The notes below the pieces were generated by a model. The model was not told where the DNA came from, ran no database searches, and saw only the letters and a program-made list of their open reading frames with translations. A stretch of DNA of 64,000 nt from Serinicoccus profundi (GTDB lineage Bacteria; Actinomycetota; Actinomycetes; Actinomycetales; Dermatophilaceae), in contig NZ_CP042862.1 of NCBI RefSeq assembly GCF_008001015.1, positions 868,001 to 932,000 on the forward strand, written 5' to 3'. Of the stretch, positions 1 to 64,000 are shown piece after piece. The position numbers were made by a program, and so were the translations under genes. The first letter of the stretch is position 1. Each line of letters opens with the position of its first letter.

Positions 1-1
1 C

Positions 2-310
2 TTCGCCCCGGGAGGCGTGGACTCCGGTCATGGCGTGGAGTCGACCCACTACGACGGGCGGGCGGTGGACGTGTTCTACCGGCCGGTGACCGAGGAGAGC
101 CGTGACCAGGGGTGGGTCCTGGCCCAGTGGCTGGTGGCGCACGCCGAGGAGCTGACGGTGCAGTACGTCATCTTCGACGACCACTGGTGGGGTGTGCGTC
201 AGTCGGCCGGTGGGTGGCAGGCCTACGACGTGCCCGGCGCCCCCGGCACCCAGGACCCGGTCCTGCGCCACCTCGACCACGTGCACGTCGACGTCGTCCG
301 GGGCGGGTAG
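2..310 (+). CDS. C-terminal part of an M15-like (ARB_07466-type) peptidase-domain protein, 5' truncated by window edge
   Basis: The frame is open from base 2, so the gene begins upstream of the window; a GTG at 17 is only an internal codon. The visible 103 residues contain STHYDGRAVDV, which fits the H-x-x-G-R-A-x-D zinc motif of the hedgehog/DD-peptidase (M15) fold, and end with HLDHVHVDV, which would supply the last metal-binding His. Family knowledge: such C-terminal domains occur in secreted actinobacterial proteins and are thought to act on cell-wall peptides. Whether a signal peptide or cell-wall-binding domain precedes it cannot be seen. The gene is followed by tandem repeats and converges on lutC. 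Confidence 0.7.
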   Translation, partial: FAPGGVDSGHGVESTHYDGRAVDVFYRPVTEESRDQGWVLAQWLVAHAEELTVQYVIFDDHWWGVRQSAGGWQAYDVPGAPGTQDPVLRHLDHVHVDVVRGG

Positions 311-360
311 CCCGCCCGTGCGTGGGAGGGCACGGGCGCCGGCCCCGTGGAGCCACTGAC

Positions 361-417
361 AGCCGGAAGGTCCACCCTCAGCCGGAAGGTCCACCCTCAG
401 CCGGGAAGTCCACTGAC
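361..417. repeat. 19-bp tandem repeat, three copies
   Basis: Three units of 19 bp (361-379, 380-398, 399-417). The first two are identical (agccggaaggtccaccctc) and the third has diverged in four positions. Partial copies (agcc, cactgac) flank the block. It lies between the convergent ends of the M15-like gene and lutC. No coding role is apparent. Confidence 0.85.
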
Positions 418-497
418 AGCCCCCTCGAGCAGGCTGATGGATGACGTGGCGGCTGACAGTGAGGTCCGGGAGCGCGGCGCACCCGTCGGGGTGCGGA

Positions 498-683
498 GAT
501 GGGTGCGTGTGTACGGATCCTCTCCGGTATGCGGGCCCTGGGCGGGGAGGATGGGTGCGCGTGCACGGATCCTCACCGGTATGCGGGCCCTGGGCGGGGA
601 GGATGGGTGCGCGTGCACGGATCCTCACCGGTGTGCGGGGCCTGGGCGGGGAGGATGGGTGCGCGTGCACGGATCCTCACCGG
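498..683. repeat. 52-bp tandem repeat, about 3.6 copies
   Basis: Units start at 498, 550, 602 and 654 with an exact 52-bp period; the last is partial. Each carries a GGATCC and a GTGCAC and is nearly identical to its neighbours, so expansion is recent. The unit length is not a multiple of three and the block lies between convergent genes, so it is not coding. It ends six bases before the lutC stop codon. Confidence 0.9.
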
Positions 684-688
684 CAGAC

Positions 689-1336
689 CTACCCGACGAC
701 GATGACGTCCAGGGTGCGCGGGCCGTGGACGCCCTCGACCCGGTCGAGCTCGATGTCGCTGGTGGCGCTCGGCCCGCTGATCCAGGTGAGCGGCCGACCG
801 GGATCCACCACGGTGACGGCGTCCGGGACGTCGTGGACCACCTGGTCGACCCGAATCACGCAGACGTGCTGGTCGGGCACCAGCGTCAGGGCCCTGCGCC
901 CCTGGTCGCCCGCGTGGTCGAGGACGATCGTGCCGGTCGTCGCGATGCCCACGCGGGCGGCAGTGACCACGGCGTCGATCCCGTCGAGCTCATCCGCGGT
1001 GAGCGGGTCGCCACCTGGACCCTCGTCGGGTCGCAGCCGCAGACCGGCCTCGCGAGCGGGCATGACCCACGCGGCGTCCAGGTCGGCGGGCAGGACCACG
1101 GTGTGCGCCCGGCCTCTCGCCAGCGCCGCGGCCACCTCGACGCCGACCTGCTCCGGGGTGCACCGGACCACGGTCGCGCGGTAGTCGGCGACGTTGTCGA
1201 CGAACAGCTCCAGCGTCGCCTCGGCGGACTCGCCGGCAGCGGCGATCCTCGGGACCGGCCCCCTCGCGCCCCGCTCGTCGGTCGCGTCGGAGGTCGCCGA
1301 CCGCAGCCGCGCCAGGATCTCCTCGCGCGCACTCAC
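689..1336 (-). CDS. lutC: LutC/LUD-domain lactate utilisation protein
   Basis: A 215-residue LUD-domain protein, the third subunit of the LutABC complex, which oxidises L-lactate to pyruvate in the cytoplasm. The hydrophobic/acidic pattern around GIATTGTIVLDHAGDQGRR and ALTLVPDQHVCVI is typical of LutC (YkgG). The GTG start at 1336 overlaps the lutB stop (GTGA), so the two are translationally coupled. Length matches the family. It is the last gene of a lutA-lutB-lutC operon and its 3' end abuts the 52-bp repeat block. The identification rests on both domain and operon order. Confidence 0.9.
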   Translation of the reverse strand: MSAREEILARLRSATSDATDERGARGPVPRIAAAGESAEATLELFVDNVADYRATVVRCTPEQVGVEVAAALARGRAHTVVLPADLDAAWVMPAREAGLRLRPDEGPGGDPLTADELDGIDAVVTAARVGIATTGTIVLDHAGDQGRRALTLVPDQHVCVIRVDQVVHDVPDAVTVVDPGRPLTWISGPSATSDIELDRVEGVHGPRTLDVIVVG

Positions 1337-2958
1337 GACGACTCCCCGGAGGTATGCCGTGGGTCGCGGCTCTCGGCGTCCGCCGCGGTGCCGCCGCCCG
1401 TCCGGTGATCGGTCGCCCCCTGCTCGTCCGGGGTCGCCTCGTCCACGCCGTCCCCGGTCGGGCCTGCGACGGGGCTCGCCGCCTCGTCCGCGCCCGCATC
1501 AGGGTCGTCGCCGTGCGTGCTGGCCCACCACTGGCGGAAGGTCTGGGTCGGCGGCGTCGGGACGTCCCGTGCCTGGGTCCAGGCGCCGAGGCCAGGCACG
1601 GAGCGCAGGGTCCGGCCACCGAGCAGCCGCCCGCCGAGGGTGGACGCCCGCTGGGCCGCCTCCATCCGCCGGTGGTCGCCGAACATCCACGCCGCCGCCT
1701 TCATCGAGGCGGCCTCCGCCGACCGCCCGGAGGCCTCGTCGACGACCTGGGTCCGCAGCTTGACGAGCAGCGCGGGGATGTCGATGCGCACCGGGCAGGC
1801 CTCGAAGCAGGCGCCGCACAGGCTGCTGGCATAGGGCAGGCTCTTGTCGACCTCCGAGGACGTGCCGCGCAGCTGCGGGTTGAGGACCGCGCCGATGGGA
1901 CCGGGATAGACCGAGCCGTAGGCGTGACCGCCCGCGCGTTCGTAGACCGGGCAGACGTTGAGGCAGGCCGAGCACCGGATGCAGCGCAGCGCCTCCCGGC
2001 CGACCTCGTCGGCGAGGACCCGGCTGCGCCCGTTGTCGAGCAGCACGACATGCACCTCCTGCGGGCCGTCGCCGGGGGTGACGCCGGTCCACATCGAGGT
2101 GTAGGGGTTCATCCGCTCGCCGGTGCTGGAGCGGGGGAGCAGCTGGAGCATCGTGGAGAGGTCCTCTAAGCTCGGCAGCACCTTCTCGACCCCGACCACG
2201 CTGATGAGGGTCTCGGGCAGGGTCAGGCACATCCGCCCGTTGCCCTCGGACTCCACCACGACGAGCGTCCCGGTGTCGGCGATGGCGAAGTTGGCCCCGG
2301 AGACGGCGACCTTGGCGCGCAGGAACTTCTCCCGCAGGTGCAGCCGGGCGGCCTCGGCCAGCCGGGCCGGCTCGTCGGTGAGGTCCTCGGGCGCCGCGCG
2401 ACCGACGCCGCCCATCTCACGGACGAAGATCTCGCGGATCTCGGCGCGGTTGCGGTGGATCGCCGGGACGAGGATGTGGCTGGGCCGGTCGTGGCCCAGC
2501 TGCACGATGAGCTCTGCCAGGTCGGTCTCCCAGGCCGCGATGCCCGCCGCCTCGAGGGCCTCGTTGAGCTCGATCTCCTGGGTGGCCATCGACTTGACCT
2601 TGACGACCTCGTCGGCGCCCTTGGCCCGGGTGATGTCGATGACGATCTGGTTGGCCTCCGCGGCGTCCCGCGCCCAGTGCACGGTCGCACCACGCGCGGT
2701 GAGGTTGGCCTCCAGCTCCTCGAGGTAGTCGGGCAGGTGGTGCAGGGCCTCGTCCTTGGCGGCCGCCCCGGCCACCCGCAGGTCCTCCCAGCCCTCGACC
2801 TCACCGACGACCGCCGCCCGCTTCGTGCGGATCGTGGCCGTCGCGTGCGCCAGGTTGCGCCGCTGCTGGGTGTTGGCCAGGGCGTCCTTGGCGGCGCGCT
2901 GGAAGGACGGCATACCGAGGAAGGTCGCCGACGTGGCCTGGACGGGCAGCTCGCTCAT
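1333..2958 (-). CDS. lutB: LutB iron-sulfur lactate utilisation protein
   Basis: A 541-residue protein with an N-terminal LUD domain (about residues 60-300) and a ferredoxin-like region with two cysteine clusters, CIRCSACLNVC near 326-336 and CGACFEACP near 381-389, suited to bind two [4Fe-4S] centres. It is the electron-transfer subunit of LutABC. The ATG at 2958 overlaps the lutA stop (ATGA). The open frame continues far upstream into lutA, but the coupled ATG and family length fix the start. About 90 residues after the last conserved region are acidic, Asp/Glu/Thr/Gly-rich and low complexity, longer than in many LutB proteins. Confidence 0.93.
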   Translation of the reverse strand: MSELPVQATSATFLGMPSFQRAAKDALANTQQRRNLAHATATIRTKRAAVVGEVEGWEDLRVAGAAAKDEALHHLPDYLEELEANLTARGATVHWARDAAEANQIVIDITRAKGADEVVKVKSMATQEIELNEALEAAGIAAWETDLAELIVQLGHDRPSHILVPAIHRNRAEIREIFVREMGGVGRAAPEDLTDEPARLAEAARLHLREKFLRAKVAVSGANFAIADTGTLVVVESEGNGRMCLTLPETLISVVGVEKVLPSLEDLSTMLQLLPRSSTGERMNPYTSMWTGVTPGDGPQEVHVVLLDNGRSRVLADEVGREALRCIRCSACLNVCPVYERAGGHAYGSVYPGPIGAVLNPQLRGTSSEVDKSLPYASSLCGACFEACPVRIDIPALLVKLRTQVVDEASGRSAEAASMKAAAWMFGDHRRMEAAQRASTLGGRLLGGRTLRSVPGLGAWTQARDVPTPPTQTFRQWWASTHGDDPDAGADEAASPVAGPTGDGVDEATPDEQGATDHRTGGGTAADAESRDPRHTSGESS

Positions 2959-3758
2959 GCCGGGTCCTCCTCGGTCGCGGCGAGCACCTGGGCCAGGTGC
3001 ACGGTGCGGACCCCGGAGCGCTGCCGGTCGAGCATCCCCCCGATGTGGGCGAGGCAGGAGTTGTCGCCCGCGACGAGGACCTCGGCCCCGGTGTCGCGCA
3101 CGTGCCGCGCCTTGTCGGCGCCCATGGCGATGGAGGTGTCGGCGTTCTTCATGGCGAAGGTCCCACCGAAGCCGCAGCACTCGGTCGCCGCCGGCAGGTC
3201 GACCAGGTCGATGCCGCGGACCTCCCGCAGGAGGCGCAGCGGCTTGTCGCCGACGCCGAGCATCCGCAGGCTGTGGCAGGTCGGGTGGTAGGTGACCCGG
3301 TGGGGGTAGTAGGCGCCGACGTCGGTGACGCCCAGGACGTCGACGAGGAACTCCGAGAGCTCGTGCACCCGCGGCGTGAGCTCCTCGACCTCCCGCTCGA
3401 GCCCGGTGTCGCCGGCGCGGCGGGCGAGCATGGCGTGCTGCTCGCGCACCGAGCCGACGCAGGAGCCGCTCGGAGCCACCACGTGGTCGGCGCCGCCGAA
3501 GACGTCGACGAACCGGCGCACGAGCGGGGTGGCCTGGTCGGCATACCCAGTGTTGGTGAACATCTGCCCGCAGCAGGTCTGCTCGCGCGGGAAGACCACC
3601 TCGCACCCGAGGCGCTCCAGCAGGGTCACGGTGGCGCGCGGGGCCTCGGGCCACATCGTGTCGTTGAAGCAGGTGGCGAAGAGGGCGACACGAGGGGCTC
3701 GGCGCGCAGCAGTCCCTGACGTCGGCGACGCCTCGGTCCCCGCGGTGGTGGCAGACAT
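2955..3758 (-). CDS. lutA: LutA (CCG-domain) lactate utilisation subunit
   Basis: A 267-residue protein with two CCG domains: the N-terminal one begins VALFATCFNDTMWPEA and contains QTCCGQMF; the second contains TYHPTCHSLR and ATECCGFGGTFAMK. These Cys-rich repeats are the hallmark of LutA/GlpC-type subunits that bind iron-sulfur clusters. It starts the operon. An ATG at 3758 has AGAGGA about seven bases upstream. A FadR-type palindrome sits just upstream (3777-3787), suggesting control by a GntR-family lactate regulator, which is not encoded in this window. About 25 N-terminal Ser/Thr/Ala-rich residues look unstructured. Confidence 0.93.
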   Translation of the reverse strand: MSATTAGTEASPTSGTAARRAPRVALFATCFNDTMWPEAPRATVTLLERLGCEVVFPREQTCCGQMFTNTGYADQATPLVRRFVDVFGGADHVVAPSGSCVGSVREQHAMLARRAGDTGLEREVEELTPRVHELSEFLVDVLGVTDVGAYYPHRVTYHPTCHSLRMLGVGDKPLRLLREVRGIDLVDLPAATECCGFGGTFAMKNADTSIAMGADKARHVRDTGAEVLVAGDNSCLAHIGGMLDRQRSGVRTVHLAQVLAATEEDPA

Positions 3759-3776
3759 GGACCAGTCCTCTCCGAG

Positions 3777-3787
3777 TGGTCAGACCA
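3777..3787 (-). promoter_or_regulatory. FadR/LldR-type operator upstream of lutA
   Basis: TGGTCAGACCA is a perfect match to the TGGT-N3-ACCA palindrome bound by FadR-subfamily GntR regulators such as LldR/LutR. It lies 18 bp upstream of the lutA start and overlaps a possible -10 (CACAAT on the minus strand), so binding would be expected to repress lutABC. The site is seen; the regulator is inferred. Confidence 0.6.
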
Positions 3788-3923
3788 TTGTGCTCACCCG
3801 TCACGCTAGCCGATCTGACCGGTCTCGGCGAGGGAGGCGTGCGGGTGCCGGCCGCTCCCGGCGACCGAGGGCGGCCTCCACCGGCGTGCACGCCGACTGA
3901 CCTCGGCGGCGACAATGGGTGCC

Positions 3924-4415
3924 ATGAGCACCCTGCCCGACGTGCCCGAGGTGGCCACCACCTTCCCCATCACCGTGCGCTGGTCCGACCTGGACGCCTA
4001 CGCCCACGTCAACAATGTGCAGTACCTCCGCCTCTTCGAGGAGGCCCGCGTCTACGCCTTCAAGGCGTGGTTCGGCCAGGGGCGCGACCTCATCGACGAG
4101 GGCATGCTCGTGGTGTCGCAGGCCATCGACTACCTCCTGCCCATGGAGTTCGCCTACGCCCCCGCCCGGGTCGCCGTCTGGTGCGCCGGCGTGGGCGGCG
4201 CCTCCTTCGAGCTGGGGTATGCCGTCGCCGGGCCGGAGGGGGACGACACCGTCTATGCGCGGGGCCGGGTGAGCCTCGTCGCCTACGACCTGCGTCAGCA
4301 GCGGCCGCGTCGGCTCGGCGCCGACGAGCGGGAGGCACTCGCCGCGGTCACCGGCCCGCGCCCGGTGCTGCGCGGCGACCGCGCGGCCGGTGAGCCTCGC
4401 GGGACGTCCGCGTGA
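3924..4415 (+). CDS. Hot-dog-fold acyl-CoA thioesterase (4HBT family)
   Basis: A 163-residue cytoplasmic protein with the 4HBT/YbgC motif SDLDAYAHVNN near residues 21-31, in which the first Asp and the His-Val-Asn-Asn are characteristic of acyl-CoA thioesterases. The specific substrate cannot be told. I chose ATG 3924; an in-frame ATG at 3915 would add three residues. The stop overlaps the GTG of the next gene (GTGA), indicating an operon with the hypothetical and kinase genes downstream. It is divergent from lutABC. Confidence 0.85.
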   Translation: MSTLPDVPEVATTFPITVRWSDLDAYAHVNNVQYLRLFEEARVYAFKAWFGQGRDLIDEGMLVVSQAIDYLLPMEFAYAPARVAVWCAGVGGASFELGYAVAGPEGDDTVYARGRVSLVAYDLRQQRPRRLGADEREALAAVTGPRPVLRGDRAAGEPRGTSA

Positions 4416-5098
4416 GCATCCCGACCACAGGACCGGCCGAGCTGCGCTTCACCGACGGTGAGACGCTGGCCGACCTCGCGACCTACGTGCGACGCGCCAC
4501 CCGGTTGGACGCCGACGGGGCGATCAGGCTCCAGGCGGTCGGGGCGGTCCTCGCCGCGTGGGTGTGCGTGCTCCCTGGATCGGGGCTCATGCGCTCCGGG
4601 CTCACGCTCGGGCTGCGGACGATGCGCCTGGTCGAGGGCCACTCGCCGGTTGATGCGACGGTGGCGCTCGCGGCGCTCGGTGACCGCTTCGCGCGACGCG
4701 CCGCCACCGGTGACGCCACCGCGCAGCTGCCGGTGCCGCCCCAGGAGGTCACCGCGCCGTGGGCCGGCTTCACCGCTCCGCGAGGCGAATGGGAGCCGGC
4801 GGGCACCGTGCTCGTGACCGACCTGGTCCAGGCCGCGCGGGCCGGGATCGAGGAGGTGGCCGTCGGGGCCCCCGAGGGCTCCGGGTCGGCCGCCGTCGGT
4901 GCGCTCCGCAGCCGGGTCTGGGGCAGGACCGTCGGGCAGTCGCAGGTGCCCGCGGCGGCCGGACTCGCGGTGCATACCCTCGGTTTCGCCGGTCCGGACC
5001 GGCCTGGGGGAGCAGAGGGTGCCGTGGCGACGGTGCACCGCAGCGGCCCGTGGCTGCGGGTGTCCACGGCCGCGGGTCACGTGCTCGTGCGCCCGTGA
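4412..5098 (+). CDS. Conserved actinobacterial hypothetical protein
   Basis: A 228-residue protein with no motif I can assign. The GTG start overlaps the thioesterase stop, and its own stop overlaps the GTG of the following kinase gene, so three genes are translationally coupled. The N-terminal half contains a long Ala/Leu/Val-rich helical stretch (LQAVGAVLAAWVCVLPGSG), too short and interrupted to be a convincing transmembrane domain. The C-terminal half is Gly/Val-rich, suggesting beta structure. There is no signal peptide. Codon use matches the neighbours, so it is a real gene. Confidence 0.7.
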   Translation: MSIPTTGPAELRFTDGETLADLATYVRRATRLDADGAIRLQAVGAVLAAWVCVLPGSGLMRSGLTLGLRTMRLVEGHSPVDATVALAALGDRFARRAATGDATAQLPVPPQEVTAPWAGFTAPRGEWEPAGTVLVTDLVQAARAGIEEVAVGAPEGSGSAAVGALRSRVWGRTVGQSQVPAAAGLAVHTLGFAGPDRPGGAEGAVATVHRSGPWLRVSTAAGHVLVRP

Positions 5099-5997
5099 CC
5101 CAGCCCCCTCGGGTCCCGCCCGATGACGGACGCCCGGACGAGGCTCCGCCGGACCACGACCCGGGGGCGCCGGATGAATGGATGCGGCGCTGGGGCCTCA
5201 CGCTGGACGGCGCACGGCTCCGTGGTCACATGGCCAGCGTGTGGCCGGTGCGGGGGCCGGCCGGCGAGCGGTGGGTGCTCAAGGTCACCGATGCGCACCA
5301 CCCGCCGACGGCGGAGGCCGCTGCCCTCCGTGCCTGGCGGGCGAGCGGGGCCGCCGTCGTCGACGTCATCGAGGACGACGGCCACGGCCTGCTGCTGGAG
5401 CGGCTCGATGCCACCCGTGACCTCGCCGGCGTGCCTGACGCCGACCGCGCCGACTCTCTCCTGGCCGACGCGATGGCCGGGCTCGGCGGAGTAGCGCCAC
5501 CCGCGGAGGTGCCCCGTCTCGGCCGGGAGCTGAGCCGCGTCCGGGCGAGCATCCTCGAGCACCGACGGCATACCCCACAGCTGCTGCCGGGCCGCGTCGT
5601 CGACCGGGCGGTGGCAACGTTGACCGAGGCGGCGAGCGAGCTCGAGGCCCCGGGTGCGGTGCTGGAGCTGGTCCACCTGGACCTGCACTATCTCAACGTG
5701 CTGCGCACCCTCGGCGACGACCGGTGGGTCGTCATCGACCCGTTGCCTCAGGCCGGGTGGCGTGAGATCGAGGTGGTCGCCCCGTTGCGCAACCGGTGGG
5801 ACGACGTGCTCGCGACCGGCGAACCCGATGCAGCCCTCCGCAGGCGGCTGGCGCTGCTGTGCGATGGCGCCGGCCTGGACCGGGTCCGAGCGGCTGCCCT
5901 GGCGCAGGCGGTGGCCGTCGACAACCTGCTCTGGCTGCTGCCACGGGACCCGACGTCAGCCTTCGTGCCGCCCTATCAGGTGCTCTCGGGGTGGTGA
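5095..5997 (+). CDS. APH(6)/hydroxyurea-kinase-like phosphotransferase
   Basis: A 300-residue protein of the aminoglycoside/hydroxyurea kinase type (APH_6_hur-like). It has a WVLKV strand carrying the ATP-binding Lys, the catalytic-loop pattern HLDLHYLNVL (H-x-D-x-x-x-x-N) and VVIDPLPQAG as the metal-binding Asp region. The open frame extends upstream to 4759, but GTG 5095 overlaps the preceding stop and gives the right N-terminus. Real substrates of genomic members are mostly unknown, so resistance should not be assumed. The 3' end overlaps the convergent regulator gene by 22 bp. Confidence 0.8.
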   Translation: MTQPPRVPPDDGRPDEAPPDHDPGAPDEWMRRWGLTLDGARLRGHMASVWPVRGPAGERWVLKVTDAHHPPTAEAAALRAWRASGAAVVDVIEDDGHGLLLERLDATRDLAGVPDADRADSLLADAMAGLGGVAPPAEVPRLGRELSRVRASILEHRRHTPQLLPGRVVDRAVATLTEAASELEAPGAVLELVHLDLHYLNVLRTLGDDRWVVIDPLPQAGWREIEVVAPLRNRWDDVLATGEPDAALRRRLALLCDGAGLDRVRAAALAQAVAVDNLLWLLPRDPTSAFVPPYQVLSGW

Positions 5998-6518
5998 GGC
6001 CGGCTGCTCGTGTCGGGGTGGAGGGCGAGGAAGAGCGACCACGGCCGGGCCTCGCTGTCGCGCGGACGAGCCTGGAACTCGGTGAGCAGAGCGTGCAGCC
6101 GCTGCTGGAACTCCGCCAGCTCCTCGGGCGGCAGCCGTAGCCCCATCCGGGTCATCTGACGCTCCGGCTCGGGGATCGAGGCGATCTCGTCGAGGAAGGC
6201 GTCGAGCATGGAGTTGGCGCCGAAGGCGGTGTAGGTGAACCACGACTTGCCGGTCGTGCGGTAGGGGATCTCGCGGGCGCCGCGACGGCCACGGCGGGCG
6301 GGCAGCGCCTCGAGGTAGCCGGTGTCGACGAGGGTCCGGACGTGGTGCAGGACGGTGGCCGGATGCAGGTCGAAGGTCTCGGCGATCTCGCGGTTGGTGA
6401 GCTCCTCGTCCAGGCAGAGGCGCAGGATGCGCAGCCGCAGACCGGAGGCGAGGGCCCGGGCCTCCGCGTCGGTGGCGGCCCGGCGCTCGTGGCGCGGCCT
6501 CGCGGCTGGCTCGTCCAT
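5976..6518 (-). CDS. Winged-helix (ArsR-like) transcriptional regulator
   Basis: A 180-residue regulator. The winged helix lies near residues 18-85: ALASGLRLRILRLCLDE, LTNREIAETFDLHPATVLHHVRTL (recognition helix) and a basic wing RRGRRGAREIPYR. The C-terminal half is acidic and helical, as in ArsR-like or DUF4177-free HTH_20 regulators. I chose ATG 6518 (MDEPAARP); the frame is open to 6575 but the extra residues cover the operator. It is divergent from an MFS gene with a TGATTG-N8-CAATCA palindrome between them, so it probably controls that transporter and itself. Confidence 0.85.
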   Translation of the reverse strand: MDEPAARPRHERRAATDAEARALASGLRLRILRLCLDEELTNREIAETFDLHPATVLHHVRTLVDTGYLEALPARRGRRGAREIPYRTTGKSWFTYTAFGANSMLDAFLDEIASIPEPERQMTRMGLRLPPEELAEFQQRLHALLTEFQARPRDSEARPWSLFLALHPDTSSRPHHPEST

Positions 6519-6558
6519 GACGGTGACCTTACCGGTGAGGCGCGCCGGAACGGCATAC

Positions 6559-6578
6559 TGATTGACAGAACCCAATCA
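6559..6578. promoter_or_regulatory. Candidate operator between HTH regulator and MFS transporter
   Basis: TGATTG and CAATCA form a perfect 6-bp inverted repeat around 8 bp, in the 79-bp gap between the divergent starts. A TTGACA (-35-like) lies inside it at 6562. This is a natural binding site for the dimeric winged-helix protein. Binding is inferred. Confidence 0.5.
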
Positions 6579-6597
6579 CTTGCCTCAGGATCAGCCC

Positions 6598-7890
6598 ATG
6601 ACCGCACCCCGCGCCGCCAGCCTCTGGCGCCACCACGACTTCCGTCAGCTCTGGATGGGCGACACGGTGTCGGTCTTCGGGGCACAGTTCGTCGGCCTCG
6701 CGATGCCGCTCATGGCCGTGCAGCTCCTGGGCGCCAACGCCTTCCAGATGGGGCTCCTGGCCACCCTGGAGTCGCTCGCCTTCCTGCTCATCGGGCTGCC
6801 GGCCGGCGCGTGGGTGGACCGCTGGCGCAAGAAGAGGGTGCTCATCCTCGGCGACGTGGGTCGCGCGCTGCTGCTGCTCTCGCTGCCGGTCGCCTGGCTG
6901 CTCGACGCGCTGACGATGGGCCAGCTCTACCTCGTGGCCGTCGGCGTCGGCGTCATCACCGTCTTCTTCGACGTCGCCAACCAGTCCTACCTGCCCGAGA
7001 TCGTCGACAGCGACCAGATCAGCGACGGCAACGGCAAGCTCCAAGCGAGCCAGCAGACCGCGATGGTCGTCGGGCCGGCGGCCGCCGCGGCGATGGTCAG
7101 GTGGTTCGGCTCGCCGCTGACGATCGCCGTCACCTCGGTCTGCATGGGGCTCAGCTCGCTCTTCGTCAGCCGGATCCGGCACGAGGAGAAGGCCCCCGAC
7201 CCGGCGGCGAGGCGGCCGCTGGTCACCGAGATCAAGGAAGGGCTGTCCTTCGTCCTCAGCCAGCCGCTGCTGCGGCGGATCGTCGCCTGCACCGGCACGA
7301 GCAACCTGGCCTCTTCAGCCGTCTTCGCGCTCTTCGTGCTGTATGCCCTGAGCACCCTCGAGCTCGCCGAGACCACCCTCGGGCTGATCTTCTCCGTCGG
7401 CGCCATCGGCGGGCTGCTCGGCGCGGTGACCTCCGCGTGGTTCGGTCGGCTCGTCGGCGAGGGGCGCTCGATCCCGGTCTCGGCGACCATCTCCGGGCTG
7501 GCGATGCTCAGCGTGCCGCTGGCCTCGATCCTGCCCACGGTGCCCACCCTCATCGTCGGCCACCTGCTCATGTCCTGGGCGGTCGTCGTCTACAACGTCA
7601 CCCAGGTGAGCTTCCGTCAGCGGCTGTGCCCCAAGCCGCTGCTCGGCCGGATGAACGCCTCCATCCGCTTCCTCGTGTGGGGCCCGATGCCGATCGGCGC
7701 CTTTCTCGGCGGCGTGCTCGGCCAGAGCCTCGGGCTGGTGCCGACGCTGTGGATCTTCTGCCTCCTCGCGCTGGCCTCCGCGCTGCCGGTCCTCCTGTCC
7801 CCGCTGCTGGGCATGCGTGACCTGCCTCGCGAGCTGGACGCCCTCGCGGGCACCGGCCCCACCAACCAGCCCGCCCCAAAGCAGGACTGA
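6598..7890 (+). CDS. MFS transporter (MFS_3/enterobactin-exporter-like)
   Basis: A 430-residue polytopic membrane protein with about 12 transmembrane segments. The first begins FRQLWMGDTVSVFGAQ and the loop between TM2 and TM3 contains WVDRWRKKRVL, the MFS motif A position. It resembles drug or siderophore exporters of the MFS_3 group; the substrate is unknown. ATG 6598 has AGGA about nine bases upstream; the frame is open to a TTG at 6562 inside the operator, which is less likely. It is divergent from the winged-helix regulator, a common arrangement for efflux systems. The stop codon lies within a long palindrome. Confidence 0.85.
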   Translation: MTAPRAASLWRHHDFRQLWMGDTVSVFGAQFVGLAMPLMAVQLLGANAFQMGLLATLESLAFLLIGLPAGAWVDRWRKKRVLILGDVGRALLLLSLPVAWLLDALTMGQLYLVAVGVGVITVFFDVANQSYLPEIVDSDQISDGNGKLQASQQTAMVVGPAAAAAMVRWFGSPLTIAVTSVCMGLSSLFVSRIRHEEKAPDPAARRPLVTEIKEGLSFVLSQPLLRRIVACTGTSNLASSAVFALFVLYALSTLELAETTLGLIFSVGAIGGLLGAVTSAWFGRLVGEGRSIPVSATISGLAMLSVPLASILPTVPTLIVGHLLMSWAVVVYNVTQVSFRQRLCPKPLLGRMNASIRFLVWGPMPIGAFLGGVLGQSLGLVPTLWIFCLLALASALPVLLSPLLGMRDLPRELDALAGTGPTNQPAPKQD

Positions 7891-7956
7891 CCACGGGATA
7901 GCACGAGCTTCATCGGCAAACTCGCCGATGAAGCTCGGGCTATCCCGTGGTCAGTC
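7885..7956. repeat. 72-bp intergenic palindrome (family A), probable terminator
   Basis: Outer arms 7885-7902 and 7939-7956 are an exact 18-bp inverted repeat; inner arms 7904-7917 and 7924-7937 are an exact 14-bp repeat around a 6-base loop (aaactc). It includes the MFS stop codon, so it can terminate that transcript. A related palindrome lies at 8771-8834. Confidence 0.9.
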
Positions 7957-7986
7957 CCGCTGGCGCGGTGCCGCTGTCGTCGGCGC

Positions 7987-8172
7987 TCAGTGCGGCGCAC
8001 GGGCCAGCCGGCCTCGCAGCACCGCCCACGGACGGGACGAGCCAGCGCGGTGGGCCGCCACCGTCGGCGCGCCCGTGGTGGGTTCGCGCCGGCGTTGGCT
8101 CAGCCGGCGTCGGAGGTCGTGCTCTCGCTCGGTCGCCTGGGCGCGGGCGAGCATGAGGTGAAGGGTGTTCAT
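7987..8172 (-). CDS. Small basic hypothetical protein (61 aa)
   Basis: It begins MNTLHLMLARAQATEREH and continues Arg-rich, giving an amphipathic N-terminal helix and a basic tail. GAGAGA lies about six bases before the ATG at 8172, a fair ribosome site. No known domain. Small size and location inside a palindrome-bounded, gene-poor stretch keep confidence moderate. Confidence 0.4.
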   Translation of the reverse strand: MNTLHLMLARAQATEREHDLRRRLSQRRREPTTGAPTVAAHRAGSSRPWAVLRGRLARAPH

Positions 8173-8349
8173 GATGTCTCTCTCGGGGTGGTTCGGGCCC
8201 GGCAGCGTGGTGCCGCCAGGAGTGTGGGGTGGAACGAGGGGCGCGGGTATGCCGCGAGATCCGCCCGCGCAGGGCGGGGCGGTCCCTCGGGGAAGTTCGG
8301 GTGGTGTCAGCTCGCTGGCAGTTAGCCGCGAGGAGCGGCGCAGCTATCT

Positions 8350-8369
8350 GACCGAGCGCCGCAGATGGT
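8350..8369 (+). repeat. Single REP-like unit (family B)
   Basis: GACCGAGCGCCGCAGATGGT matches the unit of the array at 51418-51636 in all but one or two positions. The nearly identical element 43 kb away shows a dispersed intergenic family. Confidence 0.7.
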
Positions 8370-8518
8370 TGCGCGCGGAACGTCCGCTCGAGGAGCGAAG
8401 CCGCTCAACACGGCAGTGCTATGGGTGCGAAACCGTTGAGTGTGAGCAGTGCTGTCGAGCGCGACGCTGCTGAAGGCGTCAGTGCTGCCGAACGCGGAGC
8501 CGGTGTCTGCGGCGCCGC

Positions 8519-8662
8519 CTACTCCGACAGGCCGGCTCCGTGCACCAGAGCCGCTGCACCGACGAGGTGCGCGCCATACCGGGAGCCGTTGAGTCCCGCA
8601 GGCCGCGGCCCGACACCGAGGGGCGAGGGATCGACGGCGATGTGGTTGAGCAGTGTGGTCAC
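8519..8662 (-). CDS. Possible 47-residue hypothetical protein
   Basis: A GTG at 8662 is preceded by GAGAGGAGA at good spacing. The product (starting VTTLLNHIAVDPSPLG) has no known domain and a Gly/Ala-rich C-terminus. Support is the ribosome site only, so it may be spurious. It is the second small minus-strand frame in this segment. Confidence 0.3.
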   Translation of the reverse strand: MTTLLNHIAVDPSPLGVGPRPAGLNGSRYGAHLVGAAALVHGAGLSE

Positions 8663-8770
8663 AGCGGTCTCCTCTCGTCCTGGGCGCGGGCGCCGGGTGC
8701 GTCCGAGGCACCAGCATGGGCGCTGCCCCAGCAGTGCCGCAACGGGTTTTCGGTCCACCCAGCCAGGAGT

Positions 8771-8834
8771 GACCACGGCCTAGCCCGACCTCCATCGGCA
8801 AACTTCCCGATGGAGGTCGTGCTAGCCCGTGGTC
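8771..8834. repeat. 64-bp intergenic palindrome (family A)
   Basis: Outer arms 8771-8784 and 8821-8834 pair with one mismatch; inner arms 8787-8798 and 8807-8818 (GACCTCCATCGG) pair exactly. The order GACCACGG, TAGC, CTCCATCGG, AAACT matches the palindrome at 7885-7956. It lies upstream of the CNNM gene promoter. Confidence 0.85.
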
Positions 8835-8879
8835 GGTCGCGCAGGGGAGGGCTGACGCCGGGCCGCATACCCTGACCCC

Positions 8880-10301
8880 ATGGACGCCAGTCTGCTGACC
8901 AATGTCGCCCTCGTGCTGCTCTTCGTGCTGGTCGGTGGTGTGTTCGCGGCGACCGAGATGGCGATCGTGTCGCTGCGGCCCTCGCAGGTCGACGACATAG
9001 AGCGGTCCGGGCCGCGCGGGCGCAAGGTCGCCGAGCTGGTGCGCGACCCCAACCGGTTCCTCTCCGCGGTGCAGGTCGGGGTCACGGTGGCGGGCTTCTT
9101 CTCCTCGGCGTTCGGTGGCGCGACCCTGTCGCCGACGGTCTCGACCTGGCTGCAAGGGCTCCGTATGACGTCCGCCGTCGCCGATCCGCTCGCGCTGGTG
9201 CTCATGACCCTGGTCATCGCCTACCTGTCGCTCGTGCTGGGTGAGCTGGTGCCCAAGCGGCTGGCGATGCAGCGCTCGGCCGGGTTCACCCGCGTGCTCG
9301 CGCCGCCGCTGGGGGTCTTCGCCACCGCGCTGCGGCCGGTGATCTGGCTGCTGTCGGTGTCGACCAACGTCGTCGTGCGCCTGCTCGGCGGCAACCCCGA
9401 CGCCACCAACGAGGACATGTCGATCGAGGAGCTGCGGCGGGTCGTGGAGGACAACCGCGACCTGCGCGGCTACGACCGCGAGATCCTCTCCGACGTCTTC
9501 CGGGCCAGCGAGCGGACCCTCGGCGACGTGCTGCGGCCCCGACCGGACGTGGAGTTCCTGCGCGCCGACGACACGATCGCCTCGGTCATCGGGCCGATCC
9601 GCGACAGCGGCCACAGCCGCTACCCGGTGACCGACGAGGGCGTCGACGACATCCTCGGGTTCGTGCACATCCGCGACCTCTTCACCCTGCCGGAGGCCGA
9701 GCGCGAGCAGCGGCGGGTCCGCGACGTCACCCGCGACATCACCGCGCTGCCGGTGACCAAGCCGGTGCTCGCCACGCTGGCGCTGCTCCGCTCGCAGCAG
9801 CAGCACCTGGCGCTGGTCGTCGACGAGCACGGCGGCACGGAGGGGATCGTGACGATCGAGGACCTGGTCGAGGAGGTCGTGGGCGAGATCTACGACGAGT
9901 ACGACACCGACCCCGACCCCGAGGACTCGCTGGTCCGGGCCGGTGGGCGCGCGGTCGTCTCGGGCAGCTTGATCGTGGAGGAGCTCGAGGACGCCCTCGG
10001 CCTGGCGCTGCCGCACGGGTCCTACGAGACGGTGGCCGGGCTCATCCTTGAGCAACTGGGTCGCGTCGCGCAGGAGGGCGACGCGGTCGTCATCGACGAC
10101 ATCCGGCTCACGGTGGTGGGGCTGGAAGGCCTGCGGATCACCGAGGTCGAGGTCGCCCGGGAGCCGCAGGAGGAGGACGGAGACGCAGGTGAGGCCGTCG
10201 AGGCCGATGGGAGCGCCGAGGCAGAGCGGGCCGACAGGGCGGCTGGGACCGCGGGATCGGATCGCTCCGAGGCGCCGCCACCGGAGAACCCTCGGAACTG
10301 A
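8880..10301 (+). CDS. CNNM/CorC-type (hemolysin family) membrane protein
   Basis: A 473-residue protein with an N-terminal DUF21/CNNM membrane domain (about residues 1-190; four hydrophobic segments, with LGELVPKRLA typical of the family), two CBS domains (about 205-330, including VVDEHGGTEGIVTIEDLVEEVVGEI) and a C-terminal CorC/HlyC domain (about 345-425). Related proteins export Mg2+ or Co2+. The last 45 residues are acidic and low complexity. TACCCT lies six bases before the ATG, so the mRNA is probably leaderless. It converges on the GH13 gene across a strong palindrome. Confidence 0.9.
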   Translation: MDASLLTNVALVLLFVLVGGVFAATEMAIVSLRPSQVDDIERSGPRGRKVAELVRDPNRFLSAVQVGVTVAGFFSSAFGGATLSPTVSTWLQGLRMTSAVADPLALVLMTLVIAYLSLVLGELVPKRLAMQRSAGFTRVLAPPLGVFATALRPVIWLLSVSTNVVVRLLGGNPDATNEDMSIEELRRVVEDNRDLRGYDREILSDVFRASERTLGDVLRPRPDVEFLRADDTIASVIGPIRDSGHSRYPVTDEGVDDILGFVHIRDLFTLPEAEREQRRVRDVTRDITALPVTKPVLATLALLRSQQQHLALVVDEHGGTEGIVTIEDLVEEVVGEIYDEYDTDPDPEDSLVRAGGRAVVSGSLIVEELEDALGLALPHGSYETVAGLILEQLGRVAQEGDAVVIDDIRLTVVGLEGLRITEVEVAREPQEEDGDAGEAVEADGSAEAERADRAAGTAGSDRSEAPPPENPRN

Positions 10302-10303
10302 TG

Positions 10304-10371
10304 CTCGTGCAGAAATGGTGTGGCGCACCCGTCGTCCTGGCGACGGATGTGCCACACCGTTCCTGCACGAG
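10304..10371. terminator. Bidirectional hairpin between convergent genes
   Basis: A 68-bp imperfect palindrome: CTCGTGCAG (10304-10312) pairs with CTGCACGAG (10363-10371), with GGTGTGGC/GCCACACC and CCGTCG/CGACGG inside. It starts three bases after the CNNM stop and lies 45 bp from the convergent GH13 stop, so it can terminate both. There is no T-tract, as usual in high-GC actinobacteria. Confidence 0.7.
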
Positions 10372-10415
10372 GATGGGCTGGGGCCCGTGCTCGGTGGCCG
10401 AGGCGCCCAGGGGGC

Positions 10416-12143
10416 TCAGGCCAGCCAGACGGCGCTGTCCTGGTGCAGGGTGCGCCGACCCTGGTCGTCGCGGTGCAGGCGGCCGCTCGCCACGAGCACC
10501 TCGCGGCCCTCGGGCAGCGCGACCGGCTCCTCGCCGAAGTTGGTCAGGACGGTGACGGCGGGGCCGTCCTCGCGCGCGTTGGTGAACGCGACGACGCCCT
10601 CGGGCAGCGGCATACCCTCCAGGTCGGAGACCCACTCCAGCCCGCCGACGCCGAGGTCGTGCTCGCGGCGCAGGTGGAGCAGGGTGCGGTAGAGCTCCAG
10701 CGTCGAGCCCGGCACCCCCTCCTGGCGGTCGGCCGACAGCGAGCCGTAGAGCAGCGGCTGGGGCAGCCAGGGGTCCACGTCGTCGTCGGCGCCGAACCCG
10801 AAGGACGGCTCACCGGCCACCCACGGCAGGGGTATGCGGCAGCCGTCGCGCCCGGTCTCCTCGCCCTGGGTGCGGTGGAAGGCGGGGTCCTGCCGGACTC
10901 CCGCCGGCAGCGCCGTGTGGTCGGGCAGCCCCAGCTCCTCACCGTTGTAGAGGTAGGCAGAGCCGGGCAGCGCCAGCATCATGGCGGTCGCCGCGCGGGC
11001 CCGCCGCAGACCGAGGACGGCGTTGGGCTGCGGGTCATCGGCGGCGATGCCGTTGGGGCGCGGCTTGCCGACCGGGAGCCCGAGCCGGGAGGCGTGCCGG
11101 ACCACGTCGTGGTTGGACAGCACCCACGTCGTCGGGGCGCCCACGCCCTCGGCCGCGACCAGCGAGGTCTCGATGATGCGCTGCTGGTCCGCGGCGCGCC
11201 ACGGCGCCTGGAGGTAGTGGAAGTTGAAGGCCTGGTGCATCTCGTCCTCACGGACGTAGGCCATCGTCCGCTCCTGGGTGGGCAGCCACGCCTCGGCGCA
11301 GAGGATGCGGTCGCGCTGCGGGTCGCCCTCGGGGTTGTAGGAGTCCAGCACCTGCCGCCATCCGCGGTAGATCTCGTGGACCTCCGCCTGGTCCCACATC
11401 GGGCCCATGTCGCCGTGCACGACCGGCTCCTCGTCGGCGCCGGCCATGACGGCCCGCGCCTCCCAGTCGGGCAGCTCGGCGTCCTTGACCAGCGAGTGGG
11501 CGACGTCGACCCGGAAGCCGTCGACGCCGCGGTCCAGCCAGAAGCGCAGGATGTCGTGGAACTCCTCGATCACCTCGGGGTTGCGCCAGTTGAGGTCGGG
11601 CTGCTTGGTGTCGAAGAGGTGGAGGTACCACTGGCCGGGGGTGCCGTCCGGCTCGGTGACACGGGTCCAGGCGATGCCGCCGAAGATGCTCTTCCAGTTG
11701 TTGGGCGGCTCGCTGCCGTCGCCCCGGCCGTCGCGGAAGACGAAGCGCTCCCGCTCGGGGCTCCCGGGCGCGGAGGCCAGCGCCTGCTCGAACCACGCGT
11801 GCTCGTCGCTCGTGTGGTTGGGCACGAGGTCGATGAGGACGCGGATGCCGAGCTCGTGCGCGCGCTCGATGAGCGCGTCGGCGTCGCCGAGGTCGCCGAA
11901 GACCGGGTCGATGTCGCGGTAGTCCGCGACGTCATACCCGGCGTCGGCCATGGGGGAGCGGTAGAACGGGCTGATCCAGATCGCGTCCACCCCGAGCTCG
12001 GCGAGGTAGGGCAGCCGGGAGGTGATGCCCGGCAGGTCACCGACCCCGTCGCCGTTCGCGTCGGCGAAGCTGCGGGGGTAGACCTGGTAGATGACGGCGT
12101 GGCGCCACCAGGGCGCATCGTGCGTGGAGGGGGAGTGGGTCAC
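10416..12143 (-). CDS. GH13 alpha-glucosidase / oligo-1,6-glucosidase
   Basis: A 575-residue cytoplasmic enzyme hydrolysing alpha-glucosidic bonds. GH13 regions in order: DLVPNHTSDEH (region I), GFRVDVAHS with the nucleophile Asp (II), ILCAEAW with the acid/base Glu (III) and VLSNHDVVR (IV). The N-terminus WWRHAVIYQVYPRSFAD is typical of maltases/trehalose-degrading relatives. The frame is open to 12329, but GTG 12143 is the right start: TAGCGT lies eight bases upstream, so the mRNA is probably leaderless. It probably works with MalQ (16099-18285) on maltodextrins, though they are not one operon. Confidence 0.9.
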   Translation of the reverse strand: MTHSPSTHDAPWWRHAVIYQVYPRSFADANGDGVGDLPGITSRLPYLAELGVDAIWISPFYRSPMADAGYDVADYRDIDPVFGDLGDADALIERAHELGIRVLIDLVPNHTSDEHAWFEQALASAPGSPERERFVFRDGRGDGSEPPNNWKSIFGGIAWTRVTEPDGTPGQWYLHLFDTKQPDLNWRNPEVIEEFHDILRFWLDRGVDGFRVDVAHSLVKDAELPDWEARAVMAGADEEPVVHGDMGPMWDQAEVHEIYRGWRQVLDSYNPEGDPQRDRILCAEAWLPTQERTMAYVREDEMHQAFNFHYLQAPWRAADQQRIIETSLVAAEGVGAPTTWVLSNHDVVRHASRLGLPVGKPRPNGIAADDPQPNAVLGLRRARAATAMMLALPGSAYLYNGEELGLPDHTALPAGVRQDPAFHRTQGEETGRDGCRIPLPWVAGEPSFGFGADDDVDPWLPQPLLYGSLSADRQEGVPGSTLELYRTLLHLRREHDLGVGGLEWVSDLEGMPLPEGVVAFTNAREDGPAVTVLTNFGEEPVALPEGREVLVASGRLHRDDQGRRTLHQDSAVWLA

Positions 12144-12273
12144 GGGGGACAACGCTATGTCGCCGCGCGGGGGTCGGTGCAAATCGAGGTATGCCGGTGG
12201 CCGGCGGCGTCCGGAGGTCGCGCGGCCGGGGAGCGCGCGGGTCCGGGGCGGTGGTCGGCGGTCGGACCCCTGG

Positions 12274-12684
12274 TCAGTCCTCGGCGAGGGTGTTGACCAT
12301 GGCCTGCGCGGCGTGCGCCATGTAGGCACGGACCTGCTGCTCGTCGATCGCGGACATGCGGTCGCTGACGCTGTCGATGGCGGTGTTCATGTGAAGCAAC
12401 CAGCGGTCGCGCTGGGCCGGGGTGACCCGGAACGGGTGGTGGCGCATCCGCAGCCGGGGGTGGCCGCGTTGCTCGGAGTAGGCCGTGGGGCCGCCCCAGT
12501 ACTGCTCGAGGAACATCCGCAGCCGCACCTCCGCGGGGCCGAGGTCCTCCTCGGGGTAGAGGTCGCGCAGCGGCGGGTCGTTGGCGACGCCGCGGTAGAA
12601 CTCGCGGACCAGCGCGACGAAGGTCTCATGGCCGCCGATCCGGTCGTAGACGGTGCTCGGGCGGTCGGGGGAGGGGGTGCTCAC
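12274..12684 (-). CDS. glbO: Group 2 truncated hemoglobin (trHbO)
   Basis: A 136-residue heme protein that binds O2/NO. The core begins VYDRIGGHETFVALVREFYRG and includes RLRMFLEQYWGGP, RLRMRHHPF with the proximal-His region, and RDRWLLHM with the Trp that marks group 2/3 truncated globins. Length matches mycobacterial GlbO. The GTG at 12684 lies one base after GGAGGG, unusually close, so initiation may be leaderless. It lies between GH13 and the sigma-like membrane protein, with no overlap to either. Confidence 0.92.
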   Translation of the reverse strand: MSTPSPDRPSTVYDRIGGHETFVALVREFYRGVANDPPLRDLYPEEDLGPAEVRLRMFLEQYWGGPTAYSEQRGHPRLRMRHHPFRVTPAQRDRWLLHMNTAIDSVSDRMSAIDEQQVRAYMAHAAQAMVNTLAED

Positions 12685-12706
12685 CCCTCCATGGTGCCAA
12701 ACCGGC

Positions 12707-15007
12707 TCACGGGCCGAACACGTCGATGAGGATGTCGTCGTAGTCCTCGACGGTCACGGTGAGCTCGACGTCTCCGGGAAGGCCCGTCCCTCCCCAGCTG
12801 AGGTCGGTCTCGGAGGTGACCGCCCGATCGGTCCAGCTCGACCACCACCCGTCGGTGCGCTGCAGCAGCTCCACCGGTCGACCGTCGAGCTCGAAGTGGA
12901 TCCGGCCCCGCCCCTCGGTGACGATCCGCGCCCCCAGCTGACCGTTGCGGAGGGTGACGGTGGCCGTGCCGTCCTCGTCGAGGTCGTCGCCGGAGATCGT
13001 GGCCAGGGGCGAGGTCGGCGGGAAGCGGGAGTTCGAGGGCTCCTCACCGGTCAGCCAGCTGCTGGTGGGGACCGCGGCGGCGGCGAAGTCGAAGTCCTCG
13101 TAGGGGACCGGCTCGTAGGCCAGGAGGGTGCCCAATGGGTGGTCGGGCGTCGCCGGGGCCGTCACGCGCAGGCCGTCGACCTCGGGCAAGGCGTCGACCT
13201 CCGCCCACTGGCCACCCATCATCCACGACTCCTGCAGGGCACGGGAGAGCTCCCCGGCCTCACTGACGATCCACAGCGAGGTCAAGCCCTCGGCGCCGCG
13301 GACCGCGCCCTCGCCGAACGGCAACCAGGGCACGCTCCGTTCGGTGGCGTCGGCGCCCAGCATCAACCAGAATGCCTCGCTCTGCCCGGGGGCGTCGAGC
13401 AGCTCGCGCTCCAGCCCGTCCATCGGTGTCTCCCACGCACCGACGAGGCGGTGGCCGGAGATGAGCTCGGGTGCCCGCGCCGATCCTGCGGCACGCGGCA
13501 GCGCGGCGCGGTCGGACTGTTCCTCGGCGGCATCGGTCACGACGACCTGCACGTGCTCGTCGTTGCCCTCCGCGAGGACCTCCACGGTGGCCGACCGCCG
13601 CCCGCGCTCGGGGAGCAGCTCGGCCGGGACCGTGAACTCCCGGGCCATGCCGGGCGCGTGGATCATCCACCGGCCGTCGCGCACGTCGGGCCGTTGCTCC
13701 CTCCAGTCAATGGCCGCGCCGGAGTGGCGCGCCAGGTCGCCGTCATCGGTGACCGGGACGCCGTCGACCATCACCGTGAGTGCGCCGGTGCGCCCGGCCC
13801 AGACCCGGACGGTGCTGCCCGGTCCGATCTCGAGCAGCGCCACGCGGCGCGCGAGGTTGGAGTAGTAGGGCATCGACGGGCCCTCATCGTCGACGGTGAC
13901 GGCGCCCTCCGGGACCGGCGGTCCCACCGTCAGGTCGCCGCGTGGGAGGGGAGCGTTGGCGAAGTCCGAGTTCTCGGCGAAGATCGCGAGCAGCGCGCGG
14001 CCCTCCGGTGGTAGGTCGCCCTCCACCCGGACCTCCGCCTGGCCCGTAGGAGGCAGCGCCACCACGTGGTCGAGGCTCACCGCGGGCGTGCCCTGGGTGC
14101 CGGCGCACGGCACGCTGATCGTCGTGCCTGCCACGGCGATCTCGCCGGTCGGGGTGTCGAGGTTGGGGTCGTCGGCCGGGGGCATGTCGCACCACAGGAC
14201 CGCGAACGTCGCCGACGGGCCGCCGTACCACGCCTCTCCGGCGTCCAGCTCGACCTGTGCGGTGCGCCCCGCGGCGACCTCGATGGTGTCCGTCAGCCGC
14301 AGGCCAGCGGCGCCGCCCGGCGGCTCTCCGTCGTCGAGCTCGAAGCCGGCCTCGGTGAGATCCACCGGCGCGCCCCACGGCGGCGCGGTCGTCGACGCGT
14401 CGGCCTCGAGGTCCTCCTCGGCGCCGTCGTTGAGGCTGAGGGCATACCCCGCCAGGAGCCCGAGCGGGAGGGCCGCAGCGGCCGCCCACCACCACCGGGA
14501 GCGCGCAGCGGGTGGGGCCGGGGGCGCGTGCGCGACCGCGGGCTCCAGCTCTGCGTCAAGCTCGGGGCCGGCCAGGGCGTAGCGGTCGCCGATCGCGATC
14601 AGGGCCGCATCGAGGCCGGGCGTCGTCGGCTCCAGCCGCGTCACCTTCTCGGGAGAGAGGGCCAGCATCCTGGCGACGTCCGCGGTGCTCGCGCCCTCGA
14701 CCAGCCTCAGGGTGGCCACGGCCCGCTCTCGGGGGAGCAACCGCTCCAGGGCGTCCCCGGCGTCGCGCACGTCGGTGGGGACGGCGCGCTCGGTGCGCCG
14801 CGGCGCGGTACGCAGGTAGGCCCGCACCGTCGCCTGACGCAGCTCACGGGCACCGGCGCTCGCCGGGGCCTGGGCCAGTGCGAGTGCCGTCAGCCGGGTG
14901 GCCGAGTCCGTGTTGCCGGTGAGCATCGCCGCCAGCCGGTGCAGGGACGCGCCGTGCTCGGCGACCAGCGCGGAGCGGTCGGACATCCCCTGCGGCGTCC
15001 CTGCCAT
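12707..15007 (-). CDS. Membrane protein with sigma-70-like N-terminus and large extracytoplasmic region
   Basis: A 766-residue protein of unknown role. Residues about 8-60 (HGASLHRLAAMLTGNTDSATRL) resemble ECF/SigE-type region 2, and about 85-128 (LERLLPRERAVATLRLVEG, DVARMLALSPEKV) resemble region 4 with its helix-turn-helix. An Ala/Pro linker leads to one transmembrane helix (WWWAAAAALPLGLLAGYALSL, about 173-193), then some 570 acidic, beta-rich residues that would lie outside the cell. Region 2 lacks the usual DLVQ-type core motif, so it is probably not a working sigma factor. ATG 15007 or the ATG at 14986 could start it. Confidence 0.75.
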   Translation of the reverse strand: MAGTPQGMSDRSALVAEHGASLHRLAAMLTGNTDSATRLTALALAQAPASAGARELRQATVRAYLRTAPRRTERAVPTDVRDAGDALERLLPRERAVATLRLVEGASTADVARMLALSPEKVTRLEPTTPGLDAALIAIGDRYALAGPELDAELEPAVAHAPPAPPAARSRWWWAAAAALPLGLLAGYALSLNDGAEEDLEADASTTAPPWGAPVDLTEAGFELDDGEPPGGAAGLRLTDTIEVAAGRTAQVELDAGEAWYGGPSATFAVLWCDMPPADDPNLDTPTGEIAVAGTTISVPCAGTQGTPAVSLDHVVALPPTGQAEVRVEGDLPPEGRALLAIFAENSDFANAPLPRGDLTVGPPVPEGAVTVDDEGPSMPYYSNLARRVALLEIGPGSTVRVWAGRTGALTVMVDGVPVTDDGDLARHSGAAIDWREQRPDVRDGRWMIHAPGMAREFTVPAELLPERGRRSATVEVLAEGNDEHVQVVVTDAAEEQSDRAALPRAAGSARAPELISGHRLVGAWETPMDGLERELLDAPGQSEAFWLMLGADATERSVPWLPFGEGAVRGAEGLTSLWIVSEAGELSRALQESWMMGGQWAEVDALPEVDGLRVTAPATPDHPLGTLLAYEPVPYEDFDFAAAAVPTSSWLTGEEPSNSRFPPTSPLATISGDDLDEDGTATVTLRNGQLGARIVTEGRGRIHFELDGRPVELLQRTDGWWSSWTDRAVTSETDLSWGGTGLPGDVELTVTVEDYDDILIDVFGP

Positions 15008-15049
15008 CGAGCCATCCTGTCATCCGGATCGGCTGACCGCAGGGCGACC

Positions 15050-15964
15050 TCAGGGCTGCGCGTCGCCGAACGGCGAGATCCGCGGGCCCCGCACCCCCTC
15101 GGTGTCGAAGCGCTCCTTGGCCCGCTCCCGGATGACCCGGGGCACCCCCCACTGCTCGCCCGGCCTGGTCTTGGCGAAGATCCGCAGCGTCATCGTGCCC
15201 CCCGACACCGACTCGACGCCGGCGACGCTCGGCTCCTCCAGGAGCTTGTCCGACCACTCGGGGTCGGCATACACCGCGGCCGAGACCTCCCGGAGCATGG
15301 GGATGACCTTGGCGGGGTCCTCGTCGTACGCCACCGGGATGTCGATCGTGGCGACCGCCCACCCCTGGCTCTTGTTGCCGATCCTGATGATCTCGCCGTT
15401 GCGGATGAACCACACGACTCCGCTCGCGTCGCGCAGCCGGGTGACGCGCAGGCTGACCTCCTCCACGGTGCCGACCGCCTCACCGGTGTCGATGAGGTCC
15501 CCGACGCCGTACTGGTCCTCGATGATCATGAAGATCCCGGACAGGAAGTCCTTGACCAGCGCCTGCGCGCCGAAACCGAGCGCGATGCCACCGATGCCGG
15601 CCGAGGTCAGCAACGGGGCGAGCGGCATACCGAGCTCGGCCATGACCGTGAGCAGCCCCACCGTCGCGATGACGAAGGTCGCGATGCTGCGCAGCAGCGA
15701 GCCCATCGTCAGCGCCCGCTGGCGCCGACGCTCGCGGCGCACCCCGGCCGCGCTGTCGAAGACCCGCTCCAGCGAGGACCGCTCGTGGTCGTCGGCGCGG
15801 GTCGCAGCGCGATCGACGACGCCACGGATCGCGCGGTGCGCGGCCCACCTCGCCACCACGGCGAAGAGCAGGATGAGCACGATCCGCAGCGGGGCACCGA
15901 GGAGCCAGTCCACGGTCGCGTCCCAGGAGTCGAAGGGCAGGTCCAGGCGAGGCATACCTCCCAT
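15050..15964 (-). CDS. MscS-family mechanosensitive channel
   Basis: A 304-residue membrane protein. Two to three transmembrane helices are followed by the TM3 pore region GMPLAPLLTSAGIGGIALGF and GAQALVKDFLSGIFMIIEDQ, diagnostic of MscS, then the cytoplasmic beta and C-terminal domains (GTVEEVSLRVTRLRD, IRNGEI). It releases solutes during hypo-osmotic shock. I chose ATG 15964; the frame is open to 16018, and an ATG three codons further in is also possible. It is divergent from malQ and 42 bp downstream of the sigma-like membrane protein gene. Confidence 0.92.
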   Translation of the reverse strand: MGGMPRLDLPFDSWDATVDWLLGAPLRIVLILLFAVVARWAAHRAIRGVVDRAATRADDHERSSLERVFDSAAGVRRERRRQRALTMGSLLRSIATFVIATVGLLTVMAELGMPLAPLLTSAGIGGIALGFGAQALVKDFLSGIFMIIEDQYGVGDLIDTGEAVGTVEEVSLRVTRLRDASGVVWFIRNGEIIRIGNKSQGWAVATIDIPVAYDEDPAKVIPMLREVSAAVYADPEWSDKLLEEPSVAGVESVSGGTMTLRIFAKTRPGEQWGVPRVIRERAKERFDTEGVRGPRISPFGDAQP

Positions 15965-16098
15965 TGTCACGCCCACGAGGAGGTATGCCGAGAACCGCCC
16001 GGGAGGATCCGGCGTCACGCCGCGCGGCAGGCTGTCTGGCGGGGCCGATCTCCTGAGAGACTGGGGCCGACCGACCCCACCCGAAAGGCTCGACCCTC

Positions 16099-18285
16099 GT
16101 GACGCAGCGCACCCCCTCCCTCGACCGTCTGGCGGCTGCCTACGGCATCGCGACCGAGTTCTGGGACTGGCAGGGTCGGCACGCCCACGTGCCCGACGAG
16201 ACGGTCGTCGCCGTCCTGGAGGCCCTGGGGGTCGACGTGAGCGGCGACTTCGTCGGGCGCGAGCTCGCCCGGGTCCAGGAGCGTGAGTGGCACCGGCTCC
16301 TCCCGCCGGCCGTGGTGCTCGCCCGCGGGGAGCGGCCCGTCGTCCCCGTCCACGTCGCCGAGGACGCGCAGCCGATCGCGACGCTGCATACCGAGGACGG
16401 TGCCGAGCACGACCTGGCGCTGGGCGAGGAGCAGGAGCGGCGCGAGGTCGGCGGCCGCGTGGTGCGTCAGGTCCTGCTCGACGTGCCCGCGGACCTGCCG
16501 CTGGGGTGGCACGAGGTCGTCGTCCGGGCCAGCGGCGAGCAGGCGCGCATGACGCTCGTCGTGACGCCGCCCCGGCTCGAGCTGCCCGCCGGTCTGGGCC
16601 GTGAGGGCGCCCAGGCGTGGGGTCTCATGACCCAGCTCTACGCCATGCGTTCGGGCGACTCGTGGGGGATCGGCGACCTGGCCGACCTCGCCGAGGCGGG
16701 CGCCTGGGCCGCGGGGCTCGGCGCCGACTTCGTGCTGGTCAACCCGCTGCACGCGGCCGAGCCGGTGGGGGAGATGGAGCCCTCGCCCTACCTCCCGACG
16801 AGCCGCCGTTTCGTCAACCCGCTCTACATCCGGGTCGAGGACGTGCCCGAGGTGGCCTACCTCTCCTCCGCCCAGCGCCAGCTCATCGAGTGGCACGCCG
16901 ACGACGCCCAGCGCTACCTCGCGCTCGACGTGCTCGAGCGCGCCTCCGTGTGGGCGGCCAAGGAGGCGGCGCTGCGACTGATCTACCGCCAGCCGCGCGC
17001 CCTGCGCCGGACCCGCGCCTTCCAGGCCTACGTCGGGCGGGAGGGTCAGGGCCTGGTCGACTTCGCCACCTGGTGCGCGATCAGCCAGGAGCACGGCACC
17101 TTCTGGCGGCAGTGGCCGACCGAGCTCCAGGACGCCCGGGGTGCGGCCGTCGAGGCATACCGGCAGCAGCACACCGACGAGGTGGAGTTCCACTGCTGGC
17201 TGCAGTGGGTGCTGGACGAGCAGCTCGGCCGGGTGCAGCGCGACCTCCTCGACACCGGGATGGCGCTGGGCGTCATCTCCGACCTCGCCGTCGGGGTCCA
17301 CCCGGACGGCGCCGACGCCTGGGGGCTCGGCGACGCGCTGGCCCGCGGGGTGACCGTCGGGGCGCCCGCGGACCAGTACAACCAGCTCGGGCAGGACTGG
17401 TCGCAGCCGCCGTGGCGCCCGGACAAGCTCGCCGAGCTGGGGTATGCCCCCTACCGCGAGATGGTGCGCGCCGCGCTGCGCCACAGCGGCGGGCTGCGGG
17501 TGGACCACGTCATCGGGCTCTTCCGCCTCTGGTGGATCCCCCAGGGCGACGAGCCCTTTCAGGGGACCTACGTGCGCTACGACCACGAGGCGATGATCGG
17601 CATCCTGCTGCTCGAGGCATACCGGGCCGGTGCCGTCGTCGTCGGTGAGGACCTCGGCACGGTCGAGCCGTGGGTGCGCGACTACCTGCGCGACCGCGGG
17701 GTGATGGGCACCTCGATCCTGTGGTTCGAGCGCGACTGGGACGGCGACGGGGGGCTGCTGGACCCCGAGGATTACCGCGAGCTGTGCCTGGCGACGGTCA
17801 CCACCCACGACCTGCCGCCGACCGCGGGCTACCTCGAGGGCGTCCACATCGACCTGCGCTCGCGGCTGGGCCTGCTGGACCGGCCCCTGGAGGAGGAGCA
17901 GGAGGAGGAAGAGCGCTCCCGCGAGGAGGTGCTCACCGACCTGCGTCGCCGGGGGCTGCTGCGTGAGGGAGCCGGGGTGGAGGAGCAGGTCGAGGCGCTG
18001 CACGCCTTCCTCACCCGGACCCCGGCCAAGCTGCTGGGCGTGAGCATCAGCGACCTCGCCGGCGACAAGCGGGTCATCAACCAGCCCGGCACCGATGAGG
18101 AGTACCCCAACTGGCGCGTGCCCCTCGCAGGCCCCGAGGGTCGCCCGGTGCTGCTCGAGGAGCTCATCACCTGGCGCACCGCCCGCCGCCTCGCCCGGAC
18201 GGTCGAGGAAGGCACGGGCCGCACGGGTCCGGCCGGTGGTGCGGCGAGGAGCGAGGCTGCCGGGGGCGAGGCTGCCGGGCGCTGA
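16099..18285 (+). CDS. malQ: 4-alpha-glucanotransferase (amylomaltase)
   Basis: A 728-residue GH77 enzyme transferring glucan chains between maltodextrins. Residues about 1-160 form the extra N-terminal beta domain seen in actinobacterial MalQ. GH77 signatures follow: RSGDSWGIGDLADL, GADFVLVNPLHA, PYLPTSRRFVNPLYI, LRVDHVIGLFRLWWIP with the catalytic Asp, VVVGEDLGTVEPWV with the catalytic Glu and TTHDLPPTAGY. The GTG at 16099 gives the expected length. The last 30 residues are Gly/Ala-rich. It converges on pepN across a repeat field. Confidence 0.95.
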   Translation: MTQRTPSLDRLAAAYGIATEFWDWQGRHAHVPDETVVAVLEALGVDVSGDFVGRELARVQEREWHRLLPPAVVLARGERPVVPVHVAEDAQPIATLHTEDGAEHDLALGEEQERREVGGRVVRQVLLDVPADLPLGWHEVVVRASGEQARMTLVVTPPRLELPAGLGREGAQAWGLMTQLYAMRSGDSWGIGDLADLAEAGAWAAGLGADFVLVNPLHAAEPVGEMEPSPYLPTSRRFVNPLYIRVEDVPEVAYLSSAQRQLIEWHADDAQRYLALDVLERASVWAAKEAALRLIYRQPRALRRTRAFQAYVGREGQGLVDFATWCAISQEHGTFWRQWPTELQDARGAAVEAYRQQHTDEVEFHCWLQWVLDEQLGRVQRDLLDTGMALGVISDLAVGVHPDGADAWGLGDALARGVTVGAPADQYNQLGQDWSQPPWRPDKLAELGYAPYREMVRAALRHSGGLRVDHVIGLFRLWWIPQGDEPFQGTYVRYDHEAMIGILLLEAYRAGAVVVGEDLGTVEPWVRDYLRDRGVMGTSILWFERDWDGDGGLLDPEDYRELCLATVTTHDLPPTAGYLEGVHIDLRSRLGLLDRPLEEEQEEEERSREEVLTDLRRRGLLREGAGVEEQVEALHAFLTRTPAKLLGVSISDLAGDKRVINQPGTDEEYPNWRVPLAGPEGRPVLLEELITWRTARRLARTVEEGTGRTGPAGGAARSEAAGGEAAGR

Positions 18286-18289
18286 CCGC

Positions 18290-18960
18290 CCTGCCGCGTG
18301 CTGACCCCGGGGACCCGCTCCACCGACCCCGAGGACCCGCCCCGCCGGGTCCGCGCCCCGGCCCGGGTCCGTGAGACGGCATACCCCTACGGTCACACCG
18401 GTCCCGTGCGCACCATGGTGCCGGGATATCGGGATGTGCGCGGGATCACGACCCCCGCAGATCCCGACTTCCAGGCAGTCTGTGGCGCGTGTGACGGACG
18501 GGAGTTGAGCGGGCGCGGACGGGGCGAGGCGCGCTCGGCTGGCGAGGCGGCATACAGCTGAGGTCACGCCTGTCCCAGCGGCAACGGGTTGCCGGGGAAA
18601 GTGGGATCTGCGCGAGGGAACGCCCCTCGCAGATCCTGATATCCCGGCAGTCTGTGGCGGGTGTGACGAGCGTGAGTTGCGCGGGTGCGGTGGGCCAGGG
18701 CCGGGAGCGGCGCCCCGCGCTGACCGACCCTGCCGCGTGCTGAGCCTGGGGACCCGCTCCGCCCGCAGCCGCCCACTCAGCGCTGCCCCGCCGTGCCCGC
18801 GCCTCGGCCCATGGGGCGGCATCCCCTGAGGTCACACCGGTCCCAGGAGCACCGGGTTGCCGGGGATAGTGGGATCTGCGCGGGATGACGACCCGCGCAG
18901 ATCCCGATTTCCGAGCAGCCTGTGGCGCGTGTGACGGACGCGACTCGAGGGGCGCGGATC
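18290..18960. repeat. Field of three diverged ~140-bp intergenic repeats with hairpin cores
   Basis: Copies lie near 18378-18510, 18548-18690 and 18822-18955. Each runs GGTCAC-CC-GTCCC, a GGGATCTGCGCGGG-type hairpin, then GTGTGACG. The third copy has a perfect 14-bp stem (18871-18884 with 18892-18905). A further shared stretch, CTGCCGCGTGCTGA, occurs at 18292 and 18730, so copies one and three have long flanks in common. The field fills the 700 bp between convergent malQ and pepN; no gene is visible in it. Confidence 0.8.
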
Positions 18961-18992
18961 CGGGCGTGGCCCCGGTATGCCGCGCCGCCCGG

Positions 18993-21560
<2,568 letters not shown>

Positions 21561-21880
21561 CGATGGCCTCCAGGGGGATGTCGGGTCTGCGGACGGGTTC
21601 AGGGTATGCGGCGCCCGGCTCCGAGGTGGCGTACCCCACGACGGTCGCAGCCGACCTCGTCTACGGGGCAAGATGCTCTTGACCCAATCTTGACCGGAAA
21701 TTCACCTTCCAAGTCCGACAATCTTGTTGCTTCCCGCGGCCCCGGGGGGGGGGATACTCATTGTGGGATGTCCGATGTGTCGACATGGGCGGATGTCCGC
21801 GGCGCGTTCATCGTCTGGTCTTGCAGGCAACCGCTGGACCGCATCACCACCCTCTTCACGTTAGTGATCGGATCTCTGTC
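21561..21880. promoter_or_regulatory. AT-richer promoter region of the secreted-protein/ABC operon, with TCTTGACC repeats and a G10 tract
   Basis: About 320 bp without a gene. TCTTGACC occurs twice (21677-21684 and 21688-21695), exactly 11 bp apart, one helical turn, as expected for a protein binding direct repeats; each contains a TTGACC -35-like hexamer. A run of ten G residues lies at 21744-21753, followed at once by GATACT (-10-like, 21753-21758). The region is distinctly richer in A/T than its surroundings. Exact promoter positions are not certain. Confidence 0.5.
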
Positions 21881-22309
21881 ATGAGACGTACCCAGTTGAC
21901 CCAGTTCATCACTCTCTCCGTCGCGGCCCTCCTCACCACCGCGGTCCTTTCGCCGATGCCCGCGGCCGGTGTGCAGCCGACCGCTCCGCAGGCTCCGGCT
22001 GCCGAGATGGCCGCCGTTCCCCCGCCACCTCCGCCCGGCGCCTGCGGTGCGCCATACATCATCACGACCTCGGGAGCAGAGGCGCAGGTGCGAGAGTGCC
22101 GAGACACCAGCGGGAACATCCGTGTGAACGGTAACGTCCTGGACACCGCCAGTGACGGTCAGTGCGCCCAGGTCTACGCGACCTACAACGTCTCTCCTGC
22201 CACGGACTACAGCCCGCGTGCCTGTCCGAAGGGGACCCGCGTCTACTTCACGTTCCCATGGCGGGCCGGGACGAACGCGTACATTTTCCTGCGTGAGTTC
22301 GACGTCTGA
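21881..22309 (+). CDS. Small secreted cysteine-containing protein
   Basis: A 142-residue protein with a Sec signal peptide: MRRTQLTQF, hydrophobic core (ITLSVAALLTTAVL), and cleavage probably near AAG-VQ or APA-AEM. Next come a polyproline stretch (six Pro) and a compact C-terminal domain with four Cys (ACGAPY, VRECRD, GQCAQ, RACPKGT), suggesting two disulfides and a beta-rich fold. Similar small secreted proteins occur in streptomycetes, without known function. ATG 21881 is chosen over upstream starts because it begins the signal peptide. It overlaps or abuts the ABC gene start, so the exporter is probably connected with it. Confidence 0.75.
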   Translation: MRRTQLTQFITLSVAALLTTAVLSPMPAAGVQPTAPQAPAAEMAAVPPPPPPGACGAPYIITTSGAEAQVRECRDTSGNIRVNGNVLDTASDGQCAQVYATYNVSPATDYSPRACPKGTRVYFTFPWRAGTNAYIFLREFDV

Positions 22310-22310
22310 G

Positions 22311-23006
22311 GTGCGGGACGACCGACCGCGATCGGTCGGGGTGCGGTGCCGGGGGCTCTCCAAGGCCTACCGGCACCGACCCGTGCTGAGCGACATGGCC
22401 CTCTCGGCCGAGCCCGGGGAGGTGGTGGCGGTGACCGGTGCCAGCGGTTCCGGGAAGTCAACCCTCTTGCTCATCCTGGCCGGGCTCCTGGCGCCGGAGA
22501 GCGGTGAAATCACCATCGACGGTACCGACATCTGGGGCCTCGGTGAGGACGAGCGCACGTCCTTCCGTCTCGCTCACATCGGGCTGGTCTTCCAGTTCGG
22601 GCAGCTCGTCGGGGAGCTGACGACACTCGACAACGTCCGTCTCCCCCTCCTGCTCAGCGGCCGGGATCGGGGGTCGGCCACGGCCACCGCCCACGGCCTG
22701 CTCGAGGAACTCGGCATCGAGGAGGTGGCAGGACACTATCCGCACCAGCTGTCGGGAGGGCAGGAACAGCGGACGGCCATCGCCAGGGCGTTGGCGCTCG
22801 ACCCGGTGGTGGTCCTCGCGGATGAGCCCACCGGTGCTTTGGACACCGCAGCCTCCCGCGCCGTGCTGGGCCTGCTTCTGGAGGCGGCCCGCGCTCGTGA
22901 CGCGACCGTCGTCATCGCCACCCACGACGACCGCATCGCAGACTCCGCTGACCGGCGCCTCCACCTGTCCGACGGTCGACTCGTCACCGGCGGCCGGACA
23001 CGATGA
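22311..23006 (+). CDS. ABC transporter ATP-binding protein (MacB/LolD type)
   Basis: A 231-residue ATPase: Walker A GASGSGKST, Q-loop VFQFGQL, signature LSGGQEQR (a small change from LSGGQQQR), Walker B VVVLADEPTGALD and the switch THD. It belongs to the LolD/MacB/FtsE group that works with FtsX-type permeases to extract or export lipoproteins and peptides. GTG 22311 follows the previous stop by one base; GTG 22293 is an alternative that would overlap it by 17 bp. The stop overlaps the permease ATG (ATGA). Confidence 0.9.
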   Translation: MRDDRPRSVGVRCRGLSKAYRHRPVLSDMALSAEPGEVVAVTGASGSGKSTLLLILAGLLAPESGEITIDGTDIWGLGEDERTSFRLAHIGLVFQFGQLVGELTTLDNVRLPLLLSGRDRGSATATAHGLLEELGIEEVAGHYPHQLSGGQEQRTAIARALALDPVVVLADEPTGALDTAASRAVLGLLLEAARARDATVVIATHDDRIADSADRRLHLSDGRLVTGGRTR

Positions 23007-25282
23007 CCCGGTGGCTGCTCAGCCGGCTGTGGCGGGGGGCGGGGCCGTGGCAGTGGCTGCTCGGCGGCGTGCTCCTGTCGACGGTGGCGCTCGCGACCCT
23101 GGTGGTCCTCTTCCTCGCCAGCATCCCGGTGGCCCTCGACCGGCAGGAGAACCGTCTCGCCTGGACGCAGCCCGCGGACTGGACGCAACAGGCAGACCCG
23201 CAACAGGACCCGGACTACGTCATGGTGAACACCGTCCGAGACGAGGTGGGGGGCCTGGATGTTCTCGTGGTCAACACGGCTGTCCACGGTGCGGGCATAC
23301 CTCCGCCGTCGGGGGTGGGTCGCTTCCCGGACCCCGGTGACGTCATGCTGTCACCTGCCCTCCACGACCTGTTGACGGCCAGGGACGACCTTGATCGCTA
23401 CGGTCGCAGCGCCGGAATGCTCGCACCCGAGGCGTTGGCCGGCCCCACCGCCCTGATGGCTGTGCGAGGCACAGAGCCCGACCAGCTCTCGCCCGTCGCG
23501 GTTCCGGTGCTCAGCCTGGCGGTGTCACGTGGCACCACCCTGCCGGCGACGCTGGCGCTGACCCTGACGCTCGCCGGTGTCGCGATGCTGACCCCGCCCC
23601 TGCTCCTGGCCTATGTCTCCACGAGGGCCGCGAGCCGGAGCCGCCAGCGCCAGACGGCGGCTTTGGTCATCGCCGGGGCACCACGGCGTCTGCTGACCCG
23701 GCTGGTCGCCGTTGAGGCGGCGACGGGTGCCGTGCTCGGCACGGCCGTCGGCCTGGGTGCCTTCCTGCTGGTGCGCGGGCTGGTGGCGCCGCTCGTCGTC
23801 GAAGCGCCAGCGCCCTTCGCCGCCGACCTCGTGCCGCCGTGGCCGGTGACCGTCCTCACTGTTCTCCTCCTCCCCCTGGGCGTGGCAGCCATCTCGGTCC
23901 GCACGGCCAGGCGCACCGTCCAGGAGCCGCTGGCGGCACGGGTCACCGCCCGTGAGCCCGGTGGCACCTGGCGGTGGGCAGCCGCAGGGGTGCTCGTCCT
24001 GCTCGCGGGTGTCGTGGGTGGGGCGTCCGGGGTGCTGCCCAGGTCACAGGCCGTCCTGGCGGCCATGGCATCCGGCGCGGTCTTCCTGCTGTGCGTCGCC
24101 CCGGCCCTATGCCGTGGGATCGGGGCCGCCCTGCTCCGCTCCTCGCGGGGTACGGCCCTGCTCGCGGGCGGGTCCCTCGCGGCGGCCCCTCGTGCGGCCG
24201 CCAGGATGGTCTCGACCGCTGTCCTGGCCGTCTTCGTCGCCTCGACCTTCGTCATCGCCTTCCCGACGGCCGTCGACGCCTCCTACCGCGACCAACCGGT
24301 GATCGAGCAGTCCGCGGACACGGTCTCGGTCGAGCTGCTGGCGTCCCCGCCCCCGCAGGTCCAGCAGCTGGTCGAGCGGATCGCCGGTCTTGCTCAGGTC
24401 GAGGCGGTGGCTGCGGTGGTGACGGGCCAGGTCCAGACCGGACGGTCCGCCCTGGCCGTCTGGATCGGGGACTGTCAGGCCATCGTCGAGGCCGCCGCCA
24501 TGGATCCGTCGTCATGCTCGGGCCGTGCCGTCAGCCAGACCCCCCTCGCGGAGTCCGAGCTGGCCGGCGCAGGGGAGGTGGAGATCACCGGCCTGCCCCC
24601 TGCCGAGGTGACCTCTCTGGTCGCCGTCCCGGACTTCGACGCGCCCTCGTCGCTGGCCCTCCCCGTGGACCGGGCGGTCAGCCTGAGCACGTCCCCCGCT
24701 GCCGTCGACCGGCCCCAGATCATCGTGGACGTGGGCACCGCCGAGCTGGATGCGTCGGCCTTCCGGCCGACCCTCGTGACCGTCGGGCTGAGCGATGCGG
24801 AGGCTGTGGAGGACGTCCGCGAGCTCGCTCTCGCCGTGGATCCCACCGCGCAGGTGACGACGCGCGCCAGCTCCCAGGAGGGCTTCGACGGTGGTCTGCG
24901 TCGCTATTACTGGCTGATGACCTGGGGAGCTGTGCTGACGATGCTCACCGCGGCGGCAGGTGTCTTCACGGGTGCGGTCTCGGACCACATCGAACGGGCC
25001 CGCGTGACATCGGTGCTGTGGGCGCTCGGGACGCCGCGCGGCACGCTGCGCCGCGCCGCCCTCCTGGCGATCCTGGCCCCGCTCGTCGTGCTGTCCGTGC
25101 TCGCCTCGCTGCTCGGAGTGCTGAGCGCCACGATGATCATTCCCGGCACGTCCCCCGCCTGGGCGGCCCTACGAGGACTGTGGCCGGTCTGGCTGGGGCT
25201 GGGCCTGACCGGGGCGGCCGGCGGGGCGGCCTCCTGGCTGCTCGGGGCCACCTCGGCGACCCAGCACATCCGTCACGAGTGA
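23003..25282 (+). CDS. FtsX-domain ABC permease
   Basis: A 759-residue membrane protein. TM1 near residues 18-42 precedes a ~125-residue external domain; TM2-TM4 (about 175-305) form the first FtsX domain; two TM segments follow (about 325-370); another external domain spans about 430-640; the last three TM helices (about 645-755) form the second FtsX domain (MTWGAVLTMLTAAAGVFTGAV, ALGTPRGTLRRAALL). It is the partner of the preceding ATPase. No peptidase domain is present. Together with the secreted protein this looks like a dedicated export or sensing unit. Confidence 0.88.
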   Translation: MTRWLLSRLWRGAGPWQWLLGGVLLSTVALATLVVLFLASIPVALDRQENRLAWTQPADWTQQADPQQDPDYVMVNTVRDEVGGLDVLVVNTAVHGAGIPPPSGVGRFPDPGDVMLSPALHDLLTARDDLDRYGRSAGMLAPEALAGPTALMAVRGTEPDQLSPVAVPVLSLAVSRGTTLPATLALTLTLAGVAMLTPPLLLAYVSTRAASRSRQRQTAALVIAGAPRRLLTRLVAVEAATGAVLGTAVGLGAFLLVRGLVAPLVVEAPAPFAADLVPPWPVTVLTVLLLPLGVAAISVRTARRTVQEPLAARVTAREPGGTWRWAAAGVLVLLAGVVGGASGVLPRSQAVLAAMASGAVFLLCVAPALCRGIGAALLRSSRGTALLAGGSLAAAPRAAARMVSTAVLAVFVASTFVIAFPTAVDASYRDQPVIEQSADTVSVELLASPPPQVQQLVERIAGLAQVEAVAAVVTGQVQTGRSALAVWIGDCQAIVEAAAMDPSSCSGRAVSQTPLAESELAGAGEVEITGLPPAEVTSLVAVPDFDAPSSLALPVDRAVSLSTSPAAVDRPQIIVDVGTAELDASAFRPTLVTVGLSDAEAVEDVRELALAVDPTAQVTTRASSQEGFDGGLRRYYWLMTWGAVLTMLTAAAGVFTGAVSDHIERARVTSVLWALGTPRGTLRRAALLAILAPLVVLSVLASLLGVLSATMIIPGTSPAWAALRGLWPVWLGLGLTGAAGGAASWLLGATSATQHIRHE

Positions 25283-25332
25283 CGGCCCGGGCCGATCGAC
25301 GCGGTGCGTCGGCCTGGTGGGACGATGGCGTC

Positions 25333-25953
25333 ATGACGACACACGCCGAGATGTTCTTCGACCCGCTCTGCCCCTGGGCCTGGATGACCTCCCGCTGGCT
25401 CCTCGAGGCGGCGCAGGTCCGCGACCTCGAGATCACCTGGTCGGTGATGAGCCTGTCGGTGCTCAACGAGGGCCGCGACCTCGACGAGGACTACCAGGCG
25501 ATGCTCGACCGCGCCTGGGGCCCGGTCCGGACCATCATCGCTGCCACGGCCGACCTCACCGACGACGAGGCCAACGACCTGCGCAAGAAGATGTACGACG
25601 CCTACGGCCAGCGCATCCACCTCGACGGGCGCGGCAGCGAGGACCTCGACGCCATCACCGTGGAGGTCCTGGAGGAGCTGGGCCTGGACGCCGACCTCGC
25701 GCGCGCCGGGGAGACCGACGCCCACGACGAGGCGCTGCGCGCCAGCCACCAGCGGGCCATCGACCTCGTGGGCGACGACGTGGGCACCCCGGTCGTCCGG
25801 GTCGAGGACGTCGCCTTCTTCGGGCCGGTCGTCACCCCCGCCCCCAAGGGCGAGGCCGCCGGCCGACTGTGGGACGGCTGCCTCCTCGTGGCGGGCACGC
25901 CCGGCTTCTACGAGATCAAGCGGACCCGCAGCGTGGGCCCGGACTTCAGCTGA
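25333..25953 (+). CDS. DsbA-family, Rv2466c-like (mycothiol-dependent) reductase
   Basis: A 206-residue thioredoxin-fold protein with a helical insertion. The N-terminal FFDPLCPWAW and the later DVGTPVVRV, AFFGPVVTP and EIKRTRS are characteristic of the mycobacterial nitroreductase Rv2466c family, which uses mycothiol. The active site reads C-P-W-A instead of C-P-W-C, so the resolving cysteine is absent; a monothiol mechanism would be required. ATG 25333 fits family length. It precedes rpiB by 13 bp and probably shares its transcript. Confidence 0.85.
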   Translation: MTTHAEMFFDPLCPWAWMTSRWLLEAAQVRDLEITWSVMSLSVLNEGRDLDEDYQAMLDRAWGPVRTIIAATADLTDDEANDLRKKMYDAYGQRIHLDGRGSEDLDAITVEVLEELGLDADLARAGETDAHDEALRASHQRAIDLVGDDVGTPVVRVEDVAFFGPVVTPAPKGEAAGRLWDGCLLVAGTPGFYEIKRTRSVGPDFS

Positions 25954-25966
25954 GGAAGAGGTCGAC

Positions 25967-26434
25967 ATGAGGGTGCACATCGGCGGCGACCACGCGGCCT
26001 ACGAGCTGCAACGCGACCTCGTCACGTGGCTCGGTGAGCAGGGCCACGACGTGGTCGACCACGGACCGGCCGGGTATGACGCGCAGGACGACTACCCCGT
26101 CTTCGTGCTGCGTGCCGCACAGGCCGTCGCCGAGGATCAGGACTCCCTCGGGATCGTCCTCGGCGGCTCGGGCAACGGCGAGCAGATGGCGGCCAACAAG
26201 GTTCCCGGCATCCGTGCCGGCCTCGCCTACAACCCCGAGCTCGCACGGCTCACCCGGGAGCACAACGACGCCCGCGTCGTCGCGATCGGTGCGCGGATGC
26301 ATACCCAGGAGGAGGCACGGGCCATCGTCGAGGCCTTCCTCGCGACCCCCTTCTCGGGCGACGAGCGCCACCAGCGGCGGATCGACATGATGAGCGCCTA
26401 CGAGGCCGACGGGACCCTGCCCCCGCTGGCCTGA
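25967..26434 (+). CDS. rpiB: Ribose-5-phosphate isomerase B
   Basis: A 155-residue RpiB/LacA-type isomerase interconverting ribose-5- and ribulose-5-phosphate. It begins MRVHIGGDHAAYELQ and contains GIVLGGSGNGEQMAANK, the phosphate and anion-hole region, and HNDARVVAIGARM. Actinobacterial RpiB uses Glu instead of the Cys found in E. coli, which fits the GNGEQ here. It follows the Rv2466c-like gene closely and ends in a strong terminator. Confidence 0.95.
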   Translation: MRVHIGGDHAAYELQRDLVTWLGEQGHDVVDHGPAGYDAQDDYPVFVLRAAQAVAEDQDSLGIVLGGSGNGEQMAANKVPGIRAGLAYNPELARLTREHNDARVVAIGARMHTQEEARAIVEAFLATPFSGDERHQRRIDMMSAYEADGTLPPLA

Positions 26435-26444
26435 GCTGCGACAC

Positions 26445-26479
26445 GAGAACCCCCGCCCGGTGTCAGGGCGGGGGTTCTC
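26445..26479. terminator. Strong hairpin terminator after rpiB
   Basis: A perfect 14-bp stem (GAGAACCCCCGCCC, 26445-26458, with 26466-26479) around a 7-base loop. It lies between the convergent rpiB and MT0933-type gene and can serve both directions. Confidence 0.85.
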
Positions 26480-26498
26480 GGCGTCGGGCTGGGAGCGC

Positions 26499-26705
26499 TC
26501 AGGCGGGGTTCTCCCCGCCGCCCTCGCCCTCGACCCCACCGAACTGGTCGGCCCGCTCGTTGGCGAAGTCCTGCGCCTTGTCGACGTGCTCGGAGTGCTC
26601 GCCGCCGGTCCTGTCGTCGACGAAGTCACCGGACTGCTCGACGCCCTGGTCGATCTTGTCGTCGTGCTGACTGGCCATGTCCTTGGCCTTGTCCATGAAA
26701 CCCAT
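26499..26705 (-). CDS. MT0933/Rv0909-type small antitoxin-like protein
   Basis: A 68-residue, highly charged helical protein starting MGFMDKAKDMASQHDDKIDQG, with DFVDDRTGGEHSEHVDKAQDF. This matches the MT0933_antitox family. The family is named for a mycobacterial antitoxin, but many stand-alone members exist, and no toxin gene is adjacent here, so a toxin-antitoxin role is not supported. ATG 26705 has GGAAGG upstream at about 8-9 bases; an ATG nine bases earlier is possible. Confidence 0.85.
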   Translation of the reverse strand: MGFMDKAKDMASQHDDKIDQGVEQSGDFVDDRTGGEHSEHVDKAQDFANERADQFGGVEGEGGGENPA

Positions 26706-26828
26706 CGGGGCCATCCTTCCCATCGGTTCCGGCACCCGGGTCGGGCACCGCTGGCGTTCTTCACCAAACCACACGTCGCGGCGGCTGTCGACCCGTCCCC
26801 GATGCCCCGGACGTGCTGTGATGGGCCG

Positions 26829-27380
26829 ATGAAGATCGGCATCATCACCGGATCGGTCCGCGACGGACGCAAGGGCGAGAGCGTGACGAGGTGGGTGCAC
26901 GAGCTCGCGTCGCAGCGCGAGGGTGAGGTGACCTACGAGCTCGTCGACCTCAAGAGTTTCGACGTGCCGCTGCTGGAGTGGGAGAAGGTGCCCGGAGGGG
27001 CCAAGAAGAAGTACCCCCACGACTCGGTGCTCGCCTGGAGCGCCGCGATCGACGCCTGCGACGGCTTCGTCCTGGTCACCCCGGAGTACAACCACTCCGT
27101 GCCCGGCGCGCTGAAGAACGCCGTCGACTGGCTGTACCCCGAGTGGGCCGGCAAGGCCGCCGCCCTGGTGTCCTACGGCGCGGAGTCCGGGGTGCGGGCG
27201 GTCGAGCACTGGCGGCAGATCCTGGCCAACTTCAGCATGGTCGTCGTCCGCCAGCAGGTGTCGATGTCGACCTTCGAGGAGTTCGACGATGCGCAGGTGA
27301 AGCCGCTCGAGCGCCGGGCCGAGGAACTCGCCACTGCCCTGGACCAGCTCGAGGAGGCGACCCGGCGCCAGCAGGCCTGA
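26829..27380 (+). CDS. NAD(P)H-dependent FMN reductase family protein
   Basis: A 183-residue flavodoxin-like protein. GIITGSVRDGRKGESVTRWV provides the FMN phosphate loop, and VTPEYNHSVPGALKNAVDWL is the signature of the NADPH-dependent FMN reductase/azoreductase family; YGAESGVRAVEHW is also typical. It transfers electrons to flavin or quinone acceptors; the true substrate is unknown. It ends 33 bp before the convergent tRNA-Gly. Confidence 0.9.
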   Translation: MKIGIITGSVRDGRKGESVTRWVHELASQREGEVTYELVDLKSFDVPLLEWEKVPGGAKKKYPHDSVLAWSAAIDACDGFVLVTPEYNHSVPGALKNAVDWLYPEWAGKAAALVSYGAESGVRAVEHWRQILANFSMVVVRQQVSMSTFEEFDDAQVKPLERRAEELATALDQLEEATRRQQA

Positions 27381-27412
27381 GCCGACCGCCGTGCGCCGAG
27401 GCCGGACGGGGA

Positions 27413-27486
27413 TGGAGCGGGTGACGGGAATCGAACCCGCGTAGCCAGTTTGGAAGACTGGGGCTCTACCATTGAGCTACACCCGC
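27413..27486 (-). tRNA. tRNA-Gly (anticodon TCC)
   Basis: On the minus strand it begins GCGGGTGTAGCTCAATGGTA and folds as a cloverleaf. Acceptor GCGGGTG pairs with CACCCGC; the anticodon loop CTTCCAA gives TCC; the T-arm is CGGGTTCGATTCCCG. The CCA end is encoded. Confidence 0.97.
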
Positions 27487-27570
27487 GTGACCAGCACGAA
27501 GTCGTCTCGCGGCCGGCCGAGCAGTTAGTCTAAACCCTTCACCCGGGGCGACCGTGACGCCGCCCCCCGA

Positions 27571-27647
27571 CGGGGTATGGCGCAGCTTGGTAGCGCGTCC
27601 GCTTTGGGAGCGGAAGGCCGCCGGTTCGAATCCGGCTACCCCGACCA
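27571..27647 (+). tRNA. tRNA-Pro (anticodon TGG)
   Basis: Acceptor CGGGGTA pairs with TACCCCG; the D-arm is GCGCAGCTTGGTAGCGC; the anticodon loop CTTTGGGA gives TGG; the T-arm is CCGGTTCGAATCCGG. CCA is encoded. It lies about 95 bp before trigger factor on the same strand. Confidence 0.97.
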
Positions 27648-27741
27648 CCTAGCATGGTGCTGATCCGCGTGCTCGCCCGCGGCCGCAGCTGTGCCCGGCG
27701 AGCCACGACATACCCCCGACATGACAACGGAGCAACCAGCA

Positions 27742-29103
27742 GTGAAGAGCGCTGTCGAGACCCTGACCCCGACCCGGGTCAAGCTGACCGTGGAGGTCCC
27801 CGCCGCGGACCTCCAGCCCCGGCTGGACGCCGCCTACAAGAGCATCGGCGCCAACGTGCAGATCCCGGGCTTCCGCAAGGGCAAGGTCCCGAACCGGATC
27901 ATCGACCAGCGATTCGGGCGCGGAGCCGTGGTGCAGGAGGCCGTCAACGAGGCGCTGCCGGAGTACTACACGCAGGCGATGACCGAGAACGACCTCACCC
28001 CCCTCGGCCAGCCCGAGGTCAACCTCACCTCGCTGCCGATGGAGGACGGCCAGGACCTCGCGTTCGAGGCCGAGGTCGACATCGTGCCGCAGTTCGAGCT
28101 GCCCGACTTCTCCGGGATCGAGGTCGAGGTCGAGCCGACCGAGGCCTCCGAGGAGGACCTCCAGGTCCGCATCGACAACCTGCGCGAGCGGTTCGGCACC
28201 CTCAAGCCGATCAAGCGCAAGGCCAAGACCGGCGACCACCTGACGATCGATCTGTCCGCAAAGATCGGCGACGAGGAGATCGACTCGGTGACCGGCGTCT
28301 CCTACGAGATCGGCTCGGGCACCATGCTCGACGGCCTCGACACCGCGCTGCGCGGCACCAAGGCCGGGGAGACGGTGGAGTTCCAGTCCCCGCTCGCCGG
28401 TGGCGACCGCAAGGGTGAGAAGGCTGACGTCACGGTGACCGTGCAGGCCGCCAAGGAGCGCGAGCTGCCCGCTCTGGACGACGAGTTCGCCCAGCTGGCG
28501 AGCCAGTTCGACACCATGGACGAGCTGCGCGCCGACCTGGCCCAGCAGGCCGAGCAGGGTGCGCGCTTCGAGCAGGGCGTCGCTGCCCGCGACAAGGTCC
28601 TCGAGGCCATGCTCGCGATGGTGGAGATCCCCGTGCCGGACAGCCTCGTCGAGGCCGAGGTGCACCGTCACCTCGAGGGCGAGAACCGCTTGGAGGACGA
28701 CGAGCACCGCGCCGAGGTGACCGAGTCGACGACCAAGGCGATGCAGACGCAGTTCCTGCTCGACGCGCTGGTCAAGCGCGACGAGGTCGAGGTCGACCAG
28801 GGCGAGCTCATCGAGTACATCATGATGACCGCGCAGCAGTACGGCATGAACGCCCAGCAGTTCGCGCAGCAGATCGACCAGCAGAACCAGGTGCCCGCCA
28901 TGGTCGCCGAGGTCGGTCGCCGCAAGGCGCTCGCCAACGTGCTCGAGCAGGCCAAGGTCACCGACACCGAGGGCAACGTCGTGGACCTGGACGCCATCGA
29001 GGGCGACGACGAGGACGCCGACGTCGAGCCGGGCGACCAGGTCATGGAGGCCGGGGACGACGAGGGCGCTGAGGCCGAGGTCGTCGAGGACACCAAGGCC
29101 TGA
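27742..29103 (+). CDS. tig: Trigger factor
   Basis: A 453-residue ribosome-bound chaperone and peptidyl-prolyl isomerase. The N-terminal domain begins VKSAVETLTPTRVKLTVEV and contains GFRKGKVP, the ribosome-binding signature; the FKBP-like domain lies around 155-240, then the helical C-terminal arms. The last 40 residues are acidic. I chose GTG 27742 from family N-termini; ATG 27721 would add seven residues. It sits upstream of the clpP1/clpP2/clpX genes, as in many bacteria, but a decayed gene and a transporter intervene. Confidence 0.95.
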   Translation: MKSAVETLTPTRVKLTVEVPAADLQPRLDAAYKSIGANVQIPGFRKGKVPNRIIDQRFGRGAVVQEAVNEALPEYYTQAMTENDLTPLGQPEVNLTSLPMEDGQDLAFEAEVDIVPQFELPDFSGIEVEVEPTEASEEDLQVRIDNLRERFGTLKPIKRKAKTGDHLTIDLSAKIGDEEIDSVTGVSYEIGSGTMLDGLDTALRGTKAGETVEFQSPLAGGDRKGEKADVTVTVQAAKERELPALDDEFAQLASQFDTMDELRADLAQQAEQGARFEQGVAARDKVLEAMLAMVEIPVPDSLVEAEVHRHLEGENRLEDDEHRAEVTESTTKAMQTQFLLDALVKRDEVEVDQGELIEYIMMTAQQYGMNAQQFAQQIDQQNQVPAMVAEVGRRKALANVLEQAKVTDTEGNVVDLDAIEGDDEDADVEPGDQVMEAGDDEGAEAEVVEDTKA

Positions 29104-29118
29104 CCCCCTACGCACGGT

Positions 29119-29182
29119 GCGCGACTGCACCGGGTATGCCGCCCAGCAGGGCGAGTTCACGGCATACCTGGTGCAGTCGCGC
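29119..29182. repeat. 64-bp palindrome (family C), copy 1
   Basis: Arms 29119-29141 and 29160-29182 pair almost fully (GCGCGACTGCACC with GGTGCAGTCGCGC, then GGTATGCCG with CGGCATACC) around an 18-base loop. It starts 15 bp after tig and could terminate it. Copy 2 lies at 29785-29848 in the same orientation, both followed by TTCTGCGTG. Confidence 0.9.
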
Positions 29183-29202
29183 TTCTGCGTGTTCAGGGTG
29201 GG

Positions 29203-29743
29203 GTGTGCATCACTTCTGCGCCCACGGGGAGGGAGCAGGTGCGGGTGGACGGCTACGTGCTCGCCCGGGCCGTGCTGCTGGTCGCGCCGGCCGACGCCTT
29301 CGTGTCCCACCACACCGCGGCCGAGCTCTGGGGCGGCGTCGTCCCGCACGCGGTGCGCCCGCACGTCAGCGTGCCGACGGGGCGGCCTCGGTCTGCCCGG
29401 GAGGATCTCGTCGTGCACGCCTCGTCGCGGGAGCCGGTGGTCTTCCGGGGCCAGCGGGTCACCACACCGATGGACACCTTCCTCGACTGCGCCCGCCTGC
29501 TCGACCTCGTCGACCTGGTGGTGCTGGGCGACAGCCTCGTGACCAGGCGCCGGATCACGCCCGAGCAGCTGCAGGGAGGACTTCGAGGACGCTCGGTGGC
29601 GCATCGTCATGCTCGTCGGCGCAGACATCTACCGCACGCCAGGGCGCACGGTGGAGCGTCTGCGGCGGATCTTCGCCGCGCGGGGCATCCCGCTCGGACC
29701 CCCGAGTGATGAGTGGCGCCGCCACTTCCCGGGGCGGGGCTGA
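29203..29743 (+). pseudogene. Remnant of a DUF559 (AbiEi/Vsr-like) gene with internal deletion
   Basis: Part one (to about 29575) reads SHHTAAELWGGVVPH and VTTPMDTFLDCARLLDLVDL and aligns with residues about 15-115 of the DUF559 protein at 45218-46006. Then the frame shifts; bases from about 29579 to the TGA at 29743 encode EDFEDARWRIVMLVGADIYRTP and HFPGRG, matching the end of that protein. The central PD-(D/E)XK nuclease core (about 90 residues) and the N-terminus are missing. An uninterrupted reading frame to 29709 exists but its tail is out-of-frame noise. Flanked by family C palindromes. Confidence 0.75.
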
Positions 29744-29784
29744 GCTCCTGCGGGCGGTCGGGCGAGCCCGGCCCGGTGGTGGGT

Positions 29785-29848
29785 GCGCGACTGCAGCGGA
29801 TATGTCGCCCATGAGGGCGGTCTCACGGCATACCCGGTGCAGTCGCGC
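29785..29848. repeat. 64-bp palindrome (family C), copy 2
   Basis: Arms 29785-29807 and 29826-29848 pair with a few mismatches; length and loop size are identical to copy 1. The two copies are direct repeats 666 bp apart and bracket the DUF559 remnant. This copy also lies 22 bp past the stop of the convergent EamA gene. Confidence 0.88.
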
Positions 29849-29870
29849 TTCTGCGTGGTGAGGGGAGCGG

Positions 29871-30803
29871 TCAGGGCAGGAGCGCCCCGGCGCGCTCGGG
29901 GGCGCGCACGGACGGCTCGGCCGCCCGTCGCTCGTGCAGCGCGAGCGCGACGACGCTGCCGACGACCAGGGCCATGCCGAGCCACTGGGTCGGCCCGGGC
30001 CGGCTGCCGAAGGCGATGACCCCGACGGCGGCGGCGGTGAGTGGGAAGGCCAGCTCGGCGAGGGTCGCCCGCGACGCCGGGGTATGCCGTAGCGCCAGGT
30101 AGTAGAGCGTCATCGCCGCGAGCCCGGGGAGGAGGGCGAGGGCGAGGATGGACGGGGCCGCGGACAGCGGGACCGCCAGGGGCGTCCCGGTGAGGGCGGC
30201 GATGACGGCGAGGGTCACCAGACCGACGGCGAAGCGCAGCGCGGTGAGGTCGACGAAGCGCAGCTCGGCGCTGGCGGCTCGTCCCAGGACGGTGCCGGCG
30301 GCCCACAGGGCCGCAGCCCCGAGCGCCAGCAACGCCGCCTGCGCCGAGCTCACCGATACCGCGAAGGGGTCGGCGAAGGTCATGAGCCAGGCCCCGATCA
30401 CGGCCGGTGCGAGGAAGAGCAGGTAGGACCGGCGCAGGCGCTCACCCAGCAGCACGGCCGCCAGGGCCAGGGCGATGAAGGGCTGCAGCTTCTGCAGGAC
30501 CTGGGGCGTGATCGGGTCGCCGAGGCGGAAGGCAGCGGTGAACAGTGTCGTCGCCAGCGCCGAGCTGCCGGCCCCGATGACCAGGACGCTCACCTGCGTC
30601 CGCAGGCTGCTGGCCCGCCAGCGGCGCAGCGCCGGGAGGAGCCAGGGCAGCAGGATCAGGGTGAGGAGCACGTGCTCCCAGAAGACGATGGCCAGGGAGG
30701 GCAGCTCGCGGGCGAGCGGTCCTCGCCAGAGGGCCGACAGCCCCCAGAACGAGGCGGCCAGGGCCACCAGCCAGGTCCGGTCGGTGCGCAGCGTCTGGGT
30801 CAC
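29871..30803 (-). CDS. EamA/DMT-family permease
   Basis: A 310-residue membrane protein with ten predicted transmembrane helices and two EamA repeats (about residues 10-145 and 160-290). Repeat ends show QKLQPFIALALAAVLLGERL and LAELAFPLTAAAVGV, typical of the drug/metabolite transporter superfamily. The substrate is unknown. GTG 30803 is chosen at the natural N-terminus; the frame is open to 30947. It is divergent from clpP1. Confidence 0.88.
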   Translation of the reverse strand: MTQTLRTDRTWLVALAASFWGLSALWRGPLARELPSLAIVFWEHVLLTLILLPWLLPALRRWRASSLRTQVSVLVIGAGSSALATTLFTAAFRLGDPITPQVLQKLQPFIALALAAVLLGERLRRSYLLFLAPAVIGAWLMTFADPFAVSVSSAQAALLALGAAALWAAGTVLGRAASAELRFVDLTALRFAVGLVTLAVIAALTGTPLAVPLSAAPSILALALLPGLAAMTLYYLALRHTPASRATLAELAFPLTAAAVGVIAFGSRPGPTQWLGMALVVGSVVALALHERRAAEPSVRAPERAGALLP

Positions 30804-30927
30804 CAGCCAAGCCTCGCACGGCCGGGCGCTCCCCGGTGCCGTGGGAGGCCATCGCCCGGGGGAGCATCGACGGGCTCGGCCACGTCCACCGTGGCGGAGC
30901 GTCGCCGCGCCGGCCGGTCGGCGTCGT

Positions 30928-30945
30928 TGTGCGCTCACGGCGAAC
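30928..30945 (+). promoter_or_regulatory. ClgR-like operator upstream of clpP1
   Basis: CGCTCACGGCG (30932-30942) fits the ClgR core CGC-Y-N-A-N-R-GCG reported for actinobacterial clp promoters, and the 3' flank AAC fits too. It lies about 55 bp before TAGGGT (30985-30990), a -10-like box, and about 105 bp before the clpP1 ATG, a good place for an activator. clgR itself is not in the window. Confidence 0.5.
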
Positions 30946-31048
30946 ACGGCCCCGGTAGGGGAGTTTCACGACGGGGCCGGGCGTTAGGGTCACTGACAAG
31001 CACACGTGCCGCACGGCATACCCCGGACGAAGCGAGGGAAAGCAGCAC

Positions 31049-31657
31049 ATGACTGACGACACCACGATGGCAGAGCGCCCGGCACCGGCGGGTCTGGACG
31101 ACCAGATCTACAACCGGCTGCTTAAGGAACGCATCATCTTCCTCGGCTCGGACGTGCGCGACGACAACGCCAACGCGATCTGCGCCCAGCTGCTCCTCCT
31201 CGCCGCGGAGGACCCGGAGAAGGACATCTGGCTCTACATCAACTCCCCGGGTGGCTCGGTGACCGCCGGTATGGCGATCTTCGACACCATGCAGTGGATC
31301 CCCAACGACGTCGCCACCGTGGCGATGGGCCTGGCCGCCTCGATGGGGCAGTTCCTGCTCTCCGCGGGCGAGCCCGGCAAGCGCTACGCCACGCCGCACG
31401 CCCGGGTGATGATGCACCAGCCCTCGGGCGGCATCGGTGGCACCGCCTCCGACATCAAGATCCAGGCCGAGCAGATGCTGCACATCAAGAAGCAGATGGC
31501 CGAGCTCATCGCCGAGCACACCGGCCAGAGCGTGGAGCAGATCACCCGCGACTCCGACCGCGACCGCTGGTTCACCGCGGCCGAGGCCAAGGAGTACGGC
31601 TTCGTCGACCACGTCTACGAGCGCTCCGACGACGCGCCGTCGTCGCCCACCTCCTGA
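31049..31657 (+). CDS. clpP1: ATP-dependent Clp protease proteolytic subunit 1
   Basis: A 202-residue serine peptidase of the Clp chamber. The catalytic triad is visible: Ser in [10 protein letters not shown], His in [10 protein letters not shown] and Asp in [18 protein letters not shown]-type loop ([10 protein letters not shown]) present. Actinobacteria need ClpP1 and ClpP2 together to form the active tetradecamer. The next gene, clpP2, starts 36 bp downstream and is cotranscribed. A ClgR-like site lies upstream. Confidence 0.96.
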
Positions 31658-31693
31658 CCGGCCACCCGACGCGAGAAGAGAGCTGATCTCACC

Positions 31694-32404
31694 ATGACCT
31701 ACCCCCAGCAGCAGAGCCCGTATGCCGGTGGTGCCTGGATGGGCGCCCCGGCCCAGCAGCCTCGTGGTGGCGTCCCCGCGCCGCTGGCCCCGAGCAGCCG
31801 CTACATCCTCCCGCAGTTCGAGGAGCGCACGTCCTACGGCACCAAGCGCCAGGACCCCTACACCAAGCTCTTCGAGGACCGGATCATCTTCCTCGGTGTC
31901 CAGGTCGACGACGCGTCGGCCGACGACATCATCGCCCAGCTCATCGTGCTGGAGAGCCAGGACCCGGACCGCGACATCCTCATGTACATCAACAGCCCCG
32001 GCGGCAGCTTCACCGCGCTGACGGCGATCTACGACACGATGCAGTACATCAAGCCGGACGTCCAGACGTTCGTCGTCGGCCAGGCTGCCTCGGCCGCGGC
32101 CGTCCTGCTGGCCGCCGGCGCCAAGGGCAAGCGGTTCGCGCTGCCCAACGCGCGGGTGCTCATCCACCAGCCCGCGCTGGCCGGCGGCGACTACGGTCAG
32201 GCGTCCGACATCGAGATCCAGGCCAACGAGGTGCTCCGCATGCGCACCTGGCTCGAGGAGACCTGGGCCAAGCACTCCGGGCGCACCGTCGAGCAGGTCC
32301 AGAAGGACATCGAGCGCGACAAGATCCTCACCGCCGCCGAGGCCAAGGACTACGGCCTGGTCGATGAGGTGCTCAACTCGCGCAAGGGGTCGCTGGAGGA
32401 CTGA
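31694..32404 (+). CDS. clpP2: ATP-dependent Clp protease proteolytic subunit 2
   Basis: A 236-residue ClpP. The triad residues lie in [23 protein letters not shown] and KDIERDKIL. Compared with ClpP1 it has about 40 extra N-terminal residues rich in Gln/Pro/Gly ([11 protein letters not shown]) that are probably removed by processing, as known for mycobacterial ClpP subunits. It is cotranscribed with clpP1. Confidence 0.95.
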
Positions 32405-32445
32405 GGGCCGCGGCGGCTCACCGTGAGCACCGAGGGCGACTGGGC

Positions 32446-34023
32446 GTGATGCGGTTGCTGAGCTGGGCGCAACGCGGCATGGGCCTGCTGTTGCTCGTGC
32501 TCGCGGTGTCCGCCGTGGTCGCCCCTGTCACGAGTTGGTTCGTCCTGTCGGCGAGGACGGTGTGGATCCTGACCGCGCTCGTCCTGGTGCTCTGGTGGCT
32601 GGGACGCCGCCGCTCCGCCCCCGTCGCCCGCCTGGTGCAGCGTCGTCCGCGGCGGGTGGTTGCTGTGGGTGCCGCGGTCGGCGGCCTGCTCGTGCTGGCT
32701 CATCTGCCGCTCGCTCAGATCGACTTCGGCTGGGACGCCCGCCAGGTCGTGTGGGGCGTCGAGGAGCTGGTGGCCGGTGAGCCGCTCACGCAGGGGCGCC
32801 ACAACTACTTCTCGAAGTACCCCAACAACGTCCCGATCCTGGCCCTGTTCACCCCTGGTGCGATGCTCGGGGCCGAGCTCGGACTCTCGCCCGTGGTGTC
32901 GATGCTGCTCCTCCAGGGGCTGGGGGTCGGGGTCATCATCTGGTGCCTGGGCGCCACGATGGTGCTGCTCGACCGACCGGGGTCCGTGCTTCCCGTACAG
33001 GCCCTGGCGACGGCTCTGCTGGGCCTCAACGCCCAGACCGCCATCCCCTACTCCGACGTGCCGGCTGCGACGTTCGTGGCGGTGTGCCTCTGGGCCGCGG
33101 TCCGAGCGGACGTGACCCGGCGCCGACGCTGGTGGGTCGTGGCGCTCGCCGCGCTCGTCGCGGCGGTCTCGATCAAGGTGTATGCCATCGCCCTGGCCTG
33201 CGGAGCGCTCGCCTTGGTGCCCGCTCTGGCGCGCCGACGGGGAGCCACGGTGGCCGTGGCTGCCGTCGTGGGCGGCGCGGTGGCGCTGGGTGCTGGTGTC
33301 GCAGCCACCACGACGGCGGCTGCCAGGTTGACGCAGCTGCCGGCCGAGCGGCTCGAGCAGATCCAGGATCCCTACCCGGTGGAGCACTTCCTGGCCATGG
33401 GGACCTACGACTCTCAGGACCCGTCGCCGACGCGCGTCTACGGGGGCTGGAACTGGGAGCATGCGTCGGCGATGAAGCACGAGCGCGACCCGGAGCTGCG
33501 CCGGGAGATCTCCCGCCAGAAGATCCGCACCCAGGTCCTGGAACGGGGCGTGGTCGGAAATCTCTCCTTCACCACCCGCAAGATCGCCTGGACGTGGGGC
33601 GATGGCACTTTCTGGGCCCACGGTGAGGGTGTCGACCGGGAGAAGCCCGGCCTCCTCCCGGAGCGGTGGAGCCCGGTCCAGGCCTGGTTCATCGGCTCCG
33701 GAGAGCCATACCGCCAGGTGGTGGCTCCCGTGCTCCACAGCCTCTGGACGGCGACCCTTCTCCTCACCGCCCTCGGGCTCTGGCGAGCCCGGGCCCGGCC
33801 CTGGGTCGTCGCCTGCTGGGTGAGCCTGCTGGCGCTGACGGGCTATCTCGCCCTGTTCGAGGCCCGGCCGCGCTACCTCGTGGCTCTGCTCCCTGTCCTG
33901 CTCGTCCTCGCGGGGCTGACCGCGGGCTCTACGCCGTCACGGGGTTCCGCTGACAGCGGACGGAGGGCCCAACACGCGGACGGCGCCGGGAAAACCGTGC
34001 CGAAACCCGCCCCGGCAAGGTAG
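32446..34023 (+). CDS. Polytopic GT-C-like membrane protein
   Basis: A 525-residue membrane protein with about 10-12 transmembrane helices and a soluble loop near residues 300-400. FGWDARQVVWGVEE with acidic Asp after TM2-3, and NYFSKYPNNVPILAL, resemble the first-loop Asp and Y-x-x-Y-P-N-N motifs of GT-C/GT39-type lipid-linked-sugar transferases, so a glycosyltransferase role is likely but unproven. ATG 32449 or GTG 32446 starts it. It lies between clpP2 and clpX, an order not usual in actinobacteria, where these Clp genes tend to be adjacent or nearly so. Confidence 0.65.
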   Translation: MMRLLSWAQRGMGLLLLVLAVSAVVAPVTSWFVLSARTVWILTALVLVLWWLGRRRSAPVARLVQRRPRRVVAVGAAVGGLLVLAHLPLAQIDFGWDARQVVWGVEELVAGEPLTQGRHNYFSKYPNNVPILALFTPGAMLGAELGLSPVVSMLLLQGLGVGVIIWCLGATMVLLDRPGSVLPVQALATALLGLNAQTAIPYSDVPAATFVAVCLWAAVRADVTRRRRWWVVALAALVAAVSIKVYAIALACGALALVPALARRRGATVAVAAVVGGAVALGAGVAATTTAAARLTQLPAERLEQIQDPYPVEHFLAMGTYDSQDPSPTRVYGGWNWEHASAMKHERDPELRREISRQKIRTQVLERGVVGNLSFTTRKIAWTWGDGTFWAHGEGVDREKPGLLPERWSPVQAWFIGSGEPYRQVVAPVLHSLWTATLLLTALGLWRARARPWVVACWVSLLALTGYLALFEARPRYLVALLPVLLVLAGLTAGSTPSRGSADSGRRAQHADGAGKTVPKPAPAR

Positions 34024-34095
34024 CGTCGGGGGAACACAGGGGCGAGCCCGTGCTCGTCCCCTGGACCACCGGCCGACGCCAGGAAGGACGACCAC

Positions 34096-35373
<1,278 letters not shown>

Positions 35374-35397
35374 CGCACGTCGGGTGCACAGTCGGTC

Positions 35398-35438
35398 CGG
35401 CGGGCTGCCGGGTCGTCCCGGGTATGCCGTGCCCGCCG
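35398..35438. terminator. Possible terminator after clpX
   Basis: CGGCGGGC (35398-35405) pairs with GCCCGCCG (35431-35438), and CCGGG/CCCGG pair inside. It lies 25 bp past the clpX stop and before the convergent DUF202 gene. The loop is long, so it is only a candidate. Confidence 0.4.
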
Positions 35439-35499
35439 ACGACGTGTCGGGTGGTCCCAGGTGCAGCGCGCGTGCGGCGGTGCCGCTGCGTACGCATCC

Positions 35500-35856
35500 T
35501 CAGCCCAGGCGCTCGAGCCCCGTGCGCAGCACGTAGACCGCGGCGGCGACCCCGACGAGGCCCAGCGTGAGGCTGGCGGCCGCGAAGGCCAGGCCGTCCT
35601 CGGCCAGGGTGTCCTTGCGGTGGAGCCAGACGTGCACGCGGCGGTAGCGCGCTGTCGCCCGGTGGTAGGCCCAGGCCGCGCCGGCCACCCCCGCCGCGCC
35701 GACCGCTGCCGCCGGGACGAGCCCGAGCTGGTCGCCGGCATACCGTGCGATGGCCGCCGAGACGACCGCCAGCGCCAGTGCGGTGCGGCGCCAGGCCAGG
35801 AGCGTGCGCTCGGGCTGAAGGCCGGGGTCGTAGGGGCGGCGCAGCTGCTCGGTCAT
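35500..35856 (-). CDS. DUF202 family membrane protein (second of pair)
   Basis: A 118-residue protein with [15 protein letters not shown] near the N-terminus, the DUF202 signature, and three transmembrane helices. Function unknown. The ATG at 35856 overlaps the stop of the upstream DUF202 gene (ATGA), so the pair is translationally coupled; the two may form a heteromer. Confidence 0.85.
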
Positions 35857-36224
35857 ACGAGCAGGCCGATGGCGACGAGCAGGGTGGCCAGCAGCACCCC
35901 GACCGCGATGACCGAGCCGATGGTCAGTGGGGGCAGGGTGCGGCCCTCCCGGATGGCACGCTCGACGCGGAACCACCCCACCCACGCCTGCAGCGAGGCG
36001 AGCATCCCGAGGACGACGAAGACGGCGGAGGCCGCGAGCCGGTAGCCCGGCGCGATCGGCACCGCCAGCGCCTCGAGCGCGACGCCTGCCGCGAGGAAGG
36101 CCAGCGCGGTGCGGATCCACGCGAGGAAGGTGCGCTCGTTGGCCAGGCTGAAGCGCGGGTCGGGGTCGGTGCCCAGGGCGTAGACGGACCGGGGGAAGCG
36201 GGGGCGGGAGTCGCGCTCGCTCAT
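35853..36224 (-). CDS. DUF202/YidH-type membrane protein (first of pair)
   Basis: A 123-residue protein with LANERTFLAWIRTALAFLAAG, the DUF202/YidH motif, and three transmembrane helices. It is the upstream half of a coupled DUF202 pair. ATG 36224 is chosen; the frame is open seven codons further. The two proteins share the RTxLAWxRTALA motif but differ elsewhere, consistent with an ancient duplication. Confidence 0.85.
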   Translation of the reverse strand: MSERDSRPRFPRSVYALGTDPDPRFSLANERTFLAWIRTALAFLAAGVALEALAVPIAPGYRLAASAVFVVLGMLASLQAWVGWFRVERAIREGRTLPPLTIGSVIAVGVLLATLLVAIGLLV

Positions 36225-36279
36225 CGCGGGGTCCTCTCTGCGCACTGGTCAGCCATGGCGGCCAGCATAGGGAGCCCGA

Positions 36280-36828
36280 TCAGAGGTCGTCCTGACGGTG
36301 CAGGTGGCGGAGCCGGGCATAGCCGGCCAGGCCGGCGGCGAGCAGCGCCAGCCCCAGGACCGAGGGCACCGGGCCACCGCCCTCCTGCGCCCCGGACGCG
36401 AGCGCCGCCAGCGCCCAGAACACCGTCACCACGCCCGCGACGACACCCACGCGGACGGCATACCGGCGGAGCACGGCGCGCGGCACCGTCGCCTGGGGCG
36501 GCACGGAGGCCGCGAGGGCGGCGCTCGTGTGCACGAGCAGCAGGCTCCACGCGGCCGGGAGCAGCGCCCAGTGCCACGGCCCCGGCACCCCGGCCCACCA
36601 CGCCGCGATCGCCCAGAGGAGGAAGAAGGCGGGCATGATGCCGTTCGGCTGCACCACGACGAGGGCGCCCAGCACGACGGTGCCGATCCAGGCCACGGGG
36701 CCGCCGCCGCCGGCCGCGACGAGGCACAGGGCGTAGCCGACCGCACCGAGGAGGGCGACGAGCCGCACCCGCAGGTGGCTCGGGGAGGCGGTCCGCAGGT
36801 TGACCCAGTGCTCGCGCAGCTCTCCCAC
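36280..36828 (-). CDS. Hypothetical polytopic membrane protein
   Basis: A 182-residue protein with about five or six transmembrane helices and short loops. I recognise no family. The GTG at 36828 is one base from the DUF58 stop, so it is the last gene of the DUF4129-MoxR-DUF58 operon. The frame is open into DUF58 in another frame, which is an artefact of GC content. Confidence 0.65.
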   Translation of the reverse strand: MGELREHWVNLRTASPSHLRVRLVALLGAVGYALCLVAAGGGGPVAWIGTVVLGALVVVQPNGIMPAFFLLWAIAAWWAGVPGPWHWALLPAAWSLLLVHTSAALAASVPPQATVPRAVLRRYAVRVGVVAGVVTVFWALAALASGAQEGGGPVPSVLGLALLAAGLAGYARLRHLHRQDDL

Positions 36829-36829
36829 G

Positions 36830-38193
36830 TCAGACCCCCACGCGGCGGCGACGGTGGGCGAGCTCGAGCAGCACGACGTCCAGACTCCCTGGTCCCAGCC
36901 AGGGGACCACGGCCACGCCCTGGGCGCGGATCGCCCGGATCTCCCGGTCACGCTCCAGCATCCGGATCCGCCAGGCGGTGCGGGCCAGCGGGTCACGCTC
37001 GGCGCTCGGGGCCAGTCGGTCGGTGGCCTCGCCCAGCGCGTCGACGACGACGACCGAGGTCCCGCGTGCCGCCAGCGTGGCCGCCTGGGTGAGCGCATCG
37101 GGGGAGACGAGGGCGGAGATCATGACGACGAGGGTGCCGGAGCCGATGCCGAGGTGGACGCGCCGAGGATCGGTCTCCTCGTCCACCGATGCGCGCACCC
37201 GGCTGAGCGTGTCGAGGATACGGACGCCGTGCCGCCTGCCCGTGCCCACCGGGACGGTGAGCGGCGTGCGGGCCGAGAGGACCCGCAGGCTGGCCCGGTC
37301 GCCCTGCTGCAGGAAGTGCTCGGCCACGGCCGCGGCCGCCCGCACCGAGCGGTCCAGCGAGCTGGACTCCCCGGAGAGGCCCCCCGAGCGCCCGAGGTCG
37401 TAGTGCGCGTCGACGAGCACGGCGACGTGGGTGTCCTGGTCGGCGTAGCTCGAGGTGACGTGCAGCTCGCCGGTCCGGCTGGAGCGCGGCCAGTGGATGC
37501 GGCGCAGGCGGTCGCCCACCTGGAAGGGGCGGATCGTCGCGAACTCGCTGCCCTCCCCGGGCCGCGTCGAGCGGTGCATTCCGACCAGGCCCCGGGGGTG
37601 GGGGGCCGGCGCGGAGGTGTCGAAGGCCGCGGGTTGCGGCAGCACGCGCAGACCCTGTGCCTCCATCGACAGCGGCCCCCAGCGGTAGGACCCCCAGGCG
37701 CCGCTCGCCGCCACCTGCATGGGGCCGATCCGGCGCACCCCCCACCGGGTGACCCGGACCCCGACCGGCAACCGGCGGTAGCCCTGGACCTGCGGCCCCT
37801 CCGCCTCGGCCACGGCGCAGGTCCGCTGCACGAGCAGCCCGTCGCTGTCGCGCGCCTGACGCATCTTCTCCTGTAGCACCGCGGTGACGAAGGGAGCGGG
37901 GGTGAGCGCGGCCGAGAGCACCTCGGCTCCCTCGACCGGCTCGATGTCGGCGACCGCCAACGCCTGGTCGCCCTCGCGCACCTGGGCGTGGGAGAGCGCG
38001 AAGCGGTGGTCGGGCCGCTCCTGCGGCCGGGTGGCCAGGCTCCACGCCAGCACCATGGCGAGCGGGGAGACGAGCACGAGCAGGTCGGGGCGCCGCCACA
38101 GCAGGGCCACCGGCGCGATGGCCAGCACGGCGACCAGGCACCGCTGGAAGGCGTGCGTGGGCCGCCAGGCGTCGGAGCGCTCGAGGACGGCCA

Positions 38194-38194
<1 letters not shown>
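36830..38194 (-). CDS. DUF58 domain-containing protein
   Basis: A 454-residue protein with two N-terminal transmembrane helices (about 18-58) and the DUF58 motif VGDRLRRIHWPRSSRTGELHV near 225-245, followed by a vWA-like region starting VAVLVDAHYDLG. DUF58 proteins accompany MoxR AAA+ ATPases and are thought to help assemble or activate partner complexes. The ATG overlaps the moxR stop by one base (TGATG). The open frame upstream belongs to moxR in another frame. Confidence 0.9.
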
Positions 38195-39224
<1,030 letters not shown>

Positions 39225-39228
<4 letters not shown>

Positions 39229-39758
39229 AGCGTCTCGATTCCTTCGATGGCGGTATGCAGTGCGCTCTTGCTGCGTCTGCGGGTGTCCGTCGGCGGGCGG
39301 GTGAGGTAGGTCCACAGGTGCGGGTCGAGCACGGCCCGGGCGCGCTCGGGCTCGGTCTCCAGGTCGATGTCGTGGTGGGCGAGCAGCCGCTCGGCGGCCA
39401 GCTCACGGATGACGGGGTAGATCTCATCGCCCCGGTCGTCGCGCTCCAGAGCGTCGCGCAGGTCGCGGCGCAGGCGGAGCAGGCGGTAGTCCATCGCGTC
39501 GGGTGGCTCGGCCTCCTGGCGCGGGGTGGACACCCAGTAGGCCTGCTCCACGTCCCGGGCGGTCGTGGTCATGCTCCAGGCCATGAGCGCTCCGACGACG
39601 CCGGCCAGGGCGATGACGACCACGGCCAGGAGCAGGGGGTAGGGCATCGAGCCGATGTAGAACAGGACGCCACCGAGCACCACGGCGACGACCAGACCGG
39701 GAAGGAGGTGGCGTCCCAGCGATGCGGGGGCGAGTGCGCCCGTCCTGGAGGTAGTCAC
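39225..39758 (-). CDS. Hypothetical membrane protein of the MoxR operon
   Basis: A 177-residue protein with two N-terminal transmembrane helices (about 18-60) and a charged helical cytoplasmic tail (DYRLLRLRRDLRDALERDD). No family name known to me, but proteins of this type lie between DUF4129 and MoxR genes in actinobacteria. GTG start overlaps the DUF4129 stop; stop overlaps the moxR start. Confidence 0.7.
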
Positions 39759-40495
39759 GATGGGCCCGCCTGGTGTTCTGCGGCGTCCTCGCGGGCCGCG
39801 GCTGCTTCCTGCTCGGCGAGCACGCGGCGGCGCAGGTCCTGGTGGATGCGGTCCAGGGCTGCGACGGCGTGGTCGCGCTGCTGCTCGGTGACCGGGTGCC
39901 GGGAGAAGCGGGCCTCGCGGTAGGCCTCGGACAGCTCGCGGATCGAGGCCTCGTCGACCTGCCACCGACCGAGCACCCGGCGGGTGAGCTCGCTGGCCGT
40001 CTCGGCGGGGTTGTCGTGCAGGCCCGACCGTCTCGCGGCTTCCTCGAGGGTCACCCAGCAGGCGACGACGGCGTTGCGGGGGTCGCTCTCGGCGAGCGCG
40101 CGGTAGCGGACGTCGTCACCGCTGGCCTCCAGCAGGGCGACGAGCTGCTCGTCCTCCTCGGTCGTGAGGGGCTCATCGTCCTCGCGGTCCCGGTTGAGGA
40201 GCGCCCGGATGAACACCAGGGCGACGGCGACGACGAGCGCGAGGAAGCCGAGGAGGAGCCAGTCGACGGGCGGTCCCTCCCGCTCGGTGGGCTCCTCGCC
40301 GGGGACCTGCGTGGCCTCGGCCACCTCGGGCGCTGGCGGGGGCGGCGGGAGCCCGATCGTGGGCTCCCACATACCTTGCGGCGGGCCGAGCAGCGGCTCG
40401 CCGCTGCTCGATCCCCACGCCAGCAGGGTGAGGGCGGCCACGGACGCGAGCACCGCGACGGCGACACCCGTGGTCGACCTCATGCCCCTGCGCAT
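39755..40495 (-). CDS. DUF4129 domain-containing membrane protein
   Basis: A 246-residue protein. TM1 (about 8-28), a Pro-rich external linker (LPPPPPAPEV), TM2 (about 78-98) and a cytoplasmic DUF4129 domain with AVVACWVTLEEAARRSG and ETASELTRRVL. DUF4129 often occurs at the C-terminus of transglutaminase-like proteins and in MoxR/DUF58 operons. It is the first gene of the five-gene unit and lies 9 bp downstream of valS, so valS readthrough may drive it. Confidence 0.85.
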   Translation of the reverse strand: MRRGMRSTTGVAVAVLASVAALTLLAWGSSSGEPLLGPPQGMWEPTIGLPPPPPAPEVAEATQVPGEEPTEREGPPVDWLLLGFLALVVAVALVFIRALLNRDREDDEPLTTEEDEQLVALLEASGDDVRYRALAESDPRNAVVACWVTLEEAARRSGLHDNPAETASELTRRVLGRWQVDEASIRELSEAYREARFSRHPVTEQQRDHAVAALDRIHQDLRRRVLAEQEAAAAREDAAEHQAGPS

Positions 40496-40504
40496 GTCGC
40501 CACC

Positions 40505-43201
40505 CTAGGCGGATTCCTCCACCAGAGCGACGTCCTGCACGGTCAGTGTGTCGGCCGGGGCGAAGGACACCTCGCCGGTCACCTTGCCCGCCGCCCGCAG
40601 GTCGCCCTCGGCGGCCCGGACGCGCTCCAGCTCTGCGTCGGTGCCTCCGATCGTGGCGGCGCTGATGGGGGTGCGCATCTTGACCTTGGCCTCCGACTTG
40701 GCGCGGCGGAGCCCGGCGAGGGCCTGCCCGACCGTGGTGAGGATCGCGGGATCGGCCTCCGCAGCGGCGGCGAGCTCCTCGACGACCGGCCACGGCTGGG
40801 TGTGCACTGACGTGCCCTCCTCGTGCCACCACGACCAGACCTCCTCGGTCGCGAAGGACAGGACCGGGGCGAGCAGCCGCAGCTGCACCGAGAGCGCGAG
40901 GCGCAGCGCCGCCCGCGCCGACAGGGTCTGCGGGGTGGGGTCGGCGACCGGGCCGTCGGCGGAGAACTCGCCGCCGTAGGCGCGCTCCTTGACCAGCTCG
41001 AGGTAGTCGTCGCAGAAGGTCCAGAAGAAGGACTCCGTGACATCGAGGGCGGTCGAGTAGTCCCAGCTCTCGTAGGCCTGGGTGGCGCGCCGCACGACCT
41101 CGGACAACCCGGCGAGCATCGCACGGTCCAGCGGCTCGGTGACGAGATCGCTCTCCGCGGCGCCGGCCGGCAGCTCACCGAAGGACAGCGCGAACTTGCT
41201 CGCGTTGAGCAGCTTGATCGCCAGCCGGCGACCCACCTTGATCTGATTCGGGTCATCGACGGTGTCGACACCGGGCCGGGCGGCGGCGGCCCAGTAGCGG
41301 ACGGCGTCGGTGCCGTTGGCCTGGAGCATGTCGAGCGGGGTGACCGCGTTGCCCTTGGACTTGCTCATCTTCTTGCGGTCCGGGTCGAGGATCCAGCCGT
41401 TGAGATAGGCGTCGGTCCACGGGACGGTGCCGTGCTCGTGGTGGGCCCGGACCATCGTCGCGAACAGCCAGGTGCGGATGATGTCGTGGCCCTGCGGGCG
41501 CATGTCGAACGGGAAGATCTTGGCGAACAGCTCGGGGTCCGAGCCCTCGCCCTCGCCGCCGCGGGTCGGCCAGCCGGCCGCGATCTGCGGGCTGAGCGAG
41601 GACGTCGCCCAGGTGTCCATGACGTCCGTGTCGGCCGTGAAGCCCCCGGGCTGATCCCGCTGGTCCTCGGTGTAGCCCGGCGGCACGTCGCCCACCGGGT
41701 CCACCGGCAGGCTCGCCTCGTCGGCGACCAGGACGGTGTCGTGGGCGATCTCGCCCTGCTCGTCCACGGCATACCAGACGGGGAAGGGGACGCCGAAGAA
41801 GCGCTGCCGGCTGATCAGCCAGTCGCCGTTGAGCCCCTCGACCCAGTTGCGGTAGCGGCTGCGCATGAAGCCCGGGTGGAAGTCGACCTCCTCGCCGCGG
41901 GCGATGAGCGCGTCCCGCAGCCCGGGGGCTCCGTCCTCGCGGCCGCCGTTGCGGATGAACCACTGCCGGCTGGTGACGATCTCCAGCGGCTTCTCGCCGC
42001 GCTCGTAGAAGTTGGCCTTGCGCTGGGTCTTGGTCGGCTCGCCGTCGAGGTCGCCGGACGCGCGGAGTGCCTCGACCACGGCCTCACGCGCGGAGTGGAC
42101 GGTCTTGCCGGCCAGCTGCTCGGCATACAACGACTCGCCCGGTCCACCGGTGATCCACGCGGGCGTCTCGGCCTGGAGCCGACCGGCGCGGGTGATGACC
42201 GAGCGGGTCGGCAGGTCGAGCTCCCGCCACCACTGCACGTCGGTCATGTCACCGAAGGTGCAGCACATCGCGATGCCCGCGCCCTTGTCCATCTCGGCCA
42301 GCGGGTGGGCCAGGACCGGCACCTCGACGCCGAACAGCGGTGAGGTGACCGTGGTGCCGAAGAGGTCGGTATACCGCTCGTCGTCCGGGTGCGCGATGAG
42401 CGCGACCACCGCGGGGATGAGCTCGGGGCGCGTCGTCTCGATGTGCACGGGCGCGCCGTCGGTCCGGTGGTAGGCGACGCGGTGGTAGGCGCCGGGGTAG
42501 TCGCGCGCCTCGAGCTCGGCCTGCGCGACCGCGGTCTGGAAGGTGATGTCCCACAGGCCGGGCGCCTCGGCCTGGTAGGCCTCGCCACGGGCGAGGTTGC
42601 GCAGGAAGGCCTGCTGAGCCACGGTGCGGGAGCGGTCGCCGATGGTGCGGTACTGCACGTTCCAGTCGATCGCCAGGCCGAGGCGGCGGAAGACGTCCTC
42701 GAAGGCCTGCTCATCGATGACGGTGAGCTCTTCGCACAGCTCGATGAAGGTCGAGCGGCCCACGGGCACCTGGTCGGCGGCCTTGAGGGTCTTGCCCTCG
42801 CCACCGCGCTGCGGCGGGGTGAAGTCGGGGTCGAAAGGCAGGCTCGCGTCACCGCGGACGCCGTAGTAGTTCTGCACCCGCTTCTCGGTCGGCAGGCCGT
42901 TGTCGTCCCACCCGATGGGGTAGAACACCTGCTTGCCGGTCATCCGGTGGTAGCGCGCCAGGCAGTCGGCCTGGGTGTAGCCGAAGACGTGGCCGAGGTG
43001 CAGCGTGCCCGACGCGGTCGGGGGAGGGGTGTCGACGGCGAAGATCTGCTCACGCGGGCTTGCCAGGGCGGCCTCGCGGTCGAAGGCGTAGACGTCGGTG
43101 TCCTTCCATACCCCGACCCACTTCTCCTCCAGCCCGTCGACGGACGGGCGCTCGGGCAGCTGCGCCGGGCGGGAGGGGGTGATCTGGTGCGGGGAGGTCA
43201 T
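40505..43201 (-). CDS. valS: Valine--tRNA ligase
   Basis: An 898-residue class Ia synthetase charging tRNA-Val. HIGH motif appears as HLGH ([10 protein letters not shown]), KMSKS as KKMSKSKGN; the CP1 editing domain contains [20 protein letters not shown], with Thr-Thr-Arg-Pro-Glu typical of ValRS. The C-terminal coiled-coil arm is short or absent, as in the shorter actinobacterial form. ATG 43201 lies seven bases after GACAAT, so the mRNA is probably leaderless; the frame is open to 43279. Confidence 0.96.
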
Positions 43202-43385
43202 GGTCGGTATTGTCACAGACACACCGCGGCTGGCCGAGCCGGTATGGGGGATTAGCCCGTAACGATGACGTCGGATCACGTGTTCCCGATGTGTGTCACA
43301 GTTTGGTCACGTTCGGGGTATGTCGTTGACCGCGCACGCGATGTGGAACACCGTGTGACGCATGTTGCGAACAATCCCCCTCCCT

Positions 43386-45044
43386 ATGGCCGAGGCGGTC
43401 GAGGACCCTCAGTGGATCCAGAACCTCGAGTCACGCGTCGACGACACCTTCGCGTCCGTCACCAAGTGGTCCGGCGAGATCATCTTCTTCGAGATCCCGG
43501 GCATCCCGATGCCCTTCGTCGTGATGTGGCTGCTCTTCGGTGCCATCTTCATCTCGATCTACTTCGGCTTCATCCAGTTCCGGGGCATCAAGGTCGCCTG
43601 GGAGACCGTCACCGGGAAGTACTCCTCCGCGGACGACCCTGGTGAGATCCCGCACTACCAGGCGCTGACCTCCGCGGTCTCGGGCACCGTGGGCCTGGGC
43701 AACATCGCGGGTGTCGGTGCGGCCGTGACGCTGGGTGGCCCGGGTGCCACCTTCTGGATGGTCCTGGCCGGGCTCTTCGGGATGGCCACCAAGTTCGCGG
43801 AGTGCACCCTGGGTGTGAAGTACCGCGAGATCCGCGAGGACGGCACCGTCTCCGGGGGGCCGTTCAAGTACCTCCCCGTCGCGTTCAGCAAGTTCCCGAA
43901 GTTCCTGTCCGTCGGCCTCACCGGTCTGTTCGCCGTCGCCATCCTCTTCTTCGGGGTCGGTGGCGGAAACATGTTCCAGGCCAACCAGACCTACTCCCAG
44001 GCGGTCACCGTGACCGGTGGCGACGAGAGCTTCCTCGCCTCCACCAGCGCCGGGCTGATCTTCGGCCTCGTCCTCGCGGCCATCATCGGTGCGGTCATCA
44101 TCGGCGGCATGAAGTCGATCGGTCGGGTGACCTCGACCCTCGTGCCGCTCATGGGTGGCATCTACGTGCTGGCCTGCATCATCGTCATCGCCACCAACAT
44201 CCCGCACGTCCCGGCCGCGATCGGTGACATCCTGTCCGGCGCCTTCACCGCGGAGGGTGTGGCCGGAGGGTTCGTCGGCGCGCTGGTCGTCGGTCTGACC
44301 CGCTCGGCCTTCTCCAACGAGGCCGGTCTGGGCTCGGCCCCCATCGCCCACTCGGTGGTCAAGACCCGCCGTCCGGTGTCCGAGGGCTTCGTGGCGATGT
44401 TCGAGCCGTTCATCGACACGGTCGTGATCTGCACCATGACGGCCCTGACCATCGTCATTGCCGACACGCAGTTCTACAACGACACCCGCGAGGCGGTCTT
44501 CGCCGACGACAGTCACGACTACGGCGGCGGTGTCGTCGTGACGTCCGACGCCTTCGCCGAGAACATCTCGTGGTTCCCGACGGTGCTCGCCGTCGCCGTG
44601 GCGCTGTTCGCGATCTCCACGCTCATCACCTGGTCCTACTACGGTCAGCGGGCCTGGAACTACCTCTTCGGTGACACGCGGTCCTCGACGTTGATCTACC
44701 GGTTCGTGTTCCTCCTCTTCACGGTGGCGGGCTGCATCCTCAACTTCGGTGAGGTGCTGGCGTTCGCGGACAACTTCCTCTTCGTCTGCGCGTTCGTCAA
44801 CCTGCTCGGGGTCTACTTCCTGCTTCCGGTCATCAAGCGCGAGATGAACGAGTACCTCGCCGACCGCAAGAGCGGCAAGCTGCTCGAGCTCGGCAAGCTG
44901 GACGCCGACAAGGACGTCCCTGTGCGCGAGGTCGCTGAGGCCAACCAGGTCCGCGACGAGACGGGCCAGAACCGCATCGCCGCCGACCCGGACGACGACG
45001 GCTTCGGCCGCGGTGGGACGACCGTTCCCCGCGACCGCCGCTGA
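43386..45044 (+). CDS. Alanine/glycine:cation symporter (AGCS) family protein
   Basis: A 552-residue polytopic protein importing alanine or glycine with Na+. SGTVGLGNIAGVGAAVTLGGPGA-type sequence (in pieces GTVGLGNIAGV and GGPGATFWM), KFAECTLGVKYRE, and RSAFSNEAGLGSAPIAH are AGCS signatures. About 11 transmembrane helices. ATG 43386 is chosen; an in-frame ATG at 43362 adds eight residues. The 60-residue C-terminal tail is charged and cytoplasmic. It is divergent from valS and ends in a strong terminator. Confidence 0.93.
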   Translation: MAEAVEDPQWIQNLESRVDDTFASVTKWSGEIIFFEIPGIPMPFVVMWLLFGAIFISIYFGFIQFRGIKVAWETVTGKYSSADDPGEIPHYQALTSAVSGTVGLGNIAGVGAAVTLGGPGATFWMVLAGLFGMATKFAECTLGVKYREIREDGTVSGGPFKYLPVAFSKFPKFLSVGLTGLFAVAILFFGVGGGNMFQANQTYSQAVTVTGGDESFLASTSAGLIFGLVLAAIIGAVIIGGMKSIGRVTSTLVPLMGGIYVLACIIVIATNIPHVPAAIGDILSGAFTAEGVAGGFVGALVVGLTRSAFSNEAGLGSAPIAHSVVKTRRPVSEGFVAMFEPFIDTVVICTMTALTIVIADTQFYNDTREAVFADDSHDYGGGVVVTSDAFAENISWFPTVLAVAVALFAISTLITWSYYGQRAWNYLFGDTRSSTLIYRFVFLLFTVAGCILNFGEVLAFADNFLFVCAFVNLLGVYFLLPVIKREMNEYLADRKSGKLLELGKLDADKDVPVREVAEANQVRDETGQNRIAADPDDDGFGRGGTTVPRDRR

Positions 45045-45066
45045 CGGCATACCGCCACAGCACGGT

Positions 45067-45104
45067 CACCGAGGGCCGGGAGCACACGCTCCCGGCCCTC
45101 GGTG
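45067..45104. terminator. Hairpin terminator after the AGCS gene
   Basis: A perfect 16-bp stem (CACCGAGGGCCGGGAG, 45067-45082, with 45089-45104) and a 6-base loop, 23 bp past the stop codon. Confidence 0.88.
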
Positions 45105-45117
45105 CGTCCGCGGCCCC

Positions 45118-45198
45118 GGCTGCAGCGTTCATGTGAACGCTGCAGCCGGTGACACGCCGAAGGCGATCGGCTCAGGCATTCACGTGATCGCCTGAGCC
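45118..45198. repeat. Pair of 30-bp palindromes (family D), left of DUF559 gene
   Basis: Palindrome 1 (45118-45147) is perfect: 14-bp arms GGCTGCAGCGTTCA around two bases. Palindrome 2 (45169-45198) has the same size with two or three mismatches (GGCTCAGGC/GCCTGAGCC ends). Starts are 51 bp apart. The same arrangement, with the same 51-bp offset, lies on the other side of the DUF559 gene at 46231-46311. Confidence 0.9.
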
Positions 45199-45217
45199 GC
45201 GCAACAGGCCACCGGCC

Positions 45218-46006
45218 TCAGGATCGGGCCGCGCGCCACGGCTGCTCCGGGAAGTAGCTGGCGAAGCTCGCCGGTGGATGCGCGGGCAGGTTCCGGACCA
45301 CACCGCGCTCGGCGAGCACCCCGGCCACCCGGAGCGCGGTCGCCCATGGGGTGCCGTAGACGTCACCGGCGCGCAGCACGACCAACCGCCACCCTCGACC
45401 GTCCCACCACTCCCGCCGTGCGAGGTCGTGGCCCCACTGCCGGGCGTCCTGCGCATGATGACGGCCGTCGTACTCGACGGCCACCCTGAGCTCGGGGTAG
45501 GCGAGATCGAGGCGGAAGCGATGCCGGGTGTCCCCGACCTCGTGCTGCAGCACGGGCTCGGGAAGGCCGGCCAGGACGAGCAGGAGCCGGGCCCGGGTCT
45601 CCATGGGCGACTCCGCCCCCGGTCGGACGAGCGTCCGTGCGACGGACGCGACGCGCGGGAGCCCACCCTGGCAGGCGTCGAGCCGCTGTTCGAGCTCGGC
45701 CGGGGTGAGGACGCGCCGGTGCAGCAGGGAGTCCGCCAGCACCGTGAGGTCGACCAGCGCAAGCTCGCGGGACAGGTCCAGCACGGTCTGGGCCGGCGTG
45801 GTCAGCCGCAGGCCCGCCCGGGTGCGGACGACCGCAGAGGGGTTGACGTGGCACCTGAGGCCGACCCGGGCCCGTCGGTCCTCGGCGCGGGCGACACTGA
45901 CGTGGGTGCACGCCGTCGAGGGCACCGCCCCTCCCCACACCTCAGCGGCGGTGTGCTGGCTGACGGCGCACCGCGGCACCACGAGCGACGCGCACCGGCC
46001 GAGCAC
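45218..46006 (-). CDS. DUF559 (Vsr-like nuclease fold, AbiEi-type) protein, probably frameshifted near its start
   Basis: 262 residues in this frame. SQHTAAEVWGGAVP and LTTPAQTVLDLSREL match the AbiEi-like N-terminal region; the DUF559 nuclease core includes LDLAYPELRVAVEYDGRHHAQD, RREWWDGRGWRLVVLRAGDV, with Asp/Glu of a PD-(D/E)XK site. The expected first ~45 residues are encoded upstream (ATG 46146: PLDPSRPFLRQDG, GLTKHALTGP) but in another frame; one base seems missing around 46061-46074, after which AFHAVFGSVRLAADVSLTP would follow. So the natural gene is 45218-46146 and this copy is damaged or starts at GTG 46006. Both sides carry family D palindromes. Confidence 0.7.
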   Translation of the reverse strand: MLGRCASLVVPRCAVSQHTAAEVWGGAVPSTACTHVSVARAEDRRARVGLRCHVNPSAVVRTRAGLRLTTPAQTVLDLSRELALVDLTVLADSLLHRRVLTPAELEQRLDACQGGLPRVASVARTLVRPGAESPMETRARLLLVLAGLPEPVLQHEVGDTRHRFRLDLAYPELRVAVEYDGRHHAQDARQWGHDLARREWWDGRGWRLVVLRAGDVYGTPWATALRVAGVLAERGVVRNLPAHPPASFASYFPEQPWRAARS

Positions 46007-46230
46007 CTCCGGTGTGAGAGAGACGTCGGCGGCGAGCCGGACGCTGCCGAAGACAGCATGGAATGCGGGCCCGTCAGCGCGTGCTTGGTCAGACCGGCAC
46101 GCAAGCCGTCCTGGCGGAGGAACGGTCGGCTGGGGTCGAGCGGCATGCCGTCAGGTTGCCGGAGAAGGCCAGTCGACCGCAGAACTTGTCCACAGGGTCG
46201 GGTGAGTGCTACGTCCTGACCGGCATCGGC

Positions 46231-46311
46231 GGCTGCAGCGTTCACCTGAACGCTCGAGCCGGTCGCACTGGGCGTGTCGTCGGCCGGAGCGTTCACGTGA
46301 ACGCTCCGGCC
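46231..46311. repeat. Pair of 30-bp palindromes (family D), right of DUF559 gene
   Basis: Palindrome 3 (46231-46260) and palindrome 4 (46282-46311, perfect: GGCCGGAGCGTTCA arms). Starts are 51 bp apart, as in the left pair. The 21-bp spacer matches the reverse complement of the left spacer at about 15 of 21 positions, so the pairs may be inverted relative to each other. Confidence 0.88.
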
Positions 46312-46365
46312 GACCCGGCCAGGACGTTCAGGCGGACGATGCCCGAGGCGCTAGCATGGTGCCCA

Positions 46366-46625
46366 CAGGCGTCAGAGCCGTCATCAGCGGCGAGCCTGCG
46401 GCAGAACCGCCACCGTGACCCGACGGTGAGCCCAGTAGACCCGCACGGGTAGGCCCGTCACAGCCGACACGAAGCGGTGCGACGCACACGGCAGCCATCC
46501 AGCCGGGCGTCGCGCAAGCGAGGTGGTACCGCGGTGCCGACCGGGCGTCATACCCCGGCAGCGTCGTCCTCGTGGCAGCACGACCACGACTCGACCGCAC
46601 GCGACACCTCCCAGGAGCCACCGAC
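46366..46625 (+). promoter_or_regulatory. T-box riboswitch (ultrashort Stem I, isoleucine) upstream of ileS
   Basis: The T-box AGGTGGTACCGCGG lies at 46521-46534, with TGGT able to pair with the tRNA ACCA end. Upstream, CAGGC (46366-46370)/GCCTG (46394-46398) and GCCG (46377-46380)/CGGC (46388-46391) form a short Stem I whose loop TCATCAG carries ATC (46383-46385), an isoleucine specifier codon. This matches the ultrashort Stem I, translational T-boxes known from actinobacterial ileS genes. The ribosome site AGGAG is at 46613-46617. I could not resolve the sequestering partner strand. Confidence 0.85.
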
Positions 46626-49600
46626 ATGGCCTACCCCCGGACCAGCACCTCCGCCGACGCGCTGACCTCCTCCCCGCGCTTCCCGGAGATCGAGCAGGCC
46701 GTGCTGGCCTACTGGCGCGAGCACGACACCTTCGCCAGGAGCGTCGAGCAGCGTGACGCCGGCGAGCACGGCGACAACGAGTACGTCTTCTACGACGGAC
46801 CGCCGTTCGCCAACGGGCTCCCGCACTACGGCCACCTCCTGACCGGCTACGTCAAGGATGTCGTGCCCCGCTACCAGACGATGCGCGGCAAGCGGGTCGA
46901 GCGGCGCTTCGGCTGGGACACCCACGGGCTGCCCGCCGAGCTCGAGGCGATGGACCAGCTGGGCATCAAGACCAAGGAGGAGATCCTCGGGATCGGCATC
47001 GAGGCGTTCAACGCCAAGTGCCGCGAGTCGGTGCTGAAGTACACCGACGACTGGCAGGACTACGTCACCCGCCAGGCCCGCTGGGTCGACTTCGAGCACG
47101 ACTACAAGACGCTCAACGTCGACTACATGGAGTCGGTGCTGTGGGCGTTCAAGAGCTTGTTCGACAAGGGGCTCGTCTACGAGGGCTTCCGAGTGCTGCC
47201 CTACTGCTGGAACGACCAGACGCCGCTGTCCAACCACGAGCTGCGGATGGACGACGAGGTCTACCAGGTGCGCAACGACCCGGCGGTCACCGTCGGCGCG
47301 CGTCTGCTGCCGGGGGACGCGCCGGATGAGGTGCTCGACGGGGCGCTCGCGCTCATCTGGACGACCACGCCGTGGACCCTGCCCGCCAACCTCGCGATCA
47401 TGGTCGGCGAGGACATCGAGTATGTCGTGGTGCGGGCGCCGCTGCCCGGCACCGAGGCCGCGGTGGAGGGCTCGGATCAGGGGGAGCGCTACCTCATCGC
47501 CGCGGCGCGGCTCGCGGCATACGCTCACGAGCTGGGGGAGGCCCCGGAGGTGCTGGGCACCTACACCGGCGCCGAGCTGGCCGGGCGCGCCTACCTGCCG
47601 CCGTTCAGCTACTACCAGGGGTGGGAGCGCGCGCACCGGCTCGTCATCGCCGAGTTCGTCACCACGACGGACGGCACCGGGCTGGTGCACACCGCCGGCG
47701 CCTTCGGTGAGGACGACAAGGTGGTCACCGACCGGGAGGGCATCGAGCCGGTGATGCCGGTGGGCGCCGACGGGACGTTCCTGCCGCCGGTGGACGAGTA
47801 CGCCGGGATGCTCGTCTTCGACGCCAACGCACCGATCATGGACCACCTCAAGGCGGCCACCCGGAACCAGGCGGGAGGCGAGCAGCACGAGACGGGCAGT
47901 GTCACCGAGGGGACGGTACTGCTCCGGCGCGAGTCCTACGCCCACTCCTACCCGCACTGCTGGCGGTGCAAGCAGCCGCTGATCTACAAGGCGGTGTCCT
48001 CCTGGTTCGTCGAGGTGACGAAGATCAAGGACGACATGCTCCGCACCAACGAGCAGATCACCTGGGTGCCGGAGCACATCAAGCACGGGCAGTTCGGCCG
48101 GTGGCTGGAGAACGCGCGCGACTGGTCGATCTCCCGCAACCGCTTCTGGGGCAGCCCGATCCCGGTATGGCGCAGCGACGACCCGGCATACCCCCGCATC
48201 GACGTCTATGGCTCGCTCGCGGAGATCGAGGCCGACTTCGGGACCCTCCCACGGGACCGCGACGGCAACGTCGACCTGCACCGGCCCTTCGTCGACGAGC
48301 TGACCCGCCCCAACCCCGACGACCCCACCGGGGCGAGCACGATGCGCCGCGTCGAGGACGTGCTCGACGTGTGGTTCGACTCCGGGTCGATGAGCTATGC
48401 GCAGGTGCACTACCCGTTCGAGAACGAGCAGTGGTTCGAGGAGCACTTCCCGGCCGACTTCATCGTGGAGTACATCGGGCAGACCCGCGGCTGGTTCTAC
48501 ACCCTGCACATCTTGGCGACCGCGCTGTTCGACCGCCCGGCCTTCTCGACCTGCCTGTCGCACGGCATCGTCCTCGGCAGCGACGGCCAGAAGATGAGCA
48601 AGTCGCTGAAGAACTACCCCGACGTGCGGGAGGTCTTCGACCGGGACGGCGCCGACGCCATGCGGTGGTTCCTCATGTCCTCGCCGATCCTGCGCGGTGG
48701 CAACCTCATCGTGACCGAGCAGGGCATCCGCGACGGCGTGCGGCAGACGATGATCCCGCTGTGGAACGCGTGGTACTTCTTCGGTCTCTACGCCAACGCC
48801 GCGGGGTATGAGGCGAGCTGGTCGACCGCGTCCGAGCACCAGCTGGATCGCTACCTGCTGGCCAAGACGCGCGACTTCGTCCAGGCGGCGCAGGAGGCCT
48901 ACGACGGCAACGAGATCGCGGTCGCCGCCGAGGTGATCCGCGACTTCGTCGACGTGCTGACCAACTGGTACATCCGCCGCTCCCGCGACCGCTTCTGGGC
49001 CGAGGACCACGAAGCCTTCGACACGCTTTACACCGTGCTCGAGATCACCTGTCGGGTCGCCGCCCCGCTGCTGCCGCTCCTGACCGAGGAGGTATGGCGT
49101 GGGCTCACCGGTGGTGAGTCGGTGCACCTCACCGACTGGCCGGAGCTGGGCGACCTGCCTGCCGACGAGGAGCTCGTGGCGGCGATGGACACCGTGCGCG
49201 AGGTCTGCTCGACCACGCTCGGGCTCCGCAAGGGTGAGGGGCTGCGGGTGCGGCTGCCGCTCGCCTCGCTCACCGTGGCGACGACGCACCCGCAGGGTCT
49301 GTCGGACCTCGCTGACATCGTGGCCGACGAGGTCAACGTGCGGGAGGTGGTGGTGCATGATCTGGGCGATGACGGTGCGGACGCGACGGCCTTCGGGGTG
49401 CAGCAGCGCCTGAGCGTCAACGCGCGGGCGGCTGGCCCGCGGCTGGGCAAGCAGGTGCAGAGCGCCATCAAGGGCTCCAAGTCCGGCGACTGGTCGGTGG
49501 CCGAGGACGGCACGGTCACGAGCGGGGGCATCGTGCTGGAGGAGGGCGAGTTCGCCCTCGAGACGGTCGTCGCCGACGGTGCGACCGGTGACGGAGCCGC

Positions 49601-49973
49601 CTCACGGGCGACCGCGATGCTGCGCGGCCACGGCGGTGGCTTCGTCGTGCTCGACACCGAGGTGACCGACGACCTCGCCAAGGAGGGCCTGGCCCGCGAC
49701 CTCGTGCGCGCCGTCCAGGGTGCGCGCAAGGACGCCGGGCTGGACATCACCGACCGGATCAGCCTGACCGTCGTCGGTGACGACGAGGTCTGGGACGCCG
49801 CGATGGCGCACCAGCAGCTGGTGATGAGCGAGACCCTGGCCGTGCAGTTCGGCGCGGCCGGCGCCGGCCACAGCCTGCCTGCGGGCGGCGCGGCGACGGC
49901 ATACCGTGCAGGAGCGACCCTCGACGGTGACCGCACCGTCGAGCTGATGATCTCGAAGGTGGAGGCACGATGA
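46626..49973 (+). CDS. ileS: Isoleucine--tRNA ligase
   Basis: A 1115-residue class Ia synthetase charging tRNA-Ile. HIGH motif variant HYGH ([12 protein letters not shown]), KMSKS intact ([12 protein letters not shown]), CP1 editing region [13 protein letters not shown]. The length and C-terminal domain resemble the eukaryote-like IleRS2 type, which is often less sensitive to mupirocin; this is family inference. ATG 46626 follows AGGAG. Controlled by the upstream T-box. The stop overlaps the folC ATG (ATGA). Confidence 0.96.
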
Positions 49974-51415
49974 GCGACCAGTTCTTCGAGGACAACGAGC
50001 TGCCCCTGGAGGCCGGGAGCGCGGTGCCGTCACCGCCCGCGCGCCCCGAGCCGACCGACCCGGCGCTGCTCGCGCGCTATGCCGAGGTCTCCGAGGCGAT
50101 CCTGGCGCGGACGCCCGAGCACATGCCCGAGCCCACCCTGCACCGGGTCGCCCGCGTCATGGAGCTCATGGGCGACCCGCAGCGCACCTTCCGGATGATC
50201 CACCTGACCGGGACCAACGGCAAGACCTCGACGGCCCGGATCACCGAGCGGCTGCTGCGCGAGATGGGCCTACGGACGGGGCGGTTCACCAGCCCGCACC
50301 TGCACGACATGCGCGAGCGGGTCAGCATCGACGGTGAGCCGATCGACATCGAGGGCTTCCTCGCGGCCTACGACGACGTCCTGCCCTTCGTGGAGATGGT
50401 CGACGCCGAGTCGCTCGCGGACGCCGAGGAGTCGCGGCGGGTGCGGATGACCTACTTCGAGGTCCTCGTCTGCCTGGCGTACGCCGCCTTCGCGGACGCG
50501 CCGGTCGAGGTCGCCGTCGTCGAGGTCGGGCTCGGTGGGGTCTGGGACGCGACCTCGGTCGCCGATGGTGACGTCGCCGTCGTCACCCCGGTCGCGCTGG
50601 ACCACACGCGGCTGCTCGGCAGCACCGTGGAGGAGATCGCCACCGAGAAGTCCGGGATCATCAAGCCCGGCGGCATCGCGGTGGCCGGGGTTCAGGAGCC
50701 CGAGGTCATGACGATCCTCACCGACCGGGCGCAGGAGGTGGGAGCCGAGCTGAAGGCCGAGGGCGTGAACTTCGGCGTCCTGACGCGGGAGGTCGCCGTC
50801 GGCGGCCAGCAGGTGTCGCTGCGCGGCCTCGCCGGGGACTACGACGGGCTGTTCCTGCCGCTGTTCGGAGCCCACCAGACGCACAACGCCGCGATCGCCG
50901 TGGCTGCCGTCGAGGCCTTCGTGGGCGGCGGAGAGCAGCCGCTGAGCGATGAGGTGCTGCGGGCCGGCCTCGCCGACGTGTCCTCCCCCGGGCGGTTGGA
51001 GATCGTGCGGCGCTCGCCGACCGTGCTGGTCGACGCCGCGCACAACCCGGCGGGGGTCGAGGCCCTGGTCGAGGCCGTGCGCGAGTCGTTCACGTTCACC
51101 CGCTTGGTCGGCCTGCTCGCGGTCCTAGAGGACAAGGACGTCGAGCCGATGATCCAGGCGCTGGAGCCGGTGCTCGACCACGTGGTCGTGTCCCGGACGA
51201 CCTCGCCGCGCGCGATCCGGCCGCAGCGACTCGGTGAGCTTGTCGCGGAGTACTTCGGTGCCGACCGTGTCACCGTCGTCGCCGACCTGCCCGACGCGCT
51301 CGACGTGGCCGCAGGCCTCGCCGACGACGGCGGCGTCGCGGGAGCCGTCCTGGCGACCGGCTCGGTCACCACGGCGGCAGAGGTACGCGCCCTCGTGGGC
51401 CGCACCACCACCTGA
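49970..51415 (+). CDS. folC: Bifunctional folylpolyglutamate/dihydrofolate synthase
   Basis: A 481-residue Mur-ligase-type enzyme adding glutamate to folates. ATP loop [50 protein letters not shown] and [12 protein letters not shown] are FolC signatures. The first ~30 residues are an acidic/Pro-rich extension. The ATG overlaps the ileS stop, so both are on the T-box-controlled transcript. DUF4233 and ndk, usual downstream partners, lie 1.9 kb away. Confidence 0.95.
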
Positions 51416-51417
51416 CC

Positions 51418-51636
51418 GACCGGGCGTCGCAGATGGTCGTTCTCGTCCTGACCGGGCGTCGCAGATGGTTGTCCCCAAGGTGACCGAGCGTCGCAGATGG
51501 TTGCGCGGCATACCTGGTCCCACCATCTGCGGCGCTCGGTGGGGCCCATGACAGCCATGTGCGGCGCTCGGTGGCGCTGACAGCGACCATCTGCGGCGCT
51601 CGGTGGGGCCCATGACAGCCATGTGCGGCGCTCGGT
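51418..51636. repeat. REP-like array (family B): three forward and four inverted units, 32-bp period
   Basis: Forward units (GACCGRGCGTCGCAGATGGT) start at 51418, 51450 and 51482. Inverted units (ACCATCTGCGGCGCTCGGT, or GCCATGTGCGG in alternate copies) start at 51522, 51554, 51586 and 51618. The period is exactly 32 bp on both sides; the orientation flips once at about 51510. The array can fold into a long hairpin and lies between convergent folC and the DUF305 gene. A single related unit is at 8350. Confidence 0.92.
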
Positions 51637-51670
51637 GGGTATGCCGGGAGGCCTCGTCAGTCTTCGAGGT

Positions 51671-51712
51671 GCCCGTCAGCTGCCGTCAGCTGCCCGTCAG
51701 CTGCCGTCAGTG
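51671..51712. repeat. 21-bp tandem repeat, two copies
   Basis: GCCCGTCAGCTGCCGTCAGC units at 51671-51691 and 51692-51712, each holding two GTCAGCTGC sub-units. The second copy covers the stop codon of the DUF305 gene. Confidence 0.8.
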
Positions 51713-52543
51713 GTCGGAGTGGTCGCCGTCGTCCGGGGTCGGTGCCGGGGCAGTCTCGCCGCTCGAGCCGTCCGAGCCGTCCGAGCGCTCCTGCGCGCCG
51801 TCGCCGGCGGAGTTCTCCGCCAGCCAGGCGTCGATGTCCTCGCGGGGCTCGGCGTCGCGCTCGGCGAGCATGTCGCGCATGAGCCGGACCTCGCCCTCCT
51901 GGGCGTTGACCATCTTCTGCGCGGCGGAGAGGACCTCCGGCTGGGTGGCCTGGTTGACGGCGGCCTCGGCCATCTCCACCCCGGAGAGGTGGTGGGTCGT
52001 CATGAGCTGGAGGAAGAGCACCTCGGCCTCCTCGCCGGTGGCCTCGGTGAGCTCCTGGATCTCGGTGGGCGAGGCCATGCCCGGCATCGGCACGCCCTCG
52101 GGCAGGTCCATCATCGCGGCGTGCTCCTGCGCGTCCATGCCCTCCATGGACATCCACGCCATCCGCTCCTCGCCCCGCGCCCGGGGCAGGCCCCAGTCGG
52201 CCAGCCAGGTGGCCATCATGCCCCGCTCGAAGCCCTGGTTGGTGGCGATGTCGACGGCCAGCCGGACGACGTCCTCGTCGTCGGTGCTCTGCATGACCAG
52301 CTGGGACATCTGGACCGCCTGGGCGTGGTGCTCGCTCATGTCGCGCGCGAAGCCGGCGTCGGCGCCGTCGTCCGGCGGGGTGCGCTCACCGAAGGACAAC
52401 CAGCCCACGAGGGCCCCCAGGCACAGCGCGAGGATCGTCACCGCCGCGAGCGCCGGCGCCCCGAAAGTCCGCCAGCGGTCCCGCGGTGGCGAGGCGGGAG
52501 CCGAGTCCCCGCCCACCTCCTCGTCGTGGTGAGCCTCGCTCAC
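51707..52543 (-). CDS. DUF305 domain-containing membrane-anchored protein
   Basis: A 278-residue protein with one N-terminal transmembrane helix (about 26-50) and an external DUF305 region with two ferritin-like His/Met-rich helices: FARDMSEHHAQAVQMSQLVM and FLQLMTTHHLSGVEMAEA, separated by a Met-rich loop (MSMEGMDAQEHAAMMDLPEG). DUF305 proteins are linked to metal, often copper, handling; this is not proven here. The last 40 residues are low complexity. GTG 52543 overlaps the DUF3105 stop. Confidence 0.88.
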   Translation of the reverse strand: MSEAHHDEEVGGDSAPASPPRDRWRTFGAPALAAVTILALCLGALVGWLSFGERTPPDDGADAGFARDMSEHHAQAVQMSQLVMQSTDDEDVVRLAVDIATNQGFERGMMATWLADWGLPRARGEERMAWMSMEGMDAQEHAAMMDLPEGVPMPGMASPTEIQELTEATGEEAEVLFLQLMTTHHLSGVEMAEAAVNQATQPEVLSAAQKMVNAQEGEVRLMRDMLAERDAEPREDIDAWLAENSAGDGAQERSDGSDGSSGETAPAPTPDDGDHSDH

Positions 52544-53172
52544 GAGCGCGCCACGAGGTCGGTCACCGTCCCGCCGGTGCACGCCGCGCCGGGCTCTGGG
52601 ACGTCGGGCGCCTGCTTGTACTCGCGCACGAACGCCGCCAGCAGCTTCTCGTCCGCGGTGTCCAGGGACAGCTGGTGGTTCCACGACGTCGCCATGACCG
52701 GCGACTCCTGGTCGGCGACCGGGCTGACGATCATGTAGTCCTCGTCACCGAGCTCGGTGAGGACCTCGATCTGCTCGGCCGGCAGGTCCGGCTGGTAGGT
52801 CAGCCACACCGCTCCGTGCTCCAGGGAGTGCACGGCGTGCTCGGTCGGCACCTCCTCCGGGTAGACGCCGCAGTTCCACCAGGCGGGGTGGTGCGGGCCG
52901 CCGGGGGGCACCGTCGAGTCGTAGTCGATCTGCTCGTTGCGGTGGTCGGCGCCGGTGTTCTCGAAGTCCTCCACGGCCGAGAGGTCGGCGAGGGCGGGCG
53001 AGTCGCGCAGCACCGCGAAGACGACGGCCCCGACGATGAGGACGACGACGGCGGCCGCGGATCCCCAGATCAGCACCCCACGGCGTCGCTCGGCGGCGGC
53101 GCCGGCCTTCTGGATCTTGGCCGCCTTGGCGGCGCGGTCGGAAGCCGCTGGGGTGCGGTCGGGTCGGGGCAT
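52540..53172 (-). CDS. DUF3105 domain-containing membrane protein
   Basis: A 210-residue protein with a basic N-terminus, one transmembrane helix (about 33-57) and an external DUF3105 domain with NEQIDYDSTVPPGGPHHPAWW, NCGVY and EHAVHSLEHGAVWLTY, the His-rich family core. It is translationally coupled to DUF305, a pairing common in actinobacteria; the two probably act together outside the membrane. Confidence 0.88.
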   Translation of the reverse strand: MPRPDRTPAASDRAAKAAKIQKAGAAAERRRGVLIWGSAAAVVVLIVGAVVFAVLRDSPALADLSAVEDFENTGADHRNEQIDYDSTVPPGGPHHPAWWNCGVYPEEVPTEHAVHSLEHGAVWLTYQPDLPAEQIEVLTELGDEDYMIVSPVADQESPVMATSWNHQLSLDTADEKLLAAFVREYKQAPDVPEPGAACTGGTVTDLVARS

Positions 53173-53281
53173 CGAGGCGCTCCTGGTCTACGACGGGCCG
53201 TGGTTGACACCCTCAGCGTATGCGGTCTCGCTGGCGGGTTGCTGAAAGGCCTCCCAGGGTCGGTCTGGGAGGATGGGCGGC

Positions 53282-53662
53282 GTGACTCCAGGCACCCTCA
53301 CCCGACGTCTGTGCGCCACGACGCTGCTGGCCCAGGCCATGTCGGTCTTCTTCGGGGCGCTCGTCGCCTGGCGCCTGGCCCAGACGACCGGCGACCCCCG
53401 GGCGGGCGCATACCTCTGGGGCGGGCTCGCGCTCACCGCCCTGTGCGTCCTGGCCGCCGGTGCCCTGCGCGGCCGGTGGGGCGTCCGGCTCGGCTGGCTC
53501 GTGCAGCTCCTCACGCTGGCAGCGGGTGTCGTGCTGCCCGCGATGCTGGTCGTGGCCGGGCTCTTCGGCTTCCTGTGGTGGCTGTGCCTCACCCAGGGCA
53601 TCCGGATGGACGCGCTCACCGCGCAGCGGGAGGCGCAGGAGCGCCAGGCAGAGGAGGGCTGA
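53282..53662 (+). CDS. DUF4233 family membrane protein
   Basis: A 126-residue protein with four transmembrane helices (TLLAQAMSVFFGALVAW, YLWGGLALTALCVLAAG, LGWLVQLLTLAAGVVLP, MLVVAGLFGFLWWLCL). DUF4233 normally lies between folC and ndk in actinobacteria; here it has moved 1.9 kb from folC. I chose GTG 53282, which has GGGAGG eight bases upstream; ATG 53273 would overlap that ribosome site. Confidence 0.82.
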   Translation: MTPGTLTRRLCATTLLAQAMSVFFGALVAWRLAQTTGDPRAGAYLWGGLALTALCVLAAGALRGRWGVRLGWLVQLLTLAAGVVLPAMLVVAGLFGFLWWLCLTQGIRMDALTAQREAQERQAEEG

Positions 53663-53665
53663 GCC

Positions 53666-54496
53666 ATGGATCTCATGAGCGCCGTCGTGCTGGGCATCGT
53701 GCAGGGACTGACCGAGTTCCTCCCGATCTCCTCCAGCGCCCACGTGTCGATCGTCGGGCGTCTCCTGGGCCAGGACGACCCGGGGGCCGCCTTCACCGCG
53801 ATCACCCAGCTGGGCACCGAGGCTGCCGTCCTCCTCTACTTCTGGCGCGACATCGTCCGGATCGTCCGGGCGTGGTTCGCCTCGCTCGCGGGACGCATCC
53901 CGCGCAACGACCCCGACGCCGTGCTCGGCTGGTGGGTGATCCTCGGCACCTTCCCCATCGGCATCCTCGGGCTGCTGCTGCAGGACTGGATCGAGACCGA
54001 CCTGCGCAGCCTGTGGATCACCGCGACGATGCTGCTCGTCTTCGCCCTGGTCATCCTCGCCGCCGAGCGGGTGGCCACCCAGCGCAAGGAGCTGCGCGAC
54101 CTCACCTGGCGCGACGGTCTCTTCTTCGGCCTCTGGCAGGCGCTCGCGCTCGTGCCCGGCGTCTCGCGCAGCGGCGGCACCATCGCCGGTGGTCTGTTCA
54201 TGGGCTACACGCGAGAGGCCGCCGCCCGCTACTCCTTCCTCCTCGCCATCCCGGCGGTGCTCGCCTCGGGTGGGCTGCAGCTGCTCAAGGTGGTCACCGG
54301 TGACGCCATCGGCTCGGGCACCGGGTGGACGGCCATCTCGGTGGCCACGGTGCTCGCGTTCGGGGTGGGGTATGCCGTCATCGCCTGGTTCATGCGCTAC
54401 ATCACCACCCACACCTTCACGCCGTTCATGATCTACCGGATCGTGCTGGCGCTCGTGCTCTTCGGGCTGCTCGGCGCGGGCGTCCTCCAGCCCTGA
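53666..54496 (+). CDS. uppP: Undecaprenyl-diphosphatase (UppP/BacA)
   Basis: A 276-residue integral membrane enzyme recycling undecaprenyl pyrophosphate for cell-wall synthesis. GIVQGLTEFLPISSSAH with the catalytic Glu and Ser region, and LVPGVSRSGGTIAGGLFMG, the second signature with the catalytic Arg, are intact. Overproduction of this family gives bacitracin resistance. It starts three bases after the DUF4233 stop, so they are cotranscribed. Confidence 0.96.
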   Translation: MDLMSAVVLGIVQGLTEFLPISSSAHVSIVGRLLGQDDPGAAFTAITQLGTEAAVLLYFWRDIVRIVRAWFASLAGRIPRNDPDAVLGWWVILGTFPIGILGLLLQDWIETDLRSLWITATMLLVFALVILAAERVATQRKELRDLTWRDGLFFGLWQALALVPGVSRSGGTIAGGLFMGYTREAAARYSFLLAIPAVLASGGLQLLKVVTGDAIGSGTGWTAISVATVLAFGVGYAVIAWFMRYITTHTFTPFMIYRIVLALVLFGLLGAGVLQP

Positions 54497-54531
54497 CGCC
54501 GGGCCGGCGCGTCACGGCATACCCTGGGTCC

Positions 54532-54975
54532 GTGACCGACACGACTGCCGCCCAGACCGAACGCTCCCTTGTCCTCGTCAAGCCCGACGGCTACCGTCGC
54601 GGCCTCTCCGGCGAGGTGCTCCGCCGGATCGAGGCCAAGGGCTACACCCTCGTCGCGCTCGCCGTCGTGACCCCGGGCCGCGACCAGCTCGAGGCGCACT
54701 ACGCCGAGCACGAGGGCAAGCCCTTCTACGAGCCGCTGCTGGAGTTCATGTCCTCCGGCCCGGTCACCGCCGTCATCATCGAGGGCCAGGGCTGCATCCC
54801 CGGCTTCCGGTCCCTCGCCGGGGCCACCGACCCCACGGCCGCGGCGCCGGGCACCATCCGCGGCGACCACGGGCGCGACTGGGGCCTCAAGGTGCAGCAG
54901 AACATCGTCCACGGGTCGGACAGCCCGGAGTCCGCGGCCCGCGAGATCGCCATCTGGTTCCCCGAGCACGGCTGA
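54532..54975 (+). CDS. ndk: Nucleoside diphosphate kinase
   Basis: A 147-residue kinase balancing nucleoside triphosphates. SLVLVKPDGYRRG and the phospho-His motif NIVHGSDSPESA are intact. GTG 54532 starts it; TACCCT lies six bases upstream (54520-54525), so it probably has its own leaderless transcript besides readthrough from uppP. It converges on the lanC-like gene with only 32 bp between stops. Confidence 0.96.
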   Translation: MTDTTAAQTERSLVLVKPDGYRRGLSGEVLRRIEAKGYTLVALAVVTPGRDQLEAHYAEHEGKPFYEPLLEFMSSGPVTAVIIEGQGCIPGFRSLAGATDPTAAAPGTIRGDHGRDWGLKVQQNIVHGSDSPESAAREIAIWFPEHG

Positions 54976-55007
54976 GGCGGGCCCGGGGTATCCGCTCGCG
55001 CCCTGCG

Positions 55008-56300
55008 TCACCGACCGCGATCTGCCGGGAGGGGCGCGCCGATGCCGGGCACCCCGAAGAGTGTCGGAGCGGGGAGACCGAGATCCGGGCGGGCGAGCCG
55101 GGCGAGGACCAGCGCCGTCCCCGCGAGCCCCTGGAAGAGGCCGTAGCCGCCGCGGGTCCGCTGGCCGGTCGGCCAGAGGTGCACGTCGTCCCCGAGGACC
55201 TCGGCGACTGCCAGGGCCGCGGCCCCGGCGACCTCGAGCTGCTCGGTGGCCCCCCAGGCGTCGGTGGCGGAGGCGAGGACGTCCAACGGTCCGCCGAGGC
55301 CGTGGCAGAGCGTCAGCCCGGCATCACCGGGGTCGACCCGAGCCGACGCCGGGCCGGAGGTCTCCAGCTGCCGCCGGGCTGCCGCGGCCGCCTGCTCCAC
55401 CTGCTCCCGGCAGAGCAGCACACCTGCCTCGGCCTCGCTGCGCAGCGCCGTCGCCGGCACCCCCAGGTCCACGCCCGCGTCGGCGAGCCGGGCCAGCTCC
55501 AGGCGCGCGGCGGCGACCCCGGCCGTGCCGTGGCACCACATCACCGGGTGGGTCGGTGACTCCTCGCGCAGGTCGGGCCAGCCGAGCACCCGGTCGGACC
55601 AGCCGCTCTCCCACCACCACGCCCGCCGGAGCCGCTCGCGGACGGCGTCCACGAGGGGTCCGCGCGGGTCGGTCGCCAGCCAGTGACCCAGCGCGAGCAG
55701 GACCCCGCTGCTGCCGTGCGCCAGACCGGTGAGCGGGCGGGCGGGCTCGCCGCCGGGGTCCGGCGGGCCGGGGTAGGCCCACCCCTCGCCCTCCGGACGT
55801 CCGCAGTCGAGCAGGGCGCGGACGATCGGCGTGGTCATCTCCGCAGGCGACGCGAGGGTGAGCGCCGCGAGCAGTAGACCGGACAGTCCGTCCAGATGGT
55901 CGCTCGACCCGGCGAGCCGGGCGGGGGAGGGCAACGGCCCCCCTGCACCGGTCACGGCGGCGCGCGCCACCGTGATCCCGGCCTGCCCGTCCAGCAGCCC
56001 GGACGGGTCCTCCGGGCGGGTCAGGTCCGAGGGCATCGCCGCCCTCGCGAGCTGCTCGACCTCTCCAGGACGGTCGTGCAGCGGCGCCAGCAGGTGCAGC
56101 GCCCAGGCGATGCCGGCGGCGCCGTCGTAGACCTCCGCCCCACCGACGTGCAGGACCGGCGTGGTCTCCGCACCGCTGCGCGACCACGTCGCCCACCCGA
56201 CCCGGTCCGCGTCGCGCAGCGCCGCGTCGGCCACGGCGCGGGTCGCCGCCCGGGCGAGCTCCTCGAGGCCGACCACGGTGCGGTCCGGTGCGGTGCTCAT
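55008..56300 (-). CDS. LanC-like lanthionine cyclase
   Basis: A 430-residue protein with the LanC alpha-toroid pattern: GLAHGSSG (192-199), WCHGTAG (255-261) and LCHGLGG (331-337). By analogy to nisin cyclase the zinc ligands are Cys256, Cys332 and His333, and His195 is the conserved GxxHG His. LanC proteins catalyse or stabilise addition of Cys thiols to dehydro-amino acids. ATG 56300 overlaps the stop of the HopA1-family gene (ATGA). It is the last of four coupled genes. No dehydratase domain is fused to it; the upstream kinase and HopA1 protein may supply dehydration. Confidence 0.9.
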   Translation of the reverse strand: MSTAPDRTVVGLEELARAATRAVADAALRDADRVGWATWSRSGAETTPVLHVGGAEVYDGAAGIAWALHLLAPLHDRPGEVEQLARAAMPSDLTRPEDPSGLLDGQAGITVARAAVTGAGGPLPSPARLAGSSDHLDGLSGLLLAALTLASPAEMTTPIVRALLDCGRPEGEGWAYPGPPDPGGEPARPLTGLAHGSSGVLLALGHWLATDPRGPLVDAVRERLRRAWWWESGWSDRVLGWPDLREESPTHPVMWCHGTAGVAAARLELARLADAGVDLGVPATALRSEAEAGVLLCREQVEQAAAAARRQLETSGPASARVDPGDAGLTLCHGLGGPLDVLASATDAWGATEQLEVAGAAALAVAEVLGDDVHLWPTGQRTRGGYGLFQGLAGTALVLARLARPDLGLPAPTLFGVPGIGAPLPADRGR

Positions 56301-57184
56301 ACCGACCCCCGACGCAGGTGCGGCCGGAGGTCGTCGATCCCGGCCGCGATGAGGCCGCGACGACCCGCCAGCACCGCGTCCTGCGCCTGCCCGTCCCGCA
56401 GCCACGCGGCATACCCGTCGGCGAGCGCGGCACACCGGTTCTCCCCGAAGCTCGCGCCGTCACCGTCGTCCTGCGCCCAAGAGAGGCCGGGGCTCACCGC
56501 GGCGGTGAGCGGCGGCCGCTGCGGATCGAGGAGTCCGTCGGTGGCGGAGGCCAGGGCCTCCAGGGCCGCGCCGGCCTCCTCGTCGGGCAGGTAGACGACA
56601 ATCCGGTCCGGACGGGTCAGCGTGTCGGGGTCCAGCGCGCACTTGAGCAGCCAGGGTCCGGGCCGCGCGGCGAGGGCCTCGACGGCGCGGCCGACGGCGC
56701 GCCCGAGGCTGTCCAGCCGCGCGCAGAGGTAGATGCGGGTGAGTGGCTCCGGGGGGACCGGGTGCACCCAGGTGAGCGACCACGTGCGCCACCACCTCTC
56801 CGCGCGCACCGGACCACCGACGGGGGGTATGAGGATCTCGTCCCCCGCCCGGGGCGGCAGGGAGGTCCGCGGGTCGCCGGGGCGACGGGTCCACCGGCCC
56901 GGGAGGACGGCGTGGTGCCGGCCGTCCGCGTCCCGGACGACAAGCCCGCCCGCCGGGTCCACCCGCCGGACCGTGGCCGCCGACCAGCCGCCGACGGTCA
57001 GCGCCCGGGCGTCGAGCAGTCCGGCCAGCGGGGGGCCGACGGGAGTGGGCCGCTCGGTGACGGGCGCGGCATACCAGAGGGAGTAGAGCCGGGCGGCGAG
57101 CTCGGCCGGGGCGCTGCGGACGCTCGCCGGTCCGCTCCGGGCGACCTCGGCCGCCTCGGCGAGGGCGCGGGCCACGGTGCTCAT
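56297..57184 (-). CDS. HopA1-family protein, putative phospho-Ser/Thr lyase
   Basis: A 295-residue protein resembling the T3SS effector HopA1 family: RLYSLWYAAP, WWRTWSLTWVHP, RIYLCARLDSLGRAV, WLLKCALDPDTLTRPDRIVVY, and the end motif GASFGENRCAALADG. Proteins of this family act as the lyase of class V lanthipeptide and thioviridamide-type pathways, eliminating phosphate from Ser/Thr after a kinase has acted. Placement between an APH-like kinase and LanC supports that role here. Both ends overlap neighbours by four bases. Confidence 0.82.
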   Translation of the reverse strand: MSTVARALAEAAEVARSGPASVRSAPAELAARLYSLWYAAPVTERPTPVGPPLAGLLDARALTVGGWSAATVRRVDPAGGLVVRDADGRHHAVLPGRWTRRPGDPRTSLPPRAGDEILIPPVGGPVRAERWWRTWSLTWVHPVPPEPLTRIYLCARLDSLGRAVGRAVEALAARPGPWLLKCALDPDTLTRPDRIVVYLPDEEAGAALEALASATDGLLDPQRPPLTAAVSPGLSWAQDDGDGASFGENRCAALADGYAAWLRDGQAQDAVLAGRRGLIAAGIDDLRPHLRRGSV

Positions 57185-58074
57185 GAGGCCAGCACCTGCT
57201 GGACCCGGCCCCAGGACACGAGGTCGCTCAGGGCGCTGCGGGTGTCGGACATGAGGTCGTGCGCGAGCCGGAGACCGGGGTGGTCCATGCCGGGGCCGGA
57301 TCCGGCCGCGTAGGCGTCGAGGAAGCCGTGCCGGGCCGCCTCGTCGTCGGCGAGGCTCAGGCAGTCGTCCATGACCCGCAGCGCGCAGACGACATCCCAG
57401 GACGGGTCTCCCAGGCCGCCGTCCTCGAGGTCGATCAACCGGGTCGTGGCGGTCTGGCCGCGCCCGGTCACCAGCACGTTGGCCGCCGACAGGTCGCCGT
57501 GGATCCAGTGGCTGCGCCGCCACTGCCGGCCGGCCCGCCGCACCGTGCACGCCTCCTCGGTGCTGCCCTCCAGGACCCGCGCGGCCAGGTCCGCCGCGAG
57601 CGTCCCGTCGGGAGCGCTGAGGACGCTCGCCGGCGCTTCTCCCGTGATCGGCCACGGGCGGGTCGCCTCAGGGACGGCGCCCACCGGTCGGGGATGCCGG
57701 TGCAGCGCGGCGAGGGTGGTGCCGAGCGCACGGGCCACCGGCACCGGGTCGTGGGGAAGGGCGTCGTGCAGCGGTATGCCCGGGATCGGCGCGGTCCAGA
57801 CCGCGTCGTCGTCGGCGTGCAGCAGCCGCGGGACGGGTGCGCCGAGCAGCCCCCGCAGGACCGCCGCCTCCCGAGCGGCGGTCTCCAGTCCGTCCGTGGC
57901 CGTCGCTTGCCCCTGCTGCTTGACGTAGGCCACCACGACGCCGTCCACCTCGAGCCGGTGGACGAGGTTGCTGCGCGAGCAGGGCACCAGCGTGACAGCG
58001 CCGCCGAGCACGTCGGCGCAGGCGACCACCCCCTGCGTGATCGCCTGCGCCAACAGGCCCGGAGCGCTCCGCAT
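57181..58074 (-). CDS. APH-fold kinase of the lanthionine module
   Basis: A 297-residue phosphotransferase: VVVAYVKQQGQ has the ATP-site Lys; IHGDLSAANVL (catalytic Asp194, Asn199) and RLIDLEDGGLGDP (Asp215) are the kinase motifs. In class V lanthipeptide and thioamitide clusters, APH-like kinases phosphorylate Ser/Thr of the precursor. The neighbouring HopA1-like and LanC genes make that the best reading; an antibiotic kinase is less likely. ATG 58074 overlaps the protease stop by one base (TGATG). Confidence 0.85.
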   Translation of the reverse strand: MRSAPGLLAQAITQGVVACADVLGGAVTLVPCSRSNLVHRLEVDGVVVAYVKQQGQATATDGLETAAREAAVLRGLLGAPVPRLLHADDDAVWTAPIPGIPLHDALPHDPVPVARALGTTLAALHRHPRPVGAVPEATRPWPITGEAPASVLSAPDGTLAADLAARVLEGSTEEACTVRRAGRQWRRSHWIHGDLSAANVLVTGRGQTATTRLIDLEDGGLGDPSWDVVCALRVMDDCLSLADDEAARHGFLDAYAAGSGPGMDHPGLRLAHDLMSDTRSALSDLVSWGRVQQVLAS

Positions 58075-59396
58075 CACACCGACCCGTCCTGCTCCGCCTC
58101 GTCGAGCTCCTGGGCGACCTGGTCGAGGGCGGCGTGGTAGCCCGCCCACCAGGACGCGTCGTCCGACTGCTCGTCGACCGGCTCCTCCCATCCCTGCTCG
58201 TAGGGCCTCTGCCAGCCGCCGCACACCCGGCTGAGCGTCGGGCAGATGCGGCTGTCCGGCGGCAGACACTGCGGGATGCGGGTCAGCCGCAGCGGCGGGC
58301 AGTCGATGTAGGGGCGGGACCGCAGCACCGGTGGGCAGCTCACGAACGGTCTCGTAAGCCTGGTCCCGGGGCACCACGGCTCGGTCCGCGTGGGGCAGAG
58401 CACCGTGATCCGCGACCGCAACGTCGGTGGGACGACGAGTCGGGGCGGGTTGAGGGTGACCTGCAGCTCGGAGAGCACCGAGGCGATGGGGTTGGCGAAG
58501 GTCAGACTGCCGTCCCGCGCACCGGCGAAGAGCAGACCGACGACCTGACGGCCGGCGTTCATGACCACCGAGCCGGAGTCGCCGCGGTCGGAGAACCGGG
58601 CGGTGCCGGCGGCCGGGCGGATCGACACCTGGCGGCGCAGCGTGCGCATCCCGACGCCGTCGCCGTAGTCCAGCGTGACGGTCGCGTCGACCGAGACCAC
58701 CTCGCCGTGCGTGTGCTCGGTGGTGCGGCCGCGCTTCTGGACCGCCATCCCGGCCACCGCAGGAGTGCTGCCGACGACGCCGCCGATGTCGACGACCTCG
58801 TCGGCCCAGACCTCGTCACCGTCCAACCGCACGACCGCGCCGTCGACCTGCTCGGAGATCACTCCACGGGTCAGCGTGCCGACCTGGTCGACCGCCGGGT
58901 TGCCGCTGTCGAAGCGGCCCGGCTGCAGGACGGTCTCGCCCGCGGTCCACGAGGTGTCCACGCAGGCGACGTGGAAGTTGGTGAGCAGGCTCACCGCTCC
59001 GGTCGTCGTGTCCCGCACGAGGGCCCCGGCGGTGCCGGCGTTCTGGTGGCGGGAGGGGCCGATGCTGATGCCGCCCCGGATGGTCGTGTGCTTGCTCGTG
59101 TCGCTCAACGGGTCGCCGGCGTACAGCCCCGGCCCGCCCTGCAGCTCGATAACGAGCTCCTGGACGTCCGTGGGGATGCCGTCCAGCTCGGCCGGCACCT
59201 TCTGGCTGCGCGCCACCTTCGAGGGCGCCACCTTCTTCTCGACGTAGACGACGATGCTCATCTCGCCGGTGGGCTTGCCGTCGCTGATCTTCTCGCCGAT
59301 GTCGACTCCCACCACGCCGTCGAGGGCGAGCAGCTCGTCCTCGACCTGTTCCTTGGTGGGGCGGATCCTCGCCGCGGCTACCGCGTCGTGCTCCAT
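58074..59396 (-). CDS. Trypsin-like serine protease with Cys/Ser/Thr-rich C-terminal segment
   Basis: A 440-residue protein. Residues about 10-85 form an N-terminal domain (EEQVEDELLALDGVVGVDIG-like, with YVEKKV); the S1-type protease domain spans about 105-315 with His142 (TNFHV), probable Asp185 (VDGAVV) and Ser274 (RGDSGS). Residues 325-395 hold seven Cys (334, 342, 354, 366, 377, 385, 392), each with Ser/Thr two to five residues before it, and many Pro/Arg. An acidic helical tail ends it. No signal peptide. It is the first gene of the kinase/HopA1/LanC operon, with AGGAGGT before ATG 59396; its Cys-rich segment may be their substrate. Confidence 0.85.
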   Translation of the reverse strand: MEHDAVAAARIRPTKEQVEDELLALDGVVGVDIGEKISDGKPTGEMSIVVYVEKKVAPSKVARSQKVPAELDGIPTDVQELVIELQGGPGLYAGDPLSDTSKHTTIRGGISIGPSRHQNAGTAGALVRDTTTGAVSLLTNFHVACVDTSWTAGETVLQPGRFDSGNPAVDQVGTLTRGVISEQVDGAVVRLDGDEVWADEVVDIGGVVGSTPAVAGMAVQKRGRTTEHTHGEVVSVDATVTLDYGDGVGMRTLRRQVSIRPAAGTARFSDRGDSGSVVMNAGRQVVGLLFAGARDGSLTFANPIASVLSELQVTLNPPRLVVPPTLRSRITVLCPTRTEPWCPGTRLTRPFVSCPPVLRSRPYIDCPPLRLTRIPQCLPPDSRICPTLSRVCGGWQRPYEQGWEEPVDEQSDDASWWAGYHAALDQVAQELDEAEQDGSV

Positions 59397-59461
59397 GGCC
59401 TACCTCCTGGTCACTCGGGTGCCGGTCGGCACCACGGGGTCTCAGAGGGGCCGGGTCGCCT

Positions 59462-59490
59462 ACAGATACGTCACGATCTGATGTATCTGT
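59462..59490. promoter_or_regulatory. Inverted repeat in the divergent protease promoter region
   Basis: ACAGATAC (59462-59469) and GTATCTGT (59483-59490) form a perfect 8-bp inverted repeat around 13 bp, unusually A/T-rich for this genome. It is centred between the divergent trypsin-like and subtilisin-like genes and may bind a regulator acting on both. Confidence 0.5.
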
Positions 59491-59570
59491 GGGCCGGAAG
59501 GGTTCTCTCGATGACGTCCGACCCCTAGGCTGGGTCCCGCTAGGGATCGAGCCGCTCCAAGGAGGCCCCG

Positions 59571-61322
59571 ATGCCCCACCGTGATGCCGTCGATCTCGCC
59601 CTGCCCTCCTCGCTGCTGCGTCGCCACGACGCACGCGTGCTCGACCCCGCGACCGCCCCCCGCGAGCTGGACCCGCGCACCGGTGACAGCCTGCCCGCGC
59701 CGTCCTCAACCGTCTACCTCACCACTCGCCTGCTCGTGGCGGGTCTGCTGGGGCTCTCCGCGGTCGACCGGATCGAGGAGCTGCAACGCGTGCTGCGGGA
59801 GGCGGGGTATGCCGTCTCGCTGCGGCCGGACGCCGCCGACGACGCCTTCGGCCGGTGGCTGCTCGTCGCCGTCGAGTCTGGTGCTGACGCGGGCGTCGGC
59901 AAGGAGTTCGAGCAGGTGCGCAGCGCACCGATGGACCCCGAGGACCCGGTCACCCGGATCGACCCGGGGCTGCGGGTCGGGGAGGTCGGCATCGAGGAGA
60001 TCGACGAGGGGTATGCCTCCCGCGTCTACGTCGTGCCCGACGCCGGGGTGCAGGAGCCTGACCCGTGGTCGCTGCTGCTGGCCGCCCGCGCCGCAGGGGT
60101 GAAGGGCGTCGACCTCGAGCACCTGGTGCTCCCGGGGGGTGGCGGGCTCTACTGGGGCGGTCAGGGTGGCGGGCTGTACTGGGGCGGTCAGGGTGGCGGG
60201 CTGTACTGGGGCGGCCAGGGTGGCGGGCTGTACTGGGGCGGCCAGGGTGGCGGGCTGTACTGGGGCGGCCAGGGCGGCATACCCGGCGTCGCGCCGGACC
60301 GGACCCCCGTGCAGCTCGCGCTGCCCGACCCCACACGACCTGCTCGGCTGCGCAGGCACCCGGTCGTCGTCATCCCGGACACCGGCCTCGGCGAGCACCC
60401 GTGGTTCACCGGCTCCGACCTCGCCGTGCAGCTGCGCTCGCTGCTCGGGTGGCCGATCCTCCCCGGGGGGCGACCGACCCCGTGGCCGGAGGGCACGGGG
60501 GTCGTCGACGAGCTCACCGGTGCCCTGGACCCGCTCTCCGGGCACGGCACCTTCGTCGCCGGCGTGGTCCGTCAGGCGGCTCCCGGTGCCCGCATCGTTG
60601 CGCTGCCCGTCCTGGACTCGGCCGGCCTGGCCGCGGAGCAGGACGTCATGCGCACCCTGACGGTGGTGCTCGTGCTGCACCTCATCAGCCAGTCCCAGGG
60701 CCGCGAGACCTTCGAGGAGTCGGGTGGGGTGGTCGACGTCCTCAACCTCTCGATGGGGTTCTACCACCAGGACGGCGAGGTGACCCACCACCCGGTGAGG
60801 TCTCTGGTGGACCTCTTCGGGCGCGCCGGGGTCGGCGTGGCCGCGGCGGCCGGCAACCAGGCGACCACCACGCCGATGTATCCCGGTGGGTGGGCCGCGC
60901 AGGCCGGCACCGACCCGGACCCCACCGGTCCGGTGCCCATGGTCTGCGTCGGGGCCCTCAACCCCGACGGGTGCACGGTCGCGATGTTCAGCAACGCGGG
61001 CCCCTGGGTGACCACCCACCGCCCCGGGGTCAACGTCGTCAGCACCCTCCCGGTGACCTTCGACGCCTCGGCGCAGGCGCTCCGCGCCACGGCGTCGCCG
61101 TCGACGCCGGACCAGGTCAGGGCCACACCGGACCCGGACAACTTCGCCGGCGGGTTCGGGGTCTGGAGCGGCAGCAGCTTCGCGGTGCCCAGGCTGGCCG
61201 GCCAGCTCGCGCACGAGGTGGCAGCAGCGATGGCCGACGGCTACGAGGGCGACGCGGCCAAGGAGATGTGGCGACGGGCCGGGCAGGGACTGGCCCGGCT
61301 GCTGGAGGAGGACGAATGCTGA
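59571..61322 (+). CDS. Subtilisin-like (S8) serine protease with GLYWGGQGG repeats
   Basis: A 583-residue protease. Residues about 45-185 are a non-catalytic N-terminal domain; residues 190-234 are five 9-residue repeats (GLYWGGQGG register); the S8 domain begins about 255. Catalytic Asp lies in VVIPDTGLGEHP, His in LSGHGTFVAGVV, Asn region AAAGNQ and Ser in WSGSSFAVP. No signal peptide or membrane helix, so it is probably cytoplasmic. GGAGG precedes ATG 59571 at ideal spacing. It starts a coupled plus-strand operon with an ECF sigma factor, a small protein and a TPR/CHAT-type gene. Confidence 0.9.
   Translation: MPHRDAVDLALPSSLLRRHDARVLDPATAPRELDPRTGDSLPAPSSTVYLTTRLLVAGLLGLSAVDRIEELQRVLREAGYAVSLRPDAADDAFGRWLLVAVESGADAGVGKEFEQVRSAPMDPEDPVTRIDPGLRVGEVGIEEIDEGYASRVYVVPDAGVQEPDPWSLLLAARAAGVKGVDLEHLVLPGGGGLYWGGQGGGLYWGGQGGGLYWGGQGGGLYWGGQGGGLYWGGQGGIPGVAPDRTPVQLALPDPTRPARLRRHPVVVIPDTGLGEHPWFTGSDLAVQLRSLLGWPILPGGRPTPWPEGTGVVDELTGALDPLSGHGTFVAGVVRQAAPGARIVALPVLDSAGLAAEQDVMRTLTVVLVLHLISQSQGRETFEESGGVVDVLNLSMGFYHQDGEVTHHPVRSLVDLFGRAGVGVAAAAGNQATTTPMYPGGWAAQAGTDPDPTGPVPMVCVGALNPDGCTVAMFSNAGPWVTTHRPGVNVVSTLPVTFDASAQALRATASPSTPDQVRATPDPDNFAGGFGVWSGSSFAVPRLAGQLAHEVAAAMADGYEGDAAKEMWRRAGQGLARLLEEDEC
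60138..60272 (+). repeat. 27-bp in-frame tandem repeat, five copies, in the S8 protease gene
   Basis: Units start at 60138, 60165, 60192, 60219 and 60246; they differ only at two or three third-codon positions (ctc/ctg, ggt/ggc). They encode the Gly-Leu-Tyr-Trp repeats between the N-terminal and protease domains. Near-identity at DNA level points to recent expansion and possible length variation between strains. Confidence 0.95.
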
Positions 61323-61924
61323 CCGACGACGAGACCGAGGTGGAGGCCCACGCGGACCCACCCTCGCTGGGGCAGCAGGCCGGCGCCTGCTTCCACCGCT
61401 ACCGCGAGGGGCAGGACCAGGCGCTGGGGGAGCTGGTCGACCTGGCCACCCCGTTGCTCTGGCACGTGGCGCGCGCCCACGGCTGCGACCGGGAGAGCGC
61501 CGAGGACGTGGTGCAGGACGTCTGGATGCGCCTCGTGGACCGGGCGCACGACATCCGCGAGAGCGAGGCGGTCCTGGGCTGGCTCGTCGTCTCCGTCAAG
61601 CGGGAGAGCTGGCGGGCCGCGAGGATGGCCCGGCGCACCAGCCACGACCCCACCGGCACCGTGGATCCTGGTGGGACCGACCCGGGGCCGGAGGCGTTGG
61701 CGGTGCTCACCGAACGCCAGCAGCTGCTGTGGGCAACCGTGCAGGAGCTCTCGGAGCGCTGCCGGCAGTTGCTGCGCATCGTCGCCTTCTGCGACCGACC
61801 CGACTACGACGAGGTCTCGGCGGCACTCAACATGCCCCGGGGGAGCATCGGCCCGACCCGGGGGCGATGCCTGGACAAGCTGCGACGCTCGCTGGTCGCC
61901 GACGAGAGGTGGGTGGGCAGATGA
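61316..61924 (+). CDS. ECF-type RNA polymerase sigma factor
   Basis: A 202-residue sigma-70 family protein. Region 2 contains CDRESAEDVVQDVWMRLVDRA (about 58-78) and VLGWLVVSVKRESWRAAR; region 4 contains LSERCRQLLRIVAFCDRPDYDEVSAALNMPRGSIGPTRGRCLDKLRR, read here in parts, with a helix-turn-helix. ATG 61316 overlaps the protease stop by seven bases. No classical anti-sigma gene follows. It may control this cluster. Confidence 0.88.
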   Translation: MLTDDETEVEAHADPPSLGQQAGACFHRYREGQDQALGELVDLATPLLWHVARAHGCDRESAEDVVQDVWMRLVDRAHDIRESEAVLGWLVVSVKRESWRAARMARRTSHDPTGTVDPGGTDPGPEALAVLTERQQLLWATVQELSERCRQLLRIVAFCDRPDYDEVSAALNMPRGSIGPTRGRCLDKLRRSLVADERWVGR

Positions 61925-62430
61925 CTACGGTGAACGGGCCCGACGGGCCCCAGGGGACGGGTCTGGGGCTGGCCCCGCTGGACGAGGGTGACCTGTCGGT
62001 CCTCGCCGAGCTGAGGGAGACCGTGACCCGGCTGGACCCCTGCCCGGCCGGTCTGACCGAGCGCATCGGCTTCGCCCTGACGGTCCGGGCGCTTCAGGCC
62101 GAGGTGGCCGAGCTGACCCGTCATCCGGGGGCGCTCACGCGCGGCGACGGCGATGACGAGCCCGACCAGGCGACGACGGTGACCTTCAGCACCGACAGCG
62201 TGAGCATCATGGTGACGGTGACGGCCGGTCGCGACGGCACCGCGCGGGTGGACGGGTGGATCACCTGCGAGGCGGACGAGGTCGAGCTCGGCAGGCCGGA
62301 TGGCGGCTCCGAGCGGGTGGAGGTCCAGGACGGTCGCTTCGTCTTCGGGTCGATCGCCTGCGGTCCGGCCTACCTCGTCGTGCACCCGAGGGGCGAGCGG
62401 ACCGTCATCACCCCGACCTTCAGCATCTGA
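61921..62430 (+). CDS. Small protein with beta-rich (carboxypeptidase-regulatory-like) C-terminus
   Basis: A 169-residue protein starting four bases inside the sigma gene (ATGA). The N-terminal half is helical and acidic (LAELRETVTRLDPCPAGLTERIGFALTVRAL) and the C-terminal half is beta-rich (TVTFSTDSVSIMVTVTAGRDG, VDGWITCEADEVEL). No transmembrane helix. Proteins of this type follow ECF sigma genes in actinobacterial CHAT clusters; it could restrain the sigma factor, but no anti-sigma motif is seen. Confidence 0.7.
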   Translation: MTTVNGPDGPQGTGLGLAPLDEGDLSVLAELRETVTRLDPCPAGLTERIGFALTVRALQAEVAELTRHPGALTRGDGDDEPDQATTVTFSTDSVSIMVTVTAGRDGTARVDGWITCEADEVELGRPDGGSERVEVQDGRFVFGSIACGPAYLVVHPRGERTVITPTFSI

Positions 62431-62437
62431 GTGGCCC

Positions 62438-64000
62438 ATGCCCCAGGGAACGGACGCCTCCACCACGGTCGGGAGCCTGTTCGCAGCCGGACGCTCGGCC
62501 AACGTCGAAGGTCGTCCGGCAGAGGCTGAGCGGCTGCTGCGGCGTGCCCTGCGCACCGTCCGGGCGGAGCGCCCTGACCGGGTCCCCGGGTTCGACTCCG
62601 TGGCCGACGGGGAGGCGTCGGCCACCGAGGCGGAGGTGCGCCTCCTGCTCTCGCTGAGCACCTCGCTGGTGCAGCGGCACGGCGTGGCCCGGGCGCTCGA
62701 GACGGCCGACCAGGCCCTCGGGCTGGCGGCCAGCGACGGGTTGCGGCCCGAGGTGCGCGCCGACCTGCTGGCCAAGTGCCGGCTCCAGCTGGCGATGATC
62801 CACGGACGCACCGGTCACGCCGACACCGCGCTCGCGCACCTGGACGAGGCGATGGTCTCCTTCGACCAGCTCGACCCGGTGGACCGCTTCAACCTGCTGC
62901 TGTCCCGGGGAGCGGTCCGGACCGACGGCCCGGACCCCGCGCAGGCCGAGGTCGACTTCGCCGAGGCGGCGCGGATCGCGCACGACCACCACCTCGCCGT
63001 CCAGGAGTTCATGGCCCGGCACAACCTGGCGCAGACCGTCGCGGTGTCCGGCGACCTCCCCCGCGCCCTACGGTTGTTCCGGGACATCGAGCGGCTGGGC
63101 GGTGGCGCCTCGGTGGCCGTGGCGCTCCACGGCCGGTCCAAGGTCCTGCTCGACGCCGGCCTCGTCGACGAGGCCCGCGAGATGCTCCTGCGGGCGGCAG
63201 AGGAGGCCGAGCGCACCGGTCAGCGGTTGATCGCCGGCGAGGTCCAGGGTGACCTCGCCATGGCCGAGCTCGTCGAGGGGCACCATGCCGCCGCGGCGCG
63301 CACGGCGATGAAGGCCCGCCGCTCCCTGCAACGTCGGGCCCCCGGGTTGCGCCGCCGCGCGGAGCTGGTGCTGCTCGACGCCCGTCGCCGGCAGGGAGGT
63401 CGGCGCGCGGAGGTGGTGGATCGCGGACGAGCTCTCGTCGAGGCCTTCGACGCCGACGGCGACCGCGTCGCCGCGGACCTCGCCCGGCTCGTCGTCGCCG
63501 AGACCGAGGTCGACCGCGGTCGGACGGTCGAGGCCGTGCGACTGCTGCGGGCCACCGCCGACCTCACCCATGTGGGCTCGCTCAGCACCCGGTTGCGGGC
63601 CCGGGGCGTGCTGGCGTCCGCGGCCCGTGCCGCCGACGACGCCCCGACGGCCCGGCGCCACCTGCGGGCGGCTCTGGTCGACCTCACCGAGACCCTCGGG
63701 GGCAGCTCGAGCCTGGAGCTGCGGGCGGCCACCCACGTCTACGCCCAGGACCTCGCCCAGCTCGACCTCGCGGTCGCCCCGGAGACGCCACGGGAGACGC
63801 TGCTGGCCGTCGAGCGCTGGCGCGAGGCCGCCAGCCGGTCACCGGCCGTCCGCCCTCCGCAGGATCCCGAGCTGGCACGGCGCACCACCGTGCTGCGCCA
63901 CCTGCGGCAGCAGGTCCGCGAGGATCTCGACCGCGCCCACCGGCTCCGGGGTCGGGTGCGAGAGCTCGAGCGGTCCGTGGCGGCGCTGTCGTGGTCCGCG
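62438..64000 (+). CDS. TPR-repeat protein, probably the N-terminal part of a CHAT-domain protease; 3' end outside window
   Basis: The frame is open from ATG 62438 to the window end: 521 residues, no stop. The whole visible part is alpha-helical with TPR-like repeats (LFAAGRSANVEGRPAEAERLLRRAL-type units, read in parts). The last 60 residues (LAVERWREAASRSPAVRPPQ, then LRHLRQQVREDLDRA) match the helical linker that typically precedes a CHAT caspase-like domain. The catalytic domain would lie beyond 64000. It starts seven bases after the previous stop, so it belongs to the S8/ECF operon. Confidence 0.75.
   Translation, partial: MPQGTDASTTVGSLFAAGRSANVEGRPAEAERLLRRALRTVRAERPDRVPGFDSVADGEASATEAEVRLLLSLSTSLVQRHGVARALETADQALGLAASDGLRPEVRADLLAKCRLQLAMIHGRTGHADTALAHLDEAMVSFDQLDPVDRFNLLLSRGAVRTDGPDPAQAEVDFAEAARIAHDHHLAVQEFMARHNLAQTVAVSGDLPRALRLFRDIERLGGGASVAVALHGRSKVLLDAGLVDEAREMLLRAAEEAERTGQRLIAGEVQGDLAMAELVEGHHAAAARTAMKARRSLQRRAPGLRRRAELVLLDARRRQGGRRAEVVDRGRALVEAFDADGDRVAADLARLVVAETEVDRGRTVEAVRLLRATADLTHVGSLSTRLRARGVLASAARAADDAPTARRHLRAALVDLTETLGGSSSLELRAATHVYAQDLAQLDLAVAPETPRETLLAVERWREAASRSPAVRPPQDPELARRTTVLRHLRQQVREDLDRAHRLRGRVRELERSVAALSWSA

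What the first reader, a model, noticed from the sequence alone, without database searches (positions are those of the whole stretch)
55008..59396. Split lanthionine-synthetase module (APH-like kinase, HopA1-like lyase, LanC cyclase) coupled to a trypsin-like protease instead of a precursor peptide
Four minus-strand genes overlap each other by one to four bases. The last three encode a kinase with HGDLSAANVL, a HopA1-family protein and a LanC protein with all zinc ligands. Established: class V lanthipeptide systems use kinase, HopA1-type lyase and cyclase as separate proteins. New here: no short leader/core peptide gene is visible, and the first gene is a full-length intracellular serine protease. 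This suggests a machinery that installs thioether rings on a protein and not on a small peptide.
Basis: partly seen in the sequence, partly recalled or inferred. Interest (0 to 1): 0.95.

Follow-up and report, generated by a model that had tools for sequence, protein, structure and literature searches.

The report
Protease with a lanthionine-ring tail
A bacterial protease appears to carry, as its own C-terminal tail, the peptide that three neighbouring enzymes would stitch into a chain of thioether rings, and relatives of this protease carry quite different tails that go with different or missing ring-forming enzymes.

Summary
In detail: four overlapping minus-strand genes encode a trypsin-like protease, an APH-type kinase, a HopA1/LanY lyase and a LanC with its zinc ligands. 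The interpretation needs one correction: the precursor is not missing, it is the last 124 residues of the protease. This tail holds a repeated [S/T]-[R/K]-x3-4-Cys motif (73 of 95 cysteines in 11 representatives). Among 61 homologous loci, Cys/Ser/Thr tails occur in 26 (21 distinct); 25 of 26 show kinase+HopA1+LanC, and the exception (L018) is a contig that ends right after a kinase-like gene. In the DNA held for the other 35 loci no HopA1 or LanC was found. Seven relatives with Lys/Asp/Glu-repeat tails have a graspetide-type ATP-grasp gene instead; seven with PFTE-like repeats have neither. Tail type and enzyme set thus switch together, though with few independent switches. Best reading: class Vb enzymes install about seven thioether rings on the protease's own tail. 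Inhibition of a protease by the tail is the function I favour, only inferred. No chemistry was measured. Ten searches of open-licence papers listed no report of it.

The parts
58449..59396 (-). Protease domain of the trypsin-like (NAL1-like) serine protease, residues 1-316; triad His142, Asp185, Ser274
   Evidence: Profile matches to NAL1 and streptogrisin B among solved structures; triad columns H 49/49, D 47/49, S 49/49
58221..58448 (-). Predicted thioether-ring core: 76-residue tail segment (residues 317-392) with 7 Cys and 13 Ser/Thr
   Evidence: Tail and core cut from alignment; [ST][RK]x3-4C spacing and S/T at -5/-6 from Cys
58089..58157 (-). Conserved C-terminal helix (WWAGYHAALDQVAQELDE), possible recognition element for the modifying enzymes
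   Evidence: Pattern present in 19 of 19 Cys-tailed and 0 of 15 others of the first set; similar endings in 5 of 7 PFTE-type tails, by eye; H414-436 in a model of poor quality
57181..58074 (-). LanK-like APH-family kinase
   Evidence: PF01636 6.7e-16; invariant K, E, HGD, N, D in 15
56297..57184 (-). LanY-like HopA1-family phospho-Ser/Thr lyase; R150, K181, R191 align with Arg, Lys, Arg of LxmY
   Evidence: PF17914 2.3e-12; invariants in 15; LxmY 2.1e-14 by sequence; model pLDDT 93.2, best PDB match LxmKY 2.7e-16
55008..56300 (-). LanC zinc cyclase
   Evidence: PF05147 3e-24; C256, C332, H333 and H195 invariant in 14
59571..61322 (+). Divergent subtilase (S8) with tandem repeats (5x GGGLYWGGQ)
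   Evidence: PF00082 4.5e-9; repeats; found in 22 of 26 Cys-tail loci
61316..61924 (+). Sigma-70 family factor (ECF-like by size, recalled)
   Evidence: Sigma70_r2 3.1e-9; start chosen by rule
61921..62430 (+). Small protein of unknown family, conserved partner
   Evidence: No Pfam hit; found in 20 of 26 Cys-tail loci
62438..64000 (+). TPR-CHAT-like protein, runs past the window end (857 aa in L002)
   Evidence: ORF; the TPR and CHAT labels are by eye and recalled, no family search was run on it

Best explanation
The four genes are a self-contained system in which the substrate of a class Vb lanthionine machinery is the C-terminal tail of a cytosolic trypsin-like protease. Inferred steps: the APH-type kinase (LanK) phosphorylates Ser/Thr in the tail; the HopA1-type lyase (LanY) eliminates phosphate to give Dha/Dhb; the zinc cyclase (LanC) adds the Cys five or six residues downstream, giving a chain of about seven (window) to ten small (methyl)lanthionine rings, most with an Arg/Lys next to the ring-forming Ser/Thr. 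The conserved WAGY helix at the very C terminus, or the folded protease domain, acts as the recognition element in place of a leader. More speculative (about 0.35 on its own): the ring chain works as a covalently attached, proteolysis-proof inhibitor or gate of a serine protease, its own or the neighbouring subtilase. The divergently encoded subtilase, sigma factor and CHAT-like protein would then belong to the cascade that relieves or answers it. Shown: gene content, intact motifs, the tail repeat, and its close co-occurrence with the enzymes. Inferred: the chemistry, the ring direction, the recognition element, cytosolic location (no signal peptide by eye) and the function.
For: (1) Repeat: S/T at -5 from Cys 47 times against 17.4 expected and at -6 32 against 17.1, 0 of 2000 shuffles each; 73 of 95 Cys sit in [ST][RK]x3-4C. 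(2) Co-occurrence: 25 of 26 Cys-tail loci have kinase, HopA1 and LanC; 0 of 35 other loci have HopA1 or LanC in the DNA held. The exception L018 ends 1,070 bases after the protease and shows a kinase-like frame there (tblastn 2e-5, HGD by eye). (3) Nested absence: three proteins without tail and without the enzymes sit inside the Cys-tailed clade (fork 99/96, 100/99). (4) Switching: 7 of 7 Lys/Asp/Glu-tailed relatives have an ATP-grasp gene and none of the lanthionine genes (TIGR04187 at 4.7e-40, 6.3e-41 and 1.2e-36 in the three scanned); 7 of 7 PFTE-type relatives have no tail Cys, no HopA1 and no LanC, and 4 of 7 have a kinase relative (hhalign 97.9%). (5) In six Serinicoccus 7 of 7 tail Cys columns are invariant against 9 of 27 other-residue columns. 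(6) HopA1 protein closest to LxmY of the lexapeptide dehydratase by sequence and model. (7) No Cys-bearing precursor ORF in the gaps of the window; one LanC and one HopA1 in the genome.
Against: No mass data. The co-variation is phylogenetically thin: 2 independent pairs on well-supported branches (3 on all), too few for significance. Tail classes were drawn up after seeing the tails, and two of seven Lys/Asp/Glu tails were added by eye. Absence of enzymes means absence in the stretch held (about 8-17 kb). S/T is also enriched at +3/+4 from Cys (32 and 30 against about 17.6), so ring direction is open. The shuffle test ignores relatedness (4 of 11 representatives are Knoellia/Janibacter). Small ORFs with 2-4 Cys occur in the protease-subtilase gap of 5 of 15 loci; they differ in strand, length and position and look like chance, but I did not align them. 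The position of CaoY His57, judged through LxmY, seems to be Tyr here. Foldseek's match to LxmY has a modest TM-score (0.58, rmsd 7.3). The protease model failed (pLDDT 37), so nothing structural supports tail geometry or inhibition. WAGY-like endings also occur on 5 of 7 PFTE-type tails, so that helix may not be a lanthionine-specific recognition site. The place of L018 in the tree is unsure.
Confidence: 0.8

Rival explanations
1. Releasable peptide: the tail is modified as described, but the protease domain acts as a giant leader that cuts itself off, releasing a free polycyclic lanthipeptide that is the active product (antimicrobial or signal).
For: The core sits near the C terminus as in ordinary precursors; the protease family is beside cyclophane-type rSAM and HExxH modification genes in two Rhizobium plasmids, one with a separate repeat protein, as a maturation protease would be.
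Against: No transporter or immunity gene among the window's operon and divergent genes that were scanned; further neighbours in the window look like folC, ndk and mre genes by eye. Neighbours of the other loci were not scanned for transporters. The WAGY segment is conserved after the core, so release might need two cuts.
Confidence: 0.25
2. Modified tail as structural or tethering element: the ring chain stiffens or multimerises the protease (and the glycine-rich repeats do the same for the subtilase), with no inhibitory or peptide-hormone role.
For: Tandem repeats recur on both the subtilase (GGGLYWGGQ, GWGDGI, GYLQGV) and, in L034, on the protease tail itself (4x GWGDGIS); PFTE-type repeats stand in place of the Cys repeats in relatives.
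Against: Does not explain why chemically different cross-linking enzymes come with different tails.
Confidence: 0.2
3. The Cys-rich tail is an unmodified metal-binding or disulfide region, and kinase, HopA1 and LanC act on something encoded elsewhere.
For: Cys-rich tails can bind metal; no chemistry has been measured here.
Against: Tail-enzyme co-occurrence and joint absence; S/T-R-x3-4-C spacing; no other LanC or HopA1 in the genome; a disulfide role does not fit a protein without an evident signal peptide (by eye).
Confidence: 0.08
4. The protease is the maturation protease of an ordinary class V lanthipeptide whose short precursor was missed.
For: Proteases accompany lanthipeptide clusters; L051 shows an APH-HopA1-LanC cluster with two short precursor-like ORFs; 5 of 15 loci have a small ORF with 2-4 Cys in the protease-subtilase gap.
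Against: No Cys-bearing ORF in the window's gaps; protease, kinase and HopA1 genes lie within -4 to 86 bases of each other in 17 of 17 loci measured; the Cys tail itself would be unexplained.
Confidence: 0.06

Closest known systems
Class Vb lanthipeptide synthetases (stand-alone LanK PF01636, LanY PF17914, LanC), with class Va lexapeptide LxmKY and cacaoidin CaoKY as studied relatives (PMC12291118, PMC9486802: passages)
   Same: Same three enzyme families as separate proteins with catalytic residues kept; HopA1 protein closest to LxmY by sequence and fold
   Different: The precursors named in those passages are peptides with leader and core; here the candidate core is the tail of an intact serine protease, with many short similar repeats
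Graspetide ATP-grasp branches 7 and 8 (PMC8939145: passages)
   Same: That paper reports ATP-grasp loci tied to peptidases, with no predicted precursor and, in branch 8, a truncated ATP-grasp partner; our Lys/Asp/Glu-tailed relatives show protease + about 255-aa partner + ATP-grasp
   Different: There the precursor was supposed to be encoded elsewhere; here the protease tail is the candidate. That our loci belong to branch 7 or 8 was not tested; similarity of the partner to the ATP-grasp protein is weak (hhalign 34%)
NARROW LEAF 1 (plant trypsin-like protease)
   Same: Profile similarity over about 130 residues of the N-terminal part
   Different: Tails and gene neighbours of NAL1 were not examined
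Borosins such as OphMA (recalled, no call)
   Same: Core peptide fused to the C terminus of an enzyme
   Different: There the fused enzyme is the modifying methyltransferase; here it is a protease and the modifiers are separate
QhpE/QhpC quinohaemoprotein maturation (recalled; the subtilase matches QhpE at 30.2 bits, far under its 165-bit cut-off)
   Same: Thioether cross-links on a protein subunit and an intracellular subtilase
   Different: Radical-SAM chemistry, unrelated enzymes

Membership tests
Class Vb lanthipeptide system | Stand-alone LanK kinase of PF01636 | tested here: met
   59.2 bits against 23.2; catalytic residues invariant
Class Vb lanthipeptide system | Stand-alone LanY lyase of PF17914 | tested here: met
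   47.6 bits against 22.7; LxmY is the best solved relative
Class Vb lanthipeptide system | Separate zinc LanC | tested here: met
   85.7 bits against 23.2; C, C, H invariant
Class Vb lanthipeptide system | Separate short leader-core precursor peptide | tested here: not met
   No Cys-bearing ORF in the window's gaps; the candidate core is the protease tail
Class Vb lanthipeptide system | (Methyl)lanthionine in the product | not testable with these tools
   Needs mass spectrometry
Trypsin-like (S1) serine protease | His-Asp-Ser triad | tested here: met
   49/49, 47/49, 49/49 rows; the Asp was picked by its D-G-A-V context, by eye
Trypsin-like (S1) serine protease | Pfam Trypsin cut-off | tested here: not met
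   15.3 bits against 20.6; remote member by profile search of solved structures
Graspetide (for the Lys/Asp/Glu-tailed relatives only) | ATP-grasp peptide maturase beside the core | tested here: inconclusive
   TIGR04187 at 137.7, 140.6, 126.5 bits against a 350-bit cut-off: clearly related, below the curated threshold

The most novel reading that the evidence does not exclude
There is an unrecognised class of self-tailed proteases: one cytosolic trypsin-like protease fold carries interchangeable C-terminal repeat tails, each cross-linked by its own peptide-modifying enzymes (thioether rings by LanK-LanY-LanC, side-chain lactam/lactone links by ATP-grasp, and perhaps cyclophane chemistry on a separate repeat protein), so that post-translational ring chemistry serves as a swappable covalent inhibitor or switch of an intracellular protease. 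The same idea would supply the missing precursors of the peptidase-linked graspetide branches reported as precursor-less.
Probability: 0.5. Interest if true: 0.93.

Novelty: new variant of a known kind. Interest (0 to 1): 0.87.

Why it matters
If true, lanthionine chemistry is not only for making small peptides: it would be used to remodel the tail of an intracellular enzyme. The comparison across relatives suggests that different RiPP chemistries are swapped on one protease scaffold, which could explain peptidase-linked modification loci that seem to lack a precursor (PMC8939145, passages) and would make them testable. It would also give a natural example of multi-ring stapling on a folded protein, useful for engineering, and a handle on the subtilase/sigma/CHAT loci that accompany it.

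Tried and rejected
Rejected: a missed short precursor in the window; loss of active sites (catalytic residues conserved); protease as mere bystander (tail and enzymes co-vary); known defence system (no PADLOC hit for five proteins). Led nowhere: the AlphaFold model of the protease (pLDDT 37, not used further); class-level search with the protease profile (3 of 394 genomes at 1e-30: the own one and two weak ones); a literature search for FxsB-type systems. Of the 34 match rows, 20 were fetched with flanks; the other 14 are the own genome, already held, and 13 weak rows whose neighbourhoods I did not examine (one, L062, only as a short stretch). S1-pocket specificity of the protease was considered and left open because gapless residue counting is unreliable.
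Full report
OBSERVATION. The window lies in a single-contig actinobacterial genome (3.48 Mb); its closest named relatives by the protease are Serinicoccus (82-87% identity). Four minus-strand genes at 59396-55008 encode a trypsin-like protease, an APH kinase, a HopA1-family protein and a LanC. They overlap by 1, 4 and 4 bases. LanC C256, C332, H333 and H195 are invariant in 14 relatives; the kinase keeps Lys, Glu, HGD, Asn and Asp in 15 (numbering there includes one extra leading residue); HopA1 keeps R150, K181 and R191 in 15. In the profile alignment to LxmY (9dk1 chain B, E 2.1e-14) these positions fall on Arg, Lys and Arg, with nearly the spacing of Arg187, Lys219 and Arg229 of CaoY, residues discussed as catalytic in PMC9486802 (passages). 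The CaoY sequence was not at hand, so this equivalence is inferred; CaoY His57 seems to be Tyr here. The HopA1 model (pLDDT 93.2) has the three LxmKY entries as best PDB matches (E 2.7e-16 to 2.8e-15, TM 0.57-0.59, rmsd about 7), followed by HopA1 itself and lanthipeptide synthetases.

THE MISSING PRECURSOR. Relatives of the protease were sought in a collection of 84,980 species genomes by peptide patterns (33 confirmed stretches, 32 loci). With the own genome and G247 (L049, from a HopA1 search of 396 phylum genomes) this gives 34 proteins. Cut at window residue 316, 19 of 34 have a tail with at least six Cys (7-10 in the core) and 15 of 34 have 0-1. The tails are arrays such as VTRPAVCNIVTRAISCPATRIPVC or VTRDPVNCWPVTRDPRGC. 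In 11 representatives with 95 Cys, Ser/Thr stands at -5 in 47 cases (17.4 expected) and at -6 in 32 (17.1 expected), 0 of 2000 shuffles reaching either; [ST][RK]x(3-4)C accounts for 73 Cys; 92 of 172 Ser/Thr are followed by Arg/Lys. Enrichment at +3 and +4 (32 and 30) leaves direction open. In six Serinicoccus 7 of 7 Cys columns are invariant against 9 of 27 other-residue columns; in seven Knoellia/Janibacter 6 of 9 against 1 of 34. All 19 tails end in a WAGY-like motif, none of the 15 others does. In the window no Cys-bearing ORF fits the gaps; in 5 of 15 loci the protease-subtilase gap holds small ORFs with 2-4 Cys, differing in strand and position (not aligned).

CO-OCCURRENCE. Of the 19, 18 show kinase, HopA1 and LanC downstream (17, L049; LanC of L013 is cut by its contig). 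L018 ends 1,070 bases after the protease, filled by a kinase-like frame. Of the 15 without the tail, 0 show any of seven partner gene sets at E 1e-3. A second sample, not chosen by tail, came from 396 genomes of the order: 33 have a protease match at 1e-30 (34 match rows). I fetched 20 of 34 rows: 7 Cys-tailed, 7 of 7 with the three enzymes; 13 not Cys-tailed, 0 of 13 with HopA1 or LanC. Pooled (61 loci): Cys/Ser/Thr tail 26 (21 distinct), 25 of 26 with all three enzymes; Lys/Asp/Glu tail 7 (five by the script's threshold, L028 and L029 added by eye), 7 of 7 with ATP-grasp and partner gene, 0 of 7 with kinase, HopA1 or LanC; PFTE-type tail 7, 0 of 7 with HopA1, LanC or ATP-grasp, 4 of 7 with a kinase-like gene; nuclease fusion 2; no tail 19, 0 of 19 with any of these, 2 of 19 with radical SAM and HExxH genes. 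The tail classes were drawn up after seeing the tails, and absence refers to the DNA held.

PHYLOGENY. On the protease-domain tree (49 rows) the tail types need 6 changes against a shuffled mean of 24.6. Three tail-less, enzyme-less proteins (Citricoccus, Micrococcus, a Propionibacteriaceae MAG) lie inside the lanthionine clade (100/99; 99/96), which fits joint loss or joint gain; the finer forks around them are weaker. The place of L018 is unsure. Formal independence is weak: 2 pairs on supported branches, 3 in all.

SWITCHED CHEMISTRY. Cellulomonas, Microbacterium and Nakamurella relatives have, after the partner gene, an ATP-grasp protein related to peptide maturases (TIGR04187 4.7e-40, 6.3e-41, 1.2e-36 in the three scanned, all under the 350-bit cut-off; ORFs found in 7 of 7). 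PMC8939145 (passages; 2022) describes ATP-grasp branches 7 and 8 with peptidases but no predicted precursor, one with a truncated ATP-grasp partner, and says that all graspetides characterised so far are protease inhibitors; a 2026 paper on newer graspetides reports no growth inhibition for one of them (PMC13097080, passages). I infer that the protease tail is the missing precursor there too; that our loci belong to those branches is untested. In four PFTE-type relatives the downstream gene is related to our kinase by profile (97.9%, 5e-13) but the three scanned have no Pfam hit and, by eye, lack the kinase N-lobe and second metal Asp: perhaps what is left when HopA1, LanC and the cysteines are gone.

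CONTEXT. In the Cys-tail loci the subtilase is found in 22 of 26 and sigma, small protein and CHAT-like gene in 20 of 26; L017 and L096 are cut by a contig end and L009 has little upstream DNA, but L011, L018 and L097 lack them in 5-8 kb. Sigma, small protein and CHAT-like gene, without a subtilase hit, are also beside 7 of 7 PFTE-type loci. In Arthrobacter L011 a contractile sheath and gp19-type tube gene lie 1-4 kb upstream. The subtilase carries tandem repeats whose unit changes between genera; in L034 the GWGDGI unit stands in the subtilase and in the protease tail.

MECHANISM. I take it as likely (0.8) that the tail is the substrate of the three enzymes. What the ring chain does is open. 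I favour cis-inhibition or gating of a serine protease (about 0.35), by analogy with ring-bearing graspetide inhibitors and because the tails sit on a protease, over a released peptide (0.25) or a structural role (0.2).

LITERATURE. Ten searches listed no paper whose title or abstract start describes a lanthipeptide core fused to a protease. Only listings were seen, plus passages of PMC9486802, PMC12291118, PMC7794033, PMC8939145 and PMC13097080. Only open-licence PMC papers are covered; the class V cyclase paper PMC9621591 was not held.

Noticed in passing
window 60138-60272 (subtilase gene 59571-61322): Five tandem copies of GGGLYWGGQ inside the subtilase; relatives carry units such as GWGDGI, GWGQGV or GYLQGV in the corresponding part.
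   Followed up: partly
L034 protease tail: The protease tail of Knoellia sinensis carries four GWGDGIS repeats; its neighbouring subtilase carries six GWGDGI repeats.
   Followed up: partly
L026-L031, L033: Same protease with Lys/Asp/Glu-repeat tail followed by a roughly 255-aa partner and an ATP-grasp gene related to peptide maturases: a likely protease-fused graspetide.
   Followed up: partly
L099-L105: Same protease with long PFTE (L099: PFTQ) repeat tails beside sigma, small protein and CHAT-like genes; a degenerate kinase relative is found in four of seven.
   Followed up: partly
L114, L117 (Rhizobium plasmids): Tail-less protease next to a cyclophane-type radical SAM maturase and a HExxH peptide hydroxylase; L114 also has a separate protein with EMHDQTHSEGG repeats.
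   Followed up: partly
L112, L113 (Tsukamurella and Streptomyces plasmids): The protease-like domain is part of a longer protein annotated as DNA/RNA non-specific endonuclease.
   Followed up: no
L011 4293-6789: Contractile tail sheath and gp19-type tube genes lie just upstream of the lanthionine operon in Arthrobacter.
   Followed up: no
L053: A HopA1 gene and, by eye, a LanC-like reading frame without the CHG motif lie beside CHAT, sigma and subtilase matches, with no match to this protease.
   Followed up: no
L051 9755-10484: APH-HopA1-LanC cluster with two similar 92- and 100-aa ORFs holding Cys near the C terminus: looks like an ordinary class Vb cluster.
   Followed up: no
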